From positions 624,018-688,017 of the forward strand of contig NZ_JAFG01000005.1 of NCBI RefSeq assembly GCF_000519305.1: a DNA stretch of 64,000 nucleotides, read 5' to 3'. The notes under the pieces were generated by a model. The model saw nothing but the letters and a program-made list of their open reading frames with translations, searched no databases and was not told where the DNA came from. Position 1 is the first letter of the stretch, and every line of letters starts with the position of its first letter. The position numbers and the translations under genes are program-made. The stretch comes from Mesorhizobium ciceri WSM4083 (GTDB lineage: Bacteria > Pseudomonadota > Alphaproteobacteria > Rhizobiales > Rhizobiaceae). Below, piece after piece: positions 1-64,000 of the stretch.

Positions 1-28
1 TTTTCAGTGCATAGGGATCCATTCGAGA

Positions 29-367
29 TCAGCCCAGTCTTTCCACATACACCTTGATGCGACCGCCACAGGACAAGCCGACCTGCCATGCGGTTTCATC
101 GGCAACACCGAACTCCAGCATCCTGGCCTTGCCGCCGTCGATGACGTCGATGGCCTCGCTGACCACAGCGCCTTCGACGCAGCCACCCGAGACGGAGCCG
201 TGGAAATTGCCGTCGGCGTCGATGACCAGGTGGCTGCCTACAGGTCGGGGCGCCGATCCCCAGGTCTCTACCACTGTCGCGATGGCCACGTCCTTGCCGT
301 CCTTCATCCAGCCCTCCGCGATGATCAGCGGGTCGCGGGCCTCATCCAGATAAATGCTGTTTTCCAT
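29..367 (-). CDS. XdhC/CoxI family protein (short, N-terminal domain only)
   Basis: A 112-residue protein matching the CoxI/XdhC N-terminal domain, which helps mature or insert the molybdenum cofactor of xanthine- and CO-dehydrogenase-type enzymes. The family core is visible as T-W-G-S-A-P-R-P-V-G (about residues 34-43), the S-V-S-G-G-C-V-E-G motif (about 58-66) and a C-G-G near residues 99-101. It lacks the Rossmann-like C-terminal half of full-length XdhC, so a partner XdhC gene may lie left of the window. GGAG precedes the ATG. It is the last gene of a minus-strand cluster with CoxE-like and MoxR-like genes, the usual accessory set of such enzymes. No enzyme structural gene is visible here. 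Confidence 0.85.
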   Translation of the reverse strand: MENSIYLDEARDPLIIAEGWMKDGKDVAIATVVETWGSAPRPVGSHLVIDADGNFHGSVSGGCVEGAVVSEAIDVIDGGKARMLEFGVADETAWQVGLSCGGRIKVYVERLG

Positions 368-427
368 GACCGTTTCTCCAGAAGTCTGTTTTTCTCGGGA
401 TCTGTTTTCCGGATGGGAAAGATATGG

Positions 428-1672
428 TTATGCGGCGTGCCTTGCGCCAGCTTCCAGCCATCGGCGCGGATCGACGGATTGTGCCGACTTCTTGTCCAAT
501 GACGCGCAGAGATCGGCGAGCGCGTCGAGATTGTGCACCGAGCGGAACTCGTCGACATGCGGCAGCATCGCCTTGACGCCACGGGCGCGCGCCTGGAAGC
601 CGTCGAAGCGCAGCAATGGGTTCAGCCAGATCAGACGCCGGCAGGATTTGTGCAGGCGCTCCATCTCCTCCGACAGGCCGGCGACATCGTCGCGCTCCAG
701 CCCATCGGTGATCAGAAGCACGACCGCGCCCTGCCCCAGCACGCGGCGCGACCATATCAGGTTGAACTCGGCCAGCGTGTCGCCGATGCGCGTGCCGCCC
801 GACCAGTCCCTGACCGCCGCCGAACAGTCGGCAAGGGCTGCATCCGGGTCGCGATGGCGCATCTGCCGGGTCAGATTGGTCAACCGGGTACCGAAGACGA
901 AGGTATGCACGCGACGCCTTTTTTCCGTCAGTGCATGCAGGAAATGCAGGAAGATGCGCGTGTACTGGCTCATCGAGCCGGAAATGTCGGCCAGCACCAC
1001 CAGCGGCGGGTGAACCTCGCGCGGCGAACGGAACTTCGGCAGGATCAGTTCGCCGCCGGTGCGCGCGGCCGAACGCATCATGGCGCGCGGATCGATGCGG
1101 CGGCCATGCGCATCGGCCTTGAAGCGCCGAGTGCGCACCATGTCGAAAGGCAACCGCAACTGCGCGATCGCCTTCTTGGCGTCGGCCATTTCGGCCGCGT
1201 TCATCTGGGCAAAATCCTTGGCCCGCAGCACCTCGTTGCCGGAAAAGGTGAAGCGGGCGTCGACTTCGATCTCGGGGATTTCTTGGCGAGGCTGGTTCTT
1301 CTGGTGGCCTTCGAACATGGCCTGGCTGACGCGGTTCTCGGCAGCACGGGGCTTCTGCTTTTCCCTGTTGTCCGGTGCGACCGGCGAAAACATCGCCAGC
1401 ATCTTTTCGATCAGCTCGCGCGATTTCCAGAACAGCCGGAAGGCTTCATCGAAAATGGCGTGATCCTCATGCCTCGACACCAGCACGGCGTGCAGCGTCC
1501 AGTAGAAATCGTCGCGCGAACCGATGCCGGCGACCAGCACCGCCTCGATGGCATCCTTGACCGAGGCCGGCCCGACACGCATGCCTGCCTTGCGCAAGGT
1601 GCGGGCGAAATAGACGATGTTGTCGGCGATCCGCCCGTGCGGCATGGCCTCTTTTGGCTCGGGGCGCGGCAT
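428..1672 (-). CDS. CoxE-like VWA domain protein
   Basis: A 414-residue protein of the CoxE/VWA-containing family. The C-terminal half carries a von Willebrand A fold with a complete MIDAS: D229-x-S231-x-S233, T294 in S-G-G-T-R-I-G, and D323 in I-T-D-G. CoxE proteins work with a MoxR-type AAA+ ATPase (CoxD) in activating metalloenzymes such as aerobic CO dehydrogenase. The ATPase gene lies immediately upstream with a 3-bp gap, so the two are surely co-transcribed. GGAG sits just before the ATG at 1672; a second in-frame Met (residue 11) is an alternative. The client enzyme is not encoded in the window. Confidence 0.9.
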   Translation of the reverse strand: MPRPEPKEAMPHGRIADNIVYFARTLRKAGMRVGPASVKDAIEAVLVAGIGSRDDFYWTLHAVLVSRHEDHAIFDEAFRLFWKSRELIEKMLAMFSPVAPDNREKQKPRAAENRVSQAMFEGHQKNQPRQEIPEIEVDARFTFSGNEVLRAKDFAQMNAAEMADAKKAIAQLRLPFDMVRTRRFKADAHGRRIDPRAMMRSAARTGGELILPKFRSPREVHPPLVVLADISGSMSQYTRIFLHFLHALTEKRRRVHTFVFGTRLTNLTRQMRHRDPDAALADCSAAVRDWSGGTRIGDTLAEFNLIWSRRVLGQGAVVLLITDGLERDDVAGLSEEMERLHKSCRRLIWLNPLLRFDGFQARARGVKAMLPHVDEFRSVHNLDALADLCASLDKKSAQSVDPRRWLEAGARHAA

Positions 1673-1675
1673 CGC

Positions 1676-2605
1676 CTACTCCGCCGCCGAAAGCTCGGCC
1701 TTCACCTCGTTGAGGATGCGCCGGCCTTCGCCCTGTTCGATGCGGGCAATGTCGTCCTGGTATTTCAACAGCACGCCGATCGTGTCGGAGACGGTTTCCG
1801 GATCGAGCGCCACCTTGTCGAGCTCGGTCAGCGCGCCGGCCCAGTCGATGGTTTCGGCGACGCCAGGCACCTTGAACAATTCGATCTGGCGCAGCTTCTG
1901 GATGAAGGAAACCACTTCTGCCGAAAGCCGCTGGTTGGCCTGCGGCACCTTGCGGCGCACGATCTCCAACTCGCGCTCGGCATTGGGATAGTCGACCCAG
2001 TGATAGAGGCAGCGCCGCTTCAGCGCGTCGTGGATTTCACGGGTGCGGTTGGTGGTGATGATGACGATCGGCGGCTCTTCCGCCTTGATGGTGCCGAGCT
2101 CGGGCACCGTCACCTGGAAGTCGGACAGGATTTCGAGCAGGAAGGCCTCGAACGCCTCGTCGGTGCGGTCGAGCTCATCGATCAGGAAAACCGGGGCAGC
2201 TCCCGTCTTTCCGGTCAGCGCATCGAGCACCGGGCGGCGGATCAGGTATTTTTCGGAAAAGACGTTGCGCTCCATGGCGGAGCGCTCGACCTTGCCGGCC
2301 GCCTCCTCCATGCGGATTTCGATCATCTGCGCGGCGTAGTTCCACTCATAGACGGCGGACGAGACGTCGAGGCCTTCATAGCACTGCAGGCGGATCAGCC
2401 GGCGGCCAAGCGCCTGCGCCAACACCTTGGCAATCTCGGTCTTGCCGACGCCGGCCTCGCCCTCGAGGAAAAGCGGCCGCTTCATACGCAACGACAGGAA
2501 CAGCACGGTCGCCAGCGACCGGTCCGCCACATAGTCCGCACCGGTCAGGAGATCGAGCGTCTCGTCGATCGTCCGTGGCGCGGCGCGCGGTTTCAGCTCG
2601 GTCAT
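1676..2605 (-). CDS. MoxR family AAA+ ATPase (CoxD-like)
   Basis: A 309-residue AAA+ ATPase. Walker A is G-E-A-G-V-G-K-T-E at residues 49-57 and Walker B is L-I-D-E-L-D-R at 141-147, followed by the T-D-E-A-F-E stretch typical of MoxR ATPases. MoxR proteins act as chaperone-like remodelling ATPases paired with VWA proteins; the CoxE-like partner is next downstream. The start codon has GGAG six bases upstream and overlaps the stop of the upstream flavin reductase gene (ATGA), so the genes are translationally coupled. Confidence 0.92.
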   Translation of the reverse strand: MTELKPRAAPRTIDETLDLLTGADYVADRSLATVLFLSLRMKRPLFLEGEAGVGKTEIAKVLAQALGRRLIRLQCYEGLDVSSAVYEWNYAAQMIEIRMEEAAGKVERSAMERNVFSEKYLIRRPVLDALTGKTGAAPVFLIDELDRTDEAFEAFLLEILSDFQVTVPELGTIKAEEPPIVIITTNRTREIHDALKRRCLYHWVDYPNAERELEIVRRKVPQANQRLSAEVVSFIQKLRQIELFKVPGVAETIDWAGALTELDKVALDPETVSDTIGVLLKYQDDIARIEQGEGRRILNEVKAELSAAE

Positions 2606-3129
2606 TCTTTCTCCGTGAACGCCGCCGCTCCGCTTTCCAGTACGTGGTAGCCGCGGGCGTGGTAGATCAGCGGCCGCAAATTATCGCCCATACGCAGACC
2701 TGTCACCTTGCCAAAAAGCACACGATGGGTGGCCAGATCCTTGGTGTCGATCAATTCGCAGTCGAACACGGCGAGCGCGCCTTTCAGCGTCGGCGCGCCG
2801 GTAGAGATCACATCCCATTCGCCAAGCGCGAAACGTTCCTCGACCGGCAGGCCGGTGATGCCGGAAAAGCCGACCGACAGCGGCTCCTGGTGCGAGGCCA
2901 GCGTGTTCAGGGCAAACCTGCCGTTTTTCACGAACAGCTCATTCTTGGCATTTTCGCGGTTGAGACAGACCAGGATGGTCGGCGGCGTGTCCGACACCGA
3001 ACAGGCGGCGATCACCGTCGTGCCGCGCTTGCCGGCCGGCCCGTCGGTGGTGACCACATGGACGTGGCCGGCAAAGTGGCTCATCGCGTCGCGATAGGCC
3101 TGCGGCCCAATGTCGTTCTTCTTCAGCAC
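2602..3129 (-). CDS. Flavin reductase family protein
   Basis: A 175-residue protein with the flavin-reductase-like FMN-binding split barrel. It shows the family pattern A-M-S-H-F-A-G-H-V-H-V-V-T-T-D-G near the N terminus and G-T-T-V-I-A-A-C-S-V-S-D-T-P-P around residues 36-50. Such proteins reduce FMN or FAD with NAD(P)H, often for a partner monooxygenase; no partner is seen nearby. The start chosen is GTG with GGAAA upstream; no better ATG is in frame. It heads the minus-strand cluster and is coupled by ATGA to the MoxR gene, so reduced flavin supply may serve the same unknown metalloenzyme. That link is inferred from position only. Confidence 0.88.
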   Translation of the reverse strand: MLKKNDIGPQAYRDAMSHFAGHVHVVTTDGPAGKRGTTVIAACSVSDTPPTILVCLNRENAKNELFVKNGRFALNTLASHQEPLSVGFSGITGLPVEERFALGEWDVISTGAPTLKGALAVFDCELIDTKDLATHRVLFGKVTGLRMGDNLRPLIYHARGYHVLESGAAAFTEKE

Positions 3130-3308
3130 CGGAATTTTTCCATGGTCAGGATCCTACCGACATATATGGCCAGACATAGCCCGCCACAAGCGAAGTGCCT
3201 GAGCCATATCCCGAAATTCGCGTGTTGCACCAAGGCCGTGCAGCCTTTAGGTCTTGGCAGCAATAGTGCCGGGAGCATAGAGCCGGCACGGAGGGACCCA
3301 TCGCTCGA

Positions 3309-4382
3309 ATGCGACCCAGGACAAGAACAATAGCGGCGCTGTTCTGGCTGTTTCTGGCCAGTGCCGCGGATGCCCAGACGCTGCTGGTCGGGGTCTCAGC
3401 GCCCCTGTCTGGACCATCGGCCATTCTCGGCAAGCAGATCGAGGCCGGCACCGGTCTGGCGGCCGAAGCGAACGGCATCGAACTCAAGACCGTGGATGAC
3501 GCGTGCACCGCAGACGGCGGCGCTACTGCTGCCAGGGAATTCGCCGCCGCCAAGGTCAATATCGTGGTCGGCTTCCTCTGCACCGAGGCGATCGAGGCGG
3601 CGATGCCGATCCTGAAGGACGCCAACATTCCGGTCATCACCGTTGGCGTGCGAACCGAAAGCCTGACCGACCGCCGCGCCAAGACCGGCTGGCCGGTCTA
3701 TCGCCTGGGGCCACGCGGCGACGATGAGCGCAACGCCATCGCGTCTGCCCTCATTCGTCTGTGGCAGAACGAGCTGTTTGCCATTATCGACGACGGCACC
3801 ATCTACGGACGTGAGATCGCCGAGACGTTGCGGGCAGCGGCCGAACAGGCAGCGCTGAAACCTGTATTCGTCGACACGTTCCGGCCACAGCTCGACAATC
3901 AGATCGGCATGATCGGTCGGCTGAAGAAGGCCGGCGCCACGCATGTCTTTGCCGGTGGCGACGGCGACGACATCGCCATCATGGGCCGCGATGCCGCACA
4001 GCTTCAGGCGGGCATCGTCTTTGCCGGCGGCGAAAATCTGCGCACACCGCCAGGCGACGTGCCCTATGCCTTGGGCACACTGATGATCGCACCGCCGGAA
4101 TGGGCCGATGTCGCCGACCCAAAAGTGCTGGCGGCCTTTGCCGCGCAGAAGATCGTGCCCGACGGCTATACGCTGCCGGCCTTTGCGGCGGTCGAAATCG
4201 CCAAAGCGGCGTCAGGCTTGTCCGGAAGCTCTGGTAAGCCGCTGACTGAAGCCCTGACCGGACATGATTTCACCACTGCGATCGGGCCGATCCGCTTTGA
4301 TACAAAAGGCGATCTCAGCCAGAGCCCCTATCGCGTCTTCCGCTTCGATGGCACGCGCTTTGCGCCCTTGGAAAGCAACTGA
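3309..4382 (+). CDS. ABC transporter periplasmic binding protein, Leu/Ile/Val type (orphan)
   Basis: A 357-residue type 1 periplasmic binding protein of the branched-chain-amino-acid family (Peripla_BP_6). A signal peptide ends near Ala-Asp-Ala-Gln (residues 20-23). The mature N terminus G-V-S-A-P-L-S-G-P and the V-V-G-F-L-C-T-E region are typical, and two Cys (in D-D-A-C and F-L-C-T) could form a disulfide. No permease or ATPase gene lies beside it. Its stop overlaps the start of the next gene (TGATG), so it is coupled to a P1-family peptidase. Ligand unknown; peptides or amino acid derivatives are a guess from that partner. Confidence 0.87.
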   Translation: MRPRTRTIAALFWLFLASAADAQTLLVGVSAPLSGPSAILGKQIEAGTGLAAEANGIELKTVDDACTADGGATAAREFAAAKVNIVVGFLCTEAIEAAMPILKDANIPVITVGVRTESLTDRRAKTGWPVYRLGPRGDDERNAIASALIRLWQNELFAIIDDGTIYGREIAETLRAAAEQAALKPVFVDTFRPQLDNQIGMIGRLKKAGATHVFAGGDGDDIAIMGRDAAQLQAGIVFAGGENLRTPPGDVPYALGTLMIAPPEWADVADPKVLAAFAAQKIVPDGYTLPAFAAVEIAKAASGLSGSSGKPLTEALTGHDFTTAIGPIRFDTKGDLSQSPYRVFRFDGTRFAPLESN

Positions 4383-5407
4383 TGTTTCGCACCGGCCCAC
4401 GCAACCTGATCACCGACGTTGCCGGCCTGCGCGTCGGCAATGCGTCCGACGCCAGGCTGAAGTCCGGCGTCACGACCGTGCTTTGCGATGCGACGACAGT
4501 GGCCGGCGTTCAGATCCTGGGCGGCGCGCCGGGCACCCGCGAGACCGACCTGCTCGAACCGCACAATTCCGTCGATGTGGTGCACGCCGTGGTGCTTTCT
4601 GGCGGTTCGGCTTTCGGCCTCGACGCGGCATCCGGCGTGCAGGCGGCGCTGCGTGAACGCGGCATCGGCCTGGAGGTCGGTGGTTTTCGCGTGCCGATCG
4701 TGCCGTCGGCGATCCTGTTCGACCTGCGCAATGGCGGCGACAAGGATTGGGGCCGTTATCCGCCCTACCGCGAGCTTGGCTATGAAGCCGCGCAAACCGC
4801 CACCGCCGATTTCCAGCTTGGCACGATTGGGGCCGGCACCGGCGCGCTCACTTCGGGGCTGAAAGGCGGCCTCGGCTCCGCCTCGACGCTGCTCGACAAT
4901 GGCGTCACCGTCGGCGCGCTGGCCGCCATCAACCCGACCGGATCGGTAACAACAGGCCGAACCCGCCATTTCTGGGCGGCACCGTTCGAAATCGGCGACG
5001 AATTCGGTGGGCTTGGCTATCCCTCGCCGATGCCGGACGAGGCGAAGCAGATCCTTTTGAAATACCGCGACAAGCATTTTGGCCAGCAGACGGAGACCGG
5101 CGGCAACACAACTATCGCCGTCATTGCCACCGATGCAGTGCTCACAAAGGCTGCCGCCAAGCGCCTGGCGATATCGGCGCATGACGGGTTCGTACGCGCC
5201 ATCTGGCCGACGCACACGCCGGCCGACGGCGACCTTGTCTTCGCGCTGGCGACGGGCACAAGCGGCATCGAACTCTCCGCCGATGCCGCAATCGATCTCT
5301 ATGCTGCTGCCGGCGCCACGATGGCGCGGGCCATCAGCCGGGGCGTCTATGCGGCAACGCCTGCCGAAAACGATCTGTTTCCGGTCTGGTCGTCGCGCTT
5401 GGGGTGA
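4382..5407 (+). CDS. P1 (DmpA-type) family peptidase
   Basis: A 341-residue member of the DmpA/BapA/NylC group of N-terminal-nucleophile hydrolases: self-cleaving aminopeptidases and amidases acting on small peptides, beta-peptides or amides. The early T-D-V-A-G-L-R-V-G-N and V-V-L-S-G-G-S-A-F-G-L-D-A motifs are diagnostic. The likely autocleavage site is G-G-N242/T243-T, making Thr243 the nucleophile as in NylC-like members; DmpA itself uses Ser. It lacks a signal peptide, so it is probably cytoplasmic. The one-base stop/start overlap with the upstream binding protein suggests import and hydrolysis of the same compound class. Confidence 0.9.
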   Translation: MFRTGPRNLITDVAGLRVGNASDARLKSGVTTVLCDATTVAGVQILGGAPGTRETDLLEPHNSVDVVHAVVLSGGSAFGLDAASGVQAALRERGIGLEVGGFRVPIVPSAILFDLRNGGDKDWGRYPPYRELGYEAAQTATADFQLGTIGAGTGALTSGLKGGLGSASTLLDNGVTVGALAAINPTGSVTTGRTRHFWAAPFEIGDEFGGLGYPSPMPDEAKQILLKYRDKHFGQQTETGGNTTIAVIATDAVLTKAAAKRLAISAHDGFVRAIWPTHTPADGDLVFALATGTSGIELSADAAIDLYAAAGATMARAISRGVYAATPAENDLFPVWSSRLG

Positions 5408-5421
5408 AGCGAAGGGGTTGA

Positions 5422-5676
5422 TCAGACCGGATCGGACTTTTCTTCCTCGAAGGTCACCGCGACATCGGAATTCGCGGACAGCCAGACCTTCTTGCCATCG
5501 ACCTCGGCAATCAGGCTCAGGGGAATGTAGTGATGATGGCCCTTGTGAGCGCCCTCGCCGCTATCGGCCCTGGTCAGCTTGATGCGCTGGCCATCGACCT
5601 TGTCGACGGTGCCGACATGCACGCCATCGGCGCCGACGACTTCCATATGCTCACGAATTTTGCTGGTGTCGGTCAT
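5422..5676 (-). CDS. DUF2171 domain protein
   Basis: An 84-residue small protein with the DUF2171 pattern: I-R-E-H-M-E-V-V-G-A-D-G-V-H-V-G-T-V-D, then K-L-T-R-A-D-S and a basic stretch ending in H-H-Y-I-P. The fold resembles a PRC-barrel-like beta domain. Function is unknown; such proteins are common in Rhizobiales and often linked to stress. A GGAG Shine-Dalgarno precedes the ATG. It stands alone, convergent with the P1 peptidase gene (14-bp gap). Confidence 0.85.
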   Translation of the reverse strand: MTDTSKIREHMEVVGADGVHVGTVDKVDGQRIKLTRADSGEGAHKGHHHYIPLSLIAEVDGKKVWLSANSDVAVTFEEEKSDPV

Positions 5677-5804
5677 GGTGGTTCTCCATTGGGACTGCCG
5701 ACCATAACAAATGACGGGCCGATTGGATGCATCGGCTTTCGCACCGCAGGACGTTTTGATTTCGTCGTGCTAGGGGATTGAGACGATCACGGGGGTGAAG
5801 ACCG

Positions 5805-6530
5805 ATGCGAATGCTCTTTCTGTTTGCCGTTGGCCTGCTTGCACAGTTTGCGACCTCGATCGCGGCTCATGCCGGCGATGTCGCCGAACTTGAAATCCTC
5901 GGCTTCACCAAGGACGGCAGCGTCTTTGCTTTCGAGGAATATGGCGTGCAGGATGGATCGGGCTTTCCCTATACCAACCGCTATTACATCGACACCAGCA
6001 CCGACAGCTTTCTGAAGGGCACGCCGATCCGGGTCCGGCTTGAGGACGAGAATGCCAAACTGGACGCGGCGCGCCTTCAGGCCCGGCAAAAAGGCGAAGC
6101 CATTGTCAGTCAGGCCGAGCTCGACGCCAACCGCGGCATAACCGCGGGTTTCAACCCGGTGACCGAGCTTTCGGCCGATCCGCACCGGATGGCAGTCAAC
6201 CCACGCCCGATCTTCTCTCCGGTCGACCCACCGCTCGAGTTCCGGCTGGACGAGCTCGGCATGAACAACACCGAGGGCTGCGAGAGCCAGGGCGAGATCA
6301 ACGGCTTCCGGCTGCTGCGTATCGAGGCGCAGGATGGCGGCACCACCAAGTTGCTGCACGAGGACAAGGCGATACCGAAAAGCCGGGGTTGCCCGAACGG
6401 CTACCGCATCGGCGCCGTGCAGACCTTTTCGATTGACAGTCTCAGCGCCTATGCCGTGCTGATCGCGGTGCGCCAATACGGCTTTGAAGGCCCGGACTTT
6501 CGCTGGATCGCGGTGACCGGCCGGCTGTGA
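5805..6530 (+). CDS. DUF2259 predicted secreted protein
   Basis: A 241-residue exported protein. A signal peptide of about 22 residues ends at A-H-A before G-D-V-A-E. The body begins with L-E-I-L-G-F-T-K-D-G-S-V-F-A-F-E-E-Y-G-V-Q-D-G, the hallmark of DUF2259 periplasmic proteins of unknown role. The start could be the first or third residue (both Met). The stop overlaps the start of the next gene (GTGA), so it is coupled to a small membrane protein, suggesting a shared envelope function. Confidence 0.85.
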   Translation: MRMLFLFAVGLLAQFATSIAAHAGDVAELEILGFTKDGSVFAFEEYGVQDGSGFPYTNRYYIDTSTDSFLKGTPIRVRLEDENAKLDAARLQARQKGEAIVSQAELDANRGITAGFNPVTELSADPHRMAVNPRPIFSPVDPPLEFRLDELGMNNTEGCESQGEINGFRLLRIEAQDGGTTKLLHEDKAIPKSRGCPNGYRIGAVQTFSIDSLSAYAVLIAVRQYGFEGPDFRWIAVTGRL

Positions 6531-7051
6531 CATCCCGTGCTCAACCCGCCGCGCGCGATCGTGCGCTGATCCGCCTTCGCCGCGCGATACCGACGCCGCG
6601 CACTGCGCTTTTCGGCGCCGTGTTGTGGGCCGTGACGATGGGCGCCAGCGCGCTCGTCACATTGTTTTTGGGCGACTGGGAGACGCCGGCGAAAATCCGC
6701 ATTGTCACCGCGCTGTTTGCGGTGGGAGCTGCGCTGGCCTTCCCGATCGGCCTGTTCGCGGCGCGGCTGGTTTCACAGGGAAGGCGCTGGGAAGTCGCCT
6801 TCGCCGCGGCCTTCGTGTGCCTAGCCGCGGCGACGATCGGCCTGACCGCCGGGCTGTTTGCCCTGCAGTACCGCTCCTACTACGCCGAATGGCACGCCCC
6901 TGCTTTCACCCGCACCTGGGTCCTCCAGTTCGTCTTCACGACGTTGATTGCGCTCTACCAGTTCGTGGTGCTGGGCATCAGGCTCTATTTTCCAGTTGGT
7001 TTCATAGCTCTGTTTGCCGCGGGCGTCTGGTTTGCGCGCCAGCAGCGTTGA
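6527..7051 (+). CDS. Small four-helix membrane protein, unknown function
   Basis: A 174-residue protein starting at GTG, overlapping the upstream stop by four bases (GTGA). After a basic N terminus (about 25 residues) there are four hydrophobic helices, roughly at residues 28-48, 60-82, 92-115 and 130-168, the last broad enough to be a pair. I do not recognise a family. The coupling to the DUF2259 gene is the only functional clue. Confidence 0.72.
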   Translation: MTSRAQPAARDRALIRLRRAIPTPRTALFGAVLWAVTMGASALVTLFLGDWETPAKIRIVTALFAVGAALAFPIGLFAARLVSQGRRWEVAFAAAFVCLAAATIGLTAGLFALQYRSYYAEWHAPAFTRTWVLQFVFTTLIALYQFVVLGIRLYFPVGFIALFAAGVWFARQQR

Positions 7052-7110
7052 GCATTTTGCTCGCCTCTGTTAGGACGCGGGCAAACTTCTCGATATGTCA
7101 GGACTGACCG

Positions 7111-8418
<1,308 letters not shown>

Positions 8419-8434
8419 GGACCGGAATAGAAAG

Positions 8435-8470
8435 AGGTCCGCTCGGCCATGGCCGAGCGGACCTTTTTTG
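8435..8470 (+). terminator. Intrinsic terminator of purB
   Basis: A perfect 30-base palindrome (8435-8464, arms reading AGGTCCGCTCGGCC) is followed directly by six T residues on the plus strand, 17 bases after the purB stop. This is a textbook rho-independent terminator. The reverse strand has only a weak T tract, so it mainly serves purB. Confidence 0.92.
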
Positions 8471-8490
8471 TTTGATGCTCCTGAGGCCGG

Positions 8491-9390
8491 TCAGGCCTTG
8501 CCGGGAACAGTCCTGATCACCGTGCCCCACGGATCTTCGCGGGTCGTATCGCTGGTCACATTGTCCGAACGCATTTCGACCCAGGCCAGACCAGACCGGG
8601 TGGAATCGCGGCGGCCGGCGCCCGAACTCTGCCAGGCGTTGGCGCCGATGTGGTGGTGATAGCCGCCCGACGATAGGAACACCGCCTGGCCGCCATATTT
8701 GGCCACCGTGTCGAAGCCGAATTCCTGGTTCCACCAGGCTTCGGCTTCTTCCGGCCTGCCGACACGCAGGTGGACGTGGCCGACGATGCTGTTTTCCGGC
8801 GTACCCTGCCAGCCGGCATCACCCGCCGGCACTTCGGCAACAACGGACGGAATGTTCAGCCGTTCTGTCGCCATGGCAATCTTGTCGCCATTCCACTTCC
8901 AGTCCTGCGCACGGCGGTCGGCATAGATCTCGATGCCATTGCCTTCGGGATCGGTCAGGTACAGCGCTTCGCTGACCAGATGGTCGGAAGCGCCATCGAT
9001 GGCGATCTTGTTTGATATTGCGTGGTTGATCCAGCGGCCGAGGTCGGCACGGCTGGGCAGCAGGAAGGCTGTGTGGAACAGGCCGGCGCTGCGCGGATCA
9101 TCCGGCTTGGCCGAAGGATCGGCCTCGATGACCAGTAGCGGACGGTTGGCGGCGCCCAGGGTGATCGCGCCATCGGCACGGCTCAACTCCTGCAGACCGA
9201 CGACGCTGCGATAATATGCGGCAAGGCTTTCCGCGTCGCGCGCCTTCAGCCCGACGCGGGCAACGCTGACCGGGGTGGTGGCGGCAAAAGGCAACTCGCT
9301 CATCAAATGCTCCGTTCGACCGGCTTGCGATGAAGCTCCCAAAGCGAGAAGCCCCACTCCGCCGATCATTGTACGTCGTGTCAGTTCCAA
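8491..9390 (-). CDS. VOC (glyoxalase/bleomycin-resistance/dioxygenase) family protein with in-frame Tat-like leader
   Basis: A two-module VOC-fold protein resembling CatE-type extradiol dioxygenases. Module 1 starts at V-A-R-V-G-L-K-A-R-D-A-E-S-L-A-A-Y-Y, and a second beta-alpha module contains H-V-H-L-R-V-G. Candidate metal ligands include H in G-H-V-H-L-R and E in N-G-I-E-I-Y. Two starts are possible. ATG at 9303 has GGAG seven bases upstream and gives the usual cytoplasmic length. I report TTG at 9390 because the extra 29 residues read M-E-L-T-R-R-T-M-I-G-G-V-G-L-L-A-L-G, a convincing twin-arginine signal. Substrate unknown. The gene is divergent from a small serine hydrolase. Confidence 0.83.
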   Translation of the reverse strand: MELTRRTMIGGVGLLALGASSQAGRTEHLMSELPFAATTPVSVARVGLKARDAESLAAYYRSVVGLQELSRADGAITLGAANRPLLVIEADPSAKPDDPRSAGLFHTAFLLPSRADLGRWINHAISNKIAIDGASDHLVSEALYLTDPEGNGIEIYADRRAQDWKWNGDKIAMATERLNIPSVVAEVPAGDAGWQGTPENSIVGHVHLRVGRPEEAEAWWNQEFGFDTVAKYGGQAVFLSSGGYHHHIGANAWQSSGAGRRDSTRSGLAWVEMRSDNVTSDTTREDPWGTVIRTVPGKA

Positions 9391-9472
9391 GGTCAGGATT
9401 CCCGCGCACGGCTGTTTCTTTTCCTGACCACAGATCGTCCATCGGCATCGTTCACACAAGACGCGAAGAAGC

Positions 9473-9495
9473 GAACATGGTGTTCACTATTGTGA
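9473..9495. promoter_or_regulatory. Two overlapping small dyads in a divergent promoter region
   Basis: Between the divergent VOC and hydrolase genes there is GAACA-TGG-TGTTC (9473-9485), immediately overlapped by TCAC-TATT-GTGA (9484-9495). Such nested dyads are typical of small repressor operators (MarR, TetR or ArsR classes), but no regulator gene is adjacent and I cannot assign one. Confidence 0.3.
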
Positions 9496-9552
9496 TCAAA
9501 AGTGGCGTTCCTGCTGGTTGCACGAAGCGATGCCGCTCGCTATCTCAGCGCC

Positions 9553-10107
9553 ATGAAGGTCAGAGACGCAGATATCCTTATCGTGCCGGGCTACACCAAT
9601 TCCGGCCCCGACCATTGGCAGAGCCGCTGGCAGTCCAAGCTGTCGACGGCGCGCCGCGTCGAACAGGCGGAGTGGTCGAAGCCGGTGCGCGAGGACTGGA
9701 CGGCGAGCGTCGCCAGAGCGGTCAACGAGGCCGAGCGGCCGGTCGTCCTGGTGGCGCACTCGCTCGGCGTCGCCGCGGCGGTGCAAGCCATTCCGCAATT
9801 CCGCAAGCCGGTTGCCGGGGCCTTCTTCGTGGCACCACCCGATGTCGCCAATCCCGAGATCAGGCCCAGGCACCTGATGACCTTCGGCCCCTACCCGCGC
9901 GAGCCGCTGCCCTTTCCATCGATCGTGATCGCCAGCCGCAACGATCCGTTCTGCGCTTTCGAAGTCGCGGAGGATATCGCCGGCGCCTGGGGTTCGCTGT
10001 TCATCGATGCCGGTGAGACCGGTCATCTGAACGCGGATTCAGGCTTCGGGCCGTGGCCCGAAGGTTCAATGACCTTCGCCAAATTCCTGACGGATTTGAA
10101 ACCCTGA
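9553..10107 (+). CDS. RBBP9/YdeN-type alpha/beta hydrolase
   Basis: A 184-residue small serine hydrolase of the RBBP9/YdeN family (esterase-like, substrate unknown). The N-terminal V-P-G-Y-T-N-S-G-P-D-H-W-Q motif is diagnostic. The nucleophile elbow is A-H-S70-L-G, and the late G-H-L-N-A-D-S-G-F-G-x-W-P motif supplies the catalytic His. I chose the Met before K-V-R-D-A-D because family members start there; the frame is open 17 codons further upstream without any conserved sequence. Confidence 0.9.
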   Translation: MKVRDADILIVPGYTNSGPDHWQSRWQSKLSTARRVEQAEWSKPVREDWTASVARAVNEAERPVVLVAHSLGVAAAVQAIPQFRKPVAGAFFVAPPDVANPEIRPRHLMTFGPYPREPLPFPSIVIASRNDPFCAFEVAEDIAGAWGSLFIDAGETGHLNADSGFGPWPEGSMTFAKFLTDLKP

Positions 10108-10113
10108 GCGTCT

Positions 10114-10887
10114 TCAGGACCCGATCGAATCGCGGACGCTCTTGATCAGCGTTTTTGCCCCAAGCCCGATCAGCGAATGCTCGGAGCCCATGGCCAGCAG
10201 GCGATAGCCCATCGACACGACACGGCCGGCAATTGCCGGCTCGACAACGTAGATCGCCGCATGTTTGCCGGCCTTGCGGGTGCGCTCGGCCACCGATGCC
10301 ACAGTCTCCATCATGCTTTCCAGCGTCGAATTGACCGTTGCGCCATTGCTCCAGGCGATCGAGAAATCCGATGGGCCGAGGAAGATGCCGTCGATGCCGG
10401 GCGTGTCGAGGATGCCGTCGAGCGCATCGAGGGCCGCACGCGTCTCGACCATGGCGAAGGCCATGGTGCGCTGGTTGGTGTCGCGCAGCCAGTCGGCCTG
10501 GTCGCCTTGGCCGTGGCGCGGAAAAGCATAAGTCGGACCCCATGAGCGCTCGCCGAGCGGCGGGTATTTCATGGCGGCGGCGAACAGTTTTGCGTCGGCA
10601 ACCGAGTTCACCATCGGCGCGATGACCGCCTCGGCGCCGAAATCGAGCGCGCGGCTTGCCATGTCGAAACGGCCAACGGGAATGCGCACCAGCGCCGGCT
10701 TGCCGGTAGCGAGCACCGGCACCAGGCCACGCAGCACGCTGTCTTCGTGATGGCCGCCATGCTGCATGTCGAGCGTGACGGCATCGAAGCCCTGTTTGGC
10801 GACGATCTCGACGGTCAAGGCATCCGGCACGCCGGACCATGCGGTGAACAGCGTTTCGTCGGCCGCGAGGCGGGACTTCAGGGACAT
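10114..10887 (-). CDS. HpcH/HpaI family aldolase
   Basis: A 257-residue class II, metal-dependent aldolase related to HpaI (4-hydroxy-2-oxoheptanedioate aldolase) and GarL (2-dehydro-3-deoxyglucarate aldolase), which cleave 2-oxo-3-deoxy acids to pyruvate and an aldehyde. Visible motifs are D-A-V-T-L-D-M-Q-H-G-G near residues 34-44, the metal-binding Glu in V-E-T-R-A-A-L, and F-L-G-P-S-D-F-S. It is monocistronic and convergent with the small hydrolase (6-bp gap). The exact substrate cannot be told from sequence. Confidence 0.9.
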   Translation of the reverse strand: MSLKSRLAADETLFTAWSGVPDALTVEIVAKQGFDAVTLDMQHGGHHEDSVLRGLVPVLATGKPALVRIPVGRFDMASRALDFGAEAVIAPMVNSVADAKLFAAAMKYPPLGERSWGPTYAFPRHGQGDQADWLRDTNQRTMAFAMVETRAALDALDGILDTPGIDGIFLGPSDFSIAWSNGATVNSTLESMMETVASVAERTRKAGKHAAIYVVEPAIAGRVVSMGYRLLAMGSEHSLIGLGAKTLIKSVRDSIGS

Positions 10888-10939
10888 GGATACTTTCCTT
10901 GTTAATTCCGGCAGTTTCAGCCGGAAATCGCGACAAAGG

Positions 10940-10970
10940 CAAAGAAAAACCGCCCGGATAGGCCGGGCGG
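10940..10970 (-). terminator. Intrinsic terminator of the DUF1476 gene
   Basis: CCGCCCGG (10950-10957) pairs with CCGGGCGG (10963-10970) around a 5-base loop. Read on the minus strand, the stem is followed by a TTTTTCTTT tract. It lies 43 bases past the stop of the minus-strand DUF1476 gene. Confidence 0.85.
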
Positions 10971-11012
10971 TCGATTGGTCCAGCGTATGCCGGGATCAGC
11001 GCATGGCCCGGA

Positions 11013-11333
11013 TCAGGTGTTCTTGATCTGCTCGATCGCCTGCGCCATCAATTCGTCCATGGTGCGGCGGATCTGGTGGTCCGACTGCTCGACGCCGGCC
11101 GCGTCGAAATCCCCACGGATCTTGCGGAACACGTCGTGGTCGCCGGCTTCCTCAATGTCGGAGATAACCACTTCCTTGGCATAGGCGTCGGCATCAGCGC
11201 CGGACTTTCCGAGCTTTTCGGCGGCCCACAGGCCGAGCGCCTTGTTGCGGCGCGCCGAGGCCTTGAACCGAAGCTCCTCGTCGAATGCGAATTTACGCTC
11301 AAAGCCCTCTTCGCGGTCTTTCATGCTGCTCAT
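11013..11333 (-). CDS. DUF1476 protein, F1-ATPase inhibitor zeta-subunit family
   Basis: A 106-residue protein whose N terminus, [21 protein letters not shown], is the signature of DUF1476, the alphaproteobacterial zeta-type inhibitor of F1-ATPase first characterised in Paracoccus. The protein binds the F1 sector and blocks wasteful ATP hydrolysis. The start at 11333 has GGAGGG upstream; the open frame extends further but without conservation. It ends in a helical [12 protein letters not shown] segment. The gene is divergent from purC. In rhizobia the inhibitory strength of this subunit may differ from Paracoccus. Confidence 0.9.
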
Positions 11334-11609
11334 GGCGTCCCTCCGGGTCAAATTCGATTCGTTGGCAGTGAATATGTGCGTTGCCAAAGCACAAACCAAA
11401 AGGTCGCGGGCCGGTCAATACGCTTCATCGCATGCTGCGCTGCGGCATTTCAGTCCCGAAAGCGGTTGATTGGAAGGATTTGCCGATTGAGCAAACGATG
11501 TGATTGGGATAGACCCGGCATTGAACCCTACCGTAGCCGCACTATTTCAGGCAGACGGACAGGAAATGGTCTGATACCGCCCTGTCCGGAACCCCAGAGA
11601 AAAATCCAG

Positions 11610-12404
11610 ATGAAAAATCGCCGCCGCATTTATGAAGGCAAGGCCAAGATACTCTATGAGGGACCCGAACCGGGCACGCTTATCCAGTTCTTCAAGGATG
11701 ATGCAACCGCGTTCAACAAGAAGAAGCACGAGGTCATCGACGGCAAGGGCGTCCTCAACAACCGCATTTCCGAGTATATTTTCAACCATTTGAACCGCAT
11801 GGGCATTCCGACCCATTTCATCCGCCGGCTCAACATGCGCGAGCAGCTGATCAAGGAAGTCGAGATTATTCCGCTCGAAGTAGTGGTGCGCAATGTCGCC
11901 GCCGGTTCGCTGTCTAAGCGGCTCGGCATCGAGGAAGGCACCGTTTTGCCGCGCTCGATCATCGAATTCTATTACAAGGCCGACGCGCTCGACGATCCGA
12001 TGGTGTCGGAAGAGCACATCACCGCGTTCGGCTGGGCGAGCCCGCAGGAGATCGACGACGTCATGGCGCTGGCCATCCGCGTCAACGACTTCCTCTCCGG
12101 CCTGTTCATGGGCGTTGGCATCCAGCTTGTCGACTTCAAGATCGAGTGCGGCCGCCTGTTCGAGGGCGACATGATGCGCATCGTCGTCGCCGACGAGATC
12201 TCGCCGGACTCCTGCCGCCTGTGGGACGTGGCGACGCAGGACAAGCTCGACAAGGATCGTTTCCGCCGCGACATGGGCGGCCTCGTCGAGGCCTACCAGG
12301 AAGTTGCCCGCCGCCTCGGCATCATGAACGAGAACGAGCCGCCGCGCCCGACCGGCCCGGTGCTTGTCGCCTCGACCGACGGCCTCAAAGGCAAGCCGCA
12401 CTGA
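11610..12404 (+). CDS. purC: SAICAR synthase PurC
   Basis: A 264-residue phosphoribosylaminoimidazole-succinocarboxamide synthase, which joins CAIR and aspartate using ATP. The N terminus [14 protein letters not shown] and the internal [10 protein letters not shown] are family signatures. The Met before K-N-R-R-R-I-Y-E-G is the standard start; the frame runs open far upstream but without homology. A weak promoter-like pair (TTGAGC, 17 bases, TAGACC at 11487-11515) is the best candidate upstream. The 276-bp gap to the divergent DUF1476 gene holds nothing else recognisable. Confidence 0.96.
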
Positions 12405-12438
12405 TCGCGGCTTGCGACCCGAACTTTAGAACAGGAGC

Positions 12439-12690
12439 ATGTCCAGCGTGATCAAGGCCCGCATTACCGTCACCCTCAAGAACGGCGTGCTCGACCCGCA
12501 GGGCAAGGCGATCGAACACGCATTGTCCGGCCTGGGGTTCGGCGGTGTCGGCACGGTGCGGCAGGGCAAGGTGTTCGACGTCGAGCTGGCGGAAAGCGAC
12601 AAGGCCAAGGCCGAAGCCGACCTCAAGGCCATGTGCGACAAGCTGCTGGCGAATACGGTGATTGAGAATTATAGTGTGACGCTGGGGTAA
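12439..12690 (+). CDS. purS: FGAM synthase subunit PurS
   Basis: An 83-residue PurS, the small structural subunit that bridges PurQ and PurL in the three-part formylglycinamidine ribonucleotide synthase. The pattern K-A-R-I-T-V-T-L-K-N-G-V-L-D-P-Q-G-K-A-I near the N terminus is typical. CAGGAG sits close before the ATG. It follows purC by 34 bases, so co-transcription is likely. Its partner purQ is displaced about 1.6 kb downstream by a gene on the other strand. Confidence 0.95.
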   Translation: MSSVIKARITVTLKNGVLDPQGKAIEHALSGLGFGGVGTVRQGKVFDVELAESDKAKAEADLKAMCDKLLANTVIENYSVTLG

Positions 12691-12697
12691 CGCCGAT

Positions 12698-12721
12698 AGC
12701 GCCCGCCAGTTGGCGGGCGCT
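12698..12721. terminator. Strong hairpin after purS
   Basis: AGCGCCCGCCA and TGGCGGGCGCT form a perfect 11-bp stem with a 2-base loop, 8 bases past the purS stop and just before the end of the convergent membrane protein gene. There is no T tract on either strand, so it may be a hairpin-only bidirectional terminator rather than a classic one. Confidence 0.5.
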
Positions 12722-12729
12722 GATCCGGT

Positions 12730-13902
12730 CTAGATCGGGCGTGGACTGCGCGGCCTGCGAACCCACAGGTAGTAGATCGCGATTGCGCCAGCGATGATCA
12801 CGAGCAGTTTGTAGAACATTCGTTTGACATCACCAAAGTCGAAAACCTTGTCGATCCCTTCGGGACTGGCCGGGTTTCGCAACAGCTCGATCTCAGTGCC
12901 GATCGACGTGGGCATCTTCATAAAAAAATCTCCGGCCACGTCAAACGAATACTCGCCACCACCCGGAGCGCGATAGGCGAGCTTTGCGGTTGGGATTTTC
13001 GTGATGCGCCAGGCGCCCTCTCCCGGCGCCGGGGTCAAAGGAGCCGTCGCGGCACCAGAAGAGCAATTGGCGCGCGACCGCTCTACCCAGTCGCGCCTGA
13101 CCTTCACTTCCAGTACACACTGCATTCCGGTCTCAACCACGTCCGCTTTTTGCCGTTCCCAGGTGAACGTGTGAATGAAGCGGACGACGGCCGGCTTCAT
13201 TGACGATGCGCCCAAAAAGAAAAGCGCTGCTGCCATCCCCGTCAGTAGGAGCTTTAACACGAAACGACCGAATGCCAGGCTCCGTTTCGTTCGCGCCATT
13301 GCCGCCAGTTGGACGGCTCTTACCCGAGGATCGTCGGAGAGCTGGCTCGGATCGCGCCCGTCGCCAATTGCGCGCCGCAGACCCACCAACACCATCATGT
13401 TGAACCACCCTACAAGAGTGACCATCAGAAGGTGCCAATGCAACCGATGAAAGGTGGTGTGATGGCTAGCAATGCAGGCGTTTGCGAAATCAATCCGAGA
13501 TAAGCCGTGACGACCACCCGCGTTCCAGACGCCGTCCCCCGAAACAAGCGGCACCAACAAGAATGCCGTAAGGCCCGCTCCAGTCAGAAAAAGTGCGCGG
13601 TAAGCGCGAAAGCGTCTCTTGTAGGTAAAGACATCAATCGCATCCGATATGATCATCCCTGCGGAAATGACGCCGAGGCTGACTGAAATAATCGTGGTCA
13701 CGAGAAACAGGCGCGTGAACGAGACGGCACAGGCGCCGAGGCTCGTATCGAGGGAAAGCCACTTTGAAAAAAGCTCCCCCGTGGAAGGGCGGGCGTCCCA
13801 CATCAGCATGAATGCGAACGCGCCGAGCGACGCCACTATCGTCGCCGATACCCACATGGCGCGCCGAATGTCCTCGCGTTCTTTGATCTTGCCGTTGTCC
13901 AC
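12730..13902 (-). CDS. Multi-spanning membrane protein of unknown function, inserted between purS and purQ
   Basis: A 390-residue protein I cannot assign. Hydrophobic helices are at about residues 17-34, 58-86, 100-120, 158-178 and 214-232. A soluble, presumably periplasmic domain of about 130 residues follows, holding two Cys (near 259 and 278), and a final helix lies near 362-382 with the basic tail W-V-R-R-P-R-S-P-R-P. The stretch G-T-E-I-E-L-L-R-N-P-A-S-P-E-G just before the last helix recalls DUF3592-like exchanger domains, but weakly. It runs opposite to the purine genes it separates, so it is probably a later insertion. Confidence 0.75.
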   Translation of the reverse strand: MDNGKIKEREDIRRAMWVSATIVASLGAFAFMLMWDARPSTGELFSKWLSLDTSLGACAVSFTRLFLVTTIISVSLGVISAGMIISDAIDVFTYKRRFRAYRALFLTGAGLTAFLLVPLVSGDGVWNAGGRHGLSRIDFANACIASHHTTFHRLHWHLLMVTLVGWFNMMVLVGLRRAIGDGRDPSQLSDDPRVRAVQLAAMARTKRSLAFGRFVLKLLLTGMAAALFFLGASSMKPAVVRFIHTFTWERQKADVVETGMQCVLEVKVRRDWVERSRANCSSGAATAPLTPAPGEGAWRITKIPTAKLAYRAPGGGEYSFDVAGDFFMKMPTSIGTEIELLRNPASPEGIDKVFDFGDVKRMFYKLLVIIAGAIAIYYLWVRRPRSPRPI

Positions 13903-14089
13903 CGGAGTCTCAAGTCGTTTGCAGCCATCGTCCTTATGCTGCTGCAGACGTTAATATCCCGGATTCATACTGTATAAAAATCTTTAGAGAGCGTCTCGGA
14001 CGCTTCAAAGACGAGCCGAGACTTGATCAATAGTGAGAACCCTGGTCCATCGTTGGGCTTTCCGCAGCTACAGATCTTGACCGCTGACA
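13903..14089. other. Non-coding gap upstream of the inserted membrane protein gene
   Basis: This stretch is visibly richer in A and T than its surroundings and holds the start-side flank of the membrane protein gene. It contains a small hairpin (AGCGTC-TCG-GACGCT) and no convincing open frame or repeat. With the doubtful small ORF that follows, the gap before purQ is about 414 bases. Confidence 0.5.
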
Positions 14090-14320
14090 TTGTTCCAGCG
14101 ACTTCCGCGCGTTCACCGGAAAAGCGGCGTGACGTATGATTTGAACGAGCGTGAAGCTTTCCAAACGCAATCTCACGCAGGAAAGTGCTATCCTGAGCGT
14201 CGACTCGGCAGCGATGACCAAGAACGGGGCATTATTCTTTCTCTCGACAACGGTGTCTGGTTGACCAACCACGTTTCACCCCGGTATCTGGTTCAGATGC
14301 TCGAACGGGAATTGCCATGA
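14090..14320 (+). CDS. Possible small protein coupled to purQ
   Basis: A 76-codon open frame whose last bases overlap the purQ start (ATGA), the arrangement of a translationally coupled pair. The C-terminal half ([21 protein letters not shown]) looks protein-like; the N-terminal part is less convincing, and an internal GTG (codon 14) may be the true start. I recognise no family. It could equally be a remnant left by the rearrangement that separated purS from purQ. Confidence 0.38.
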
Positions 14321-14985
14321 AATCAGCCGTTGTCCTCCTGCCCGGCCTCAACCGCGACCGCGACATGATCGCGGCGCTGACCAAGATTTCGGGAACGCCG
14401 CCGGTCACCGTCTGGCAAACCGACACCGAAATCCCCGATGTCGACCTGATCGCCATTCCGGGCGGCTTTTCCTTCGGCGACTATCTGCGCTGCGGCGCGA
14501 TCGCGGCGCGCATGCCGGTCATGCGGGCGGTGGCCGAAAAAGCGGCCGCCGGCGTTACGGTCATCGGCGTCTGCAACGGTTTCCAGATCCTGGTCGAGGC
14601 CGGCCTGTTGCCGGGCGCCTTGATGCGCAACACCTCGCTGAAATTCGTCTGCCGGCAGGTGAAGCTCGAGATCACCAATGCCAACACCATGTTCACCCGC
14701 CGCTATCAGCCGGGCCAGATCATTCGCTCGCCGGTCGCGCATCATGACGGCAATTATTTCGCCGACGCCGACACGCTTGCCCGAATCGAAGGCGAAGGCC
14801 AGGTGGTGTTCCGCTATGCCGAGGGCACCAACCCTAACGGCTCGATCAACGACATTGCCGGCATCGTCAACAGCCAAGGCAATGTGCTCGGGCTGATGCC
14901 GCATCCGGAAAACCTGATCGAAGCAGCCCATGGCGGTACCGACGGCCGCGGACTGTTCGAGAGCGCCCTCGGCATCGCTGCCTGA
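14317..14985 (+). CDS. purQ: FGAM synthase glutaminase subunit PurQ
   Basis: A 222-residue class I glutamine amidotransferase that supplies ammonia to PurL. The nucleophile is Cys86 in G-V-C-N-G-F-Q; the catalytic His196 and Glu198 lie in M-P-H-P-E. The [13 protein letters not shown] stretch (48-60) is typical of PurQ. GGGAA upstream gives a reasonable ribosome-binding site. It is separated from purS by an opposite-strand gene, so it probably has its own promoter or depends on the small ORF in front of it. Confidence 0.97.
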
Positions 14986-15069
14986 CGATATCGAAGCGAA
15001 CAGCTTGAAAACAGCCGGACATTCCTGTCTCTTTGGAGCAAGTCTGGTTCATTGGGGAGAGAGACGGTC

Positions 15070-15735
15070 ATGAAACTCTATTCGCGGCCGTTGTCGCCCT
15101 ACTCGTCGATCGTGCGGGCATTGGCCTACATCAAGGACGTACCACTCAAGATCATCGCGCCGCCGCCCGGTTTTCCCATCCCGGAAGAGTTTCGCGCCAT
15201 CTCACCGATGAACCGGATTCCGGTGCTGATCACCGGCTCGGGCGAGACGATCGTCGAATCGGTGGTCATCGCCGAATATCTCGAGGAACGGTTTCCGGAA
15301 CCGGCGCTGCTGCCGCCCGATTCCAAGGATCGCGCGCTGGTGCGTATGTTCGCCCGCATCACCGATCTCGATGTGCTGACCCCGATGATGAAGCTTTTCG
15401 AGCTTCATTTCGTGCCGAAGCGCAACAATGTCGAGATCGACGCCCAATTTGCCCGCCTGCATCATGGACTGGCGGCGATCGAGGCGCGCATGGCGCAAGG
15501 GCCCTTCGCACTCGGCGACGACATCAGCTTCGCCGATGCCTGGCTGACGCCGACACGGTTCATCTTCAACAATTTCCGCGCCATGACGGGACGCCACGAC
15601 CTGCTCGACGCCTATCCCAAATTCGACGCCTACCAGCAGATCGCCTCGCAACATCCGGCATTGTCGCGTGTGTGGGGCGAGATGACCGATGGTTTGAAGA
15701 TTTTTCTGTCCGAACTCGAGATGGGTGCCGCTTGA
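15070..15735 (+). CDS. Glutathione S-transferase family protein
   Basis: A 221-residue GST: thioredoxin-like N domain (K-L-Y-S-R-P-L-S-P-Y-S-S-I-V-R) with the G-site segment N-R-I-P-V-L-I and E-S-V-V-I-A-E-Y-L near residues 50-75, then an all-helical C domain with the D-D-I-S-F-A-D-A-W-L-T-P N-capping motif. An in-frame Met six codons earlier is possible, but family members start at M-K-L-Y. Substrate unknown. Its TGA overlaps the TTG start of the following lipoprotein gene, so they form an operon. Confidence 0.9.
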   Translation: MKLYSRPLSPYSSIVRALAYIKDVPLKIIAPPPGFPIPEEFRAISPMNRIPVLITGSGETIVESVVIAEYLEERFPEPALLPPDSKDRALVRMFARITDLDVLTPMMKLFELHFVPKRNNVEIDAQFARLHHGLAAIEARMAQGPFALGDDISFADAWLTPTRFIFNNFRAMTGRHDLLDAYPKFDAYQQIASQHPALSRVWGEMTDGLKIFLSELEMGAA

Positions 15736-16139
15736 TCAGACGCAAGACGATCGCGCTGGTCGCCGCGGCGGGCTTTGTGCTGGCATCCTGCCAGTCGACG
15801 CCAAAGAGCACGCCTGTCCCTTCGGGCAAAAGTGCCTCGCTGCTGGCCATGGAACAAGTGGCGATCGCTGCCCATAAATGCTGGATTGCCAGCAAGGACC
15901 CGGCCTTCAAACCGTATCAGATGGCCAATGAACTGAACTCGTTCAGCGGCACGCCGCGTTTCCTGCTGGTGCCGGCCAAGCACTATGGCGGCAAACCGCT
16001 GCTGGTCGTGCAGGCGCAAGGCAATTCGAGCCGCGTCGACGTGTTCGGACCGCTGATGAACGATCCGCTCGGCGCCCGCATCAGTTCCGACATCACCCGC
16101 TGGCAGGCCGGCAATCGGGCCTGCGCCGCGACGGCCTAG
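15732..16139 (+). CDS. Small lipoprotein, TTG start
   Basis: A 135-residue protein read from TTG at 15732, overlapping the GST stop (TTGA). The N terminus R-R-K-T-I-A-L-V-A-A-A-G-F-V-L-A-S-C is a lipoprotein signal with lipobox L-A-S-C20. The mature part follows a Ser/Pro-rich linker and shows A-A-H-K-C-W and R-A-C-A near its ends, suggesting a disulfide. No family recognised. With an ATG-only search the gene would be missed or merged into a longer wrong frame. Confidence 0.8.
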   Translation: MIRRKTIALVAAAGFVLASCQSTPKSTPVPSGKSASLLAMEQVAIAAHKCWIASKDPAFKPYQMANELNSFSGTPRFLLVPAKHYGGKPLLVVQAQGNSSRVDVFGPLMNDPLGARISSDITRWQAGNRACAATA

Positions 16140-16142
16140 CCC

Positions 16143-16784
16143 ATGGGCCGGTTCCTGCAGATTGTGGGACTGGTCGTCGGTCTCGCCGGGCTCATCCTGC
16201 AGTTCTGCATCAGCATTCCGGCGTCGATGGAAGCCGGCCGCAGCCTGCTCGGCTCCATCATTTTCGTCTTCAGCTTCTTCACCATCCTGACCAACATCGG
16301 CGCGGTGCTGGTTCATACCTCGCTGCTGTCTCCCTCCGGCTATGCGTGGTTGCCCGCCTTCGCCGGGCCGCGAATGCGCGCGGGCGTGGCGGTTTCGATC
16401 GCGCTGGTGTTCATCGTCTATGCCACGGTTCTGGCACGGCTCTGGCAGCCGCAGGGCCTGTTCCTGCTCTGCGACGTCCTGCTGCATTATGTGACGCCGG
16501 TGCTGTTCGTGCTGTGGTGGCTGATCGCAGGCGCTGACGGCAGGACGCGCTGGAGCGACATTTCCTGGTGGGTGATCTATCCCATCGCTTATCTGGTCTA
16601 TGCGCTGGTGCGGGCGCCGTTTGCCGGCGAGGTGCCCTACCCTTTCCTGGACATCGCCAAGAACGGCGCGACCAGCGTCGTCATCTCAGCCGCAGCCATC
16701 ACCGGACTTTTCCTCGTGCTGTGCGTGGTCGCCGTCCTTGCGGACCATGCCGTTGCACGCACCAGGGCATCAAAACTCGGTTAG
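16143..16784 (+). CDS. Pr6Pr family membrane protein
   Basis: A 213-residue protein with six hydrophobic helices, matching the Pr6Pr (FAR-17a/AIG1-like) group of integral membrane proteins. Recognisable parts are F-F-T-I-L-T-N-I-G in the second helix, H-Y-V-T-P-V-L-F-V-L-W-W near residue 115-130, and Y-P-I-A-Y-L-V-Y-A-L-V-R. The biochemical role is unknown. It follows the lipoprotein gene by 3 bases, so GST, lipoprotein and this protein are one transcription unit. Confidence 0.87.
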   Translation: MGRFLQIVGLVVGLAGLILQFCISIPASMEAGRSLLGSIIFVFSFFTILTNIGAVLVHTSLLSPSGYAWLPAFAGPRMRAGVAVSIALVFIVYATVLARLWQPQGLFLLCDVLLHYVTPVLFVLWWLIAGADGRTRWSDISWWVIYPIAYLVYALVRAPFAGEVPYPFLDIAKNGATSVVISAAAITGLFLVLCVVAVLADHAVARTRASKLG

Positions 16785-16787
16785 CTT

Positions 16788-17039
16788 TCAGTCCCAGAAC
16801 GGCCTGATGCCCTCGCGGTGAGCATCGCAGCGTGTGACGCCGATATCCTTGAGCTGATCATCGGTCATTTCCAGCAGCGCCAGCCGGCTGCGGCGGCGCT
16901 CCAACAGATGGTCGATCCATCTCGCCAGCGATCTGACCAGACGCACCAGACGGCTGACAAAGCCGCTCCGGTCTGATGGACGTGTCGATTGGCCAGATAA
17001 ACCGGCTCTCGAGTGACGGATTGTAGCGATTGTATCCAT
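16788..17039 (-). CDS. DUF1127 small protein
   Basis: An 83-residue protein ending in the DUF1127 domain: R-R-S-R-L-A-L-L-E-M-T-D-D-Q-L-K-D-I-G-V-T-R-C-D-A. In rhizobia and other alphaproteobacteria such small Arg-rich proteins influence RNA and phosphate or carbon metabolism; the role of this longer version is unknown. I chose the Met before D-T-I-A-T-I-R; an upstream in-frame Met adds 15 residues. It is divergent from the MocR-type regulator and convergent with the Pr6Pr gene. Confidence 0.85.
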   Translation of the reverse strand: MDTIATIRHSRAGLSGQSTRPSDRSGFVSRLVRLVRSLARWIDHLLERRRSRLALLEMTDDQLKDIGVTRCDAHREGIRPFWD

Positions 17040-17124
17040 TATCGTTCTACCAGAATTCCAAATTGTACCCTTTTTGGCACGCAATCGATATGGATTGACT
17101 CATGTGTAGGTGCAATATAGAAAC

Positions 17125-17139
17125 TTGTCACCATGACAA
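17125..17139. promoter_or_regulatory. Palindrome covering the start codon of the MocR-type gene
   Basis: TTGTCA-CCA-TGACAA is a perfect 6-bp dyad with the ATG inside its second half. Upstream, TTGACT (17095) and TATAGA (17116) are separated by 15 bases, a short promoter that would start the RNA a few bases from the ATG. An autoregulatory operator is a reasonable guess. Confidence 0.4.
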
Positions 17140-18542
17140 ATTGGCTCCCCGATCTCACTGCCGGCTCCGGCCCGCTGTATCAGCGGCTGGCGGATTCCAT
17201 CGAGACGGACATCGATCGGGGGGTGATCGATGCCGGCGCAAAGCTGCCGCCGCAGCGCGACCTCGCCTACGACATCGGCACCACCGTCGGCACGGTCGGC
17301 CGGGCCTATCAATTGCTGCGCGAGCGTGGGCTGGTGAGCGGCGAAGTCGGGCGTGGAACCTATGTGCTCGGCCAGCGCGCGAAGCCGGATTTTCCGGCTC
17401 CGGACGTCGGCGGCGAAGGCACGCGCTATATCGATGCGCCTAAGGGCAAGCTGCGTTTCGACAGCACCGCAGCACCTGATATCGGCCAAGGCGACATTGT
17501 CGCCGGTGTCCTGTCGCGCACGGCGCAGGACCATCCGCATGAGATCTCGAGCTACACCAGGGATTTCCCCGAACGATGGTACGAAGCCGGCGCCCGCTGG
17601 CTGTCGCGCAATTCCTTTCGCCCGGATGCCGACACCATTGTCCCCACGCTCGGCACCCATGCCGCGGTGATGGCGGCGATCGCGGCGCTCACCATGCCTG
17701 GCGACTATGTTGCCTTCGAGCACCTCACCTACTCACAGGTTTCCCGCAGCGCCGGCTTGATCGGCAGGCGCACCGCGTTGGTGGCATCGGACGATGAAGG
17801 CATCGATCCGCAGGATTTCGAGCGCGTCTGCGCGCAAAAGCATCCCAAGATGATCTTCCTGATGCCGACGGCGCAGAATCCGACGCTGGCCACCTTGTCG
17901 GCGGCACGCCGCGAGGCGATCGCCCATGTCGCACGCGAATACAACGTCGTCCTCATCGAGGATGATCTCTATGGCAATCTGACCGATGATCCGACGCCCT
18001 TACTGGCCGAATATGCGCCTGAACGCACCATTGTCGCCGGCGGCCTGTCGAAGTCGGTCGCAGCCGGCGTGCGCGGCGGCTGGCTTTCCTGCCCGCCCGC
18101 CTACCGCCACCGCATCCGTGTCGCCCACAAGATGATAACGGGCGGCATGCCCTTCCTGCTGGCGGAGGTGAATACAAGGCTGGTGCTGTCCGGCCAGGCG
18201 GATGAGATACGCAAGCGTAGCATCGCCGAAATCGGCGCCCGCATCGCCATCGTGCGCGAGACTTTGGCCGGCTTCGCGTTCAAGTCGCATGACGGGGTGC
18301 CCTTTGTCTGGCTAACCCTCCCCGACCCCTGGCTTTCCGGCACCTTCAAGAACGCCTGCCTTGAGCACGGCGTGCTGATCGACGACGAGGACGAATTCAA
18401 GGCCGGCCGTTCCGAGCAGGTTTTCCATGGCGTCCGCTTTGGCGTTTCGCAGCCGAGGCAGCGCGGGGATATCGCTGAAGGCGTTGCGGTGATCCGGCGA
18501 CTTCTCGATGAAGGCCGCGCCGGCTACGACAGCTTCTCCTGA
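17133..18542 (+). CDS. MocR/PdxR-type regulator: GntR helix-turn-helix fused to an aminotransferase fold
   Basis: A 469-residue fusion. Residues 1-75 form a GntR winged helix (L-Y-Q-R-L-A-D-S-I-E-T-D-I, later L-P-P-Q-R-D-L-A and G-T-V-G-R-A-Y-Q-L-L-R). The rest is a class I aminotransferase fold with the PLP lysine at K307 in G-G-L-S-K-S. Proteins of this kind bind PLP and control nearby amine, vitamin B6 or amino acid genes. No Shine-Dalgarno is seen and a promoter lies very close, so the mRNA may be leaderless. The target may be its own promoter or the divergent DUF1127 gene. Confidence 0.92.
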   Translation: MTNWLPDLTAGSGPLYQRLADSIETDIDRGVIDAGAKLPPQRDLAYDIGTTVGTVGRAYQLLRERGLVSGEVGRGTYVLGQRAKPDFPAPDVGGEGTRYIDAPKGKLRFDSTAAPDIGQGDIVAGVLSRTAQDHPHEISSYTRDFPERWYEAGARWLSRNSFRPDADTIVPTLGTHAAVMAAIAALTMPGDYVAFEHLTYSQVSRSAGLIGRRTALVASDDEGIDPQDFERVCAQKHPKMIFLMPTAQNPTLATLSAARREAIAHVAREYNVVLIEDDLYGNLTDDPTPLLAEYAPERTIVAGGLSKSVAAGVRGGWLSCPPAYRHRIRVAHKMITGGMPFLLAEVNTRLVLSGQADEIRKRSIAEIGARIAIVRETLAGFAFKSHDGVPFVWLTLPDPWLSGTFKNACLEHGVLIDDEDEFKAGRSEQVFHGVRFGVSQPRQRGDIAEGVAVIRRLLDEGRAGYDSFS

Positions 18543-18661
18543 CACTGCGTGGCTTTGTCCGGTTTTCCGTCGTTTTTCGTCAATCCATGGGTGTATCGGC
18601 CGCAAGGCTTGCGATAAGACGGGACTCAAAATCCCAACGTCCCGGATAAAAATCGCCGCCC

Positions 18662-20893
18662 ATGACCATTTCCAATTCCGTGCCGATCACCCCCGAGCTC
18701 ATTGCCTCACACGGGCTCAAGCCCGACGAGTATCAGCGCATCCTCGATCTTGTCGGGCGCGAGCCGAGCTTCACCGAACTCGGCATTTTCTCGGCGATGT
18801 GGAATGAGCACTGCTCCTACAAATCCTCGAAGAAGTGGCTGCGCACGCTGCCGACCACCGGACCGCAAGTCATCCAGGGGCCGGGCGAGAATGCCGGCGT
18901 GGTCGACATCGGCGATGGCGACTGCGTCGTCTTCAAGATGGAGAGCCACAACCACCCGTCCTACATCGAGCCCTACCAGGGTGCGGCGACCGGTGTCGGC
19001 GGCATATTGCGCGACGTCTTCACCATGGGCGCGCGGCCGATCGCGGCGATGAATGCGCTGCGCTTCGGCTCGCCTGACCATCCCAAGACCCGGCATCTCG
19101 TTTCAGGCGTGGTTTCCGGCGTCGGCGGCTATGGCAACGCCTTCGGCGTGCCGACAGTCGGCGGCGAGGTCAATTTCGACGCCCGCTACAATGGCAACAT
19201 CCTGGTCAACGCCTTTGCGGCCGGCCTTGCCAAGACCGATGCGATCTTCCTGTCCGAAGCCAAGGGCGTCGGCCTGCCGGTCGTCTATCTCGGCGCCAAG
19301 ACCGGCCGCGACGGCGTCGGCGGCGCCACCATGGCTTCGGCCGAATTCGACGACAAGATCGATGAGAAGCGCCCGACGGTGCAGGTCGGCGATCCCTTCA
19401 CCGAAAAGTGCCTGCTGGAAGCCAGCCTCGAACTGATGGCCTCGGGCGCCGTCATCGCCATCCAGGACATGGGTGCGGCCGGCCTCACCTGCTCGGCGGT
19501 CGAAATGGGCGCCAAGGGCGACCTCGGCATCGAGCTCTATCTCGACAAGGTGCCGGTGCGCGAAGAGCGCATGAGCGCCTACGAGATGATGCTGTCGGAA
19601 AGCCAGGAGCGCATGCTGATGGTGCTGCGCCCGGAAAAGGAAAAGGAAGCCGAGGCGATCTTCCACAAATGGGGGCTCGACTTCGCCATCGTCGGCAAGA
19701 CCACCGACGATCTGCGCTTCCGCGTGCTGCACCAGGGCGACGAGGTCGCCAATCTGCCGATCAAGGATCTTGGCGACAAGGCTCCGGAATATGATCGGCC
19801 GTGGACCGAACAGAAGAAGCCGGCGCCGCTGGCCGCCGATGACATTCCGCAAGCCGACGTTGCCGATGCGCTGCTGAAGCTGCTCGGCGGGCCCGACCTG
19901 TCTTCGCGCCGCTGGGTGTGGGAACAGTATGACACGTTGATCCAGGGCAATTCGCTGCAGCTTCCCGGCGGCGATGCCGGTGTGGTGCGGGTGGAAGGCC
20001 ATGCCACCAAGGCGCTCGCCTTCTCCTCCGACGTAACGCCGCGCTATTGCGAGGCTGACCCCTATGAGGGCGGCAAGCAGGCGGTGGCCGAATGCTGGCG
20101 CAATCTCACCGCCACCGGCGCGCTGCCGCTGGCCGCCACCGACAACCTCAATTTCGGCAACCCGGAACGGCCCGAGATCATGGGCCAGCTGGTCGGCGCG
20201 GTGAAAGGCATAGGCGACGCCTGCCGTGCGCTCGGATTCCCGATCGTCTCCGGCAATGTCTCGCTCTACAACGAGACCAACGGCCAGGGCATCCTGCCAA
20301 CCCCGACCATCGGCGGCGTCGGGCTGATCGCCGATTGGTCGAAGATGGTGCGGATCGGCTTTGCGGCCGAGGGCCAGATGATCCTGCTGGTCGGCGCGCC
20401 GGCGTCCTGGGGAACGCATCTTGGCCAATCGGTCTATTTCAGGGACATCCACGGCCGCACGGACGGCCCGCCGCCGCCGGTAGACCTCGATCACGAAAAG
20501 CGCGTCGGCGACCATGTGCGCGCGCTCATCGCATCCGGTGTCGTCACGGCGGCGCATGACGTTTCCGATGGCGGCGTCGCCGTTGCGCTTGCCGAAATGG
20601 CGATGGCGTCCGGCATCGGCGCCACCGTTCCCGGGCTTGTCGGCACCGACCCGATCCCGGTCTGGTTCGGCGAGGACCAGGGCCGTTATCTCCTGACGTT
20701 GTCGATCGATCCGCATGGTGACGAATGGGACGCCATTCGCAAGCAGCAGGGCGAGCTTGGCATCTTCGCGCCGTGGATCGGCTCCACAGGTGGCAGCGGG
20801 CTGAAGCTTGGTGACGCCAGGGCAATCCCGGTCAGCGAATTGAGCGGAGCCCACGAAGGCTGGTTCCCGCGCTTTATGGACCAGGCCAGTTGA
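18662..20893 (+). CDS. purL: FGAM synthase large subunit PurL
   Basis: A 743-residue small-type PurL, the catalytic ATP-using subunit of FGAM synthase that needs PurS and PurQ. Early H-G-L-K-P-D-E-Y and [10 protein letters not shown], the K-M-E-S-H-N-H-P-S motif near residue 92-100 and the C-terminal [13 protein letters not shown] are all family landmarks. Length is normal. It is separated from purQ by five accessory genes, so it is a distinct transcription unit. No obvious terminator follows; a palindromic repeat does. Confidence 0.97.
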
Positions 20894-20895
20894 CG

Positions 20896-20944
20896 AGAGC
20901 ATGATCCCGAAAAGTGGGAACGGTTTTTCGGGAAACTCATGATC
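20896..20944. repeat. Rhizobial-type intergenic palindrome, copy 1
   Basis: CATGAT-CCCGAAAA (20900-20913) faces TTTTCGGG (20925-20932) and a terminal CATGATC (20938-20944). From memory this resembles the short palindromic elements scattered between genes of Mesorhizobium and other Rhizobiales. It sits 3 bases after purL and supplies the start codon of the next gene. Confidence 0.7.
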
Positions 20945-21460
20945 AATCACAGGAAACTGGCTGCCCGGGCGCTGCTTGCAGTCGTCTTCTGGCCGTCACT
21001 GTTCTTCTTCTGGTTCCTGGGACCGTTCGTCTTTTTCCTGCTGTCGACAACCTCAAGCGAGGTGTGCATGCGGCTGGAAACGCGTGCGGGGTTTCTTGCC
21101 GCGGCCAACGGCGCCATCCCGATGCTGGCGCTGCAGAACCTCCTCTATGCAATTCCGATCATCTGTCTGGTGCTTTGGGGCCGCCTTGCGCCGGATCCGG
21201 CACGGGCAAGGCATATCGTCACCTGCATCAAGCTTTTTGCCAGCACGGTGATCGTCGGCGCGTTATGGGAGTACGGCTCGTCGCTCATCTGCGACGGCTA
21301 TGGCCAGGGGTTCTTCTCGCCAGCTTGGCAAATGACGAGCTATCTTCCCATTGTCAGCCTCGTGCTCAACGTGCCGCTCTATGTACTGGCCTTCAGCCTT
21401 GGCCGTGCTTTCTCAACACGTGACGACGTTGCCGAGGATGAAGCAAGCCCCCCGGCCTAG
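20939..21460 (+). CDS. Membrane protein of unknown function
   Basis: A 173-residue protein with four hydrophobic helices (about 11-37, 59-80, 93-114 and 130-158) and a charged tail D-D-V-A-E-D-E-A-S. Two Cys flank the first loop (C42) and a later loop (C118). The ATG lies inside the right arm of the intergenic palindrome, with GGGAA of the same repeat as its only Shine-Dalgarno-like sequence. No family recognised. Position after purL and before bolA does not indicate a role. Confidence 0.7.
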   Translation: MINHRKLAARALLAVVFWPSLFFFWFLGPFVFFLLSTTSSEVCMRLETRAGFLAAANGAIPMLALQNLLYAIPIICLVLWGRLAPDPARARHIVTCIKLFASTVIVGALWEYGSSLICDGYGQGFFSPAWQMTSYLPIVSLVLNVPLYVLAFSLGRAFSTRDDVAEDEASPPA

Positions 21461-21469
21461 TCTTTCTCT

Positions 21470-21505
21470 GAAGCCGTCTTGTCCTTGGCGGGACAGAACG
21501 GCTTC
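21470..21505. other. Imperfect hairpin upstream of bolA
   Basis: GAAGCCGT and ACGGCTTC pair at the ends of a 36-base element whose inner part also pairs (TTGTCC with GGACAG) with two mismatches. No T tract follows, so it is not a classic terminator. It lies about 80 bases before the bolA start and could be a transcript end or leader structure. Confidence 0.35.
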
Positions 21506-21585
21506 AATCCGGACCGGAAAGGCTTTAGGCTCGCCCGACTCTCATCTTATGGCCTGACACCGGCCGCTCGAAACAGGATTTTGCC

Positions 21586-21819
21586 ATGGCAATGGATGCC
21601 CACGACATCGAAAAACTGATCAAGGACGGCATCCCGGACGCCAAGGTGACGATCCGCGATCTCGCCGGCGACGGCGACCACTATGCGGCCGAGGTGGTGG
21701 CCGAGAGCTTTCGGGGGAAAAGCCGCGTGCAGCAGCACCAGATGGTCTATGACGCGCTGAAAGGAAATATGGGCGGCGTGCTGCACGCACTCGCCTTGCA
21801 GACGAGCGTTCCGGACTGA
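21586..21819 (+). CDS. bolA: BolA family protein
   Basis: A 77-residue BolA-type protein with the class II KH-like fold: D-A-K-V-T-I-R-D-L-A-G-D-G-D-H-Y, the F-R-G-K-S-R-V-Q-Q-H-Q-M-V-Y-D-A-L helix and H-A-L-A-L-Q-T. BolA proteins bind CGFS monothiol glutaredoxins to form [2Fe-2S] heterocomplexes involved in iron sensing and cluster delivery. The partner, grxD, is next downstream (141-bp gap), a pairing conserved in alphaproteobacteria. This short form is the BolA2/YrbA-like type. Confidence 0.93.
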   Translation: MAMDAHDIEKLIKDGIPDAKVTIRDLAGDGDHYAAEVVAESFRGKSRVQQHQMVYDALKGNMGGVLHALALQTSVPD

Positions 21820-21960
21820 CCCTTAGCGCTTGGCCCAACACGGCCCATCCTTTGCGCCATTTCAGCCGCGGCGCGGCTAACGTCTTGTTTCGAGCAATCG
21901 TTGGGTTTATTTGAAGGGTATGTTTCGAGCCTGACTCCCACAGGCGGGAAAGGATATTCC

Positions 21961-22296
21961 ATGAGCGGCATCAACGACTACATCGACAATGAAGTGAAGG
22001 GCAACGACGTCGTCCTTTTCATGAAGGGCACGCCCGGTTTCCCCCAATGCGGATTTTCCGGCCAGGTTGTCCAGATCCTCGACTATATCGGCGCCGACTA
22101 CAAAGGCGTGAACGTTCTGGACTCAGCCGAACTGCGCCAGGGCATCAAGGAATACTCCAACTGGCCGACGATCCCTCAGCTCTACGTCAAGGGCGAATTC
22201 GTCGGCGGCTGCGATATCATCCGCGAGATGTTCCAGGCTGGTGAGTTGCAGACATTCCTCGTCGAGAAGGGCGTCAGCGTCAAAGGCGCAGCCTGA
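21961..22296 (+). CDS. grxD: Monothiol glutaredoxin GrxD (Grx4 type)
   Basis: A 111-residue Grx4-family protein with the active site C30-G-F-S33, the W-P-T-I-P-Q-L-Y glutathione-binding segment and G-G-C-D-I. CGFS glutaredoxins carry a glutathione-ligated [2Fe-2S] cluster between dimers or with BolA and pass it to target proteins. The Met before S-G-I-N-D-Y begins the conserved domain; the frame is open 20 codons upstream without conservation. Together with bolA just upstream and the suf cluster later in the window, it belongs to iron-sulfur metabolism. Confidence 0.96.
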
Positions 22297-22414
22297 TTTC
22301 TGTTTTGTGCATGCTGCTATCCGAAGGTTGATTTTTGATTTTCGGGGTCATGCACCAAGGCGTCGGGGGCACCTCGGCAATTTTCATGTCCTGAATCCAG
22401 GACCAAGACGAGCC

Positions 22415-22446
22415 AATGCGCCGGCCCGCCGGCGCATTTTCGTTTG
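22415..22446 (+). terminator. Intrinsic terminator between grxD and the MFS gene
   Basis: AATGCGCCGGC and GCCGGCGCATT form a perfect 11-bp stem with a minimal loop (22415-22438), followed by TTCGTTTG on the plus strand. It ends about 17 bases before the MFS start, so the MFS promoter must overlap it or read through it. Confidence 0.75.
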
Positions 22447-22462
22447 AAAGATCGGACTTGCC

Positions 22463-23731
22463 GTGGACCAGCCAAAACCAGCGCCGCAATCGGCAAGCAA
22501 ACTGCCCATTCCGCGCTGGGAGTTCATCGCTCTTTGCGCGGCGCTGATGGCGCTGAACTCGCTGGCCATCGATATCATGCTGCCGGCGCTGCAGCAGATC
22601 GGCGCCTCGCTCGGCGTCGAAAATGAAAACCACAGGCAGTACGTCATAACCGCCTACATTCTGGGCTTCGGCGGCGGACAGCTGTTCTTCGGGCCGATCT
22701 CGGATCGCTTCGGGCGTCGTGCACCGCTGGTGGCCGGGCTGGTGATCTACGTCGCCGCGGCCGCGGCGGCCGCTATTGCACCAAGCTTTGAAACACTTCT
22801 GCTGTGCCGGGCCGTGCAAGGTATCGGTGCGGCCGCCACCCGCGTCATCGCCGTCTCGATCGTGCGCGATACGTTCGACGGCCGGCGCATGGCCGAGGTG
22901 ATGTCGCTGATCTTCATGGTGTTTATGGCGATACCGGTCATTGCTCCCGGCATCGGCCAGTTCATCATGCTGTTTGCGACCTGGCATTGGATCTTCGTCA
23001 CCATGGCCGTCGGTGCGCTCTTCGTCTCGGCCTGGTCGCTGCTGCGCCTTCCTGAAACGCTGCATCCCGAACATCGCCGGCCGCTGACGCTCAACTCCAT
23101 TGTCGGCGGTTTTCGCATCGTTCTCACCAACCGCATTGCGATCTGCTATGCCTTCGCCAGCACCTTCATTTTCGGCGCCATGTTCGGCTTCATCGCCTCG
23201 GCGCAGCAGATCTATGTCGACATCTTCCATGTCGGCGAGATGTTCCCGGTCATCTTCGCAGGCGTCGCGGGCGTGCTCGCCTTCTCCAATTTTCTGAACT
23301 CGCGTCTTGTCGGCCGCATCGGCATGCGCCGCTTGTCGCAGAGCGCGCTGCTGCTGTTCCTGGTCATCAGCCTTGCCTGGCTGGTCGTTTCGCTGGAAAT
23401 GAAGATGCCGCTCTGGCTGTTCATCACCTTCTTTGCCTGCGCCATGCTTCCGTTCGGTGCGCTGGGCGCGAACTTCAACGCGCTGGCCATGGAGCCGCTC
23501 GGGCAACTGGCCGGCACGGCGTCGTCGATCCTCGGTTTCATGCAGACGTTTCTCGGCGGCATTCTCGGCACGCTGATTGGCCAGGCCTTCAATGGCACGG
23601 TGACGCCGCTGGCCGCCGGCTTCTGCAGCGTGTCGATCGCGGCGCTGCTGATGATCTTCATCGCCGAGCGCGGCAAGATGTTCCAGCCGCAGAACCCACC
23701 CGTTTCAGGGCATATCACCGACTTGCATTAG
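22463..23731 (+). CDS. Bcr/CflA-type multidrug efflux MFS transporter
   Basis: A 422-residue major facilitator protein with 12 predicted helices. The Bcr/CflA subgroup is indicated by A-L-N-S-L-A-I-D-I-M-L-P-A-L-Q-Q-I in helix 1, the loop motif G-P-I-S-D-R-F-G-R-R between helices 2 and 3, and V-Q-G-I-G-A-A-A-T-R-V-I in helix 4. These proton-driven inner-membrane pumps export drugs or metabolites. Start is GTG. The 3' end overlaps by four bases the convergent small exported protein gene. Confidence 0.92.
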   Translation: MDQPKPAPQSASKLPIPRWEFIALCAALMALNSLAIDIMLPALQQIGASLGVENENHRQYVITAYILGFGGGQLFFGPISDRFGRRAPLVAGLVIYVAAAAAAAIAPSFETLLLCRAVQGIGAAATRVIAVSIVRDTFDGRRMAEVMSLIFMVFMAIPVIAPGIGQFIMLFATWHWIFVTMAVGALFVSAWSLLRLPETLHPEHRRPLTLNSIVGGFRIVLTNRIAICYAFASTFIFGAMFGFIASAQQIYVDIFHVGEMFPVIFAGVAGVLAFSNFLNSRLVGRIGMRRLSQSALLLFLVISLAWLVVSLEMKMPLWLFITFFACAMLPFGALGANFNALAMEPLGQLAGTASSILGFMQTFLGGILGTLIGQAFNGTVTPLAAGFCSVSIAALLMIFIAERGKMFQPQNPPVSGHITDLH

Positions 23732-24135
23732 GACGCACCTTCAACAGTTGCCGTGAATCGAGGGGCAAGCATGCGCCCCGCGATTGCTCCACCCATGCTG
23801 TCCGAAAAGGGCAATGGCAGAGCTTCATCGAGTGCCTTGAGGATTGAGGCCACGAAGGCCCGGCTGCGCTGGGCATCGGTTCCCAGATCGGCATATGTGG
23901 CGCGAGGCTTGCCGATCAGTGTGCCGTTGCGGCGAAGCGAGAACCGCAGTGTCAGGGACATGCCCGCGGTTCCGGGTGGCGGCTTCCAGCAGGCATAGAT
24001 AGCGTCCGACATCTCCTCTATCGTATCGACGCGATCGGAACTGCGACAACTGCGCTCTTGCGATCTTGCTTCCTGGGAACTGGTAGACAGAGCGGCGGCA
24101 AGAGCCGCGGCGACAAATGCGAACCGAGGTTTCAT
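23728..24135 (-). CDS. Small exported protein of unknown function
   Basis: A 135-residue protein with a signal peptide (K-P-R-F-A-F-V-A-A-A-L-A-A-A-L-S, cleavage near residues 20-26). The mature part has a Cys pair (S-C-R-S-S and Y-A-C-W) and a T-L-R-F-S-L-R-R-N-G-T-L-I-G-K-P stretch that recalls the TonB C-terminal or TolA-like fold of small rhizobial energy-transfer-like proteins; I hold that only as a possibility. GGAGG lies upstream of the ATG at 24135. A longer in-frame extension has no conservation. Confidence 0.8.
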   Translation of the reverse strand: MKPRFAFVAAALAAALSTSSQEARSQERSCRSSDRVDTIEEMSDAIYACWKPPPGTAGMSLTLRFSLRRNGTLIGKPRATYADLGTDAQRSRAFVASILKALDEALPLPFSDSMGGAIAGRMLAPRFTATVEGAS

Positions 24136-24184
24136 TCGAGAGCCTCCGGATTTGCGTGAACCGCTCCTTCGGCTAACGCAGCAA

Positions 24185-25018
24185 TTAATCCTGTGCCGCC
24201 CAGAGCTCGCGGCGCAATTCGTGCCAGCTTTCCTGGTCTGGCGCGACAAGCAGGCCGCCGCCGAGATGCGAGGGCAGATAGGTGCTACCGTCGAAGCGCG
24301 CCGCGTAGCCGCCGGCCTCGGCATGGATCAGCACGCCGGCCAGATGGTCCCACGGCATCAGCTTGTTGTAGACGACGAAGTGGGCATGGCCGCTCGCCAG
24401 CAGGCGGTATTCGTGCGCGGCGCAGCGATAGGCGAATTGCGACAGGATCTTGGTCTGGTTGCGCGCCAGCCGCGACCGCTCCGGCTCGGCCATATATTGC
24501 CAGGAGACGGAGCCGGTCATTTTCGAGATCGGCGCGGATGCCGCGACATGCACCTTCTCCAGGCTGCCATGCGCATGCCGGATATGGCTGCCGGCGCCCC
24601 TGGCGCCGATCAGCCAGTCCTTGCCGACGGGATCGTGGATGATGCCGGCAACCGTCTCGCCCTTGACCACGACCGCCAGCATGACGCCGAACAGCGGCAC
24701 GCCGGAGGCGAAGTTGAAAGTGCCGTCGACCGGATCGATGACGAAGGCCAGATCCGCGTCGCCCAAGCCATCGAGCAGCGCTGGATTGTCGGAACAGGCC
24801 TCCTCGCCGACGACCATCGCTGAGGGGTAACGCTCGCGCAGCCGCGCGGTGATGAGCCGCTCGGCATTGACGTCGGCCTCGGTCACCAGGTCGGCGGCCG
24901 AGGTCTTCTGCCTGATGTCGCCGTCGCCCAGCCGGCGAAAGCGCGGCATGATCTCGGCTTTTGCGGCGTCGGACAGAAGGCCAGCGAGCCAGTCGATCGC
25001 AGTGTCGTCAAATGTCAT
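24185..25018 (-). CDS. Inositol monophosphatase family protein
   Basis: A 277-residue phosphatase of the IMPase/CysQ/HisN superfamily, Mg-dependent. Metal-binding motifs are G-E-E at 71-73 and I-D-P-V-D-G-T at 94-100; the second W-D-x-x-A-type motif appears as P-W-D-H-L-A-G-V near residue 215. The substrate could be inositol phosphate, histidinol phosphate or 3'-phosphoadenosine phosphate; sequence alone does not decide. The ATG used overlaps the end of ttcA by 11 bases, so the two are coupled; a further Met 11 codons upstream is possible. Confidence 0.9.
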
Positions 25019-25901
25019 CGGGAACGTCTTGCATGGCTGTGAGGGTTTCATTGAGGGCGGCGAAATCGAACAGCTTTCGGTCGAGCAGATGCGATGGCCT
25101 GCTGTTCGACAGCGCGCGCAGCATCGTATCCTTGCGGCCCGGCATACGCTTTTCCAGGTCCTCGAGCATCGCCTTCATGGCGTTGCGCTGAAGACCTTCC
25201 TGGCTGCCGCAGAGATCGCAGGGAATGATCGGGAATTGCATGGCGGCGGCGAATCTTTCCAGATCGGCCTCGGCGCAGTAGCTCAATGGCCGCAGCACCA
25301 TGACGTCGCCTTCGTCGTTGAGCAGTTTTGGCGGCATGGCGGCGAGACGGCCGCCATGGAAGAGGTTCATGAAGAAGGTTTCGAGAATGTCCTCACGATG
25401 GTGGCCGAGCACCAGCGCCGAGCACCCCTCCTCGCGTGCAATGCGGTAGAGATGGCCCCGCCTGAGGCGCGAGCAGAGCGAGCAGTAGGTGCTGCCCGCA
25501 GGCAGCTTGTCGGTGACGACGGAATAGGTGTCCTGATACTCGATGCGATGCGGGATGGCGTATCTGTCGAGATAGTCCGGCAGGATATGTTTGGGGAAAT
25601 TCGGCTGGCCCTGGTCGAGATTGCAGGCCAGCAGGTCGACCGGCAAGAGCCCGCGCCATTTGAGGTCGAGCAGCACCGCGAGCAGGCCGTAGGAATCCTT
25701 GCCGCCCGAGAGCGCTACGAGCCAGCGCTGGCCGGGCTTGACCATCGAGAAATCCTCGATCGCCTGTCGGGTCAGCCGCAGCAGCCGCTTGCGCAATTTG
25801 TTGAACTCGACCGAGGACGGCACGTCGGCGAACAGCGGGTGGAAGCCGCCTTCGCTGTCGGCGATCGGTTCGAGCGTTTCAATGTCTGGAAGCATGTTCA
25901 T
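25008..25901 (-). CDS. ttcA: tRNA 2-thiocytidine synthetase TtcA
   Basis: A 297-residue PP-loop protein that thiolates cytidine 32 of several tRNAs. The ATP-binding P-loop is S-G-G-K-D-S at 65-70. Two CxxC pairs, C140/C143 and C228/C231, provide three Cys ligands of the [4Fe-4S] cluster, as in characterised TtcA. The enzyme therefore depends on the iron-sulfur assembly genes found elsewhere in the window. The stop codon lies inside the following phosphatase gene, so the genes form an operon. Confidence 0.96.
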
Positions 25902-25951
25902 GGCATGTCGCTTTCAGTGGCCCAGAGCGCCGGATTAGCGGACATGACCGA

Positions 25952-25982
25952 CAAAGAAAAGGCCGCCTCGACGGGCGGCCTT
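25952..25982 (-). terminator. Intrinsic terminator of rpsD
   Basis: AAGGCCGCC and GGCGGCCTT form a 9-bp stem around a 6-base loop (25959-25982). On the minus strand the stem runs into TTTTCTTTG, 27 bases after the rpsD stop. Confidence 0.9.
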
Positions 25983-26008
25983 CGCAGGATGTCTCAGAAT
26001 GCGCTCGT

Positions 26009-26626
26009 TTAGCGCGAATAGAATTCGACGACCAGGTTCGGTTCCATCTGGACGGCGAACGGAACGTCCGCCAGGCCGGGGATGCGCGAGAAGGTCGCGA
26101 CCATCTTGTTGTGATCGGCTTCAATGTAGTCCGGCACGTCGCGCTCGGCGAGACCGACCGCTTCCAGAACGATGACCAGTTGCTTCGACTTTTCGCGCAC
26201 TTCGACGACATCGCCCGGCTTGCAGCGATACGAGCCGATATTGACACGCTTGCCGTTGACGTTGACGTGGCCGTGGTTGACGAACTGACGGGCGGCGAAA
26301 ATGGTCGGCACGAATTTGGCGCGGTAGACGACCGCGTCGAGACGCGATTCGAGCAGGCCGATCAGGTTCTCCGAGGTGTCGCCCTTGCGGCGGTCAGCCT
26401 CTTCATAAACCTTGCGGAACTGCTTTTCCGAAACGTCGCCATAGTGACCCTTCAGCTTCTGCTTGGCGCGCAGCTGCAGGCCGAAATCGGAAAGCTTGCC
26501 CTTGCGGCGCTGGCCATGCTGGCCGGGACCGTATTCACGCTTGTTGACCGGGGACTTCGGGCGGCCCCAGATGTTTTCGCCGAGACGGCGGTCGATCTTG
26601 TACTTCGCGGATTCGCGCTTGCTCAT
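26009..26626 (-). CDS. rpsD: 30S ribosomal protein S4
   Basis: A 205-residue S4, a primary 16S rRNA-binding and assembly protein. The start [20 protein letters not shown] and the S4 RNA-binding domain ([11 protein letters not shown] then H-G-H-V-N-V-N-G-K) are unmistakable. The Cys-containing zinc knuckle found in some bacterial S4 proteins is absent, as in most alphaproteobacteria. The gene stands alone with its own terminator and a long leader (see entries at 26650-26878), unlike Escherichia coli, where rpsD is in the alpha operon. Confidence 0.98.
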
Positions 26627-26649
26627 CGCATTCCCTTTTCAAAACAATA

Positions 26650-26749
26650 CACCCGGAACCTCATGGTCCGGGTGAAGGAAACGCGCCCTCCTCTGGCCTC
26701 CGTTTTCGAGACCTGACAGGGTTTTCCCACGCAACGCGGCGGAAAACCC
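26650..26749 (-). promoter_or_regulatory. Structured leader of rpsD (two hairpins)
   Basis: In the 5' untranslated region of rpsD two perfect hairpins are visible: CACCCGGA/TCCGGGTG around a 9-base loop (about 26648-26672), and GGGTTTTCC/GGAAAACCC around a 12-13 base loop (about 26719-26750). The first lies some 25 bases before the start codon. S4 is an autoregulator in other bacteria, so such structures may bind S4; this is inferred. Confidence 0.45.
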
Positions 26750-26818
26750 ACGGGACACGTCAGTTCAAACAAGATAGTAGAATTGGAATTCCACGCATCT
26801 TGCGCACATAAAGAAAAC

Positions 26819-26878
26819 CACCGGGCATTGCGGCCCGGTGTTGGCGCGCTGATTAAACGGAGATTTAACCGGTGTCAA
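26819..26878 (-). promoter_or_regulatory. Likely rpsD promoter with a terminator-like hairpin at the RNA 5' end
   Basis: On the minus strand TTGACA (26873-26878) and TAATCA (26850-26855) are separated by exactly 17 bases, a strong sigma-70-type promoter. The RNA would start near 26843. It would immediately form CACCGGGC/GCCCGGTG (26819-26840), followed by GTTTTCTTT. The rpsD leader would then be about 215 bases long. The rest of the 375-bp gap up to 27001 shows nothing else clear. Confidence 0.55.
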
Positions 26879-27001
26879 GCTTGCGGCTGGCGTAGGCCGT
26901 GGCGACGATATAGCGTCTCTGGGTTGAGTACAGTGCCGGATGTGGCGGGAGGTTGCGCCAGCGGCATCAGGAAGGGACCGGAGCAGAGGAGCTACATTCG
27001 C

Positions 27002-27211
27002 ATGAAGAAATTCTTCCTTACCCTGACAGGAGCCGCTGTGTTGGCGGGATCCATGGCGGTCCTGACACCGCAGCCGGCGGAGGCCAGGCATTGGCACGGA
27101 CACCGACATCACCAGGCTTGTCGCATCGTGGTCAAGAAGAAGGTTATCTGGCGGCACGGCCACAAGAAGGTCATACGCTACAAGATCAAGCAGTGCAGAG
27201 GGCGCTGGTAG
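27002..27211 (+). CDS. Small His/Lys-rich exported protein
   Basis: A 69-residue protein: signal peptide M-K-K-F-F-L-T-L-T-G-A-A-V-L-A-G-S with cleavage near A-E-A (about residue 28), then a short mature part with H-W-H-G-H-R-H-H, many Lys and two Cys (in Q-A-C-R and K-Q-C-R). The His cluster could bind metal and the two Cys could form a disulfide. Similar tiny basic periplasmic proteins occur in rhizobia without known role. Confidence 0.7.
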   Translation: MKKFFLTLTGAAVLAGSMAVLTPQPAEARHWHGHRHHQACRIVVKKKVIWRHGHKKVIRYKIKQCRGRW

Positions 27212-27247
27212 GCTCCTACCGGTCTCAGGCGGCCGACATCATTTCAA

Positions 27248-27271
27248 AGCCCGCGGTTTTGGCCGCGGGCT
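27248..27271. terminator. Hairpin between convergent small genes
   Basis: AGCCCGCGG and CCGCGGGCT form a 9-bp stem with a 6-base loop, flanked by CAAA on the left and CTTTG on the right, so each strand has a short T tract. It lies between the small exported protein gene and the DUF3008 gene and probably terminates both. Confidence 0.65.
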
Positions 27272-27294
27272 CTTTGATTCCGGATGCTTAACCC

Positions 27295-27483
27295 TCAGTC
27301 TTTCGACTTCTTCTCCGGCAGGCCCTTGCGCTTCGTCTCGGCGAATTCCTCGAGCTGCTTTTCGCTCATCGATTCGTACATTCCCTTGGAAGCGCCCTGG
27401 AGTTCGCTCTTCTTGGTCTCGCCGCGCTTGGCCGACAGAGCCGCGCCGGCGGCTTTCTGCTGGGCTTTCGAGGTGGCTGGCAT
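27295..27483 (-). CDS. DUF3008 family small protein
   Basis: A 62-residue, highly charged protein beginning P-A-T-S-K-A-Q-Q-K-A-A-G-A-A-L-S-A-K-R-G, the diagnostic N terminus of DUF3008. It is rich in Lys, Ser and Glu and probably disordered; family members are abundant in alphaproteobacteria and of unknown role, possibly stress-related. It stands alone, divergent from the ribonuclease gene. Confidence 0.88.
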   Translation of the reverse strand: MPATSKAQQKAAGAALSAKRGETKKSELQGASKGMYESMSEKQLEEFAETKRKGLPEKKSKD

Positions 27484-27635
27484 CGTGCTTCTCCTTTGCT
27501 GTCACGAGAAACGCCGCGCTTCCACGGTAGTTCCGTGGCCGGCGGCTCAGCTTGGTGCTAACCATCAGGCGATCGGTTTTGGCGATTTTCGTTGGCGACC
27601 TTCCCGTGTCCGGGGCGCCAGTATAGGACGGCGGC

Positions 27636-29015
27636 ATGAAATCACTGACCGATCCCTCCCAAGCGCTCTCCACCGGCCTGGCTAAAATCCGAACCGAATT
27701 CCGCGTGCCGGATGGATTTCCGGCAGCCGTAATGGCGGCCGCGGAGGCGGCGGCCAAACGTGTGCCCAGCCAGCATGCCGATCGAACGGCGATGCCCTTC
27801 GTCACGCTCGATCCGGCTGCTTCCACCGATCTTGATCAGGCGTTTTCAATCGAAGCGAGCGGCAGCGATCTTCTGCTGCATTATGCCATTGCCGACGTAG
27901 CCTGGTTCGTCGAGGACGGCGACGCGATCGATCTCGAGGCCTGGACGCGGGGCGAGACGCTTTACTTGCCGGACGGCAAGGCCGGTCTCTACCCGCCGGC
28001 ACTTGCCGAAGGTGCGGCGAGCCTGTTGCCGGATGGACCGCGTCCAGCGGTCATCTTCACCGTTCGGGTCGCCGGGGACGGTCTGGTGAAATTGGACGGC
28101 GCGGAGCGGGCAATCATTCAAAGCCGCGCGAAGCTTGCCTACGACAGCGTGCGGGCCTCCGATGTCCCGGCCGACTTCGCCGAAATGGCGCGGCGCATGG
28201 CTATGAACGAAAAGGGTCGTGGCGCGTCCCGCGTCGACCCGCCCGAGCAGGAGGTGGAAAGGCTGGCCGATGGCACATTCCGGCTTTCGTTCAGACCGCT
28301 GCTGCAATCCGAGCAAGACAACGCCGCGCTTTCGCTGGCTGCCAACATGGCGATTGCCGACGCCATGCTTGCGCATCATACCGGGTTGTTCCGTGTGATG
28401 TCGGAGCCAGATGCGTTCAAGGTGCAAAGACTGCGCAACGCGGCACAGGCTCTGCGACTGTCTTGGCCGACCTCCACCAGCTTGCGCGACTATCAGCGGA
28501 CCCTTGACCCGGCCGATCCGCAACAGGCGGCGCTGATGCTGGAAATCCGCCATGCAAGCCCTGGCGCATCTTACCAACCCTACAAAGAAGGGGTTGTCCC
28601 CTGGCATGAGGCGATGGCTGCGACCTATGCTCATGCAACCGCGCCGCTCAGGCGACTGGCCGATCGCTACGTCGTGCGCTGCGCGCTGGCTATCGCCAAC
28701 GGCCAGCCCGTGCCGCAGGCCGTCACCGATGCATTCACTGGATTGCCGAAGGTGATGGGACGTGCAGATAGCCGCGCGTCGCAGATCAACCATGCGGCCA
28801 TCGACCTTGCCGAGGCGGTCATGCTCAGGGGACGCGAGGGAGAGACGTTCAAGGCCGTCGTGACCGACGTCAACCATGGCGTGCGCGTCCAGCTTGCCGA
28901 TATGCCTGTCGTGGCCAATTTGAAGGCCGACGGGCTCGAACAGGGTGATGGCCTGACGCTAAGGTTGGTCTCGGCCGATCCGGATCAACGCAGCATCGTA
29001 TTCGAACCTGCCTGA
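27636..29015 (+). CDS. RNB-domain ribonuclease (RNase II/R catalytic domain only)
   Basis: A 459-residue protein made almost wholly of the RNB 3'-5' exoribonuclease domain. The catalytic acidic cluster is seen as L-D59-P-A-A-S-T-D65-L-D67-Q-A-F, followed by H-Y-A-I-A-D-V-A-W-F-V. The Y-x-P-Y stretch and A-T-A-P-L-R-R-L-A-D-R-Y-V are also typical. It lacks the cold-shock domains and the S1 domain of full RNase R, so it relies on other contacts for RNA binding. AGGACGG lies before the ATG. It is convergent with murI. Confidence 0.9.
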   Translation: MKSLTDPSQALSTGLAKIRTEFRVPDGFPAAVMAAAEAAAKRVPSQHADRTAMPFVTLDPAASTDLDQAFSIEASGSDLLLHYAIADVAWFVEDGDAIDLEAWTRGETLYLPDGKAGLYPPALAEGAASLLPDGPRPAVIFTVRVAGDGLVKLDGAERAIIQSRAKLAYDSVRASDVPADFAEMARRMAMNEKGRGASRVDPPEQEVERLADGTFRLSFRPLLQSEQDNAALSLAANMAIADAMLAHHTGLFRVMSEPDAFKVQRLRNAAQALRLSWPTSTSLRDYQRTLDPADPQQAALMLEIRHASPGASYQPYKEGVVPWHEAMAATYAHATAPLRRLADRYVVRCALAIANGQPVPQAVTDAFTGLPKVMGRADSRASQINHAAIDLAEAVMLRGREGETFKAVVTDVNHGVRVQLADMPVVANLKADGLEQGDGLTLRLVSADPDQRSIVFEPA

Positions 29016-29038
29016 ACGGCAGACGTTCCGGTCACGGC

Positions 29039-29827
29039 CTAGCGCACGACCAGTCCAAAGCCTTGCATCAGCCGGCTGGTAGCGAAGTCCACCTTGCCGG
29101 AGGTGAAGACGGCGATGTCTGGCTCGCCCATCGGCAGTGGTCCATCGACCGGCGCCAGCAGCGACATGGCGCGACGGGCGATCGCTTCGGCCGGGTCGAT
29201 CCAGTCGACTGGCCAGGGCGCGGTCTTGCGCATGCGATTGGCCAGGAACGGATAATGGGTGCAGCCGAGCACCACGATGTCGGTGCGGGCGCCGTCTTTC
29301 TCGACAAAGCATGGCGCGATCTCCTCGCGCACGATCTCCTCGTCAACGAACCCCTGGCGCATGTAGATCTCGGCCAGCGGCGCCAGCCTGTCCGAGCCGA
29401 CCAGCCGCACGTGGCATTTCTGCGCCCATTTGCTGATCAGGTCGCGCGTGTATTGACGCTTGACCGTGCCGGGCGTTGCCAGCACCGAGACGAGCCCGGA
29501 GCGGGTGCGTTCCGCCGCCGGCTTGATCGCCGGCACCGTGCCGACAAAGGGATGACCGGGGAATTTCTGGCGCAGCGCGTCAATCACCAGCGTCGACGCC
29601 GTGTTGCAGGGAATGACCGAAATCTCGGGCCGGAACTTCTCCAGCAGCATGCCGAACAGGCCAAGGATATGGGCGTTAAGGGCCGGCTCCTCCCAGGCGC
29701 CATAGGGGAAAGCGGCATCGTCGGCGACATAGACAAAGCGGCGGTCGGGCATCAGCACGCGCGCCTCGCGCAGCACGGTAAGCCCGCCGATACCCGAATC
29801 GAACATCAGGATCGGCCGCTCAGTCAT
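29039..29827 (-). CDS. murI: Glutamate racemase MurI
   Basis: A 262-residue cofactor-independent racemase producing D-glutamate for peptidoglycan. The paired catalytic Cys are C74 in P-C-N-T-A-S and C189 in L-G-C-T-H-Y-P-F. The N-terminal [14 protein letters not shown] fits the family. The Met before T-E-R-P-I-L is the right start: it overlaps the end of the upstream methyltransferase gene by 8 bases, so the two are coupled. Confidence 0.96.
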
Positions 29828-30734
29828 TGTCGGTGCCCTTGCCGCCCAACGGCGGTATGTCATCGTCCTTGCCGGTGTCGGCAAGGCGCGCCGCTTCCGC
29901 CTTGCGGGCACGCGCGGCGGCCGCGGGCAAGCGCCGTGGGTCGTCGCCAGGGGACCCGTCGCCGCGCGGCATCGCCGGCGAAAACCTGTCGAGCGACGAG
30001 ATGATGCCGCGCAGCACCTTCAGCTCCGGTTCGGCAAAACCGGCGCGCGTCAGTACCGCACGCAGATTGTCGATCATTTTCGGCTTCTTCGGTGCAGGCC
30101 GGAAATAGCCGCGCGCTTCCAGTGCGCCTTCCAGATAGGCGAACAGGCCGTGCAATTCTTCCTTGCTTGCCGGTTTCATGTCCGGGCCGGAAAAATTGGT
30201 CTTGGTCTCGTCTTCCAGGCCGGACTTCATCCATTCGTAGGACATCAGCAGCGCTGCCTGGGCAATGTTGAGCGAGGAGAAATCGGGATCAACCGGGAAA
30301 GTGACGATCTCGTCGGCAAGGCCGACCTCGTCATTGTAGAGGCCGAAGCGTTCGCGTCCGAACAGGATGCCGGTGCGCTGGCCCATCACGTGGCGCGCCC
30401 GCAGCAGCCTGCCCGCCTCCACCGGCCCGCGCACGGATTTGAAGCCGTCGCGCTGCCTGGCCGTGGTGGCGAAGACGAAGTTCAGGTCGGCGAGCGCCGA
30501 GGCCAGATCGTCGAAGACGGTGACAGCGTCGATGACATGATCGGCGCGGCTGGCCGCCGCGCGTGCCTTCTCGCTCGGCCAACCATCACGCGGGTTGACC
30601 AGGCGCAGCTCCGACAGACCGAAATTGGCCATGGCGCGCGCGACCATGCCGATGTTCTCGCCAAGCTGAGGCTCGACGAGGATGATCGCCGGGCCGGCGA
30701 CTGCAATGCTATCGGGATCTTTGATGACGGGCAT
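29820..30734 (-). CDS. trmJ: TrmJ-type RNA methyltransferase (SPOUT)
   Basis: A 304-residue SpoU/TrmH-family 2'-O-methyltransferase resembling TrmJ (tRNA position 32). Trefoil-knot motifs are [16 protein letters not shown] near residues 20-35, [11 protein letters not shown] and [10 protein letters not shown]. The C-terminal tail of about 50 residues is Pro/Arg/Ala-rich and poorly conserved. I used the ATG at 30734; a TTG three codons earlier is also open. Activity on tRNA rather than rRNA is inferred. Confidence 0.88.
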
Positions 30735-30949
30735 GATTGTCAATGAACTGCTGTTTGCGGCATTTCAGCGTCCCTGCCATATTCGGCCGGGAAAATGAAG
30801 CATTCGCAAATGACGACGGCTCTGGCCTCCAATTCGTGACCGATCGCCGTTTGCGTGGCCAAAAGCGCTTTGATATACGGGCGACATCTCCCGGCCCAAC
30901 GCCACGCGGGCAAGGCCGTCCCATATCCCAGCAACGAGGCATTCTTTCC

Positions 30950-32161
30950 ATGGCGAAGATCAAGGTGGCGAACCCGGTCGTCGAACTCGACGGCGACGAG
31001 ATGACCCGCATCATCTGGCAGTTCATCAAGGACAAGCTGATCCATCCTTATCTCGACCTCAAGCTTGAATATTACGACCTCGGCATCGAGCATCGCGACG
31101 CCACCAACGACCAGGTGACCATCGATTCGGCCAACGCCATCAAGAAACACGGCGTTGGCGTGAAATGCGCGACGATCACCCCCGACGAACAGCGCGTCGA
31201 GGAGTTCAAGCTGAAGAAGATGTGGAAGTCGCCGAACGGCACCATCCGCAACATCCTCGGCGGCACCATCTTCCGCGAGCCGATCATCATGAAGAACGTG
31301 CCGCGCCTGGTGCCCGGCTGGACCAAGCCGATCATCGTCGGCCGCCATGCTTTCGGCGACCAGTACCGCGCCACCGATTTCCGCTTCCCCGGCAAGGGCA
31401 AGCTGACCATCAAGTTCGTCGGCGAGGACGGCCAGGTGATCGAGCACGATGTATACGACGCGCCCGGCGCCGGTGTCGCCATGGCCATGTACAATCTCGA
31501 CGAGTCGATCCGCGAGTTCGCCCGCGCCTCGCTGAACTACGGCTTGCTGCGCAACTACCCGGTCTATCTGTCGACCAAGAACACGATCCTCAAGGCCTAT
31601 GACGGCCGCTTCAAGGACATCTTCCAGGAGGTCTACGAGGCTGAATTCGAGGCCGAGTTCAAGTCGAAGAAGCTGTGGTACGAGCACCGCCTGATCGACG
31701 ACATGGTGGCCTCCGCCCTGAAATGGTCGGGCGGCTATGTCTGGGCCTGCAAGAACTATGATGGTGACGTGCAGTCCGACACGGTCGCGCAAGGTTTCGG
31801 CTCACTCGGCCTGATGACCTCGGTGCTGATGACGCCGGACGGCAAGACCGTGGAAGCGGAAGCCGCGCACGGGACCGTCACCCGCCACTACCGCCAGCAT
31901 CAGAAGGGCGAGGAAACCTCGACCAATTCGATCGCCTCGATCTTCGCCTGGACGCGTGGCCTCACCCATCGCGCCAAGCTCGACGACAATGCCGAGCTGA
32001 AGCGCTTTGCCGAGACGCTGGAAAAAGTCTGCATCCAGACGGTCGAGTCCGGCTTCATGACCAAGGACCTGTCGCTCTTGATCGGCCCCGACCAGCCCTG
32101 GCTGTCGACCACCGGTTTCCTCGACAAGATCGACGAGAACCTGCAGAAGGCGATGGCGTAA
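30950..32161 (+). CDS. icd: NADP-dependent isocitrate dehydrogenase
   Basis: A 403-residue homodimeric isocitrate dehydrogenase of the eukaryote-like type II, which rhizobia use in the citric acid cycle to make 2-oxoglutarate and NADPH. Marks are [14 protein letters not shown] near the N terminus, [18 protein letters not shown] and [10 protein letters not shown]. The open frame extends upstream, but the family start is M-A-K-I-K-V-A-N-P, with a GAGG 8-11 bases before it. A GST gene follows after 11 bases. Confidence 0.97.
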
Positions 32162-32172
32162 GCCGGAAGCCC

Positions 32173-32799
32173 ATGGCCAAGCCGGTCGTCTACGGGGCGG
32201 ACTACAGCGTCTATGTACGCATCGTCCGCCTCGTACTCGCGGAAAAAGGCATCGACTACGAGCTTGTGCCGGTCGATGTCTTTGCCGCCGAGGGCGTTCC
32301 CGCCTGGTATTTCGAGCATCATCCGTTCGGCCGCATCCCGGCCTTCTGTTATGACGGGTTTCGCCTCTTCGAGACGAGCGCGATTGCGCGCTATGTCGAT
32401 GAGGGCTTTGACGGCCCTGCCCTACAGCCGTCGGATCCGCGCGCCCGCGCAACCATGAACCAGATCATCGGCATGCTCGACGCCTATGGCTACCGCGCGA
32501 TGGTCTGGGATGTCGCGGTGGAGCGGCTGGAAAAGGCTGAGCCGGATGAGGAATTGATCGCCGGCGGCCTTGCTCAGGCTGAGACGGTGCTGAAAATGCT
32601 GACCTCACTGAAGGCAGAGGGACCATGGTTGCTCGGCGAGCAACTGACACTGGCCGACCTGCACGCCGCGCCGATCATCGCCTATTTCGTCAAGGTCAGC
32701 GAGGGGCAAAAGGTGCTGGCCGAGTTCCCTGATATCCGGGATTGGTATGCGCGCATTGCGGCTCGGCCGGGCTTCGTGCGGACTGAAAAAGTCGGCTGA
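32173..32799 (+). CDS. Glutathione S-transferase family protein
   Basis: A 208-residue GST. N domain: [26 protein letters not shown], with F-G-R-I-P-A-F and [10 protein letters not shown] at residues about 53-77. The C domain has [10 protein letters not shown]. The catalytic Ser/Cys region is Y-S-V-Y, suggesting a Tyr or Ser type enzyme. It follows icd closely and probably shares its transcript. Unrelated in sequence detail to the other GST in the window. Confidence 0.9.
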
Positions 32800-32813
32800 C
32801 AAGAGACGTCCGC

Positions 32814-32998
32814 GGGACAGCGCCCCCTCTGTCCTGCCGGACATCTCCCCCACGAGTGGGGAGATTGGCAGCGTCCGCTGAGGCGCCTGTTCCGGCGCGG
32901 TTTTATTTCGACGTGGGAGATTGGCAAAAGCCGACGCGACGTCCGATCTCCCCACTCGTGGGGGAGATGTCCGGCAGGACAGAGGGGGGCGCTGTCCC
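32814..32998. repeat. 185-bp inverted-repeat element with near-perfect 52-bp arms
   Basis: The left arm (32814-32865) and right arm (32946-32998) are reverse complements over 52 bases, differing by a single extra G in the right arm. An 80-base centre contains a partial direct copy of the arm end (GGGAGATTGGCA at both 32857 and 32915 areas). There is no open frame in it. I recall closely similar arms (around GTCCTGCCGGACATCTCCC) scattered in Mesorhizobium genomes. It fits a non-autonomous MITE/REP-like element. Confidence 0.85.
32883..32908 (+). terminator. Terminator inside the inverted-repeat element
   Basis: GCGCC and GGCGC form a stem around TGTTCC (32883-32898), followed by GGTTTTATTT on the plus strand. 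It lies 84 bases after the GST stop and likely ends the icd-GST transcript. It is located in the centre of the repeat element. Confidence 0.6.
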
Positions 32999-33030
32999 TC
33001 CAACCGTTGCTATAAATTCAGCCCAATAGC

Positions 33031-35697
33031 CTACGCCGCTTCGAGTGCCGCCCTCACCGCCGCAATCGCATCATCGGCCTTGGATGCGTCGGGGCCGCCG
33101 GCCTGGGCCATGTCGGGCCGCCCGCCGCCGCCCTGCCCGCCCAATGCGGCGGAGGCCACACGGACAAGGTCGACGGCGCTGAAGCGGCCGATGAGGTCGT
33201 CGGTGACGGCCACCACGACGCTTGCCTTGTTGTCTTCGCCGGCGCCGACGAAGACGACGACGCCGGAGCCGAGCGAGCTCTTGCCGGCATCGGCCAGCGG
33301 CTTCAAATCCTTCGGCGAGACACCGGAGACCGTCTTGCCGAGGAAGCCGATACCGGCGACCGTCTCATTGGCGGCTGGAGCATCGGCTGACGATCCCCCG
33401 CCCAGCGCCAGCTTCTTGCGCGCTTCGGTCAGTTCCTTCTCGAGCTTCTTGCGCTCTTCGAGCAGCGTCTCGACGCGCGCCGGCACATCGGCCGGCGAAA
33501 TCTTCAACACGGCTGCCGTCGCCTTCAGACGCCTATCCTGCTCGTCGAGATATTTTCGCGCGGCCTCGCCGGTCAGCGCCTCGATGCGGCGCACGCCGGC
33601 GGCGACCGCGCTGTCCGATACGACACGCACCAGGCCGATGTCGCCGGTCGCCCGGACATGCGTGCCACCGCAAAGCTCGACCGAATAGGGCCGGTTGGCC
33701 TTGGCGCCATGCACGCCGGTGCCCATCGACACGACGCGCACCTCGTCGCCATATTTCTCGCCGAACAGGGCCATGGCGCCTTCGGCAATGGCATCGTCGA
33801 CCGACATCAGCCGCGTGGACACCGGGCTATTCTGGACGACGATCTCGTTGGCCATGCGCTCGACCTCTTCGATATCCTCTGACGAAATGGGCTTGTTGTG
33901 CGAGATGTCGAAGCGCAGGCGCTCGGGCGCGACCAGCGAGCCCTTCTGCGCGACATGGCTGCCCAGCACCTCGCGCAGCGCCTCATGGATAAGATGCGTC
34001 GCGGAATGGTTGGCGCGCAGCCTCGAGCGTCTGGCGTGGTCGACCTTCAGCTCGACGGCGGCACCGGTCTTGACCGTGCCGCTGGCCACCTTGCCGATAT
34101 GCACGAACAGCCCGTCGGCCTTTTTCTGCGTATCCGAAACCTCGATCGAAAACCCTTCGCCGGAGATGACACCGGTGTCGCCCATCTGGCCGCCGGACTC
34201 GGCATAGAACGGCGTCTGGCTGACGACGATCGCCACCGCGTCGCCCTTGCCGGCGCTGTCGATGGTCTTGCCATCCTTGACAAGCGCCTGGATGATGCCT
34301 TCGGCAGCTTCAGTCTCATAGCCGAGGAACTCGGTGGCACCCGCCTTCTCGCGCACCGAGAACCAGATGGTCTCGGTGGCCGCGTCGCCGGAGCCGGCCC
34401 AGTGCTTGCGCGCCTCGGCCTTCTGCTGCTCCATGGCGTTGGTGAAGCCGGCGAGATCGACCGAAATGCTGCGCTGGCGCAGTGCGTCCTGCGTCAGGTC
34501 GAGCGGGAAGCCATAGGTATCGTAGAGCTTGAAGGCCGTCTCGCCATCCAGCATGTCGCCGGCATGCAGCGTTTCCGTCGCCTCCGAAAGCAGGCCGAGG
34601 CCGCGCACCAGCGTCTTGCGGAACCTGGTCTCCTCGAGCTTCAGCGTCTCGGTGATCAACTGTTCGCCGCGCAGCAGCTCCGGATAGGCCTGGCCCATTT
34701 CGCGCACCAGCGCCGGTACCAGCTTCCACATCAGCGGTTCGTTGGCGCCGAGCAACTGCGCATGGCGCATGGCGCGGCGCATGATGCGGCGCAGGACATA
34801 GCCCCGGCCTTCGTTCGAGGGCAGCACGCCATCAGCGACCAGGAAGGAAGACGAGCGCAGATGATCGGCAATGACGCGGTAGGACGCGACCGTCTCCTTG
34901 TCGGGGCCATGCCCGATCGCGGACGAGGCCGCGTCGATCAGGTGACGGAACAGATCAGTCTCGAAGACGCTTTCCACCCCCTGCAGGATGGACGCCATGC
35001 GCTCCAGGCCCATGCCGGTGTCGATCGAGGGGCGCGGCAGGTCGATGCGCTCCTCCTTCGTCACCTGTTCATACTGCATGAACACCAAGTTCCAGAATTC
35101 GAGGAAACGGTCGCCATCCTCCTCCGGACTGCCGGGAGGGCCGCCCCAGATGTGCTCGCCGCGGTCGATGAAGATTTCCGAGCACGGCCCGCACGGGCCG
35201 GTATCGCCCATCGCCCAGAAATTGTCCGAGGTCGCGATGCGAATGATGCGGTCGTCGGAAAACCCGGCGATCTTCTTCCAGAAGCCGGCCGCCTCGTCAT
35301 CCGTGTGATAGACGGTGACCAGCAGCTTGTCCTTGTTCAGCCCGAATTCCCTGGTGATCAGGTTCCAGGCAAGCTCGATGGCGCGCTCCTTGAAATAGTC
35401 GCCGAAGGAGAAATTGCCGAGCATCTCGAAGAAGGTCAGATGGCGCGCGGTGTAGCCGACATTATCGAGATCGTTGTGCTTGCCGCCGGCGCGCACGCTC
35501 TTCTGGGCGGTCGAAGCGCGCGAATAGGGCCGCTTCTCCAAACCGGTGAAGACGTTCTTGAACTGCACCATGCCGGCGTTGGTGAACATCAGCGTCGGGT
35601 CGTTGCGCGGCACCAGCGGGCTCGACGCGACGATCTCGTGACCCTCCTTGCGGAAGTAGTCGAGAAATGTCGACCGGATTTCGTTCACGCCACTCAT
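33031..35697 (-). CDS. alaS: Alanyl-tRNA synthetase
   Basis: An 888-residue AlaRS with all modules: catalytic class II core ([11 protein letters not shown] start, [14 protein letters not shown]), tRNA-recognition helices, the editing domain with zinc-type motifs N-H-S-A-T-H and C-G-G-T-H, and the C-terminal coiled coil and Gly-rich C-Ala domain ([16 protein letters not shown]). Length is normal. A short hairpin (CCGCCGG/CCGGCGG, near 35719-35737) lies in its leader. recA is upstream on the same strand. Confidence 0.98.
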
Positions 35698-35875
35698 GAA
35701 TGCTGCCTTTTCGGAAGAGCCGCCGGCAAACCGGCGGAAATGGGCTCTGCGTTTTAGAAGATTAGGACTTGGCCTTTTAGCCGCCGCGCTTCACCCTGTC
35801 CAGAAACACGGAATTGGTCCAATCCACGGCCTTTTTCCGTCATTCGAACCGGCCCTATTTCGCCGCCAAAAACGC

Positions 35876-35902
35876 AAAACCGCCGGCACTGGGCCGGCGG
35901 TT
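35876..35902 (-). terminator. Intrinsic terminator of recA
   Basis: ACCGCCGGC and GCCGGCGGT form a perfect 9-bp stem around a 5-base loop (35879-35901). On the minus strand TTTGCGTTTTTGG follows. It lies about 95 bases beyond the recA stop, within the 298-bp gap between recA and alaS, which otherwise holds only the alaS leader. Confidence 0.85.
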
Positions 35903-35995
35903 TCGAAACGCAATAACACGGAACTCGATTACATAAGCCTGAGATAATAGAACGCGATTATGGCCGAACTCCGGCCGGCCTGGCGTGCGAAGCTG

Positions 35996-37096
<1,101 letters not shown>

Positions 37097-37151
37097 GATA
37101 CATCACCCCTTGGTCGTCAATGAAGGCCGGACAATCCGTAATCCCTGCCTA

Positions 37152-37180
37152 TTTGTACCTTTTTTGTTCTCATTTGACAA
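37152..37180 (-). promoter_or_regulatory. recA promoter with an imperfect SOS (LexA) box
   Basis: Minus strand: -35 TTGTCA (37175-37180), 17 bases, -10 TACAAA (37152-37157), start near 37145, giving a leader of about 50 bases. Inside lies GAAC-AAAAAAG-GTAC (37155-37169), one mismatch from the alphaproteobacterial LexA consensus GAAC-N7-GAAC, placed so that LexA would cover the -10. Confidence 0.7.
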
Positions 37181-37220
37181 GAGGGATCAAGTATCTGAAT
37201 AACAAACAATATCCGGATTT

Positions 37221-37237
37221 GTTCTTTTTTTGTCCAA
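37221..37237 (-). promoter_or_regulatory. Second imperfect SOS box upstream of recA
   Basis: GGAC-AAAAAAA-GAAC on the minus strand (37221-37235), again one mismatch from GAAC-N7-GAAC. It is 66 bases upstream of the first box and overlaps a TTGGAC element (37232-37237) that could be the -35 of a second, upstream recA promoter. Confidence 0.5.
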
Positions 37238-37374
37238 GGGATTCGATCAGGGATGCACACGTTGGGCCAGACGGCTCGGTTGTTTCGATCTGCCGAATCG
37301 CCGCCTTGCATGCGAAGCTCCGTCGCACAGCGTAGCGCTTGCGCGGCTGGAACAACAAAGGTCATATCGCCGGC

Positions 37375-38319
37375 ATGCTGAAATCCGCGAAAATACTGGC
37401 CATAGGCGGCGCCCATATCGACCGGCGCGGCCAGGTGTCCGGGGCTTACGTGCCCGCCGCCTCCAATCCCGGCACGATGCGCGAGGATGTCGGTGGCGGC
37501 GTCTTCAACGCCTTGCGCAGTGCCGTGCGGCGCGGCGTCTCCGCGTCGCTGATGTCGGTTCGCGGCGGCGATGCTGCCGCCGACACGGTGTCACGGGCCA
37601 TCGCCGAGGCAGGCATTGCCGACCTGTCGGCGGTCTTCCTCGACCGCACGACGCCGAGCTACACGGCGCTGATCGACAGCGAGGGCGAGCTCATCGTCGG
37701 CTTTGCCGACATGGCGCTCTATGATTTGGCGTTTCCCAAGCAGATCAGGCGCTCCAGGGTGCGAGAGGAAATCGCTGCCGCCGATGCGATCCTGTGCGAC
37801 GCCAACCTGCCCTCTTCGGCTCTGGAACGGCTGGTCGCGCTCGCCGCGGGCAAGCCGGTTTTCGCCATTGCCATCTCGCCGGCCAAAGTGGTGCGGTTGA
37901 TACCGGTGCTGAAGGAGCTCTCGCTGGTCTTCATGAACCGGCGCGAAGCCATGGTGCTGGCCGGCGTCGCCGCGAATGCCACGGAGCGCGAAGTCGTGGA
38001 CGGGTTGCGATGCAGCGGCCTCGTCAGCGGCGTGGTGACGGCGGGCGGCGGGCCCATGCTGGGCTTCGATGACGCCGGCGCCTTCTCGATCCTGCCGCCG
38101 CCGCCAAGAAAGGTCGCCGACGTCACCGGCGCCGGGGATGCGCTGGCGGGCGCAACGGTCGCCGCCTTGCTGCGGGGGCTGCCGCTGCGGGCAGCTCTGC
38201 GCGAAGGCATTGCCGGGGCGACACTTGCCATCGAAAGCGCCAACGCCGTTCCGGAGTTCACCGCGGCGAGCTTCGCGGAAGCGTTGGCTCTTGTGCCGGA
38301 TGCCAGGGAAGTGGCATGA
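37375..38319 (+). CDS. PfkB-family kinase, likely pseudouridine kinase PsuK
   Basis: A 314-residue ribokinase-fold enzyme. Family marks are I-G-G-A-H-I-D-R-R-G near the N terminus, G-G-G-V-F-N-A-L-R, and the C-terminal D-V-T-G-A-G-D-A-L-A-G-A motif with the catalytic Asp. PfkB kinases next to psuG phosphorylate pseudouridine, so PsuK is the best assignment; the sequence alone would allow other nucleosides. The Met before L-K-S-A-K-I-L-A-I is used. Divergent from recA; psuG follows after 72 bases. Confidence 0.88.
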   Translation: MLKSAKILAIGGAHIDRRGQVSGAYVPAASNPGTMREDVGGGVFNALRSAVRRGVSASLMSVRGGDAAADTVSRAIAEAGIADLSAVFLDRTTPSYTALIDSEGELIVGFADMALYDLAFPKQIRRSRVREEIAAADAILCDANLPSSALERLVALAAGKPVFAIAISPAKVVRLIPVLKELSLVFMNRREAMVLAGVAANATEREVVDGLRCSGLVSGVVTAGGGPMLGFDDAGAFSILPPPPRKVADVTGAGDALAGATVAALLRGLPLRAALREGIAGATLAIESANAVPEFTAASFAEALALVPDAREVA

Positions 38320-38391
38320 GACCGGCAAATTCATAGTGCCGGAGTTTTTCGCGCCCAAGTGGATGCGCTTCACTCCGGATTGGAGATAAAA

Positions 38392-39309
<918 letters not shown>

Positions 39310-39330
39310 GCCAGCGTCCCAAGGCTGGCA

Positions 39331-39654
39331 TCACTTCCCCGCCCGCCGCCCCGCCTCACAAGCCCGGCGTGCCCACACCGTCATCTCGTCGGGATCATCG
39401 AGCGCGCTGTCGGGAACGCTCCAGTAGGGCATGGCGACCAGCTTGCCGTGGCGCGAGCCGGTATAGGTCCATTGCGTGCATCCGGCGGCCTCGAACTCGG
39501 GGGCGCTTTGTTCGTCGGCCTTCAGCAGCAATTCTCCGCGCAGCACGATGGCGACGATGACGCCGTCGAAATAGATGCCCTTGCCGCCGAACAGTTTTCG
39601 GATGCTGACAGGGCCGAGGCCCTCGAACAGTTCGGCGATGCGCTCATTGTCCAT
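39331..39654 (-). CDS. TfoX/Sxy N-terminal domain protein
   Basis: A 107-residue protein with the TfoX N-terminal domain: I-A-E-L-F-E-G-L-G-P-V-S-I-R-K-L-F-G-G-K-G-I-Y-F-D-G, ending in Y-W-S-V-P-D-S-A-L-D-D-P-D. In Haemophilus full-length TfoX/Sxy controls competence; single-domain versions like this are common in alphaproteobacteria and their function is unknown. Convergent with psuG (21-bp gap). Confidence 0.9.
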   Translation of the reverse strand: MDNERIAELFEGLGPVSIRKLFGGKGIYFDGVIVAIVLRGELLLKADEQSAPEFEAAGCTQWTYTGSRHGKLVAMPYWSVPDSALDDPDEMTVWARRACEAGRRAGK

Positions 39655-39745
39655 GCCGCGATCATGTCACCGGCATTTGGCCTTGTCATCGCCGCAACCA
39701 AAATCATGCTGACAGGTTGTGTGAGGTCGATCGGAGTTTCCCGCC

Positions 39746-40243
39746 ATGCCCGTCCTGCTCAAAGGCTCCTGCCGCTGCAATGCCGTCCGTTTCGAGGTGG
39801 AGAGCCACACGCCGGCGCCGTTCATGCTGTGCTACTGCTCGATCTGCCGCAAGCAGCAGGGCGGCGGCGGGTTTGCCATCAATCTCGGTGCCGACAACGA
39901 GACACTGAACATCAGGGGCAAGCGCAGCCTCGGCGTCTTTCGGGCGGAGATCGAGGACGACGAGCATCCGCATTGCGAAATCTCGACCGGCGAGCGCAAT
40001 TTCTGCAAGAAATGTGGATCAGCCCTTTGGCTCTACGACCCGACATGGCCGGAGCTGGTGCATCCCTTCGCTTCGGCGATCGACAACGACCTGCCCATAC
40101 CGCCGAGCCGGGTGCACCTGATGCTGAAATACAAGGCGAACTGGGTTGAGCCGGTGGTTGGCAAGCACGACAAGGTCTTCGACGTCTATCCCGAGGAATC
40201 GATCGCCGACTGGCACAAGCGGACGGGCATGTGGGTGGATTAG
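39746..40243 (+). CDS. GFA family protein (Gfa-like zinc fold)
   Basis: A 165-residue protein of the Gfa-like superfamily, named after glutathione-dependent formaldehyde-activating enzyme. Zinc-binding Cys sets are C-R-C near the N terminus, C-Y-C-S-I-C-R (about residues 32-38) and C-K-K-C-G-S-A-L (about 90-97). Substrate unknown; many members are of uncertain activity. It is convergent with the sufA-like gene. Confidence 0.9.
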   Translation: MPVLLKGSCRCNAVRFEVESHTPAPFMLCYCSICRKQQGGGGFAINLGADNETLNIRGKRSLGVFRAEIEDDEHPHCEISTGERNFCKKCGSALWLYDPTWPELVHPFASAIDNDLPIPPSRVHLMLKYKANWVEPVVGKHDKVFDVYPEESIADWHKRTGMWVD

Positions 40244-40266
40244 CCCCGTAAACGGGCGAAGGAGGG

Positions 40267-40647
40267 TCAGGCGGAGGCGCGTGCCTCTGCCAGCGCCTTC
40301 AGGTCGGCCGGCTTCAGTTCGACGGATTCGCCGCAGCCGCAGGCCGAACTCTGGTTCGGATTGTGGAAGGTGAAGCCGGTGCGCAGCGTCGTCTGCTCGA
40401 AATCCATCTCGGTGCCGAACAGGAATAGCGCTGCCTCGGGCGCCACATAGACATGCGCGCCGTCGCGCTCGATATGGTCGTCCTTGGTATTGGGCTCGGT
40501 CACCAGATCGACCGTATATTCCATGCCGGCGCAGCCGCCCTTCTTGATGCCTAGGCGGATGCCGTGCGCGCTGTCGCGGGTGGCAACGATCTCCCGCACC
40601 CGGTCGGCGGCCTTTTCGGTCATCGTGATGACGGCGAAGCGTCCCAT
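40267..40647 (-). CDS. sufA: A-type iron-sulfur carrier SufA/IscA/ErpA
   Basis: A 126-residue HesB/IscA-fold protein that accepts and delivers iron-sulfur clusters. The three ligand Cys are in G-G-C-A-G-M-E-Y and S-A-C-G-C-G-E-S, the standard C-x(n)-C-x-C pattern. AAGGA lies 7 bases before the ATG at 40647; the short upstream extension is not conserved. It is the last gene of the minus-strand suf cluster, 105 bases after the DUF59 gene, so it probably belongs to the same transcript. The family assignment between SufA and ErpA is by context. Confidence 0.92.
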   Translation of the reverse strand: MGRFAVITMTEKAADRVREIVATRDSAHGIRLGIKKGGCAGMEYTVDLVTEPNTKDDHIERDGAHVYVAPEAALFLFGTEMDFEQTTLRTGFTFHNPNQSSACGCGESVELKPADLKALAEARASA

Positions 40648-40751
40648 GTTTTTCCTTCTCCATTCCATGCAGGTTCAAGGCCTGCCGAATGATTCCTCAC
40701 CTAAAATGGTGAAGTTTTATCCTTGGTGCAAGTGTGCCAGCCTCTGTCGGG

Positions 40752-41144
40752 CTAGTACCAACCCACCGCCACCTGCGCCTCTTCCGACATGCGGTCGGCC
40801 GACCATGGCGGGTCGAAAGTCATGTTGACCTCGACGCCGGACACGCCTTCGACGGCGCCGACGGCATTCTCCACCCAGCCGGGCATTTCGCCGGCGACAG
40901 GGCAGCCCGGAGCGGTCAGCGTCATGTCGATCTTGACCGAGCGGTTGTCCTCGATGTCGATCTTGTAGATCAGGCCGAGCTCGTAGATATCGGCCGGGAT
41001 TTCCGGATCGTAGACCGTCTTCAGCGCCGAGACGATGTCGTCGGTCAGCCGCGCCAGCTCGTCGGCTGGAATGGCCGATCCCGAAACCAGCGCATTGGGC
41101 GCGGTTTCCGGAGTGGTCTCGGCAGCGATGCTTGCATCATCCAT
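40752..41144 (-). CDS. sufT: SufT-like DUF59/MIP18 family Fe-S assembly protein
   Basis: A 130-residue protein with the DUF59/MIP18 domain after an N-terminal Ala/Thr/Glu-rich stretch of about 30 residues. The key motif is V-Y-D-P-E-I-P-A-D-I-Y-E-L-G-L-I-Y, then L-T-A-P-G-C-P-V-A-G-E with a conserved Cys, and V-N-M-T-F-D-P-P-W. SufT-type proteins assist maturation of Fe-S proteins, especially with suf genes. It starts about 20 bases past sufS and ends upstream of sufA. Confidence 0.9.
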   Translation of the reverse strand: MDDASIAAETTPETAPNALVSGSAIPADELARLTDDIVSALKTVYDPEIPADIYELGLIYKIDIEDNRSVKIDMTLTAPGCPVAGEMPGWVENAVGAVEGVSGVEVNMTFDPPWSADRMSEEAQVAVGWY

Positions 41145-41165
41145 GGTCGTCACCCAAAAAACTCG

Positions 41166-42410
41166 TCATCCGAAGAATTTGCGCGCTTTTTCAAGCGCCT
41201 CGGCCAAAGCGTCGACTTCGGCCCTGGTATTATACATGCCGAACGATGCCCTGCATGTGGAGGTTACACCAAACCGTTTCAACAGCGGCTGGGCGCAATG
41301 CGTGCCGGCGCGGACTGCAACGCCTTGCCTGTCTATCACCATCGACACGTCGTGCGCATGAATGCCTTGCAGCTCGAACGAGATGATGGCGCCCTTGCCG
41401 GGCGCATCGCCGAAGATGCGCAGCGAGTTGATGGCGCGCAGCCGCTCATGCGCGTAGTTCTTGAGGTCTTCCTCGTGTGCGGCGATGCGCTCGCGGCCGA
41501 TCGTTTCCATATAATCGAGCGCGGCACCGAGCCCGATCGCCTGGACTATCGGCGGCGTGCCGGCCTCGAAGCGGTGCGGTGGCTCGTTGTAGGTGACGAT
41601 GTCTTCCGTCACCTCCTCGATCATCTCGCCGCCGCCCATGAAGGGCCGCATGCCGGACAGAATGTCCTTCTTGCCGTAGAGCACGCCGATGCCCGACGGG
41701 CCATAAACCTTGTGCCCGGTGAAGACGAAGAAGTCGCAGTCGAGATCCTGCACATCGATCGGCATATGCACGGCGCTCTGGCTGCCGTCGACCAGCACCG
41801 GAATGCCACGCGCATGCGCGATCCGCACGATCTCCTTGATCGGCGTCACCGTGCCCAGCGCATTCGACATCTGTGTGATGGCGACCAGCTTGGTGCGGTC
41901 GGTCAGCCGCTTCTCGAATTCCTCGATGTGGAAGACGCCGAGATCGTCGACCGGCACCCAGACCAGCTTGGCGCCCTGCCGCTCGCGGATGAAATGCCAC
42001 GGCACGATGTTGGAGTGGTGCTCCATGATCGACAGCACGATCTCGTCGCCCTCGCCGATGTTGGGCATGCCATAGCCATAGGCGACCGTGTTGATGGCCG
42101 AGGTTGTGTTCGACGTGAAGATGATGTTGTCGGTGCTCGGCGCATTGAGGAAGCGGCGCACCGTCTCTCGCGCCTTTTCGTAGGCATCGGTCGCGGCGTT
42201 GGACAGGAAATGCAGGCCGCGATGGACGTTGGCGTATTCTTGGCTATAGGCGTGCTGGATGGCGTCGAGCACCGCCTGCGGCTTTTGTGCCGAGGCGCCA
42301 TTGTCGAGATAGACCAGCTTCTTGCCATAGACTTCCCGCGACAGGATCGGGAAATCGCGGCGGATCGCTTCGACGTCGTAGAAATCTCCGATCTTGCCCG
42401 GTGCGTTCAT
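41166..42410 (-). CDS. sufS: Cysteine desulfurase SufS
   Basis: A 414-residue class II cysteine desulfurase that takes sulfur from cysteine for cluster building. PLP lysine is K234 in T-G-H-K-V-Y-G-P; the persulfide-forming Cys is C372 in R-A-G-T-H-C-A-Q-P. The Met before N-A-P-G-K-I begins 4 bases after the sufD stop. No sufE gene is visible in the window, so the sulfur acceptor must be encoded elsewhere or be SufU-like. Class II enzymes normally need such an activator. Confidence 0.96.
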   Translation of the reverse strand: MNAPGKIGDFYDVEAIRRDFPILSREVYGKKLVYLDNGASAQKPQAVLDAIQHAYSQEYANVHRGLHFLSNAATDAYEKARETVRRFLNAPSTDNIIFTSNTTSAINTVAYGYGMPNIGEGDEIVLSIMEHHSNIVPWHFIRERQGAKLVWVPVDDLGVFHIEEFEKRLTDRTKLVAITQMSNALGTVTPIKEIVRIAHARGIPVLVDGSQSAVHMPIDVQDLDCDFFVFTGHKVYGPSGIGVLYGKKDILSGMRPFMGGGEMIEEVTEDIVTYNEPPHRFEAGTPPIVQAIGLGAALDYMETIGRERIAAHEEDLKNYAHERLRAINSLRIFGDAPGKGAIISFELQGIHAHDVSMVIDRQGVAVRAGTHCAQPLLKRFGVTSTCRASFGMYNTRAEVDALAEALEKARKFFG

Positions 42411-42414
42411 CAAA

Positions 42415-43683
42415 TCACCCGTGCGCCGCGAACCAGTCGTCGAGCCGCGCCTCCAGCGCCTCGACGATCGCTTCATCGTCCAGTTCCTCGATCACCTCGG
42501 CGACGAACGCCTTCACGAGCAAGCCCCGCGCGCTTTTCTCGTCGACGCCACGCGCCATCAGGTAGAACAGATGGTTGTGGTCGATTTCGGTGACCGTCGC
42601 GCCATGGCCGCAAATCACGTCGTCGGCGAAGATTTCAAGCTCCGGCTTGGTCGAGAATTCGCCGTCATCCGACAGCAGCAGCGTGTTGCAGGCCATCTTG
42701 GCGTTGGTCTTCTGCGCATATTGATGGACGTTGATGCGACCCTGGAAGACGCCGCGCGCCTTGCCCGTCACCACGTTGCGGATAACTTCCGTCGAGGTCG
42801 TGTGCGGCACGGCATGGTCGAGCACCATGGTCACGTCGGTATGGGTGTCACCGGCCAAAAGGTTGATGCCGCGCAGTTTGAAATCGGCGCCTTCGCCAGT
42901 CGTCCTGACCATGATCTCCTGGCGCACCAGTCTGCCGCCGGCGTTCATGACAAACAACGTCAGTTTCGCATTCTTGCCGATATGGGCCTTGAACTGCGCC
43001 AGATGCGTCGCCGTTTCCGGCTGCTCCTGGACGATCAGCCACGTCACCTCGGCGCCCTCGCCGAGCACCAGCTGGCTGACCGAGCTGCCCAAGGCAGCGC
43101 CGTCACCCGTCTGACGTTCGACGATGACGGCCTTGGCGCCGGCGCCGACACGAACGGCCAGGCGCACATGGGTCTGTCCGCCGGCCTGCAGGTTCTGCAG
43201 CTCGACCGGCTTTTCAAGTTCCACACCATCGGCGATGTCGACAAAATACCCGTCGGCGACGAAAGCCGTGTTCAGCGCGCCGATGGCGTCGTCGCTGCCA
43301 TAGGGATCGAGCCCAGCTGCTGCGCTGCCGTCGATCAGCTTTTCCGACAGGCGCTGGAAAGAGACGCCTTCAGGAGCCGGCACTTTGGCGTCGGACTTGC
43401 CGTTCAGGATCGATGCCACAGTGGAACCGTCGACGATCGGTGCAATGGCTTTGGCCATGGCGGCCGGGTCGAAGTCCGGCACGGTATTCAGCAGCCGGCG
43501 CAGGTCGGTGTAATGCCAGGATTCGACACGCCGCGTCGGCAGGCCGTGCTTGATCGTCTCGATGGCGTCGTCGCGCTTCAGCATCACCGCGCCGTCACCC
43601 GGCAGCAGCGACAGCCGGTCGCCGAACGCGTCGATCAACGCCGTCTCGGCCGGTGTCCGCTGCGGTTGTGTGTGCATGTTCAT
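42415..43683 (-). CDS. sufD: Fe-S scaffold subunit SufD
   Basis: A 422-residue SufD, the paralogous partner of SufB in the SufBC2D scaffold; it helps iron entry and cluster assembly. The C-terminal beta-helix core has C-G-H-G-A-T-V-T-E-I-D (with the conserved His) and L-F-Y-L-M-A-R-G-V-D-E-K-S-A-R. AGAGGT lies 8 bases before the ATG at 43683; a start 6 codons earlier is open but would almost touch sufC. Upstream gene is sufC, 19 bases away. Confidence 0.93.
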   Translation of the reverse strand: MNMHTQPQRTPAETALIDAFGDRLSLLPGDGAVMLKRDDAIETIKHGLPTRRVESWHYTDLRRLLNTVPDFDPAAMAKAIAPIVDGSTVASILNGKSDAKVPAPEGVSFQRLSEKLIDGSAAAGLDPYGSDDAIGALNTAFVADGYFVDIADGVELEKPVELQNLQAGGQTHVRLAVRVGAGAKAVIVERQTGDGAALGSSVSQLVLGEGAEVTWLIVQEQPETATHLAQFKAHIGKNAKLTLFVMNAGGRLVRQEIMVRTTGEGADFKLRGINLLAGDTHTDVTMVLDHAVPHTTSTEVIRNVVTGKARGVFQGRINVHQYAQKTNAKMACNTLLLSDDGEFSTKPELEIFADDVICGHGATVTEIDHNHLFYLMARGVDEKSARGLLVKAFVAEVIEELDDEAIVEALEARLDDWFAAHG

Positions 43684-43702
43684 CGGTATTACCTCTGGCA
43701 TC

Positions 43703-44458
43703 TCACGCGGCTTCGCCGATCACGCCGGCATAGCCATTGGCTTCCAGGTCGAGCGCCAGCGACTTGTCGCCTGACTTGATGACCTGGCCCTTGTAGAGCA
43801 CGTGCACGGTGTCGGGCACGATGTGCTCAAGCAGGCGCTGGTAGTGGGTGATCACCAGGAACGCCCGGTCCGGCGCGCGCAGCGCGTTGACGCCGTCGGA
43901 CACGATCTTCAGCGCATCGATGTCGAGGCCAGAATCGGTCTCGTCGAGCACGCACAATTTCGGCTCCAGCAGCTTCATCTGCAGGATCTCGGCGCGCTTC
44001 TTCTCGCCGCCGGAGAAGCCTACATTGAGCGGCCGCTTGAGCATCGCCATGTCCATGCTGAGCGAGGCGGCGGCTTCCTTCACGCGCTTCAGGAATTCCG
44101 GGATCTTCAGCGGTTCCTCGCCACGTGCCTTGCGCTGCTCGTTCATCGCCACTTTCAGGAATTCCATGGTGGCAACGCCCGGTATCTCCATCGGATACTG
44201 GAAAGCGAGGAAGATGCCTGACGTGGCGCGCTCGGCCGGATCCATTTCGAGGATCGACTGGCCGTTGTAGAGGATGTCGCCTTCGGTGACCTCATAGTCC
44301 TCGCGGCCGGCGAGGATGTAGGACAGCGTCGACTTGCCCGAGCCGTTCGGCCCCATGATCGCGGCGACCTCACCGGCCTTCACCGTCAGGTTCAAGCCGC
44401 GGATGATTTCGGTGCCGTCATCGACGATGCGGGCGTGCAGATTCTTGATCTCAAGCAT
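43703..44458 (-). CDS. sufC: Fe-S assembly ATPase SufC
   Basis: A 251-residue ABC-type ATPase, cytoplasmic, that drives the conformational change of SufBD. Walker A is G-P-N-G-S-G-K-S-T (36-44), the signature F-S-G-G-E-K-K-R (148-155), and Walker B ends in L-C-V-L-D-E-T-D-S-G-L-D near 168-179; the ET-D-S-G-L-D form is specific to SufC. It lies between sufB and sufD, the usual order. Confidence 0.97.
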   Translation of the reverse strand: MLEIKNLHARIVDDGTEIIRGLNLTVKAGEVAAIMGPNGSGKSTLSYILAGREDYEVTEGDILYNGQSILEMDPAERATSGIFLAFQYPMEIPGVATMEFLKVAMNEQRKARGEEPLKIPEFLKRVKEAAASLSMDMAMLKRPLNVGFSGGEKKRAEILQMKLLEPKLCVLDETDSGLDIDALKIVSDGVNALRAPDRAFLVITHYQRLLEHIVPDTVHVLYKGQVIKSGDKSLALDLEANGYAGVIGEAA

Positions 44459-44485
44459 TCTTTTGTTTCCTGAATATGTATCCGG

Positions 44486-46003
44486 TCAGCCGACCGAGCC
44501 CTCAAGCGAGATACCAATCAGCTTCTGCGCTTCGACAGCGAATTCCATCGGCAGCTGCTGGATGACGTCCTTGACGAAACCATTGACGATCAGCGCAATT
44601 GCTTCCTCTTCGGGGATGCCGCGCTGCATGACGTAGAATTTCTGGTCCTCGGAAATCTTCGAGGTCGTCGCTTCGTGCTCGAACTGCGCCGTCGAGTTCT
44701 TGGCTTCCATGTATGGCACGGTGTGCGCGCCGCACTGGTCGCCGATCAGCAGCGAGTCGCAGTTGGTGAAGTTGCGGGCGTTGGTCGCCTTGCGGTGCGC
44801 CGAGACCTGGCCGCGATAGGTGTTCTGCGAGAAGCCGGCGGCGATGCCCTTGGAGATGATGCGGCTCGACGTGTTCTTGCCGAGGTGGATCATCTTGGTG
44901 CCGCTGTCGACCTGCTGATAGCCGTTCGATACCGCAATCGAATAGAACTCACCTTGGGAATCGTCACCGCGCAGGATGCAGCTCGGATATTTCCAGGTGA
45001 TCGCCGAACCTGTCTCGACCTGCGTCCACGAGATCTTGGAGCGGTCGCCACGGCAGTCGCCGCGCTTGGTGACGAAATTGTAGATGCCCCCCTTGCCCTC
45101 GGCGTCGCCGGGGTACCAGTTCTGCACCGTCGAGTATTTGATCTCGGCATCGTCGAGCGCCACCAGTTCGACGACGGCGGCATGCAACTGGTTCTCGTCG
45201 CGTTGCGGCGCCGTGCAGCCTTCGAGATAGGAGACGTAAGCCCCCTCCTCGGCGATGATCAGCGTGCGCTCGAACTGGCCGGTGTTCTTCTCGTTCATGC
45301 GGAAATAGGTCGACAGCTCCATCGGGCAGCGCACGCCCTTGGGCACGAAGACGAACGAGCCGTCGGTGAAGACAGCGGAATTCAGCGTGGCGTAGTAATT
45401 GTCGGAGGTCGGCACGACCGAGCCGAGATATTTCTTCACCAGCTCCGGATGCTCGCGGATAGCTTCCGAGATCGAGCAGAAGATGACGCCGGCCTGCGCC
45501 AGCTCCTTCTTGAAGGTGGTGACGACGGAGACGGAATCGAACACGGCATCGACGGCGACGCGGCCCGATTTGTAGACATTGTCGCTGACTTCCTCGAGTT
45601 CCGAGGCGTCGGTCTTCTGCACGCCGGCAAGGATTTCCTGCTCGCGCAGCGGAATGCCGAGCTTCTCGTAGACCTTCAAGAGTTCGGGATCGACATCGCT
45701 CAGCGAAGTCGGGCCGGGCGTGCTCTTGGGCGCCGCGTAGAAGTAGATGTCCTGGAAATCGATCTTGGGATAGTGGACGCGCGCCCAGGTCGGCTCGTCA
45801 AGCGTCAGCCAGCGGCGATACGCTTCCAGACGCCATTCCAGCATCCAGGACGGTTCGTCCTTCTTGGCCGAAATGAAACGGATGATATCTTCGCTGAGGC
45901 CCTTGGGGGCCTTATCGACAGCGATTTCGGTCTGGAATCCGTATTTGTATTGGTCGACGTCGATCTTTCGGACCCGATCGATCGTGTCCTGCACAGCAGG
46001 CAT
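44486..46003 (-). CDS. sufB: Fe-S scaffold subunit SufB
   Basis: A 505-residue SufB, the main scaffold on which clusters form. Key C-terminal elements are [17 protein letters not shown] with the Cys ligands, [13 protein letters not shown], and R-G-I-P-E-E-E-A. The N-terminal helical part with [12 protein letters not shown] is standard. The 187-bp gap to the IscS-like gene upstream contains an 8-bp inverted repeat (GTTTCATA/TATGAAAC, 46100 and 46141) and an A/T-rich TATATG, so sufB may have an extra promoter. Confidence 0.97.
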
Positions 46004-46190
46004 ATGCGTTCTCCATCCACGCCGGGGTCAAGGCCCGACAGTTTTCAAACTATGGCACCGCCAAAAACGAACCCCAAAAAGGCGCTCGCGGCAGCGTAAG
46101 TTTCATATAGTGCGCTTCGACCGGAAATTCACCCGGCCAGTATGAAACGCACGGCTCTACCAGGCCGAAAGGCCCAAATTCGTCCAACCG

Positions 46191-47354
46191 CTACGCGGCC
46201 CGTTCTCTATCCGCCCTACGTGCGGCAATAGCCGCAAGCGCGGTGCGGAAAAGCTCAACGTCTTCCGCGCCGGTCGCCGGTCCGATCGACACCCGCAAGG
46301 CGCCGAGACTGTCACCGCAGCCCATTGCTTTCAGCACATGGCTCGGTCCGACCTTGCCCGACGAACAGGCGGAGCCGGCCGACAGCGCTACACCGGCCAG
46401 ATCGAAGGCGATCTGCGCGGTTTCGGCTTTGACGCCCGCAATAGCGAAGAATGCCGTGTTGGCAAGCCTTGGCGCACCGGTTCCAAAGATTTCCGCGTCC
46501 GGCACGAGCGTTTTCACGATGGCTTCGATCTCGTCGCGGCGCCGGCGCACCGCATCCATGGCCGGCAATCCGGCCAGGGCCTCGCGGGCGGCCGCGCCAA
46601 AACCGGCAATGGCAGCCAGGTTTTCAGTGCCGCCGCGATGGCCCTTTTCCTGGCCGCCGCCATTGATCAACGGCTTCGGCATCATCAAATCGGAAGCCGC
46701 GACGATGGCGCCGACGCCCTTGGGGCCACCGATCTTGTGCGAGGACAGAATCAGATAATCGGCGTAACCCGCTGATAGATCGGTCGAAACACGCCCTACG
46801 GCCTGCACGGCGTCGACAATGAGGATGCCGCCCGCCGCCTTGACGATCGCGGCGATGCGATCGATCGGCTGGATGACCCCGGTCTCGTTGTTGGCGGCGT
46901 GGATGGCGACCAGCGGCAGGCCCTCGCTCTTGTCGTGACCGCCGAGCGCCGACGCCAAGGCGCCGAGATCGGCGATGCCGTTGGCGTCGACACCGATCCG
47001 GGTAACCTGCGCTGCCGGGAAGTGTCCGCCGTTCAACAGGCAGGGATGATCGGCCTCCGACACGTAAAGCCGGCTCATACGCACCGTGCCGCGCCCCATC
47101 CGCCAGTCGGGTGACAGCAGCGTCGAGGCTGCTTCCGTGGCGCCGGAGGTGAACACGACATGCTCGGGCTTGGCGTTGACGAGCGCCGCCACGTCACGCC
47201 TGGCGGTTTCGATCAGACGGCGGGCGGCGCGCCCTTCGGCGTGAACCGATGACGGATTGGCGGCGACGTCAAGAGCCGCGACCATAGCTTCGCGGGCCGC
47301 GGCAAGCAGCGGCGCACTGGCATTATAATCGAGATAGGCGCGTTTTGCGGCCAT
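46191..47354 (-). CDS. IscS/NifS-type (class I) cysteine desulfurase
   Basis: A 387-residue class I cysteine desulfurase, distinct from SufS. N-terminal Y-L-D-Y-N-A-S-A-P-L is typical; the PLP lysine is K207 in S-S-H-K-I-G-G-P-K-G and the active Cys is C330 in S-A-G-S-A-C-S-S-G-K. It is the first gene of the suf cluster, a placement seen in Rhizobiales. Having both classes in one operon suggests that this enzyme can feed SufB directly while SufS needs a partner. The promoter upstream carries an iron-control-like palindrome. Confidence 0.95.
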   Translation of the reverse strand: MAAKRAYLDYNASAPLLAAAREAMVAALDVAANPSSVHAEGRAARRLIETARRDVAALVNAKPEHVVFTSGATEAASTLLSPDWRMGRGTVRMSRLYVSEADHPCLLNGGHFPAAQVTRIGVDANGIADLGALASALGGHDKSEGLPLVAIHAANNETGVIQPIDRIAAIVKAAGGILIVDAVQAVGRVSTDLSAGYADYLILSSHKIGGPKGVGAIVAASDLMMPKPLINGGGQEKGHRGGTENLAAIAGFGAAAREALAGLPAMDAVRRRRDEIEAIVKTLVPDAEIFGTGAPRLANTAFFAIAGVKAETAQIAFDLAGVALSAGSACSSGKVGPSHVLKAMGCGDSLGALRVSIGPATGAEDVELFRTALAAIAARRADRERAA

Positions 47355-47485
47355 TTTCGTCCGTCAAGTCCCGTCAGAAGCCATTCCGCTGTCGTATGGC
47401 GTTATTTCCTTGAAATTCCAAGGCGAGCCGTCCTATTTACGCGGCTTGCGGCGCGGGTGGCCGGGCTCGATGTCTTGCCACCCAG

Positions 47486-47502
47486 TTTTGAACAATTCTA
47501 AA
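47486..47502. promoter_or_regulatory. Irr/ICE-like palindrome
   Basis: TTTTGAA-CAA-TTCTAAA differs at one base from TTTAGAA-N3-TTCTAAA, which I recall as the ICE-type site of the haem-dependent iron regulator Irr in Rhizobiales. It covers the expected transcription start of the suf cluster (about 47500), so binding should repress. Assignment to Irr is from consensus memory. Confidence 0.62.
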
Positions 47503-47506
47503 CTAG

Positions 47507-47535
47507 CTTCTAAGAAGACGCTCGCCCTGCGTCAA
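47507..47535 (-). promoter_or_regulatory. Likely promoter of the suf cluster
   Basis: On the minus strand TTGACG (47530-47535) and TAGAAG (47507-47512) are separated by 17 bases. RNA would start near 47500, leaving a leader of about 145 bases before the IscS-like start. The remainder of the 236-bp gap shows no other clear element. Confidence 0.6.
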
Positions 47536-47590
47536 GGCCAGAGGAAACGTTCCAGGCACCGCGCATTCGTATTACCCAGTGGAGTATTTT

Positions 47591-48265
47591 ATGCCTGAGG
47601 TCATTTTCACCGGTCCTGCCGGCCGCCTGGAGGGTCGCTATCAGCCTTCCAAGGAAAAGAGCGCGCCGATTGCCATCGTCCTGCACCCGCACCCGCAATT
47701 CGGCGGCACGATGAACAACAAGATCGTCTACGACCTCTTCTACATGTTCCAGAAGCGGGATTTCACTACGCTGCGCTTCAATTTCCGCGGCATCGGCCGC
47801 AGTCAGGGCGAATTCGATCACGGCACCGGCGAGTTGTCGGATGCCGCCGCGGCGCTGGATTGGGTGCAGTCGCTGCATCCCGATTCCAAGAGCTGCTGGG
47901 TCGCCGGCTATTCCTTCGGCTCCTGGATCGGCATGCAGCTTCTGATGCGCCGGCCGGAGATCGAAGGCTTCATCTCGATCGCGCCGCAGCCCAACACCTA
48001 TGATTTCTCGTTCCTGGCGCCCTGCCCGTCATCTGGCCTGATCATCCATGGCGATGCCGACAAGGTGGCGCCGCCGAAGGATGTGCAGGGCCTTGTCGAC
48101 AAGCTGCACACGCAGAAGGGCATCACCATCACGCAAAAGACGTTGCCCGGCGCCAACCATTTCTTCGCCAACGATGCCGACCTGCTGCTCGAGGAATGCG
48201 CCGACTATCTCGACCGCCGGCTGGCCGGCGAATTGTCGGATCCGCGCCCGAAGCGGCTGAGATAG
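47591..48265 (+). CDS. Alpha/beta hydrolase
   Basis: A 224-residue alpha/beta hydrolase of the small dienelactone-hydrolase-like group common next to suf genes in Rhizobiales. The oxyanion region is L-H-P-H-P-Q-F-G-G-T-M-N-N-K; the nucleophile elbow is G-Y-S108-F-G; the acid is likely in H-G-D-A-D and the His in P-G-A-N-H-F-F. TGGAG lies 8 bases before the ATG. Substrate unknown. It is divergent from the suf cluster and shares the intergenic region with the ICE-like site, so it might respond to iron too. Confidence 0.9.
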   Translation: MPEVIFTGPAGRLEGRYQPSKEKSAPIAIVLHPHPQFGGTMNNKIVYDLFYMFQKRDFTTLRFNFRGIGRSQGEFDHGTGELSDAAAALDWVQSLHPDSKSCWVAGYSFGSWIGMQLLMRRPEIEGFISIAPQPNTYDFSFLAPCPSSGLIIHGDADKVAPPKDVQGLVDKLHTQKGITITQKTLPGANHFFANDADLLLEECADYLDRRLAGELSDPRPKRLR

Positions 48266-48286
48266 ACAAGGAAAGAACGGACGGCG

Positions 48287-48937
48287 ATGTACGAGCCTCC
48301 TCATTTCAGGGAAACGCGGCCGGAAATCCTGCACGGGCTGATCCGGACGCATCCGCTGGGCCTGTTGGTTTCCAACGGGCCCGAGGGGCCGGTCGCCAAC
48401 GCCATCCCGTTCCTGCTCGACGCGGAAATCGGGCCGAACGGCAGGCTGCGCGCCCATCTGGCGCGGGCCAACCCGCAATGGCGCCTGTTGGCCGACAATC
48501 CCGCATCACCCGTGCTGATCGTCTTCCAGGGCAGCGATGCCTATGTGACGCCGTCCTGGTACGAGACCAAGCGCGAGACCGGCAAGGTGGTGCCGACCTG
48601 GAATTATGCCATCGTGCAGGTCCGCGGCACCGTCAAGGTGATGGATGACCAGGACTGGCTGGCGCAGCAGATCGCCGATCTGACTGTCTCCCAGGAAGGC
48701 GCCCGCGCCGCGCCCTGGGCGGTGACCGATGCGCCGGAGCCCTTCATCCAGTCGCAGATCAAGGGCATTATCGGGCTGGAAATCGAGATCAGCGAAATCC
48801 ACGGCAAGTGGAAGGTCAGCCAGAACCGGCCGGTCGCCGATCGCGTCGGCGTTGCACAGGGGCTGGAAAGCGAAGACCACCAGTCGCCCGGCATGGCCGG
48901 CCTGGTCAGATCCTATGGCGGACTGGACGGCAACTGA
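48287..48937 (+). CDS. PaiB-like FMN-binding protein
   Basis: A 216-residue protein of the PaiB family (FMN-binding split barrel), named after the Bacillus negative regulator of sporulation and degradative enzymes. It starts with M-Y-E-P-P-H-F-R-E-T-R-P-E-I-L-H-G-L-I-R-T, and W-K-V-S-Q-N-R-P near residue 182 is typical. Whether it regulates transcription here is unknown; the fold suggests flavin or haem-type ligand binding. It follows the hydrolase by 21 bases and is convergent with the PAP2 gene. Confidence 0.92.
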   Translation: MYEPPHFRETRPEILHGLIRTHPLGLLVSNGPEGPVANAIPFLLDAEIGPNGRLRAHLARANPQWRLLADNPASPVLIVFQGSDAYVTPSWYETKRETGKVVPTWNYAIVQVRGTVKVMDDQDWLAQQIADLTVSQEGARAAPWAVTDAPEPFIQSQIKGIIGLEIEISEIHGKWKVSQNRPVADRVGVAQGLESEDHQSPGMAGLVRSYGGLDGN

Positions 48938-48948
48938 ACTTCGAATGC

Positions 48949-49779
48949 TCAGCCAGCCTTCCTTCTCCGCCCAATCAGCCGAAACGTCTTCTTGCGGACC
49001 GGCAGTCCCGACGGCATCGGCCGGAAGATGAAGCCGAGCCGGGCAAAGACCAGCCCGCAGGCAAGCGCGAAACCGCAGCCAAGGCCGAAGCCGGCGACGG
49101 TGTCGCTGGGATAGTGCGCGCCGACGAAAATCCGTGTCGAGGCGATGCAGGCGGTGATCGCCAGGGCGATGTACCAGCGCCGCGGAAACAACAGCAAAGC
49201 GACCCCGAACACCGCGCCCATTGTCGTACCATGGCCGGATGGAAAGCCGGCGAAGCGCGCATCGAACGCGAAGGGGTGCAGGGTCAGCACGCCAAAGTCC
49301 TCGTAATAGAGCGGGCGAGCCCGGCCAATGGCATATTTCAGCACATTGACGGCGATCCCCGACAGGCCGGTGGCGCACAGCACCAGAAAAGCCAGGCAGG
49401 TCCAGTTGTAGAGCAGCATCAGCGAGCGCCGGGAGAGGCTTCGCCAATCCGTCAGGTTCGCGGCGACAAGCAGAAGCACTGAGGGAATGAGATACCAGCC
49501 ACCCAGGCCGAACTGGGTGAAAAAGTCGGCAGTCCGGGCAAATCCCGCCGACCACTTGCCGTGAAGCATTCCGGCCGGGGTGTCGAGACGAACAAACGCA
49601 ACCGCCGTCAGCAAAATCCAGACCAGCACCCAGACCGACCACAAAACGTTCGGGTATCTGGCCGGACGGGTGGCAAGGCGGCTTTTGGCGATCTGCATCG
49701 TATCGCGAAAATTGTCGAGCGACCGGCGCCCTACCCCAAGGAGCAGGCTCGAAACGGGCGGGCGTGATTTCACTAGCAT
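48949..49779 (-). CDS. PAP2-family membrane phosphatase
   Basis: A 276-residue inner-membrane lipid phosphatase with the full PAP2 triad: K148-x6-R155-P156, P-S-G-H at 180-183, and R216-x5-H222. About six transmembrane helices are seen, with the active site on the periplasmic side. Members remove phosphate from lipid A (LpxE/LpxF), undecaprenyl diphosphate or phosphatidylglycerophosphate. The glycosyltransferase gene just upstream (45-bp gap) favours lipid A or a polyprenyl-linked sugar. A shorter start (Met28) is possible. Confidence 0.9.
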   Translation of the reverse strand: MLVKSRPPVSSLLLGVGRRSLDNFRDTMQIAKSRLATRPARYPNVLWSVWVLVWILLTAVAFVRLDTPAGMLHGKWSAGFARTADFFTQFGLGGWYLIPSVLLLVAANLTDWRSLSRRSLMLLYNWTCLAFLVLCATGLSGIAVNVLKYAIGRARPLYYEDFGVLTLHPFAFDARFAGFPSGHGTTMGAVFGVALLLFPRRWYIALAITACIASTRIFVGAHYPSDTVAGFGLGCGFALACGLVFARLGFIFRPMPSGLPVRKKTFRLIGRRRKAG

Positions 49780-49824
49780 AGGAAATTCGACCCCATTGTT
49801 GCCGTCATGGGCATCGGCGAGCCG

Positions 49825-51468
49825 TCACTGGGTTACACGATAGAGGCCGAGCGACAGCTTGTCTCCCGATGAATAGTTGAGGCCGTCGACCTCGGCAACG
49901 CGGTTCGCCGACTTGCCTTGCGCCGCCAGCAACCCATTCAGTTTCTGCTCGTCGCCGACCTGCGCCAGCGCCAGGGCGCAGGCAGGATCGCCGAGCAGAT
50001 GCTTGGCGACGCCATCGACATCGGTCAGGACGGTCTTGGTGCCGACCAGGAACACCAGGCTCGGCTCGTGATATTCCGCCGAAGCGAGCACCGTGGTGTC
50101 GCAAGGCCTGTTGGCCTGGACTGCCGCCTCGATCGCCGGGCTCAGCCAGATCGGTTTCAGCGAAGGCGCGATGACGCCGAACAACAGTCCATAGGTGATG
50201 CCGGCGCAGACCGCGATGGCGCCGATGCGGGAGAGCGGCACTTGCAGTTGTCGGGAAAAAGCAAAATATCCCGCCGCCAGCGCCGCCGCGGCGGCCGGGA
50301 TGCTCCACCAGGAGAAGGCGCCGGTGAGATAGATCGGCGCTCCGACGCAGACCACCGCCAGGCCAAGGCTGACCACGGCAAGACCGAATGCGGTCGACCA
50401 CCACAACCAGTCCTGCCAGCGCCTGAGCGGCGCATTCGCCTCCTGGGGCGGCAAGGTCAACAGCCAACCGATCAGCAGCGCCATGCCGGGATAGGCCGGC
50501 AGGACATAGTGCGGCAGCTTGGTCGGGATCAGTTCGAACACCAGCCAGAACGGAATGTACCAGGCGAGGCAGAAACGCAGCCGCGGATCGTCGCGCAACC
50601 GGTTGAGGGCCTGCAGCCCGGCGCCAACCGCGATCAGACCGAACGGCCACATGAACAAGGAATAGGTCAGCATGTAGAAGCCCGGCGGCAGGCCGTGCGA
50701 TTCCTCGCCCGAGGCGACCTTGGCCATCATGTCCTTGCCGACGGCATCACTGAGGAAGGCGCCGCCGCTCTTCCAGGTGATGAGGGCGACCCAGGGCAGC
50801 ACGATGAACAGCACCAGGGCGACACCGCGCACGAGCTTCAGCTTCAGGAGCCAGCGCCAGTCGCGCTCGAAGGCAAACAGGGCGGCGACCGTCAGCACCG
50901 ACAGGAGCGGAGCCACCGGCCCCTTGATAAGGATTCCAAGGCCTTGAGCGGCCCAGAATATCCACGGCAGATGGGCGGCTACCGGTTCGTTGCGGCGCGA
51001 TGCCAGATAGATCTGGGCGAGCGCGCCTTGAGCCGCCACGCAGCAGGCCAGCAGCATGGCGTCGGTCTTGGCGTCACGACCCTCGAAGGCGGTGGCGAAG
51101 ATGGCCGCCATCATCAGGCCGGCGGCGAGACCGGCATTGGCCCCGAACAGCTTGGTGCCTGTCCAGGCAATGCCGACGACGGCCAAGGCAATGCCAAGCA
51201 TGGAGACGAGGCGGTAGACCCAGATCGGCGCCGCCGCCCCCTCGCCGCTCAGCGCCACGGCCGCCGATTGCAGCCAGTAGATGCCGATCGGCTTCTTGTA
51301 GCGCGAGGCATCCTGAAAACGGATGTCGACATAGTCGGAGGTTTCGACCATCTGCTTGGTGGCTTGGACAAAACGGGATTCGTCGCGGTCGACGGGTGGA
51401 AGGCTCGCCAGTCCGCTGAACGTCATCAGCACGCTGAACAGAAAGAGAAAAAGATAGTTCCTGTTCAT
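49825..51468 (-). CDS. ArnT-like GT39-family glycosyltransferase
   Basis: A 547-residue integral membrane protein with about 11-12 helices and the periplasmic catalytic motif P-P-V-D27-R-D29-E30-S-R near the N terminus, diagnostic of ArnT/PMT-type transferases that use polyprenyl-phosphate sugars. In rhizobia related proteins (RgtA-F) add galacturonic acid to lipid A and core; this protein might act on lipid A or another envelope lipid. R-F-Q-D-A-S-R-Y-K-K-P-I-G-I-Y-W-L is also typical. GGAAAG precedes the ATG. Likely operon with the PAP2 phosphatase. Confidence 0.88.
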   Translation of the reverse strand: MNRNYLFLFLFSVLMTFSGLASLPPVDRDESRFVQATKQMVETSDYVDIRFQDASRYKKPIGIYWLQSAAVALSGEGAAAPIWVYRLVSMLGIALAVVGIAWTGTKLFGANAGLAAGLMMAAIFATAFEGRDAKTDAMLLACCVAAQGALAQIYLASRRNEPVAAHLPWIFWAAQGLGILIKGPVAPLLSVLTVAALFAFERDWRWLLKLKLVRGVALVLFIVLPWVALITWKSGGAFLSDAVGKDMMAKVASGEESHGLPPGFYMLTYSLFMWPFGLIAVGAGLQALNRLRDDPRLRFCLAWYIPFWLVFELIPTKLPHYVLPAYPGMALLIGWLLTLPPQEANAPLRRWQDWLWWSTAFGLAVVSLGLAVVCVGAPIYLTGAFSWWSIPAAAAALAAGYFAFSRQLQVPLSRIGAIAVCAGITYGLLFGVIAPSLKPIWLSPAIEAAVQANRPCDTTVLASAEYHEPSLVFLVGTKTVLTDVDGVAKHLLGDPACALALAQVGDEQKLNGLLAAQGKSANRVAEVDGLNYSSGDKLSLGLYRVTQ

Positions 51469-51643
51469 CGCGGAGCTTTCCGGATCTGATCTGCGGGATG
51501 GCCCCGTCGCGGCGCCTCAGGCCCTGCCCCTGCGCGGCGCCTCAATACGCCAGCCCAAACGACGAAGCAAGGATTCGCAAACGCTATCCGCGCGGGCTGC
51601 AAAACAGGATTCCACTTTGCCATTCGCTGGACCTTTGTCTGGC

Positions 51644-51687
51644 GCGCGATCAGACGCAAAACCGGAAACCACTTTTGCTGATCGCGC
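51644..51687. repeat. Rhizobial-type intergenic palindrome, copy 2
   Basis: GCGCGATCAG (51644-51653) and CTGATCGCGC (51678-51687) are perfect reverse complements; inside, GCAAAA and TTTTGC also pair, leaving a CCGGAAACCAC-like centre. It lies in the 288-bp gap between the divergent glycosyltransferase and tyrS genes. The style matches the scattered palindromes of Rhizobiales. Nothing else is clear in the gap. Confidence 0.65.
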
Positions 51688-51756
51688 TTGGATGCTAAAC
51701 GCCCGCGTTCATATACGTCCGAGCCACGCTGGCCGGGCGCTTTCGGGAAAGAAACA

Positions 51757-53010
51757 ATGTCCGCCTTCAAATCTGATTTCCTGCGCACGATGAGCGAGCG
51801 CGGTTTCATCCACCAGACTTCGGATGATGCCGGCCTCGACAATCTCTTCGCCAAGGAGACGGTGACCGCCTATATCGGCTTCGACGCCACCGCCAAGAGC
51901 CTGCACGCCGGTTCGCTGATCCAGATCATGATGCTGCACTGGCTGCAGCAGACGGGTCACCGGCCGATCGCGCTGATGGGCGGCGGCACCTCGATGATCG
52001 GCGACCCGTCCTTCAAGGACGAGGCGCGCAAGCTGCTGACCCCGCAGGACATCGAGGACAATCTGGCCGGCATCCGCCGCAACTTCATGCCCTACCTCAA
52101 ATTCGGCAGCGGTCCCAACGACGCCATCATGGTCAACAACGCCGATTGGCTGATGGAGATCAACTACGTCAATTTCCTGCGCGATGTCGGCCGTCACTTT
52201 TCCGTCAACCGCATGCTGGCGTTCGATTCCGTCAAGCTGCGGCTCGATCGCGAGCAGTCGCTATCGTTCCTCGAATTCAACTACATGATCCTGCAGGCCT
52301 ATGATTTCGTCGAGCTCTACAAGCGTCTCGGCTGCCGCCTGCAGATGGGCGGCTCCGATCAATGGGGCAACATCATCAACGGCATCGATCTGGGTCGCCG
52401 CATGGAGGACGCACAGCTTTATGCGCTGACCACGCCGCTGCTCACCACCTCGTCGGGCGCCAAGATGGGCAAATCGGCGTCGGGCGCGGTCTGGCTCGAC
52501 GCGGATATGCTGAGCCCCTACGAATTCTGGCAGTACTGGCGCAACACCGAGGATGCCGACGTTGCCCGCTTCCTGAAACTCTACACGACGCTGCCGCTGA
52601 ACGAGGTCGCACGGCTCGGGCAACTCGGCGGATCCGAGATCAATGAGGCCAAGAAGATCCTCGCCACGGAGATAACCGCCCTGCTGCACGGCCGCGCGGC
52701 CGCCGAGCAAGCCAGCGATACGGCGCGCAAGACGTTCGAGGAAGGCGCGCTCGCGGAGTCGCTGCCGACTGTCGAGGTCGACAAGACAGCGCTTGAAACC
52801 GGCGTCGGTATCCTGTCGCTGCTGGTCACCGCCGGACTGGCGGCATCGAACGGCGAAGCACGGCGGCATGTGCAGGGCGGCGCCGTGCGCCTGAACGACG
52901 AGCCGGTGAGCGACGAGCGCCGGCTGGTGACTCTTCCGGATTTGAGTCCGGAAAACGTCGTAAAGCTTTCTCTGGGAAAGAAAAAACACATTCTGGTACG
53001 GCCGATCTGA
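51757..53010 (+). CDS. tyrS: Tyrosyl-tRNA synthetase
   Basis: A 417-residue bacterial TyrRS: class I Rossmann fold with the H50-A-G-S53 version of [24 protein letters not shown]236-M-G-K-S240 as KMSKS, and a C-terminal S4-like RNA-binding domain ([12 protein letters not shown]). The Met before S-A-F-K-S-D-F-L follows CGGGAAAGAAAC; the frame runs a little further upstream. It is convergent with the AsmA-like gene with only 6 bases between. Confidence 0.98.
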
Positions 53011-53016
53011 ACTCGA

Positions 53017-56000
53017 TCACCGATACTCAAAAATCGACCTGAATATTCCGGGCGCTATCACCGACAGCGGATTGATGTCCAGCAGCGGCTTGTTGGCATT
53101 GCCCTTGAGCCGGTAGGTGACCCCGATCAGGCCACGGTCGCGGCCATTGCCGAGCAGCGCGCCGACGATGGGCAATTCGCCGAAGATGCGATTGAGGCCA
53201 TAGACCGGCATGAACGTGCCGGTCATGTCCATGTTGTTGTCCTGATCGTAGAGCGTGCCCTGGAACGTCGTGCCGATGCGCGGGCCGCGCAGCACGCCAT
53301 TGGCCAGTTTCAGATAGCCGCTGCCCTTGTCGATCTCGGCGTAACCGCGTTCGAACTTCACCCGCGACGTATCCAGCTTGCCCTTGACCGCCTGATTGAG
53401 GCTGCGGTTGTCGCCGGCTGGCGTGGTCGAGACGATGGAGGCGAGTTTCGGTTCGTTGACGACGAAAAAGTTGCTGGTGTCGACCTTGCCCTTGAGCGAT
53501 CCGTCGCTCGGCCCGGCCAGTGCGAGCGTGATCGCGCCTCCTTCCATATGCTCGTAGATGTTGAGGAATCTCAGGATGGCGCCGGCGTCCGCGGACTGCA
53601 TGTTGAGCGTGCGCCGGCCGGCGCCGGTGGTGTTGCTGATCGATATGGCCGCGCCTGAACTGGCCGTGGCGCTGACCTTCAGCCCGTTCACCCGTGAGCC
53701 GGCCGCGCTGTAGTCGAGCTTCAGATTGGACAGTTGCTCGTCGTGGAAACCGGTCAGCCGGTCGACATCGGCGCTGACGGAAATGGCGTCGGAACCGGTG
53801 GTCTTGGTAGCCGTGTCGACGTCGGAGGTGAACTGCTTGATGAGCGAGCGGGCATCGAGCGCGTTGCCCGATATGTCGACCGCATAGCCCTTGCCGGATC
53901 GCTTCACCGACACGGCAACGTCGTCGCCCCTGTTCAAGGTGACCTTGCTGAACCGCGCCGACGACAAGGCGCCATTGACCAGCACGATGCTGCCGTCGAC
54001 CGAGAACGTCTTTCCGTCGAGGTCGAAATCAGACAGCGTCATGGTGTCGCCGGACCTGGTCATGACGAAGGTGACATTGGCGGGGACCCCTGCCCCCTTG
54101 CTCCAGCCTGCCCAGGGAATGTCCAGCCTGGCGTTGGTCAGATCGGCCGAGACGTTCTGGTCGCCGCTGCCGTTCTTGTCGATCGCCACCTTCACCGTTC
54201 CGGCAAGCAGCGGCTTCAGGCCGGGCATGGCGGCGGCGCGGATCTTGTCGTCGAGCACCAAGGCCACCTTGCGGCTGCGCGCCGGCCCGTCATCCCTGAG
54301 CGGCTCTATCAGATCGAGTTCGGCCGGAATGCCGTTCAGCAACGCCTTGGCGGAGATCACCGCCTTCTCGGGATCGACCGTGATCGAACCGTCGGCATCC
54401 GTCACGGTCTGGCCCTCGAAGGGCTTGGCCAAGGACATGCCGCTGTAGTCGAGCGACACCAGCCAATCGAGCTTCGAGGAGTCGACGCCGGACTGCAGCG
54501 GAATATCCGCCTTGACGTGGCCGGTGACGCTGCCCGACAGGTCCTCCGGCAGAATGCCGACATGGCGCATGGCGTTGATCGGCTCGTAGGATGCGAGTTC
54601 GGCAACGGCGGATGCGTCGCCGTCGACATCGATGTCGAGCGCGCCGACGACCGGCGGGCGGTTGGCCGCCTGGACCGTCAGCGTGCCGTTGCTAGCCGCC
54701 ACGGTACGCCCGCTGGGCATGTAGACGGTGCCCGAGGACAGGGAGATATCGACATCGTTGCCGTGGAAACCGACGACGCCGACCGCGTCGCGTATCGGCG
54801 GGATGCGGCCGGCGGTGTCGAATCGCGATCCCTCGATCTGGAAGCGGCCGAACACCTCATCGGCCGAAAGCGGCACGCCGTTGCCGAGGCGGCCCGGCAC
54901 CACCTGGAACTGAAGGTTGGCGTCGACGACACGGCCGCCGAACAGATTGGCCAGCACCCACAGCCGGGCATTGCGCGCCGAAAACCACGGCCATAGCTGC
55001 TTGACGTGAGAGACCTGCATGTCGTGGATGTTGAACGCCAGATTGATCCCCGGCACCTTGCCGTCGACAAACGCCACGGCGGCGGTGCCAAGCATCTCGC
55101 CGGAGCCGGCGGACCGAAGCGCGATCTGCTCGGCGACCAGTTTGTGGCTCACCGTATTGTAGACACCGGCAATCCGGGCGAGGAAGGTGAGCGCCGGCTC
55201 GGGCGACTCCGAAGGCGCAAGCGACGATCCGTCGCTGGTCAGGTCGTAGCGATAGGAGGGTTCTTCACCCACCGCTCCGCTTGCCGGCTTCGGCCCGATC
55301 GAACCGGCGAAATCGAATGTCGAGCGGCCGGTCTTCAGCAGCAATCTGTCGACTTGGACCTTGTTGCTGCCCGCAACCAGCGTCGCATTGATATCGACGT
55401 CCGCCGGCAGCAGTCCTCGTGTGCCGAGATCGAGGACAGAACCCGTCGATGACAAAGCGGCCGTCAGCCGCGATGCGTTCACGCCGAACCCTTCCGATCC
55501 CGTCAGCTTCAGCGCGACTGTTCCCAACTTGCCGGCAGCGGCCGCCGCGTCGCCGGTGTCGGCCAGATCGATGCTCGCATCCAGCGCCGTGACCCGGTGC
55601 GCCGCGATATCGCGGGTGGCGGTCGCGGCAACGGTAAGCGTCCTGCCGTCGATGTCAGCCTTCGAGGAAAACTGCATGCCGCCCGGGCCCGACTGCACGA
55701 CGGTGGCGTCGGTGATCTTGACGAGCTTGACCGCTCCGGTTTCGGGCAGCACGAATTCGACATTGCGAAGATCGATCCGGCGCAGCGAATCCTCCCGCAC
55801 GGCATCGAGTGCGTGGTTGATGTTTCCGAACACCGCGGCCGACAGCTTCTCCGGATCGATGAGGCCGTCCGCATTGCGCAGGCCGGCGGTCCAGTCGCCG
55901 CCTGACGGCATCGCCGCGACGACGATGCGGGCATCCGAGATCCTGGCGCTGGTCAGCCGCACATCTCCCCACAGCAGCGGGAACAGACGCACGCCGAAGC

Positions 56001-56397
56001 GCACGCGGCCGGCATCGGCCATCGGCTTGCCGTCCGATGTCTTCAAGCTGACGTCGCTGACCTGAAGCGCGATGAAACTCGAACCGTCGAGCGTGATGCG
56101 GGCAGGCCCGACCGCGACATCGACATCGACGCCCGCCAGTTTCTCAAGCGCCGTTTCCGCCTCGGTGCGAAGCCGGTCGGCTCCGATGCCGGAGGCGCCA
56201 ACGAGGTAAACGAGCACGGCGGCCAGCAGCACGAAAGCGACCAGACCGGCGAACAGCCGCGACAGGATACGAAAACCGCGTCCGATCGACGCCTGACCAA
56301 GCGGCGGCACACGGCAGGCGGACGGAAAGGTCCCCAGGTCGGTGATCTCATCACGCCTGAACCGGATCTTCTCGTGCTGCGGTCGCTCCTGATCCAC
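53017..56397 (-). CDS. AsmA/YhdP-like large envelope protein (DUF3971)
   Basis: A very long protein (1126 residues) with one transmembrane helix near residues 45-69 and a huge periplasmic part. The C-terminal 250 residues match the AsmA-like domain (F-E-R-G-Y-A-E-I-D-K-G-S-G-Y-L-K-L-A-N-G and D-M-T-G-T-F-M-P-V-Y-G), and the middle is DUF3971-like. Relatives (YhdP, TamB, AsmA) form bridge-like grooves that move phospholipid between membranes. Start is GTG at 56397, with GGAAA before it; a longer frame exists but overlaps the promoter of the divergent BCP gene. Conserved next to tyrS in Rhizobiales by my recollection. Confidence 0.9.
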   Translation of the reverse strand: MDQERPQHEKIRFRRDEITDLGTFPSACRVPPLGQASIGRGFRILSRLFAGLVAFVLLAAVLVYLVGASGIGADRLRTEAETALEKLAGVDVDVAVGPARITLDGSSFIALQVSDVSLKTSDGKPMADAGRVRFGVRLFPLLWGDVRLTSARISDARIVVAAMPSGGDWTAGLRNADGLIDPEKLSAAVFGNINHALDAVREDSLRRIDLRNVEFVLPETGAVKLVKITDATVVQSGPGGMQFSSKADIDGRTLTVAATATRDIAAHRVTALDASIDLADTGDAAAAAGKLGTVALKLTGSEGFGVNASRLTAALSSTGSVLDLGTRGLLPADVDINATLVAGSNKVQVDRLLLKTGRSTFDFAGSIGPKPASGAVGEEPSYRYDLTSDGSSLAPSESPEPALTFLARIAGVYNTVSHKLVAEQIALRSAGSGEMLGTAAVAFVDGKVPGINLAFNIHDMQVSHVKQLWPWFSARNARLWVLANLFGGRVVDANLQFQVVPGRLGNGVPLSADEVFGRFQIEGSRFDTAGRIPPIRDAVGVVGFHGNDVDISLSSGTVYMPSGRTVAASNGTLTVQAANRPPVVGALDIDVDGDASAVAELASYEPINAMRHVGILPEDLSGSVTGHVKADIPLQSGVDSSKLDWLVSLDYSGMSLAKPFEGQTVTDADGSITVDPEKAVISAKALLNGIPAELDLIEPLRDDGPARSRKVALVLDDKIRAAAMPGLKPLLAGTVKVAIDKNGSGDQNVSADLTNARLDIPWAGWSKGAGVPANVTFVMTRSGDTMTLSDFDLDGKTFSVDGSIVLVNGALSSARFSKVTLNRGDDVAVSVKRSGKGYAVDISGNALDARSLIKQFTSDVDTATKTTGSDAISVSADVDRLTGFHDEQLSNLKLDYSAAGSRVNGLKVSATASSGAAISISNTTGAGRRTLNMQSADAGAILRFLNIYEHMEGGAITLALAGPSDGSLKGKVDTSNFFVVNEPKLASIVSTTPAGDNRSLNQAVKGKLDTSRVKFERGYAEIDKGSGYLKLANGVLRGPRIGTTFQGTLYDQDNNMDMTGTFMPVYGLNRIFGELPIVGALLGNGRDRGLIGVTYRLKGNANKPLLDINPLSVIAPGIFRSIFEYR

Positions 56398-56492
56398 GCA
56401 ATTTTCCGTTGTACGAACTCGATCGTGGACGAATCCCCGTCCGACACTATATCGGTGTGGCTTCGCGCGTAACCTCAAACAAGGGCATCGGT

Positions 56493-56960
56493 ATGGCTGA
56501 CCTCGACGTAGGCGATCTCGCGCCGCAATTCGACCTGCCGCGAGACGGCGGCGGATCGGTCAGCCTTGCCGCATCGCTGGGCAAGCCCATCGTGCTCTAT
56601 TTCTATCCGCAGGACGACACAACAAGCTGCACGCAGGAGGCGATCAGCTTCTCGCAGCTGAAGCCGGACTTCGAGAGGGCCGGCGCCGTGGTGATCGGCC
56701 TGTCGCCCGACCCCGTCAAGAAGCACGACAAGTTCAAGTCGAAATACAATCTCACCATCGACCTCGCCTCCGACGAGGAGCGCAAGGTGATCGAGGCCTA
56801 CCATCTGTGGGTCGAGAAATCGATGTATGGCCGCAAATACATGGGCGTCGAGCGCGCGACATTCCTGATCGGCCGCGACGGGCGGATCGCCAGGATTTGG
56901 CGCAAGGTCCGCGTCAAGGGCCATGCGGAAGAGGTGCTCGAGGCCGTTCGAGCGCTTTGA
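56493..56960 (+). CDS. bcp: BCP-type peroxiredoxin (one-Cys)
   Basis: A 155-residue bacterioferritin-comigratory-protein peroxiredoxin that reduces H2O2 and alkyl hydroperoxides. The peroxidatic Cys is C46 in Y-P-Q-D-D-T-T-S-C-T-Q-E-A. The resolving Cys, usually five residues later, is absent, and no other Cys occurs in the protein, so it must be reduced by another thiol (glutaredoxin or glutathione). The Met before A-D-L-D-V-G-D starts the domain. It is divergent from the AsmA-like gene. Confidence 0.94.
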   Translation: MADLDVGDLAPQFDLPRDGGGSVSLAASLGKPIVLYFYPQDDTTSCTQEAISFSQLKPDFERAGAVVIGLSPDPVKKHDKFKSKYNLTIDLASDEERKVIEAYHLWVEKSMYGRKYMGVERATFLIGRDGRIARIWRKVRVKGHAEEVLEAVRAL

Positions 56961-57109
56961 GGTGCCGGCGGAGGCCGGCCCGGCTTCCCTTACAACCCTG
57001 CGCACGCCTGGCGGGCAATCGCTGCGGGCAAGCTATCGCTGCAAGCCTTTGTTAACCTTAATAATGTGTAGTCAAGCTGTCGTGGTGTCGTAAACGAAAG
57101 CTTGGTCCC

Positions 57110-58414
57110 GTGAACGCAACCGGTCAGTCCGCAGTATTCGGCAGGCGTAAGGAGCCCCATACGGTCATCATCGCCCGGGGCAACGAGATCAGGCATTTTA
57201 CGATCCGACCGTGGCTGGCAGCCTTTATCGGCTCGGCGCTGGCCGCCATTGCCATCGGCTACCTCATGGCCACCTCCTATCTCGTGCTGCGCGACGATTT
57301 GATCGGCGCCACCACGGCGCGTCAGGCGCGCATGCAGCAAGCCTATGAAGATCGCATTTCGGCGCTTCGCGCCCAGGTCGACCGCATCACCAGCCGGCAG
57401 TTGCTCGACCAGCAGCTGATGGAAACCAAGGTCAGCGAACTGCTTGAACGCCAGAGCCAGCTGAGCCAGCGTCACGGCCGCCTTGGCCCGCTGCTCGAAC
57501 GCGCCGAGAGCGAAGTCGGCGCAGCGCCGGCCGAAGATCCGGCAGCGGTTACGAAGCCGGACAAACGCGCCGAAGTGACCGGCAGCATCCAGGAGCCTGC
57601 GCGGAATTATGCGGTCGCCAGCCTGAGCGCCGATCTCGGCGCCGGCGACACAAGGCCGTTCTCGCTGTGGTCGACCCGCTCCGATCCGCTGCCCAACGAT
57701 TCAGCCGCCGATCGTGCCGACAAGCTCTTCGTCTCGATCAACCAATCGCTGAGATCCATCGAGAGCGATCAACTGACCCGCATCAGCACGCTTGCCGACA
57801 ATGCCTACAAGAGCGCCGATGCCATTACCCAGGCGCTCGAGGCGGCCGGACTGCCCGTCGACAGCGACTTCGGCAAGGGCGACAGCGATGTCGGCGGACC
57901 GCTGATCCCGGTCGACAGTTCGATGATGTTCGACAGCAAGGTCAAGGAGTTGGACGAAGCGCTTGATGCCCTCGACCATCTCAAGAAGGAAGCGCGCCAG
58001 CTGCCGCTGACCAACCCCGCACCGGGCCGCTCCGTCACCAGCCCGTTCGGCGTGCGCACCGACCCCATCCTCGGCACCGCGGCACTGCATTCCGGCATGG
58101 ATTTCAGGGCGCCGATCGGCATGGCCGCCAAGGTCACCGCGCCCGGCACCGTCACCAAGGCCGGCTGGAACGGCGGCTATGGCCGCATGGTGGAAGTCGA
58201 CCACGGCAATGGTTTTGCGACACGTTACGGGCATCTCAGCGAGATCGACGTGACCGTCGGTGAGAAACTGGACGCCGGCGCCGTCATCGGCAAGACCGGC
58301 AGCAGCGGCCGCTCGACGGGCCCGCATCTGCACTACGAAGTCCGCCACAATGGCGAAGCGATCGATCCCTTGCGCTTCCTCACGGTCGGCAAGAAGGTCG
58401 CCCAGTATCTGTAA
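57110..58414 (+). CDS. M23-family murein hydrolase / envelope protein
   Basis: A 434-residue protein. Residues about 32-55 form one membrane helix, 65-125 a coiled coil, then an Ala/Pro-rich and variable middle. The C-terminal LytM (peptidase M23) domain has a complete zinc site: H327 and D331 in H-S-G-M-D-F, and H406/H408 in P-H-L-H-Y-E. It therefore probably cuts peptidoglycan cross-bridges, unlike degenerate EnvC/NlpD activators that lack ligands. Start GTG at 57110 with no clear ribosome-binding site. Confidence 0.92.
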   Translation: MNATGQSAVFGRRKEPHTVIIARGNEIRHFTIRPWLAAFIGSALAAIAIGYLMATSYLVLRDDLIGATTARQARMQQAYEDRISALRAQVDRITSRQLLDQQLMETKVSELLERQSQLSQRHGRLGPLLERAESEVGAAPAEDPAAVTKPDKRAEVTGSIQEPARNYAVASLSADLGAGDTRPFSLWSTRSDPLPNDSAADRADKLFVSINQSLRSIESDQLTRISTLADNAYKSADAITQALEAAGLPVDSDFGKGDSDVGGPLIPVDSSMMFDSKVKELDEALDALDHLKKEARQLPLTNPAPGRSVTSPFGVRTDPILGTAALHSGMDFRAPIGMAAKVTAPGTVTKAGWNGGYGRMVEVDHGNGFATRYGHLSEIDVTVGEKLDAGAVIGKTGSSGRSTGPHLHYEVRHNGEAIDPLRFLTVGKKVAQYL

Positions 58415-58463
58415 GCGATCCTGGGCTCCTGCCCCATGCGCCGATGACCATCATGATGGCTGA

Positions 58464-59693
58464 CTAAGGCGCTTCCATCGACAGAAACGCCGTCGCTGCC
58501 GCAACCAGGGTGGCAGCGCCGACCTTCAACGCGGCCTCGTCGACACGAAACCGGGCGTGATGGAGCGGAAAGACCGATCCGATCTCCTCGTTGCGGATTC
58601 CAAGCCGAAAATAGACCGAAGGACGTTTCTCGCTGTAGTAGCCAAAGTCGTCCGCGATCGTCCATCCGGGCGTGTTGAGAACATTGTCGGCACCGATGCA
58701 GGACTTGGCGCTGGCGGCAATCAGCTCAGTCATCTCGACATCGTTGACGACACCCGGTTCGCCCTTGCGGATGTCGACCTCGACACGCGCGCCGTGGCTC
58801 GTCGCCATACCCTCGGCTATCGCACGAACGCGGTGCCAGGCCCGCTCGCGGGTTGCATCGCTGCCGCTGCGGATGGTGCCTTTCAACATGACCTTCCCGG
58901 CGGTGACATTGTAGGCGTTGCCACCATTGATGGCCGTTACGGAAATCACCAGCGGATCGTATGGGTCGATCTCGCGCGACACGATCTTCTGCAATTCGCT
59001 CACCAGGGAGCAGGCCACGGCCAACGCATCGACACCTTCATGCGGTTTTGCCGCGTGCGCGGCCGAGCCGATGACGGCCACATCGAACGTGTCGCAGGCC
59101 AGAGTGTAGGGACCGGAGCCGACGGCGATCTTGCCGGACTGCGTGTAGGGATCGACGTGGACGCAGATGGCGGCGTCGATATCGTCGAGAAGCCCCTCTT
59201 CCACCACCTGCTTGCCGCCCGACGGTTCGTCCTCCTCCGCCGGCTGGAAGATCAGGCGGACGGTGCCGCCAAAACTGTCCCGCGACTGGTGAAGATGCGC
59301 GGCCACCGCGAAAGCCATCGACGCATGGGCATCGTGACCGCAGGCATGCATCACGCCTGGATTCGTCGATGTATAATCGACGCCGGACTCCTCCTCGATC
59401 GGCAAGGCATCGATGTCGGCGCGAATGGCGATCTTTCGATTTGACGGCTTGCCGGTGCCGACAATATCGACGGCAAGGCCAAAGCCGGCGACGTCGCGAA
59501 TGTCGGCAATTCCCTGATCCGCCAGCATCTGCCTGAGGTAACGCTGCGTGCCGGCCTCCTGGTTCGAGATCTCGGGATTGCGGTGCAGATGGCGGCGGAC
59601 CTCGATCATCCGGTCGAGAATTCCGGCGGCGATATCGGTCGTCACGGTTTTCGCAACACCATCCGCCGTGGCAGAGCCCTCAGGATTTGACAT
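58464..59693 (-). CDS. M20-family amidohydrolase/deacylase
   Basis: A 409-residue metal-dependent amidohydrolase of the HipO/AbgB group. Metal motifs are M-H-A-C118-G-H120-D-A-H and P-A-E-E at 151-154; the inserted dimerisation domain follows. Such enzymes remove acyl groups from amino acids (acetyl, benzoyl, indole-acetyl). In some bacteria an M20 enzyme (DoeB2-type) replaces DoeB in ectoine degradation, releasing diaminobutyrate from its acetyl form. The ectoine-hydrolase-like gene overlaps its start by 14 bases, so a two-step hydrolysis is likely. Confidence 0.9.
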   Translation of the reverse strand: MSNPEGSATADGVAKTVTTDIAAGILDRMIEVRRHLHRNPEISNQEAGTQRYLRQMLADQGIADIRDVAGFGLAVDIVGTGKPSNRKIAIRADIDALPIEEESGVDYTSTNPGVMHACGHDAHASMAFAVAAHLHQSRDSFGGTVRLIFQPAEEDEPSGGKQVVEEGLLDDIDAAICVHVDPYTQSGKIAVGSGPYTLACDTFDVAVIGSAAHAAKPHEGVDALAVACSLVSELQKIVSREIDPYDPLVISVTAINGGNAYNVTAGKVMLKGTIRSGSDATRERAWHRVRAIAEGMATSHGARVEVDIRKGEPGVVNDVEMTELIAASAKSCIGADNVLNTPGWTIADDFGYYSEKRPSVYFRLGIRNEEIGSVFPLHHARFRVDEAALKVGAATLVAAATAFLSMEAP

Positions 59694-60858
59694 GGATCTC
59701 TCGCGGGAACTTCGTCAGGGTCTCATTGCCGGTTTCGGTCACCAGGATGGTCTCGCTGATCTCGATGCCCCAGCCATCCATCCACATGCCGAGGATGGAA
59801 TGCACGACGTTGCCCGGTTCAAGCACTGTCTTGTCGCCCGGCCTGAGGCTGATCGTGTGTTCGCCCCAATCCGGCGGATAGGCGACGCCGATGGAGTAGC
59901 CGATGCGCGATTCCTTCTTCAGTCCGTAGCGCTGGATGACCTTGCGCCAGGCGGCTTCGACCGCTTCGGCAGTCGTTCCCGGCCTGACCGCGTCGAGCAC
60001 CGCGTCCATGCCCTCGATCACCGCTTTTGCCGTGTCGGAAACATTTGTCGGCGTCTTGCCAAGCTGCATGGTCCTGGCGAGGCCTGCGGCATAGCGGCGG
60101 CAGACCCCGGCAAGTTCCAGCGCAATCGTCTCGTTGTCTCCGAACCGCCTGTCGCTCCACATGATGTGCGGCGCCGAGGCATTCTCGCCACCGAGGATCG
60201 TCGGCGGAAGCGCGGTGATGTCGCCGGCAAAATCCGGACTGCCCGCGATCTGCGCCGCCTGGATGGCGGCGATGGCGTCGCATTCGCGAACACCCGGTGC
60301 GATCACCTCGAAGGCCCGCGCGACGGCCGCCTCGGCGAGCGTCGATGCCTTGCGCAAATAGGCGATCTCGGGCGGCGATTTGACCGCGCGGATCCAGTTC
60401 ACCAGCAGGTCGGCATCGTGCCATTTTGCATTGGGAAGTCCGGCGACAAGCCGGGCGTGCGCCTTGGGGGAAAAATAATAGGCTTCGAGTTCGATGCCGA
60501 TACGGCGGCTCCCCCAGCCCCTGGCAACGATCCAGCTCGCGATCCAGTCCATGGGATGACGATCGACGCGCTGGACATGGTCTTCCGGAAAGCCGACCAC
60601 GTTTTCCGGTTTCATCCAGGCGGTCAGAAGACCGCCGGCCGCATCCATGGCGCGCCCGATCCAGACCGGCTCGACCTCCTCGATTGGAACCAGCACCACC
60701 TGCGGCGTGTAGAACGACCAGCCGTCATAGCCGGTGATGTAATGCTGGTTGGCAACGTCGTTGACGACAAGGAGCTCAAGACCGCGCTTGGCCATCTCGG
60801 TGCGGATCTTGCGAAGCCGCTGTTGGTACTCGTCGCGGGCAAACGGCAATTCGATCAT
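59680..60858 (-). CDS. M24-family protein resembling ectoine hydrolase (DoeA/EutD) and creatinase
   Basis: A 392-residue pita-bread-fold protein. Compared by memory with DoeA, shared stretches are Y-I-T-G-Y-D-G-W-S-F-Y, D-R-H-P-M-D-W, I-G-I-E-L-E-A-Y-Y-F-S, L-V-N-W-I-R-A-V-K-S and Y-P-P-D-W-G-E-H-T-I-S-L-R. The M24 metal Asp pair is gone: where aminopeptidases have D-x-G and Y-x-x-D-x-T-R it reads L-E-L-A-G and Y-A-A-G-L-A-R-T. It is therefore metal-free like creatinase, hydrolysing a cyclic C-N bond. Ectoine or hydroxyectoine is the leading substrate, but the neighbouring transporter looks sugar-type. Confidence 0.87.
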   Translation of the reverse strand: MIELPFARDEYQQRLRKIRTEMAKRGLELLVVNDVANQHYITGYDGWSFYTPQVVLVPIEEVEPVWIGRAMDAAGGLLTAWMKPENVVGFPEDHVQRVDRHPMDWIASWIVARGWGSRRIGIELEAYYFSPKAHARLVAGLPNAKWHDADLLVNWIRAVKSPPEIAYLRKASTLAEAAVARAFEVIAPGVRECDAIAAIQAAQIAGSPDFAGDITALPPTILGGENASAPHIMWSDRRFGDNETIALELAGVCRRYAAGLARTMQLGKTPTNVSDTAKAVIEGMDAVLDAVRPGTTAEAVEAAWRKVIQRYGLKKESRIGYSIGVAYPPDWGEHTISLRPGDKTVLEPGNVVHSILGMWMDGWGIEISETILVTETGNETLTKFPREIHVKS

Positions 60859-61013
60859 CTTTGCTCCATGCTTTGTCAGATCAACGGTCGCGGGTTTCGT
60901 TCACCATTGAAGACGTTTCACCATGGCGGCAATCGGCCAGGACGACGCGTGGGCAGGTCCTGAACCGAATACGCCCTCCCGGGCCTTCCCCGCGGAAGAG
61001 CCTCGCCGCGAAT

Positions 61014-61046
61014 TTATTTTTGAATTCCATTTGACTGAATAAATAA
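61014..61046. promoter_or_regulatory. A/T-rich inverted repeat in the divergent promoter (possible ROK operator)
   Basis: TTATTT (61014-61019) and AAATAA (61041-61046) flank a 21-base centre within a sharply A/T-rich island of a G/C-rich 225-bp intergenic region. Operators of ROK regulators such as NagC and Mlc have A/T-rich arms of this kind. The sequence TTGACT (61031) lies in the middle and may be a -35 element of the ROK operon. Confidence 0.4.
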
Positions 61047-61083
61047 GCAATGCGAAGCTGCTCTCTCCTAAGGGGCGCAAGGC

Positions 61084-62250
61084 ATGGCACTGCGGGGGAC
61101 CAATCAGGAATTCGGGCGGCCGTACAACCGGCGCATCGTGCTTGAGTCCATCCGCCTTCACGGCCCGATTGCGCGCGGCGAGATCGCCCGGCGCGTCGGC
61201 CTCACCGTCCAGACCGTATCGACCATCGTTCGCGAACTGGAAGATCAGGACTATATCCTGTCGCTGCGCGAAGAGCCGAAGGGACGCGGCCTGCCGCCGG
61301 CGACGTTGCGGATCAACCCCGAGGGCGGCTATGCCGTCGGCATCCACATCACTCCGCTTGGTATCAGCGCCGCCCTGATCAATCTGAGCGGCGACGTGAT
61401 CGAGAGCACCTACCGCGAGGCGCCGAACGCGGCGCCGGACCACGCCTTCGAGCTGATCGGGGCGATGGTGGTGGAATTGACCAGGCTGCGGGCTGGCGGA
61501 CGGGTGCTGGGCGTCGGCATGGCCCTGCCCGGCCCATTCGACGTGGAGTCCATGAGTTTCGTGGGGCCAACCACCATGACCGGCTGGAAGGATGTGACGC
61601 TGCGCGAACGGCTGGCGGCCTCCACCGGATTGCCGGCCTTCTTTGAAACCGATATGGCTGCGGCCGCCATGGGCGAGCGCCTCTACGGCCTCGGCGCCCA
61701 GTTTTCCGAATATTACTATCTCTATTTCGGCGTCGGCCTTGGCGGCGTCATGGTTCATGACGGCAGCGCCTTGCGCGGCGCCTGGGGAAATGCCGGCGAG
61801 ATCGGACACATTCCCGTCGTTCCCGGCGGCGAGGCTTGCCCGTGCGGCAACAGCGGCTGTCTCGAAAGATACCTCTCGCTCGAGGCGCTCCGGCGCTGGA
61901 ACGGCAGCGAGGCCGACTGGGTGGCTGAAGTCGGCCCGATCTTCCACAATGCCGTCGCCATCATCGAGAACCTGTTCGACCCCGAGACGGTCATCCTCGG
62001 CGGGCTGGCCTCCACCGATCTGCTCGAACGGCTGGCTGGTTCGGCCGGAGGCCTGCACAACTCCGTTTCGGCACGAAAGGACCGCACGACGCCCAGGGTT
62101 GTGGTTGCGCGCGGCGGACAGCATTCCGTGCTGCGCGGCGCCGCCGCCCTTGCGGTTTCCGGGGTTCTGTCACCTCGCTTCGGGCAGATGTTCGCGGCCG
62201 AACGCGAACGCGAGCGCGACCTTCTCAAGGCCAGGGAGATTGCGGCATGA
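61084..62250 (+). CDS. ROK-family transcriptional regulator
   Basis: A 388-residue ROK repressor. Residues 14-60 form a winged helix (R-R-I-V-L-E-S-I-R-L-H-G-P-I-A-R-G-E-I-A-R-R-V-G). The sugar-binding ROK part has the zinc site H242 and C252-x-C254-x4-C259 (C-P-C-G-N-S-G-C-L-E-R). The kinase-type Asp is kept (D190 in E-T-D-M-A) but the preceding Asn is not, fitting a sensor rather than a kinase. AAGGGGC precedes the ATG; its end overlaps the next gene (ATGA). It probably controls both divergent operons. Confidence 0.93.
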   Translation: MALRGTNQEFGRPYNRRIVLESIRLHGPIARGEIARRVGLTVQTVSTIVRELEDQDYILSLREEPKGRGLPPATLRINPEGGYAVGIHITPLGISAALINLSGDVIESTYREAPNAAPDHAFELIGAMVVELTRLRAGGRVLGVGMALPGPFDVESMSFVGPTTMTGWKDVTLRERLAASTGLPAFFETDMAAAAMGERLYGLGAQFSEYYYLYFGVGLGGVMVHDGSALRGAWGNAGEIGHIPVVPGGEACPCGNSGCLERYLSLEALRRWNGSEADWVAEVGPIFHNAVAIIENLFDPETVILGGLASTDLLERLAGSAGGLHNSVSARKDRTTPRVVVARGGQHSVLRGAAALAVSGVLSPRFGQMFAAERERERDLLKAREIAA

Positions 62251-63011
62251 ACGAACCCCTGCTGGTGCTCGACAACGTCACCAAGAACTATGGCGCGATC
62301 GAAGCGCTCAAGGGGATCAGCTTCTCGATCGGCAAGGGCGAGGTCGTGGCGCTGCTGGGCGACAACGGCGCCGGCAAATCGACACTGGTGAAGATCATAT
62401 CGGGCGGACTGGAGCCGACATCGGGCCGCATGCTGTTCGAGGGCAAGGAATTCCTTGCCAAATCACCGGCCGAGGCCAAGGCGGCCGGCATCGAGACCGT
62501 CTACCAGGATCTCTCGCTGTGCACCAATGTCGACGTGGTCGCCAATTTCTTCATGGGCCGTGAGATCACACGCAAGTTTCTCGGCATTCCCGTGCTCGAC
62601 GAGCGCGCCATGGAAGCCGTCGTCGGAAATGCGCTGGCCAATGCCGGCACCCGCATTCCCTCGCTGCGGGCCAATGTCGAGCATCTCTCGGGCGGCCAGC
62701 GGCAAGCCATCGAGCTCAACCGCTTCGTGCACTGGGGCGGCAAGCTGGTGCTGCTCGACGAACCGTTCGCCGCCCTCGGTGTCGAACAGACGCGGCGCGG
62801 TCTCGACATGATCCGCCAGGTGGCGAACCAGGGCATCGGCGTCGTCATCATCACCCATATCATGCAGCAGGCCTTTCAGGTCGCCGACCGGATCGTGGTG
62901 ATCCGCCAGGGCGTCGTGGCCGGCGATGTCGCGCGCAATAAAACAAGTCCCGATGCGGTGATCAACATGATCACCGGTGAAACGCTTGCCGGTGCCGGAC
63001 CGACAGGCTGA
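62247..63011 (+). CDS. Sugar-type (CUT2) ABC transporter ATPase, single domain
   Basis: A 254-residue ABC ATPase: Walker A G-D-N-G-A-G-K-S (38-45), signature L-S-G-G-Q (147-151), Walker B L-V-L-L-D-E-P (167-173). The [21 protein letters not shown] segment is characteristic of the ribose/fructose/xylose (CUT2) class. Most CUT2 ATPases are double-length; single-domain forms like FrcA of Sinorhizobium exist. It starts within the ROK gene (ATGA) and is followed by the binding protein after 41 bases. The permease is expected beyond the window. Confidence 0.93.
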
Positions 63012-63052
63012 GGGACAAAAGAGGGGTCCGGCGTAAAAGAGGAGCGAACGAC

Positions 63053-64000
63053 ATGAAGCGAATACTTCTTGCTGTCTTCGGTATCCTTGCATTGGCCTTT
63101 GCCACGCTCACGCCGGCATTCGCCCAGTCCAAGGGTATCGTCTACTATATGGTGCCGACCCTGCTGGATGAGTTCCAGACCGGCTCGGTGAGCGCGCTGG
63201 AACTGTTCCTGAAGCAGACCGGCTACGAGATGAAGACGCTGAACGCCGACAACAAGACCGACGCCCAGCAATCGCAGATGAACGATGTCATCGCGCTGAA
63301 GCCGGCGGCCATCATCCTGGCGGCGGTCGACTTCAATGCCCTGAAACCGTCGATCGAGGCAGCCCGCGCCGCCGGCATCCCGGTGGTCGAGTTCGACCGC
63401 CAGATCACCTCGACGCCATCCGACTTCACCTCGGTCGCCGGAACGGTCGAGATCGGCTACGTCGCCGCCGACCAGGCCGAGAAGCTGCTGAAAGCCAAGA
63501 ACGGCTCGGTGAAAGGCAAGGTTCTGCAGGTGCTCGGAGATCCCGGCGATCCCTACACGCTCGACATCCAGAAGGGCTTTGAAGAGAAGATGAAGGCGTT
63601 TCCGGACGTCAAGATCATCTCGCTTCCGGCCATGCAATGGGAAGCCAGCAATGCCGGCACAATCGTTGCCGACCAGATGCTGGCGAACCCGGACATCGAC
63701 CTGATCTTCAGCCATGCCGCGCACCTTTCGGTCGCCGCCGTCGCCTCGCTCGAGGCCGCCGGCAAAAAGCCGGGCGACGTCATGCTGATGAGCTCGAACG
63801 GCGCTCCGGTCGGCCTCGACCTGATCCGCAAGGGTTGGCTCAACGCCGAAATCGAGCAACCGCTCTACGCGCAGGCCGCGGCTGTCGCCATGTTCATGGA
63901 CAAGATCGTCAAGAAGGAAGAGATCAAGCCCGGCGAATACGACGTGCTCGGCCTGAAATCGACCGTGACCAAGGAAGCCTGGGGCCCGAACATCAAGATC
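63053..64000 (+). CDS. Sugar-type ABC transporter periplasmic binding protein (cut by the window end)
   Basis: An open frame of 316 codons that runs off the right edge with no stop. Signal peptide [18 protein letters not shown] ends near A-F-A-Q (residue 25). The mature part is a type 1 ribose-like binding protein: [36 protein letters not shown] and V-L-G-D-P-G-D-P-Y. Strong AGAGGAG ribosome-binding site. Ligand unknown: the fold is sugar-type, but the divergent amide hydrolases suggest a nitrogen compound. Confidence 0.93.

Follow-up and report, generated by a model that had tools for sequence, protein, structure and literature searches.

A conserved Irr-type palindrome over the predicted transcription start of the suf operon in Mesorhizobium ciceri WSM4083

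A 17-base palindrome lies between the suf genes for Fe-S cluster assembly of Mesorhizobium ciceri WSM4083 and a divergently transcribed alpha/beta-hydrolase gene, exactly where a promoter reading into suf can be recognised. Which regulator, if any, does it serve, and in which direction would it act on the genes downstream? The reading that we consider very probable is that the palindrome is an Irr operator (ICE) placed over the predicted start of sufS2-sufBCDS-sufT-like-sufA. The features concerned are collected in Table 1, with coordinates that refer to the window, i.e. the whole stretch of 64,000 nucleotides that was analysed. The listed start of sufS overlaps sufD, and the true start may be located further in.

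Table 1. Features of the suf locus and its upstream region, with the evidence for each
Feature	Position in the window	Strand	Evidence
sufS2, NifS/IscS-like cysteine desulfurase, first suf gene	46191..47354	minus	TIGR03402 NifS 267.5 bits, below cut-off 530.75
sufB	44486..46003	minus	NF008773 902 bits, over cut-off
sufC	43703..44458	minus	TIGR01978 347 bits, over cut-off
sufD	42415..43701	minus	TIGR01981 280 bits, over cut-off
sufS, second desulfurase	41166..42476	minus	TIGR01979 602 bits, over cut-off
SUF-associated assembly protein (SufT-like)	40752..41153	minus	TIGR02945 156.8 bits, over cut-off
sufA	40267..40668	minus	TIGR01997 158 bits, over cut-off
ICE-type palindrome TTTTGAA-CAA-TTCTAAA, putative Irr operator	47486..47502		sequence, 1 mismatch, conservation
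suf promoter -10 hexamer TAGAAG	47507..47512	minus	coordinates, column composition over 89 family loci
suf promoter -35 hexamer TTGACG, spacer 17 nt	47530..47535	minus	coordinates, TTGAC in 89/89 family loci
promoter-like CTTGAA-N17-CCTATTT (TTGAAA 47410-47415, CTATTT 47433-47438), proposed hydrolase promoter	47409..47438	plus	conservation
alpha/beta-hydrolase gene, divergent from suf	47591..48265	plus	PF12146, PF00561 and others over cut-off

A preliminary description of the locus had pointed to this palindrome and to a minus-strand promoter TTGACG-N17-TAGAAG beside it, and both were found where it had placed them, with a spacer of exactly 17 nt. With the coordinates read in the sequence itself, the palindrome at 47486-47502 is TTTTGAACAATTCTAAA, and a version one step longer, AGTTTTGAA-CAA-TTCTAAACT, covers 47484-47504. 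As the ICE consensus we have assumed the form TTTAGAA-N3-TTCTAAA, which was given in that description, and matches were scored as mismatches to this consensus, without a matrix of experimentally bound Rhizobiales sites. At a threshold of three mismatches the 64-kb window contains one match, the suf palindrome, and the scan bore out the single mismatch that had been claimed for it. Shuffled versions of the window gave a mean of 0.27 matches at the same threshold and at least one match in 22 of 100 cases; the match in the window, taken alone, is only suggestive of a real ICE, and it is conservation that settles that it is not a product of chance. Judging from the spacing of the hexamers, the suf transcript would start at about 47499-47501, inside the palindrome, if initiation takes place 6-8 nt past the -10. 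A promoter scan flagged another candidate over the ICE, on the plus strand (TTGCCA-N18-TAAACT, 47475-47504, score 9/12), which we have set aside because TTGCCA is not conserved in the genus alignment. The Rfam search of 47200-47700 retrieved nothing credible (best E 0.6, under gathering).

We have followed the site through the regions upstream of sufS2 in related genomes. One search covered 61 genomes, 37 of them from the genus of the window, and 36 genus upstream regions were used (the genus genome G007, 86% complete, was left out since no sufS2 orthologue was found in it). The family search gave a match in 118 of 121 genomes; besides two that belong to the genus, regions were taken for 108 of 116 and 107 of these were oriented, so that eight genomes that were not fetched and one locus whose start was not located (L178) are outside the family counts. 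All 36 genus loci carry the ICE with no more than two mismatches (34 with one and two with two), and the promoter hexamers are kept too. Within the family the same limit is reached by 89 of the 107 loci (one without mismatches, 82 with one and six with two), and in every one of these 89 the TTGAC of the promoter starts 29-35 nt ahead of the ICE. The best site found within 400 nt in the other family loci has three mismatches in three cases and four to six in 15. Shuffled family regions came down to two mismatches or fewer in just 4 of 2140 trials, and set against the 36/36 genus and 89/107 family loci this frequency means that the suf palindrome is not there by chance. Neither the poor match nor the lack of conservation that had been named beforehand as speaking against the site was seen: there is one mismatch, and the site is kept throughout the genus and in the greater part of the family. 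Among more distant genomes of the order, a suf site with at most one mismatch appeared in only five of 14 (the 14 fetched out of 24 listed). The family loci in which the ICE is missing (more than three mismatches) are L105, L110, L113, L117, L131, L135, L154, L162-L165, L167, L169, L172 and L175.

The genome encodes two proteins of the FUR family (PF01475), one of them Irr and the other a Zur-like protein (L033). Irr is recognised at 224.3 bits by NF045678 (cut-off 150) and at 208.5 bits by NF045677, also over its cut-off. When at most one mismatch to the perfect palindrome is allowed, the genome contains four sites, located at mbfA and at an imelysin gene (no mismatch at either) and at nfuA and suf (one each). 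With two mismatches the number rises to five places, compared with three for the reversed control pattern, and the fifth site, with two mismatches and beside a DUF4167 gene, is probably a chance match. A relaxed pattern showed no excess over the control throughout the genome (15 and 12 matches vs 15 and 14), and consequently only near-perfect sites are informative. The ICE is found upstream of mbfA, whose product combines rubrerythrin and VIT1 domains, in 27 of the 29 loci examined. That Irr is the regulator, as the preliminary description proposed, is thus supported both by an Irr encoded over a curated cut-off and by the box that suf has in common with mbfA. As for the remaining two sites, the one at nfuA, an Fe-S scaffold gene, lies at L056 1501-1517 and is kept with two mismatches or fewer in 26 of 30 family loci, and the perfect palindrome at L054 1501-1517 is located between the imelysin (Peptidase_M75) gene and a divergent gene of the FAD ferredoxin-reductase type.

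The presence of Irr and that of the suf site were compared in 45 family genomes, of which 15 lack the site, three have a site with three mismatches and 27 a closer one. Irr was over cut-off in 41 of them, and the four genomes without it all belong to the 15 that lack the suf site. Put in another way, Irr accompanies a suf site of up to three mismatches in 30/30 genomes and is present in 11/15 of those without the site (Fisher p of about 0.009 by hand calculation). Since 11 of the site-less genomes still have Irr, the link with suf must have been lost, or never have arisen, in some lineages.

The palindrome might be nothing else than the ordinary AT-rich region downstream of a promoter, or initial transcribed sequence, devoid of operator function. 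A certain preference in sequence is to be expected at the predicted start, which is where it stands, and the genome-wide excess over the control at two mismatches is small. We consider this reading very unlikely, given that at 12 of the 14 consensus positions no more than three of the 89 family loci show variation, against a three-base centre that is free to change (22-36 changes at each position by parsimony). Besides, the palindrome occupies a different register at the other genes; as read from the sequences, it is located just past the -10 at suf and over the likely -10 at mbfA and nfuA.

To an even smaller extent do we believe that RirA, or some other regulator of the Rrf2 type, is the main protein acting at the site. 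RirA is encoded in the genome (L058, NF008886 257.8 bits, cut-off 193), and in Rhizobium leguminosarum the suf genes are part of the RirA regulon, being described as under RirA plus Irr (PMC5863699). The published RirA motif is TGA-N9-TCA (PMC8822346), and such a box overlaps the suf -35 in 27 of the 89 family loci, starting each time 28-32 nt before the ICE; the figure for shuffles is 1.4%, but the TGA of the box is part of the -35 and the two are hence not independent. Against this, the motif is found at suf in none of the 36 genus loci, its 11 matches in the window are about what chance would give and none is within 4 kb of the suf ICE, and the palindrome itself does not have the TGA-N9-TCA form. 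Fisher values calculated for the box take no account of relatedness. The counts suggest that at suf the genus of the window makes use of Irr and has no RirA box of such a form. The boxes of the other family loci fit the dual control by RirA and Irr reported for R. leguminosarum, a related bacterium that resembles our case in having an Fe-S assembly operon with Irr control (predicted here), and that differs from it in the additional RirA control.

We assign the lowest probability to the reading in which the operator belongs to a different member of the Fur family, for instance Zur. The genome does have a gene for a Zur-like protein, and regulators of the Fur family recognise palindromes of about this size, but the genes marked by the box (mbfA, the imelysin gene, nfuA and suf) have to do with iron and Fe-S clusters and not with zinc, and the genomes that lack Irr also lack the suf site.

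Returning to an Irr operator as the preferred reading, the direction of control can be predicted from where the site lies. Haem-free Irr binds the ICE, and the position of the site decides between repression and activation (PMC7762939). The preliminary description had left it open whether Irr would repress or derepress suf when haem or iron is limiting; the location of the ICE over the predicted start favours the former. When haem is low, haem-free Irr would bind the ICE and block initiation at suf, and when haem is plentiful Irr would release the site and the operon would be transcribed. In this lineage the assembly of Fe-S clusters is predicted, with good support, to be gated by haem status.

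That Irr controls suf genes in rhizobia has already been published, and the site in the window is a further, strongly supported case. Several known systems help to place it. In Rhodobacter sphaeroides the start of mbfA maps inside an Irr box to which Irr binds, making this gene a direct target (PMC3413700). In the isc-suf cluster of the same organism Irr binds at an internal promoter of suf (P3) and represses it, no binding in vitro was seen for the Irr box predicted at P2, and opposing promoters stimulate the main one (PMC6956336). P3 is like the present locus in having Irr at a suf promoter, with binding known there and predicted here; it is unlike it in being internal, in having its Irr site some 50 nt ahead of the start and in having IscR as the main regulator. 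These comparisons concern the regulator, and gene order offers another one. In the sufS2 operon of Agrobacterium tumefaciens the second desulfurase gene presumably comes first, in the same order as here. For that operon sufS2 is named as RirA-regulated (PMC5863699), and this emphasis on RirA sets it apart from the present locus.

A way to look at how the operator might work is to compare its two halves, with the 17 bases numbered 0 to 16 in gene direction. Position 3 of the suf ICE is A in all 89 family sites; at the mirror position 13 there are 59 sites with A, 22 with G, five with C and three with T. On a rough tree built from part of the hydrolase gene, position 3 underwent no change and position 13 underwent 14. 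The suf and mbfA sites have the palindrome in common, and the T at position 13 is kept by mbfA and mostly not by suf: this consensus base is missing in 86/89 suf, 20/26 nfuA and 0/27 mbfA sites. The mbfA sites have T in 27/27 (29 loci examined, two without a site), and the 26 nfuA sites (30 loci examined) have C in 19, T in six and A in one, with three nfuA sites in which the defect falls in the opposite half. Since the ICE lies in different registers at suf and at mbfA and nfuA, a single promoter constraint explains the defect poorly, and we read it as the sign of what would be a weaker operator at the Fe-S assembly genes. Just two of the 14 changes at position 13 involve T on the rough tree, by estimate no strong departure from chance, and an active avoidance of T at this position is unproven. 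The firm part of the pattern is the contrast with the mirror position, without any change, and with mbfA.

The hydrolase gene is divergent from suf in all the loci examined (36/36 in the genus and 107/107 in the family), and over the part seen its product has diverged less than SufS2, the identities between genera being mostly 85-97% for the hydrolase and about 50-76% for SufS2. A second block within the suf leader proved to be connected with this gene. As a RirA box it lacks TGA-N9-TCA, as an RNA hairpin its arms have no visible covariation, and as a small ORF its frame is broken in L036. On the plus strand the block resembles a promoter that goes with the hydrolase gene, CTTGAA-N17-CCTATTT, present in 36/36 genus loci. 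In the family 102 of 107 loci have a -35 of the CTTG type, with the T and the A of the -10 at a fixed distance in 100/102 each, and the element is also present in several loci without the ICE (e.g., L162, L164, L167). Its core, scanned through the genome at up to three mismatches, gave 15 matches, of which one is exact (suf) and one has two mismatches. The element has a likeness to the RpoH1 consensus, given as CTTGAA-N15-16-CCTATAT (PMC4843759, citing Barnett 2012), from which it departs by CCTATTT for CCTATAT and by a spacer of 17, off by 1-2; in Sinorhizobium meliloti the sigma-70 and RpoH motifs overlap (PMC3616915).

The suf and hydrolase promoters seem therefore to face each other, with leaders that would overlap by some 55 nt if the starts lie, as their elements indicate, near 47500 and 47445. 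This modifies the claim that the hydrolase shares the palindrome: the ICE would lie within the hydrolase leader and would not be an operator of the proposed hydrolase promoter, which has a conserved element of its own on the suf side (Table 1). It is conceivable that Irr bound at the ICE acts as a roadblock within that leader. The half-site pattern, the genus without a RirA box and the facing promoters were not met in the open-access literature searched.

A more speculative proposal, which we regard as possible but doubtful, is that a conserved defect sets up a gradation among Irr operators, with sub-consensus sites at suf and nfuA and a perfect core at mbfA. As haem falls, storage or export would be turned off before anything else, and the assembly of clusters would be the last to go; in the genus without a RirA box suf would be repressed, not induced, by iron limitation, and the facing, possibly RpoH-type, hydrolase promoter could interfere. 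If true, operator quality would set the order in which iron genes are shut down, and iron limitation may act on suf in opposite directions in related rhizobia that have the RirA box and in those that lack it.

The gap between sufS2 and sufB (46004-46190, minus strand, 187 bp) holds a block, just ahead of sufB, that is near-invariant in 30 aligned genus loci and has been retained by the majority of 28 family loci. Owing to this conserved block, Irr control of the whole suf cluster is not to be assumed. The Rfam search of 45950-46250 gave nothing credible (mir-1188 at E 0.012, far below gathering). The block is possibly a leader RNA or an internal promoter. A hairpin of 6-7 bp can be drawn ahead of the sufB ribosome site in 29/29 sequences (one of these with a mispair; the register was searched freely, with no shuffled control), and compensating changes in it are seen in L069, L072, L079 and L085.
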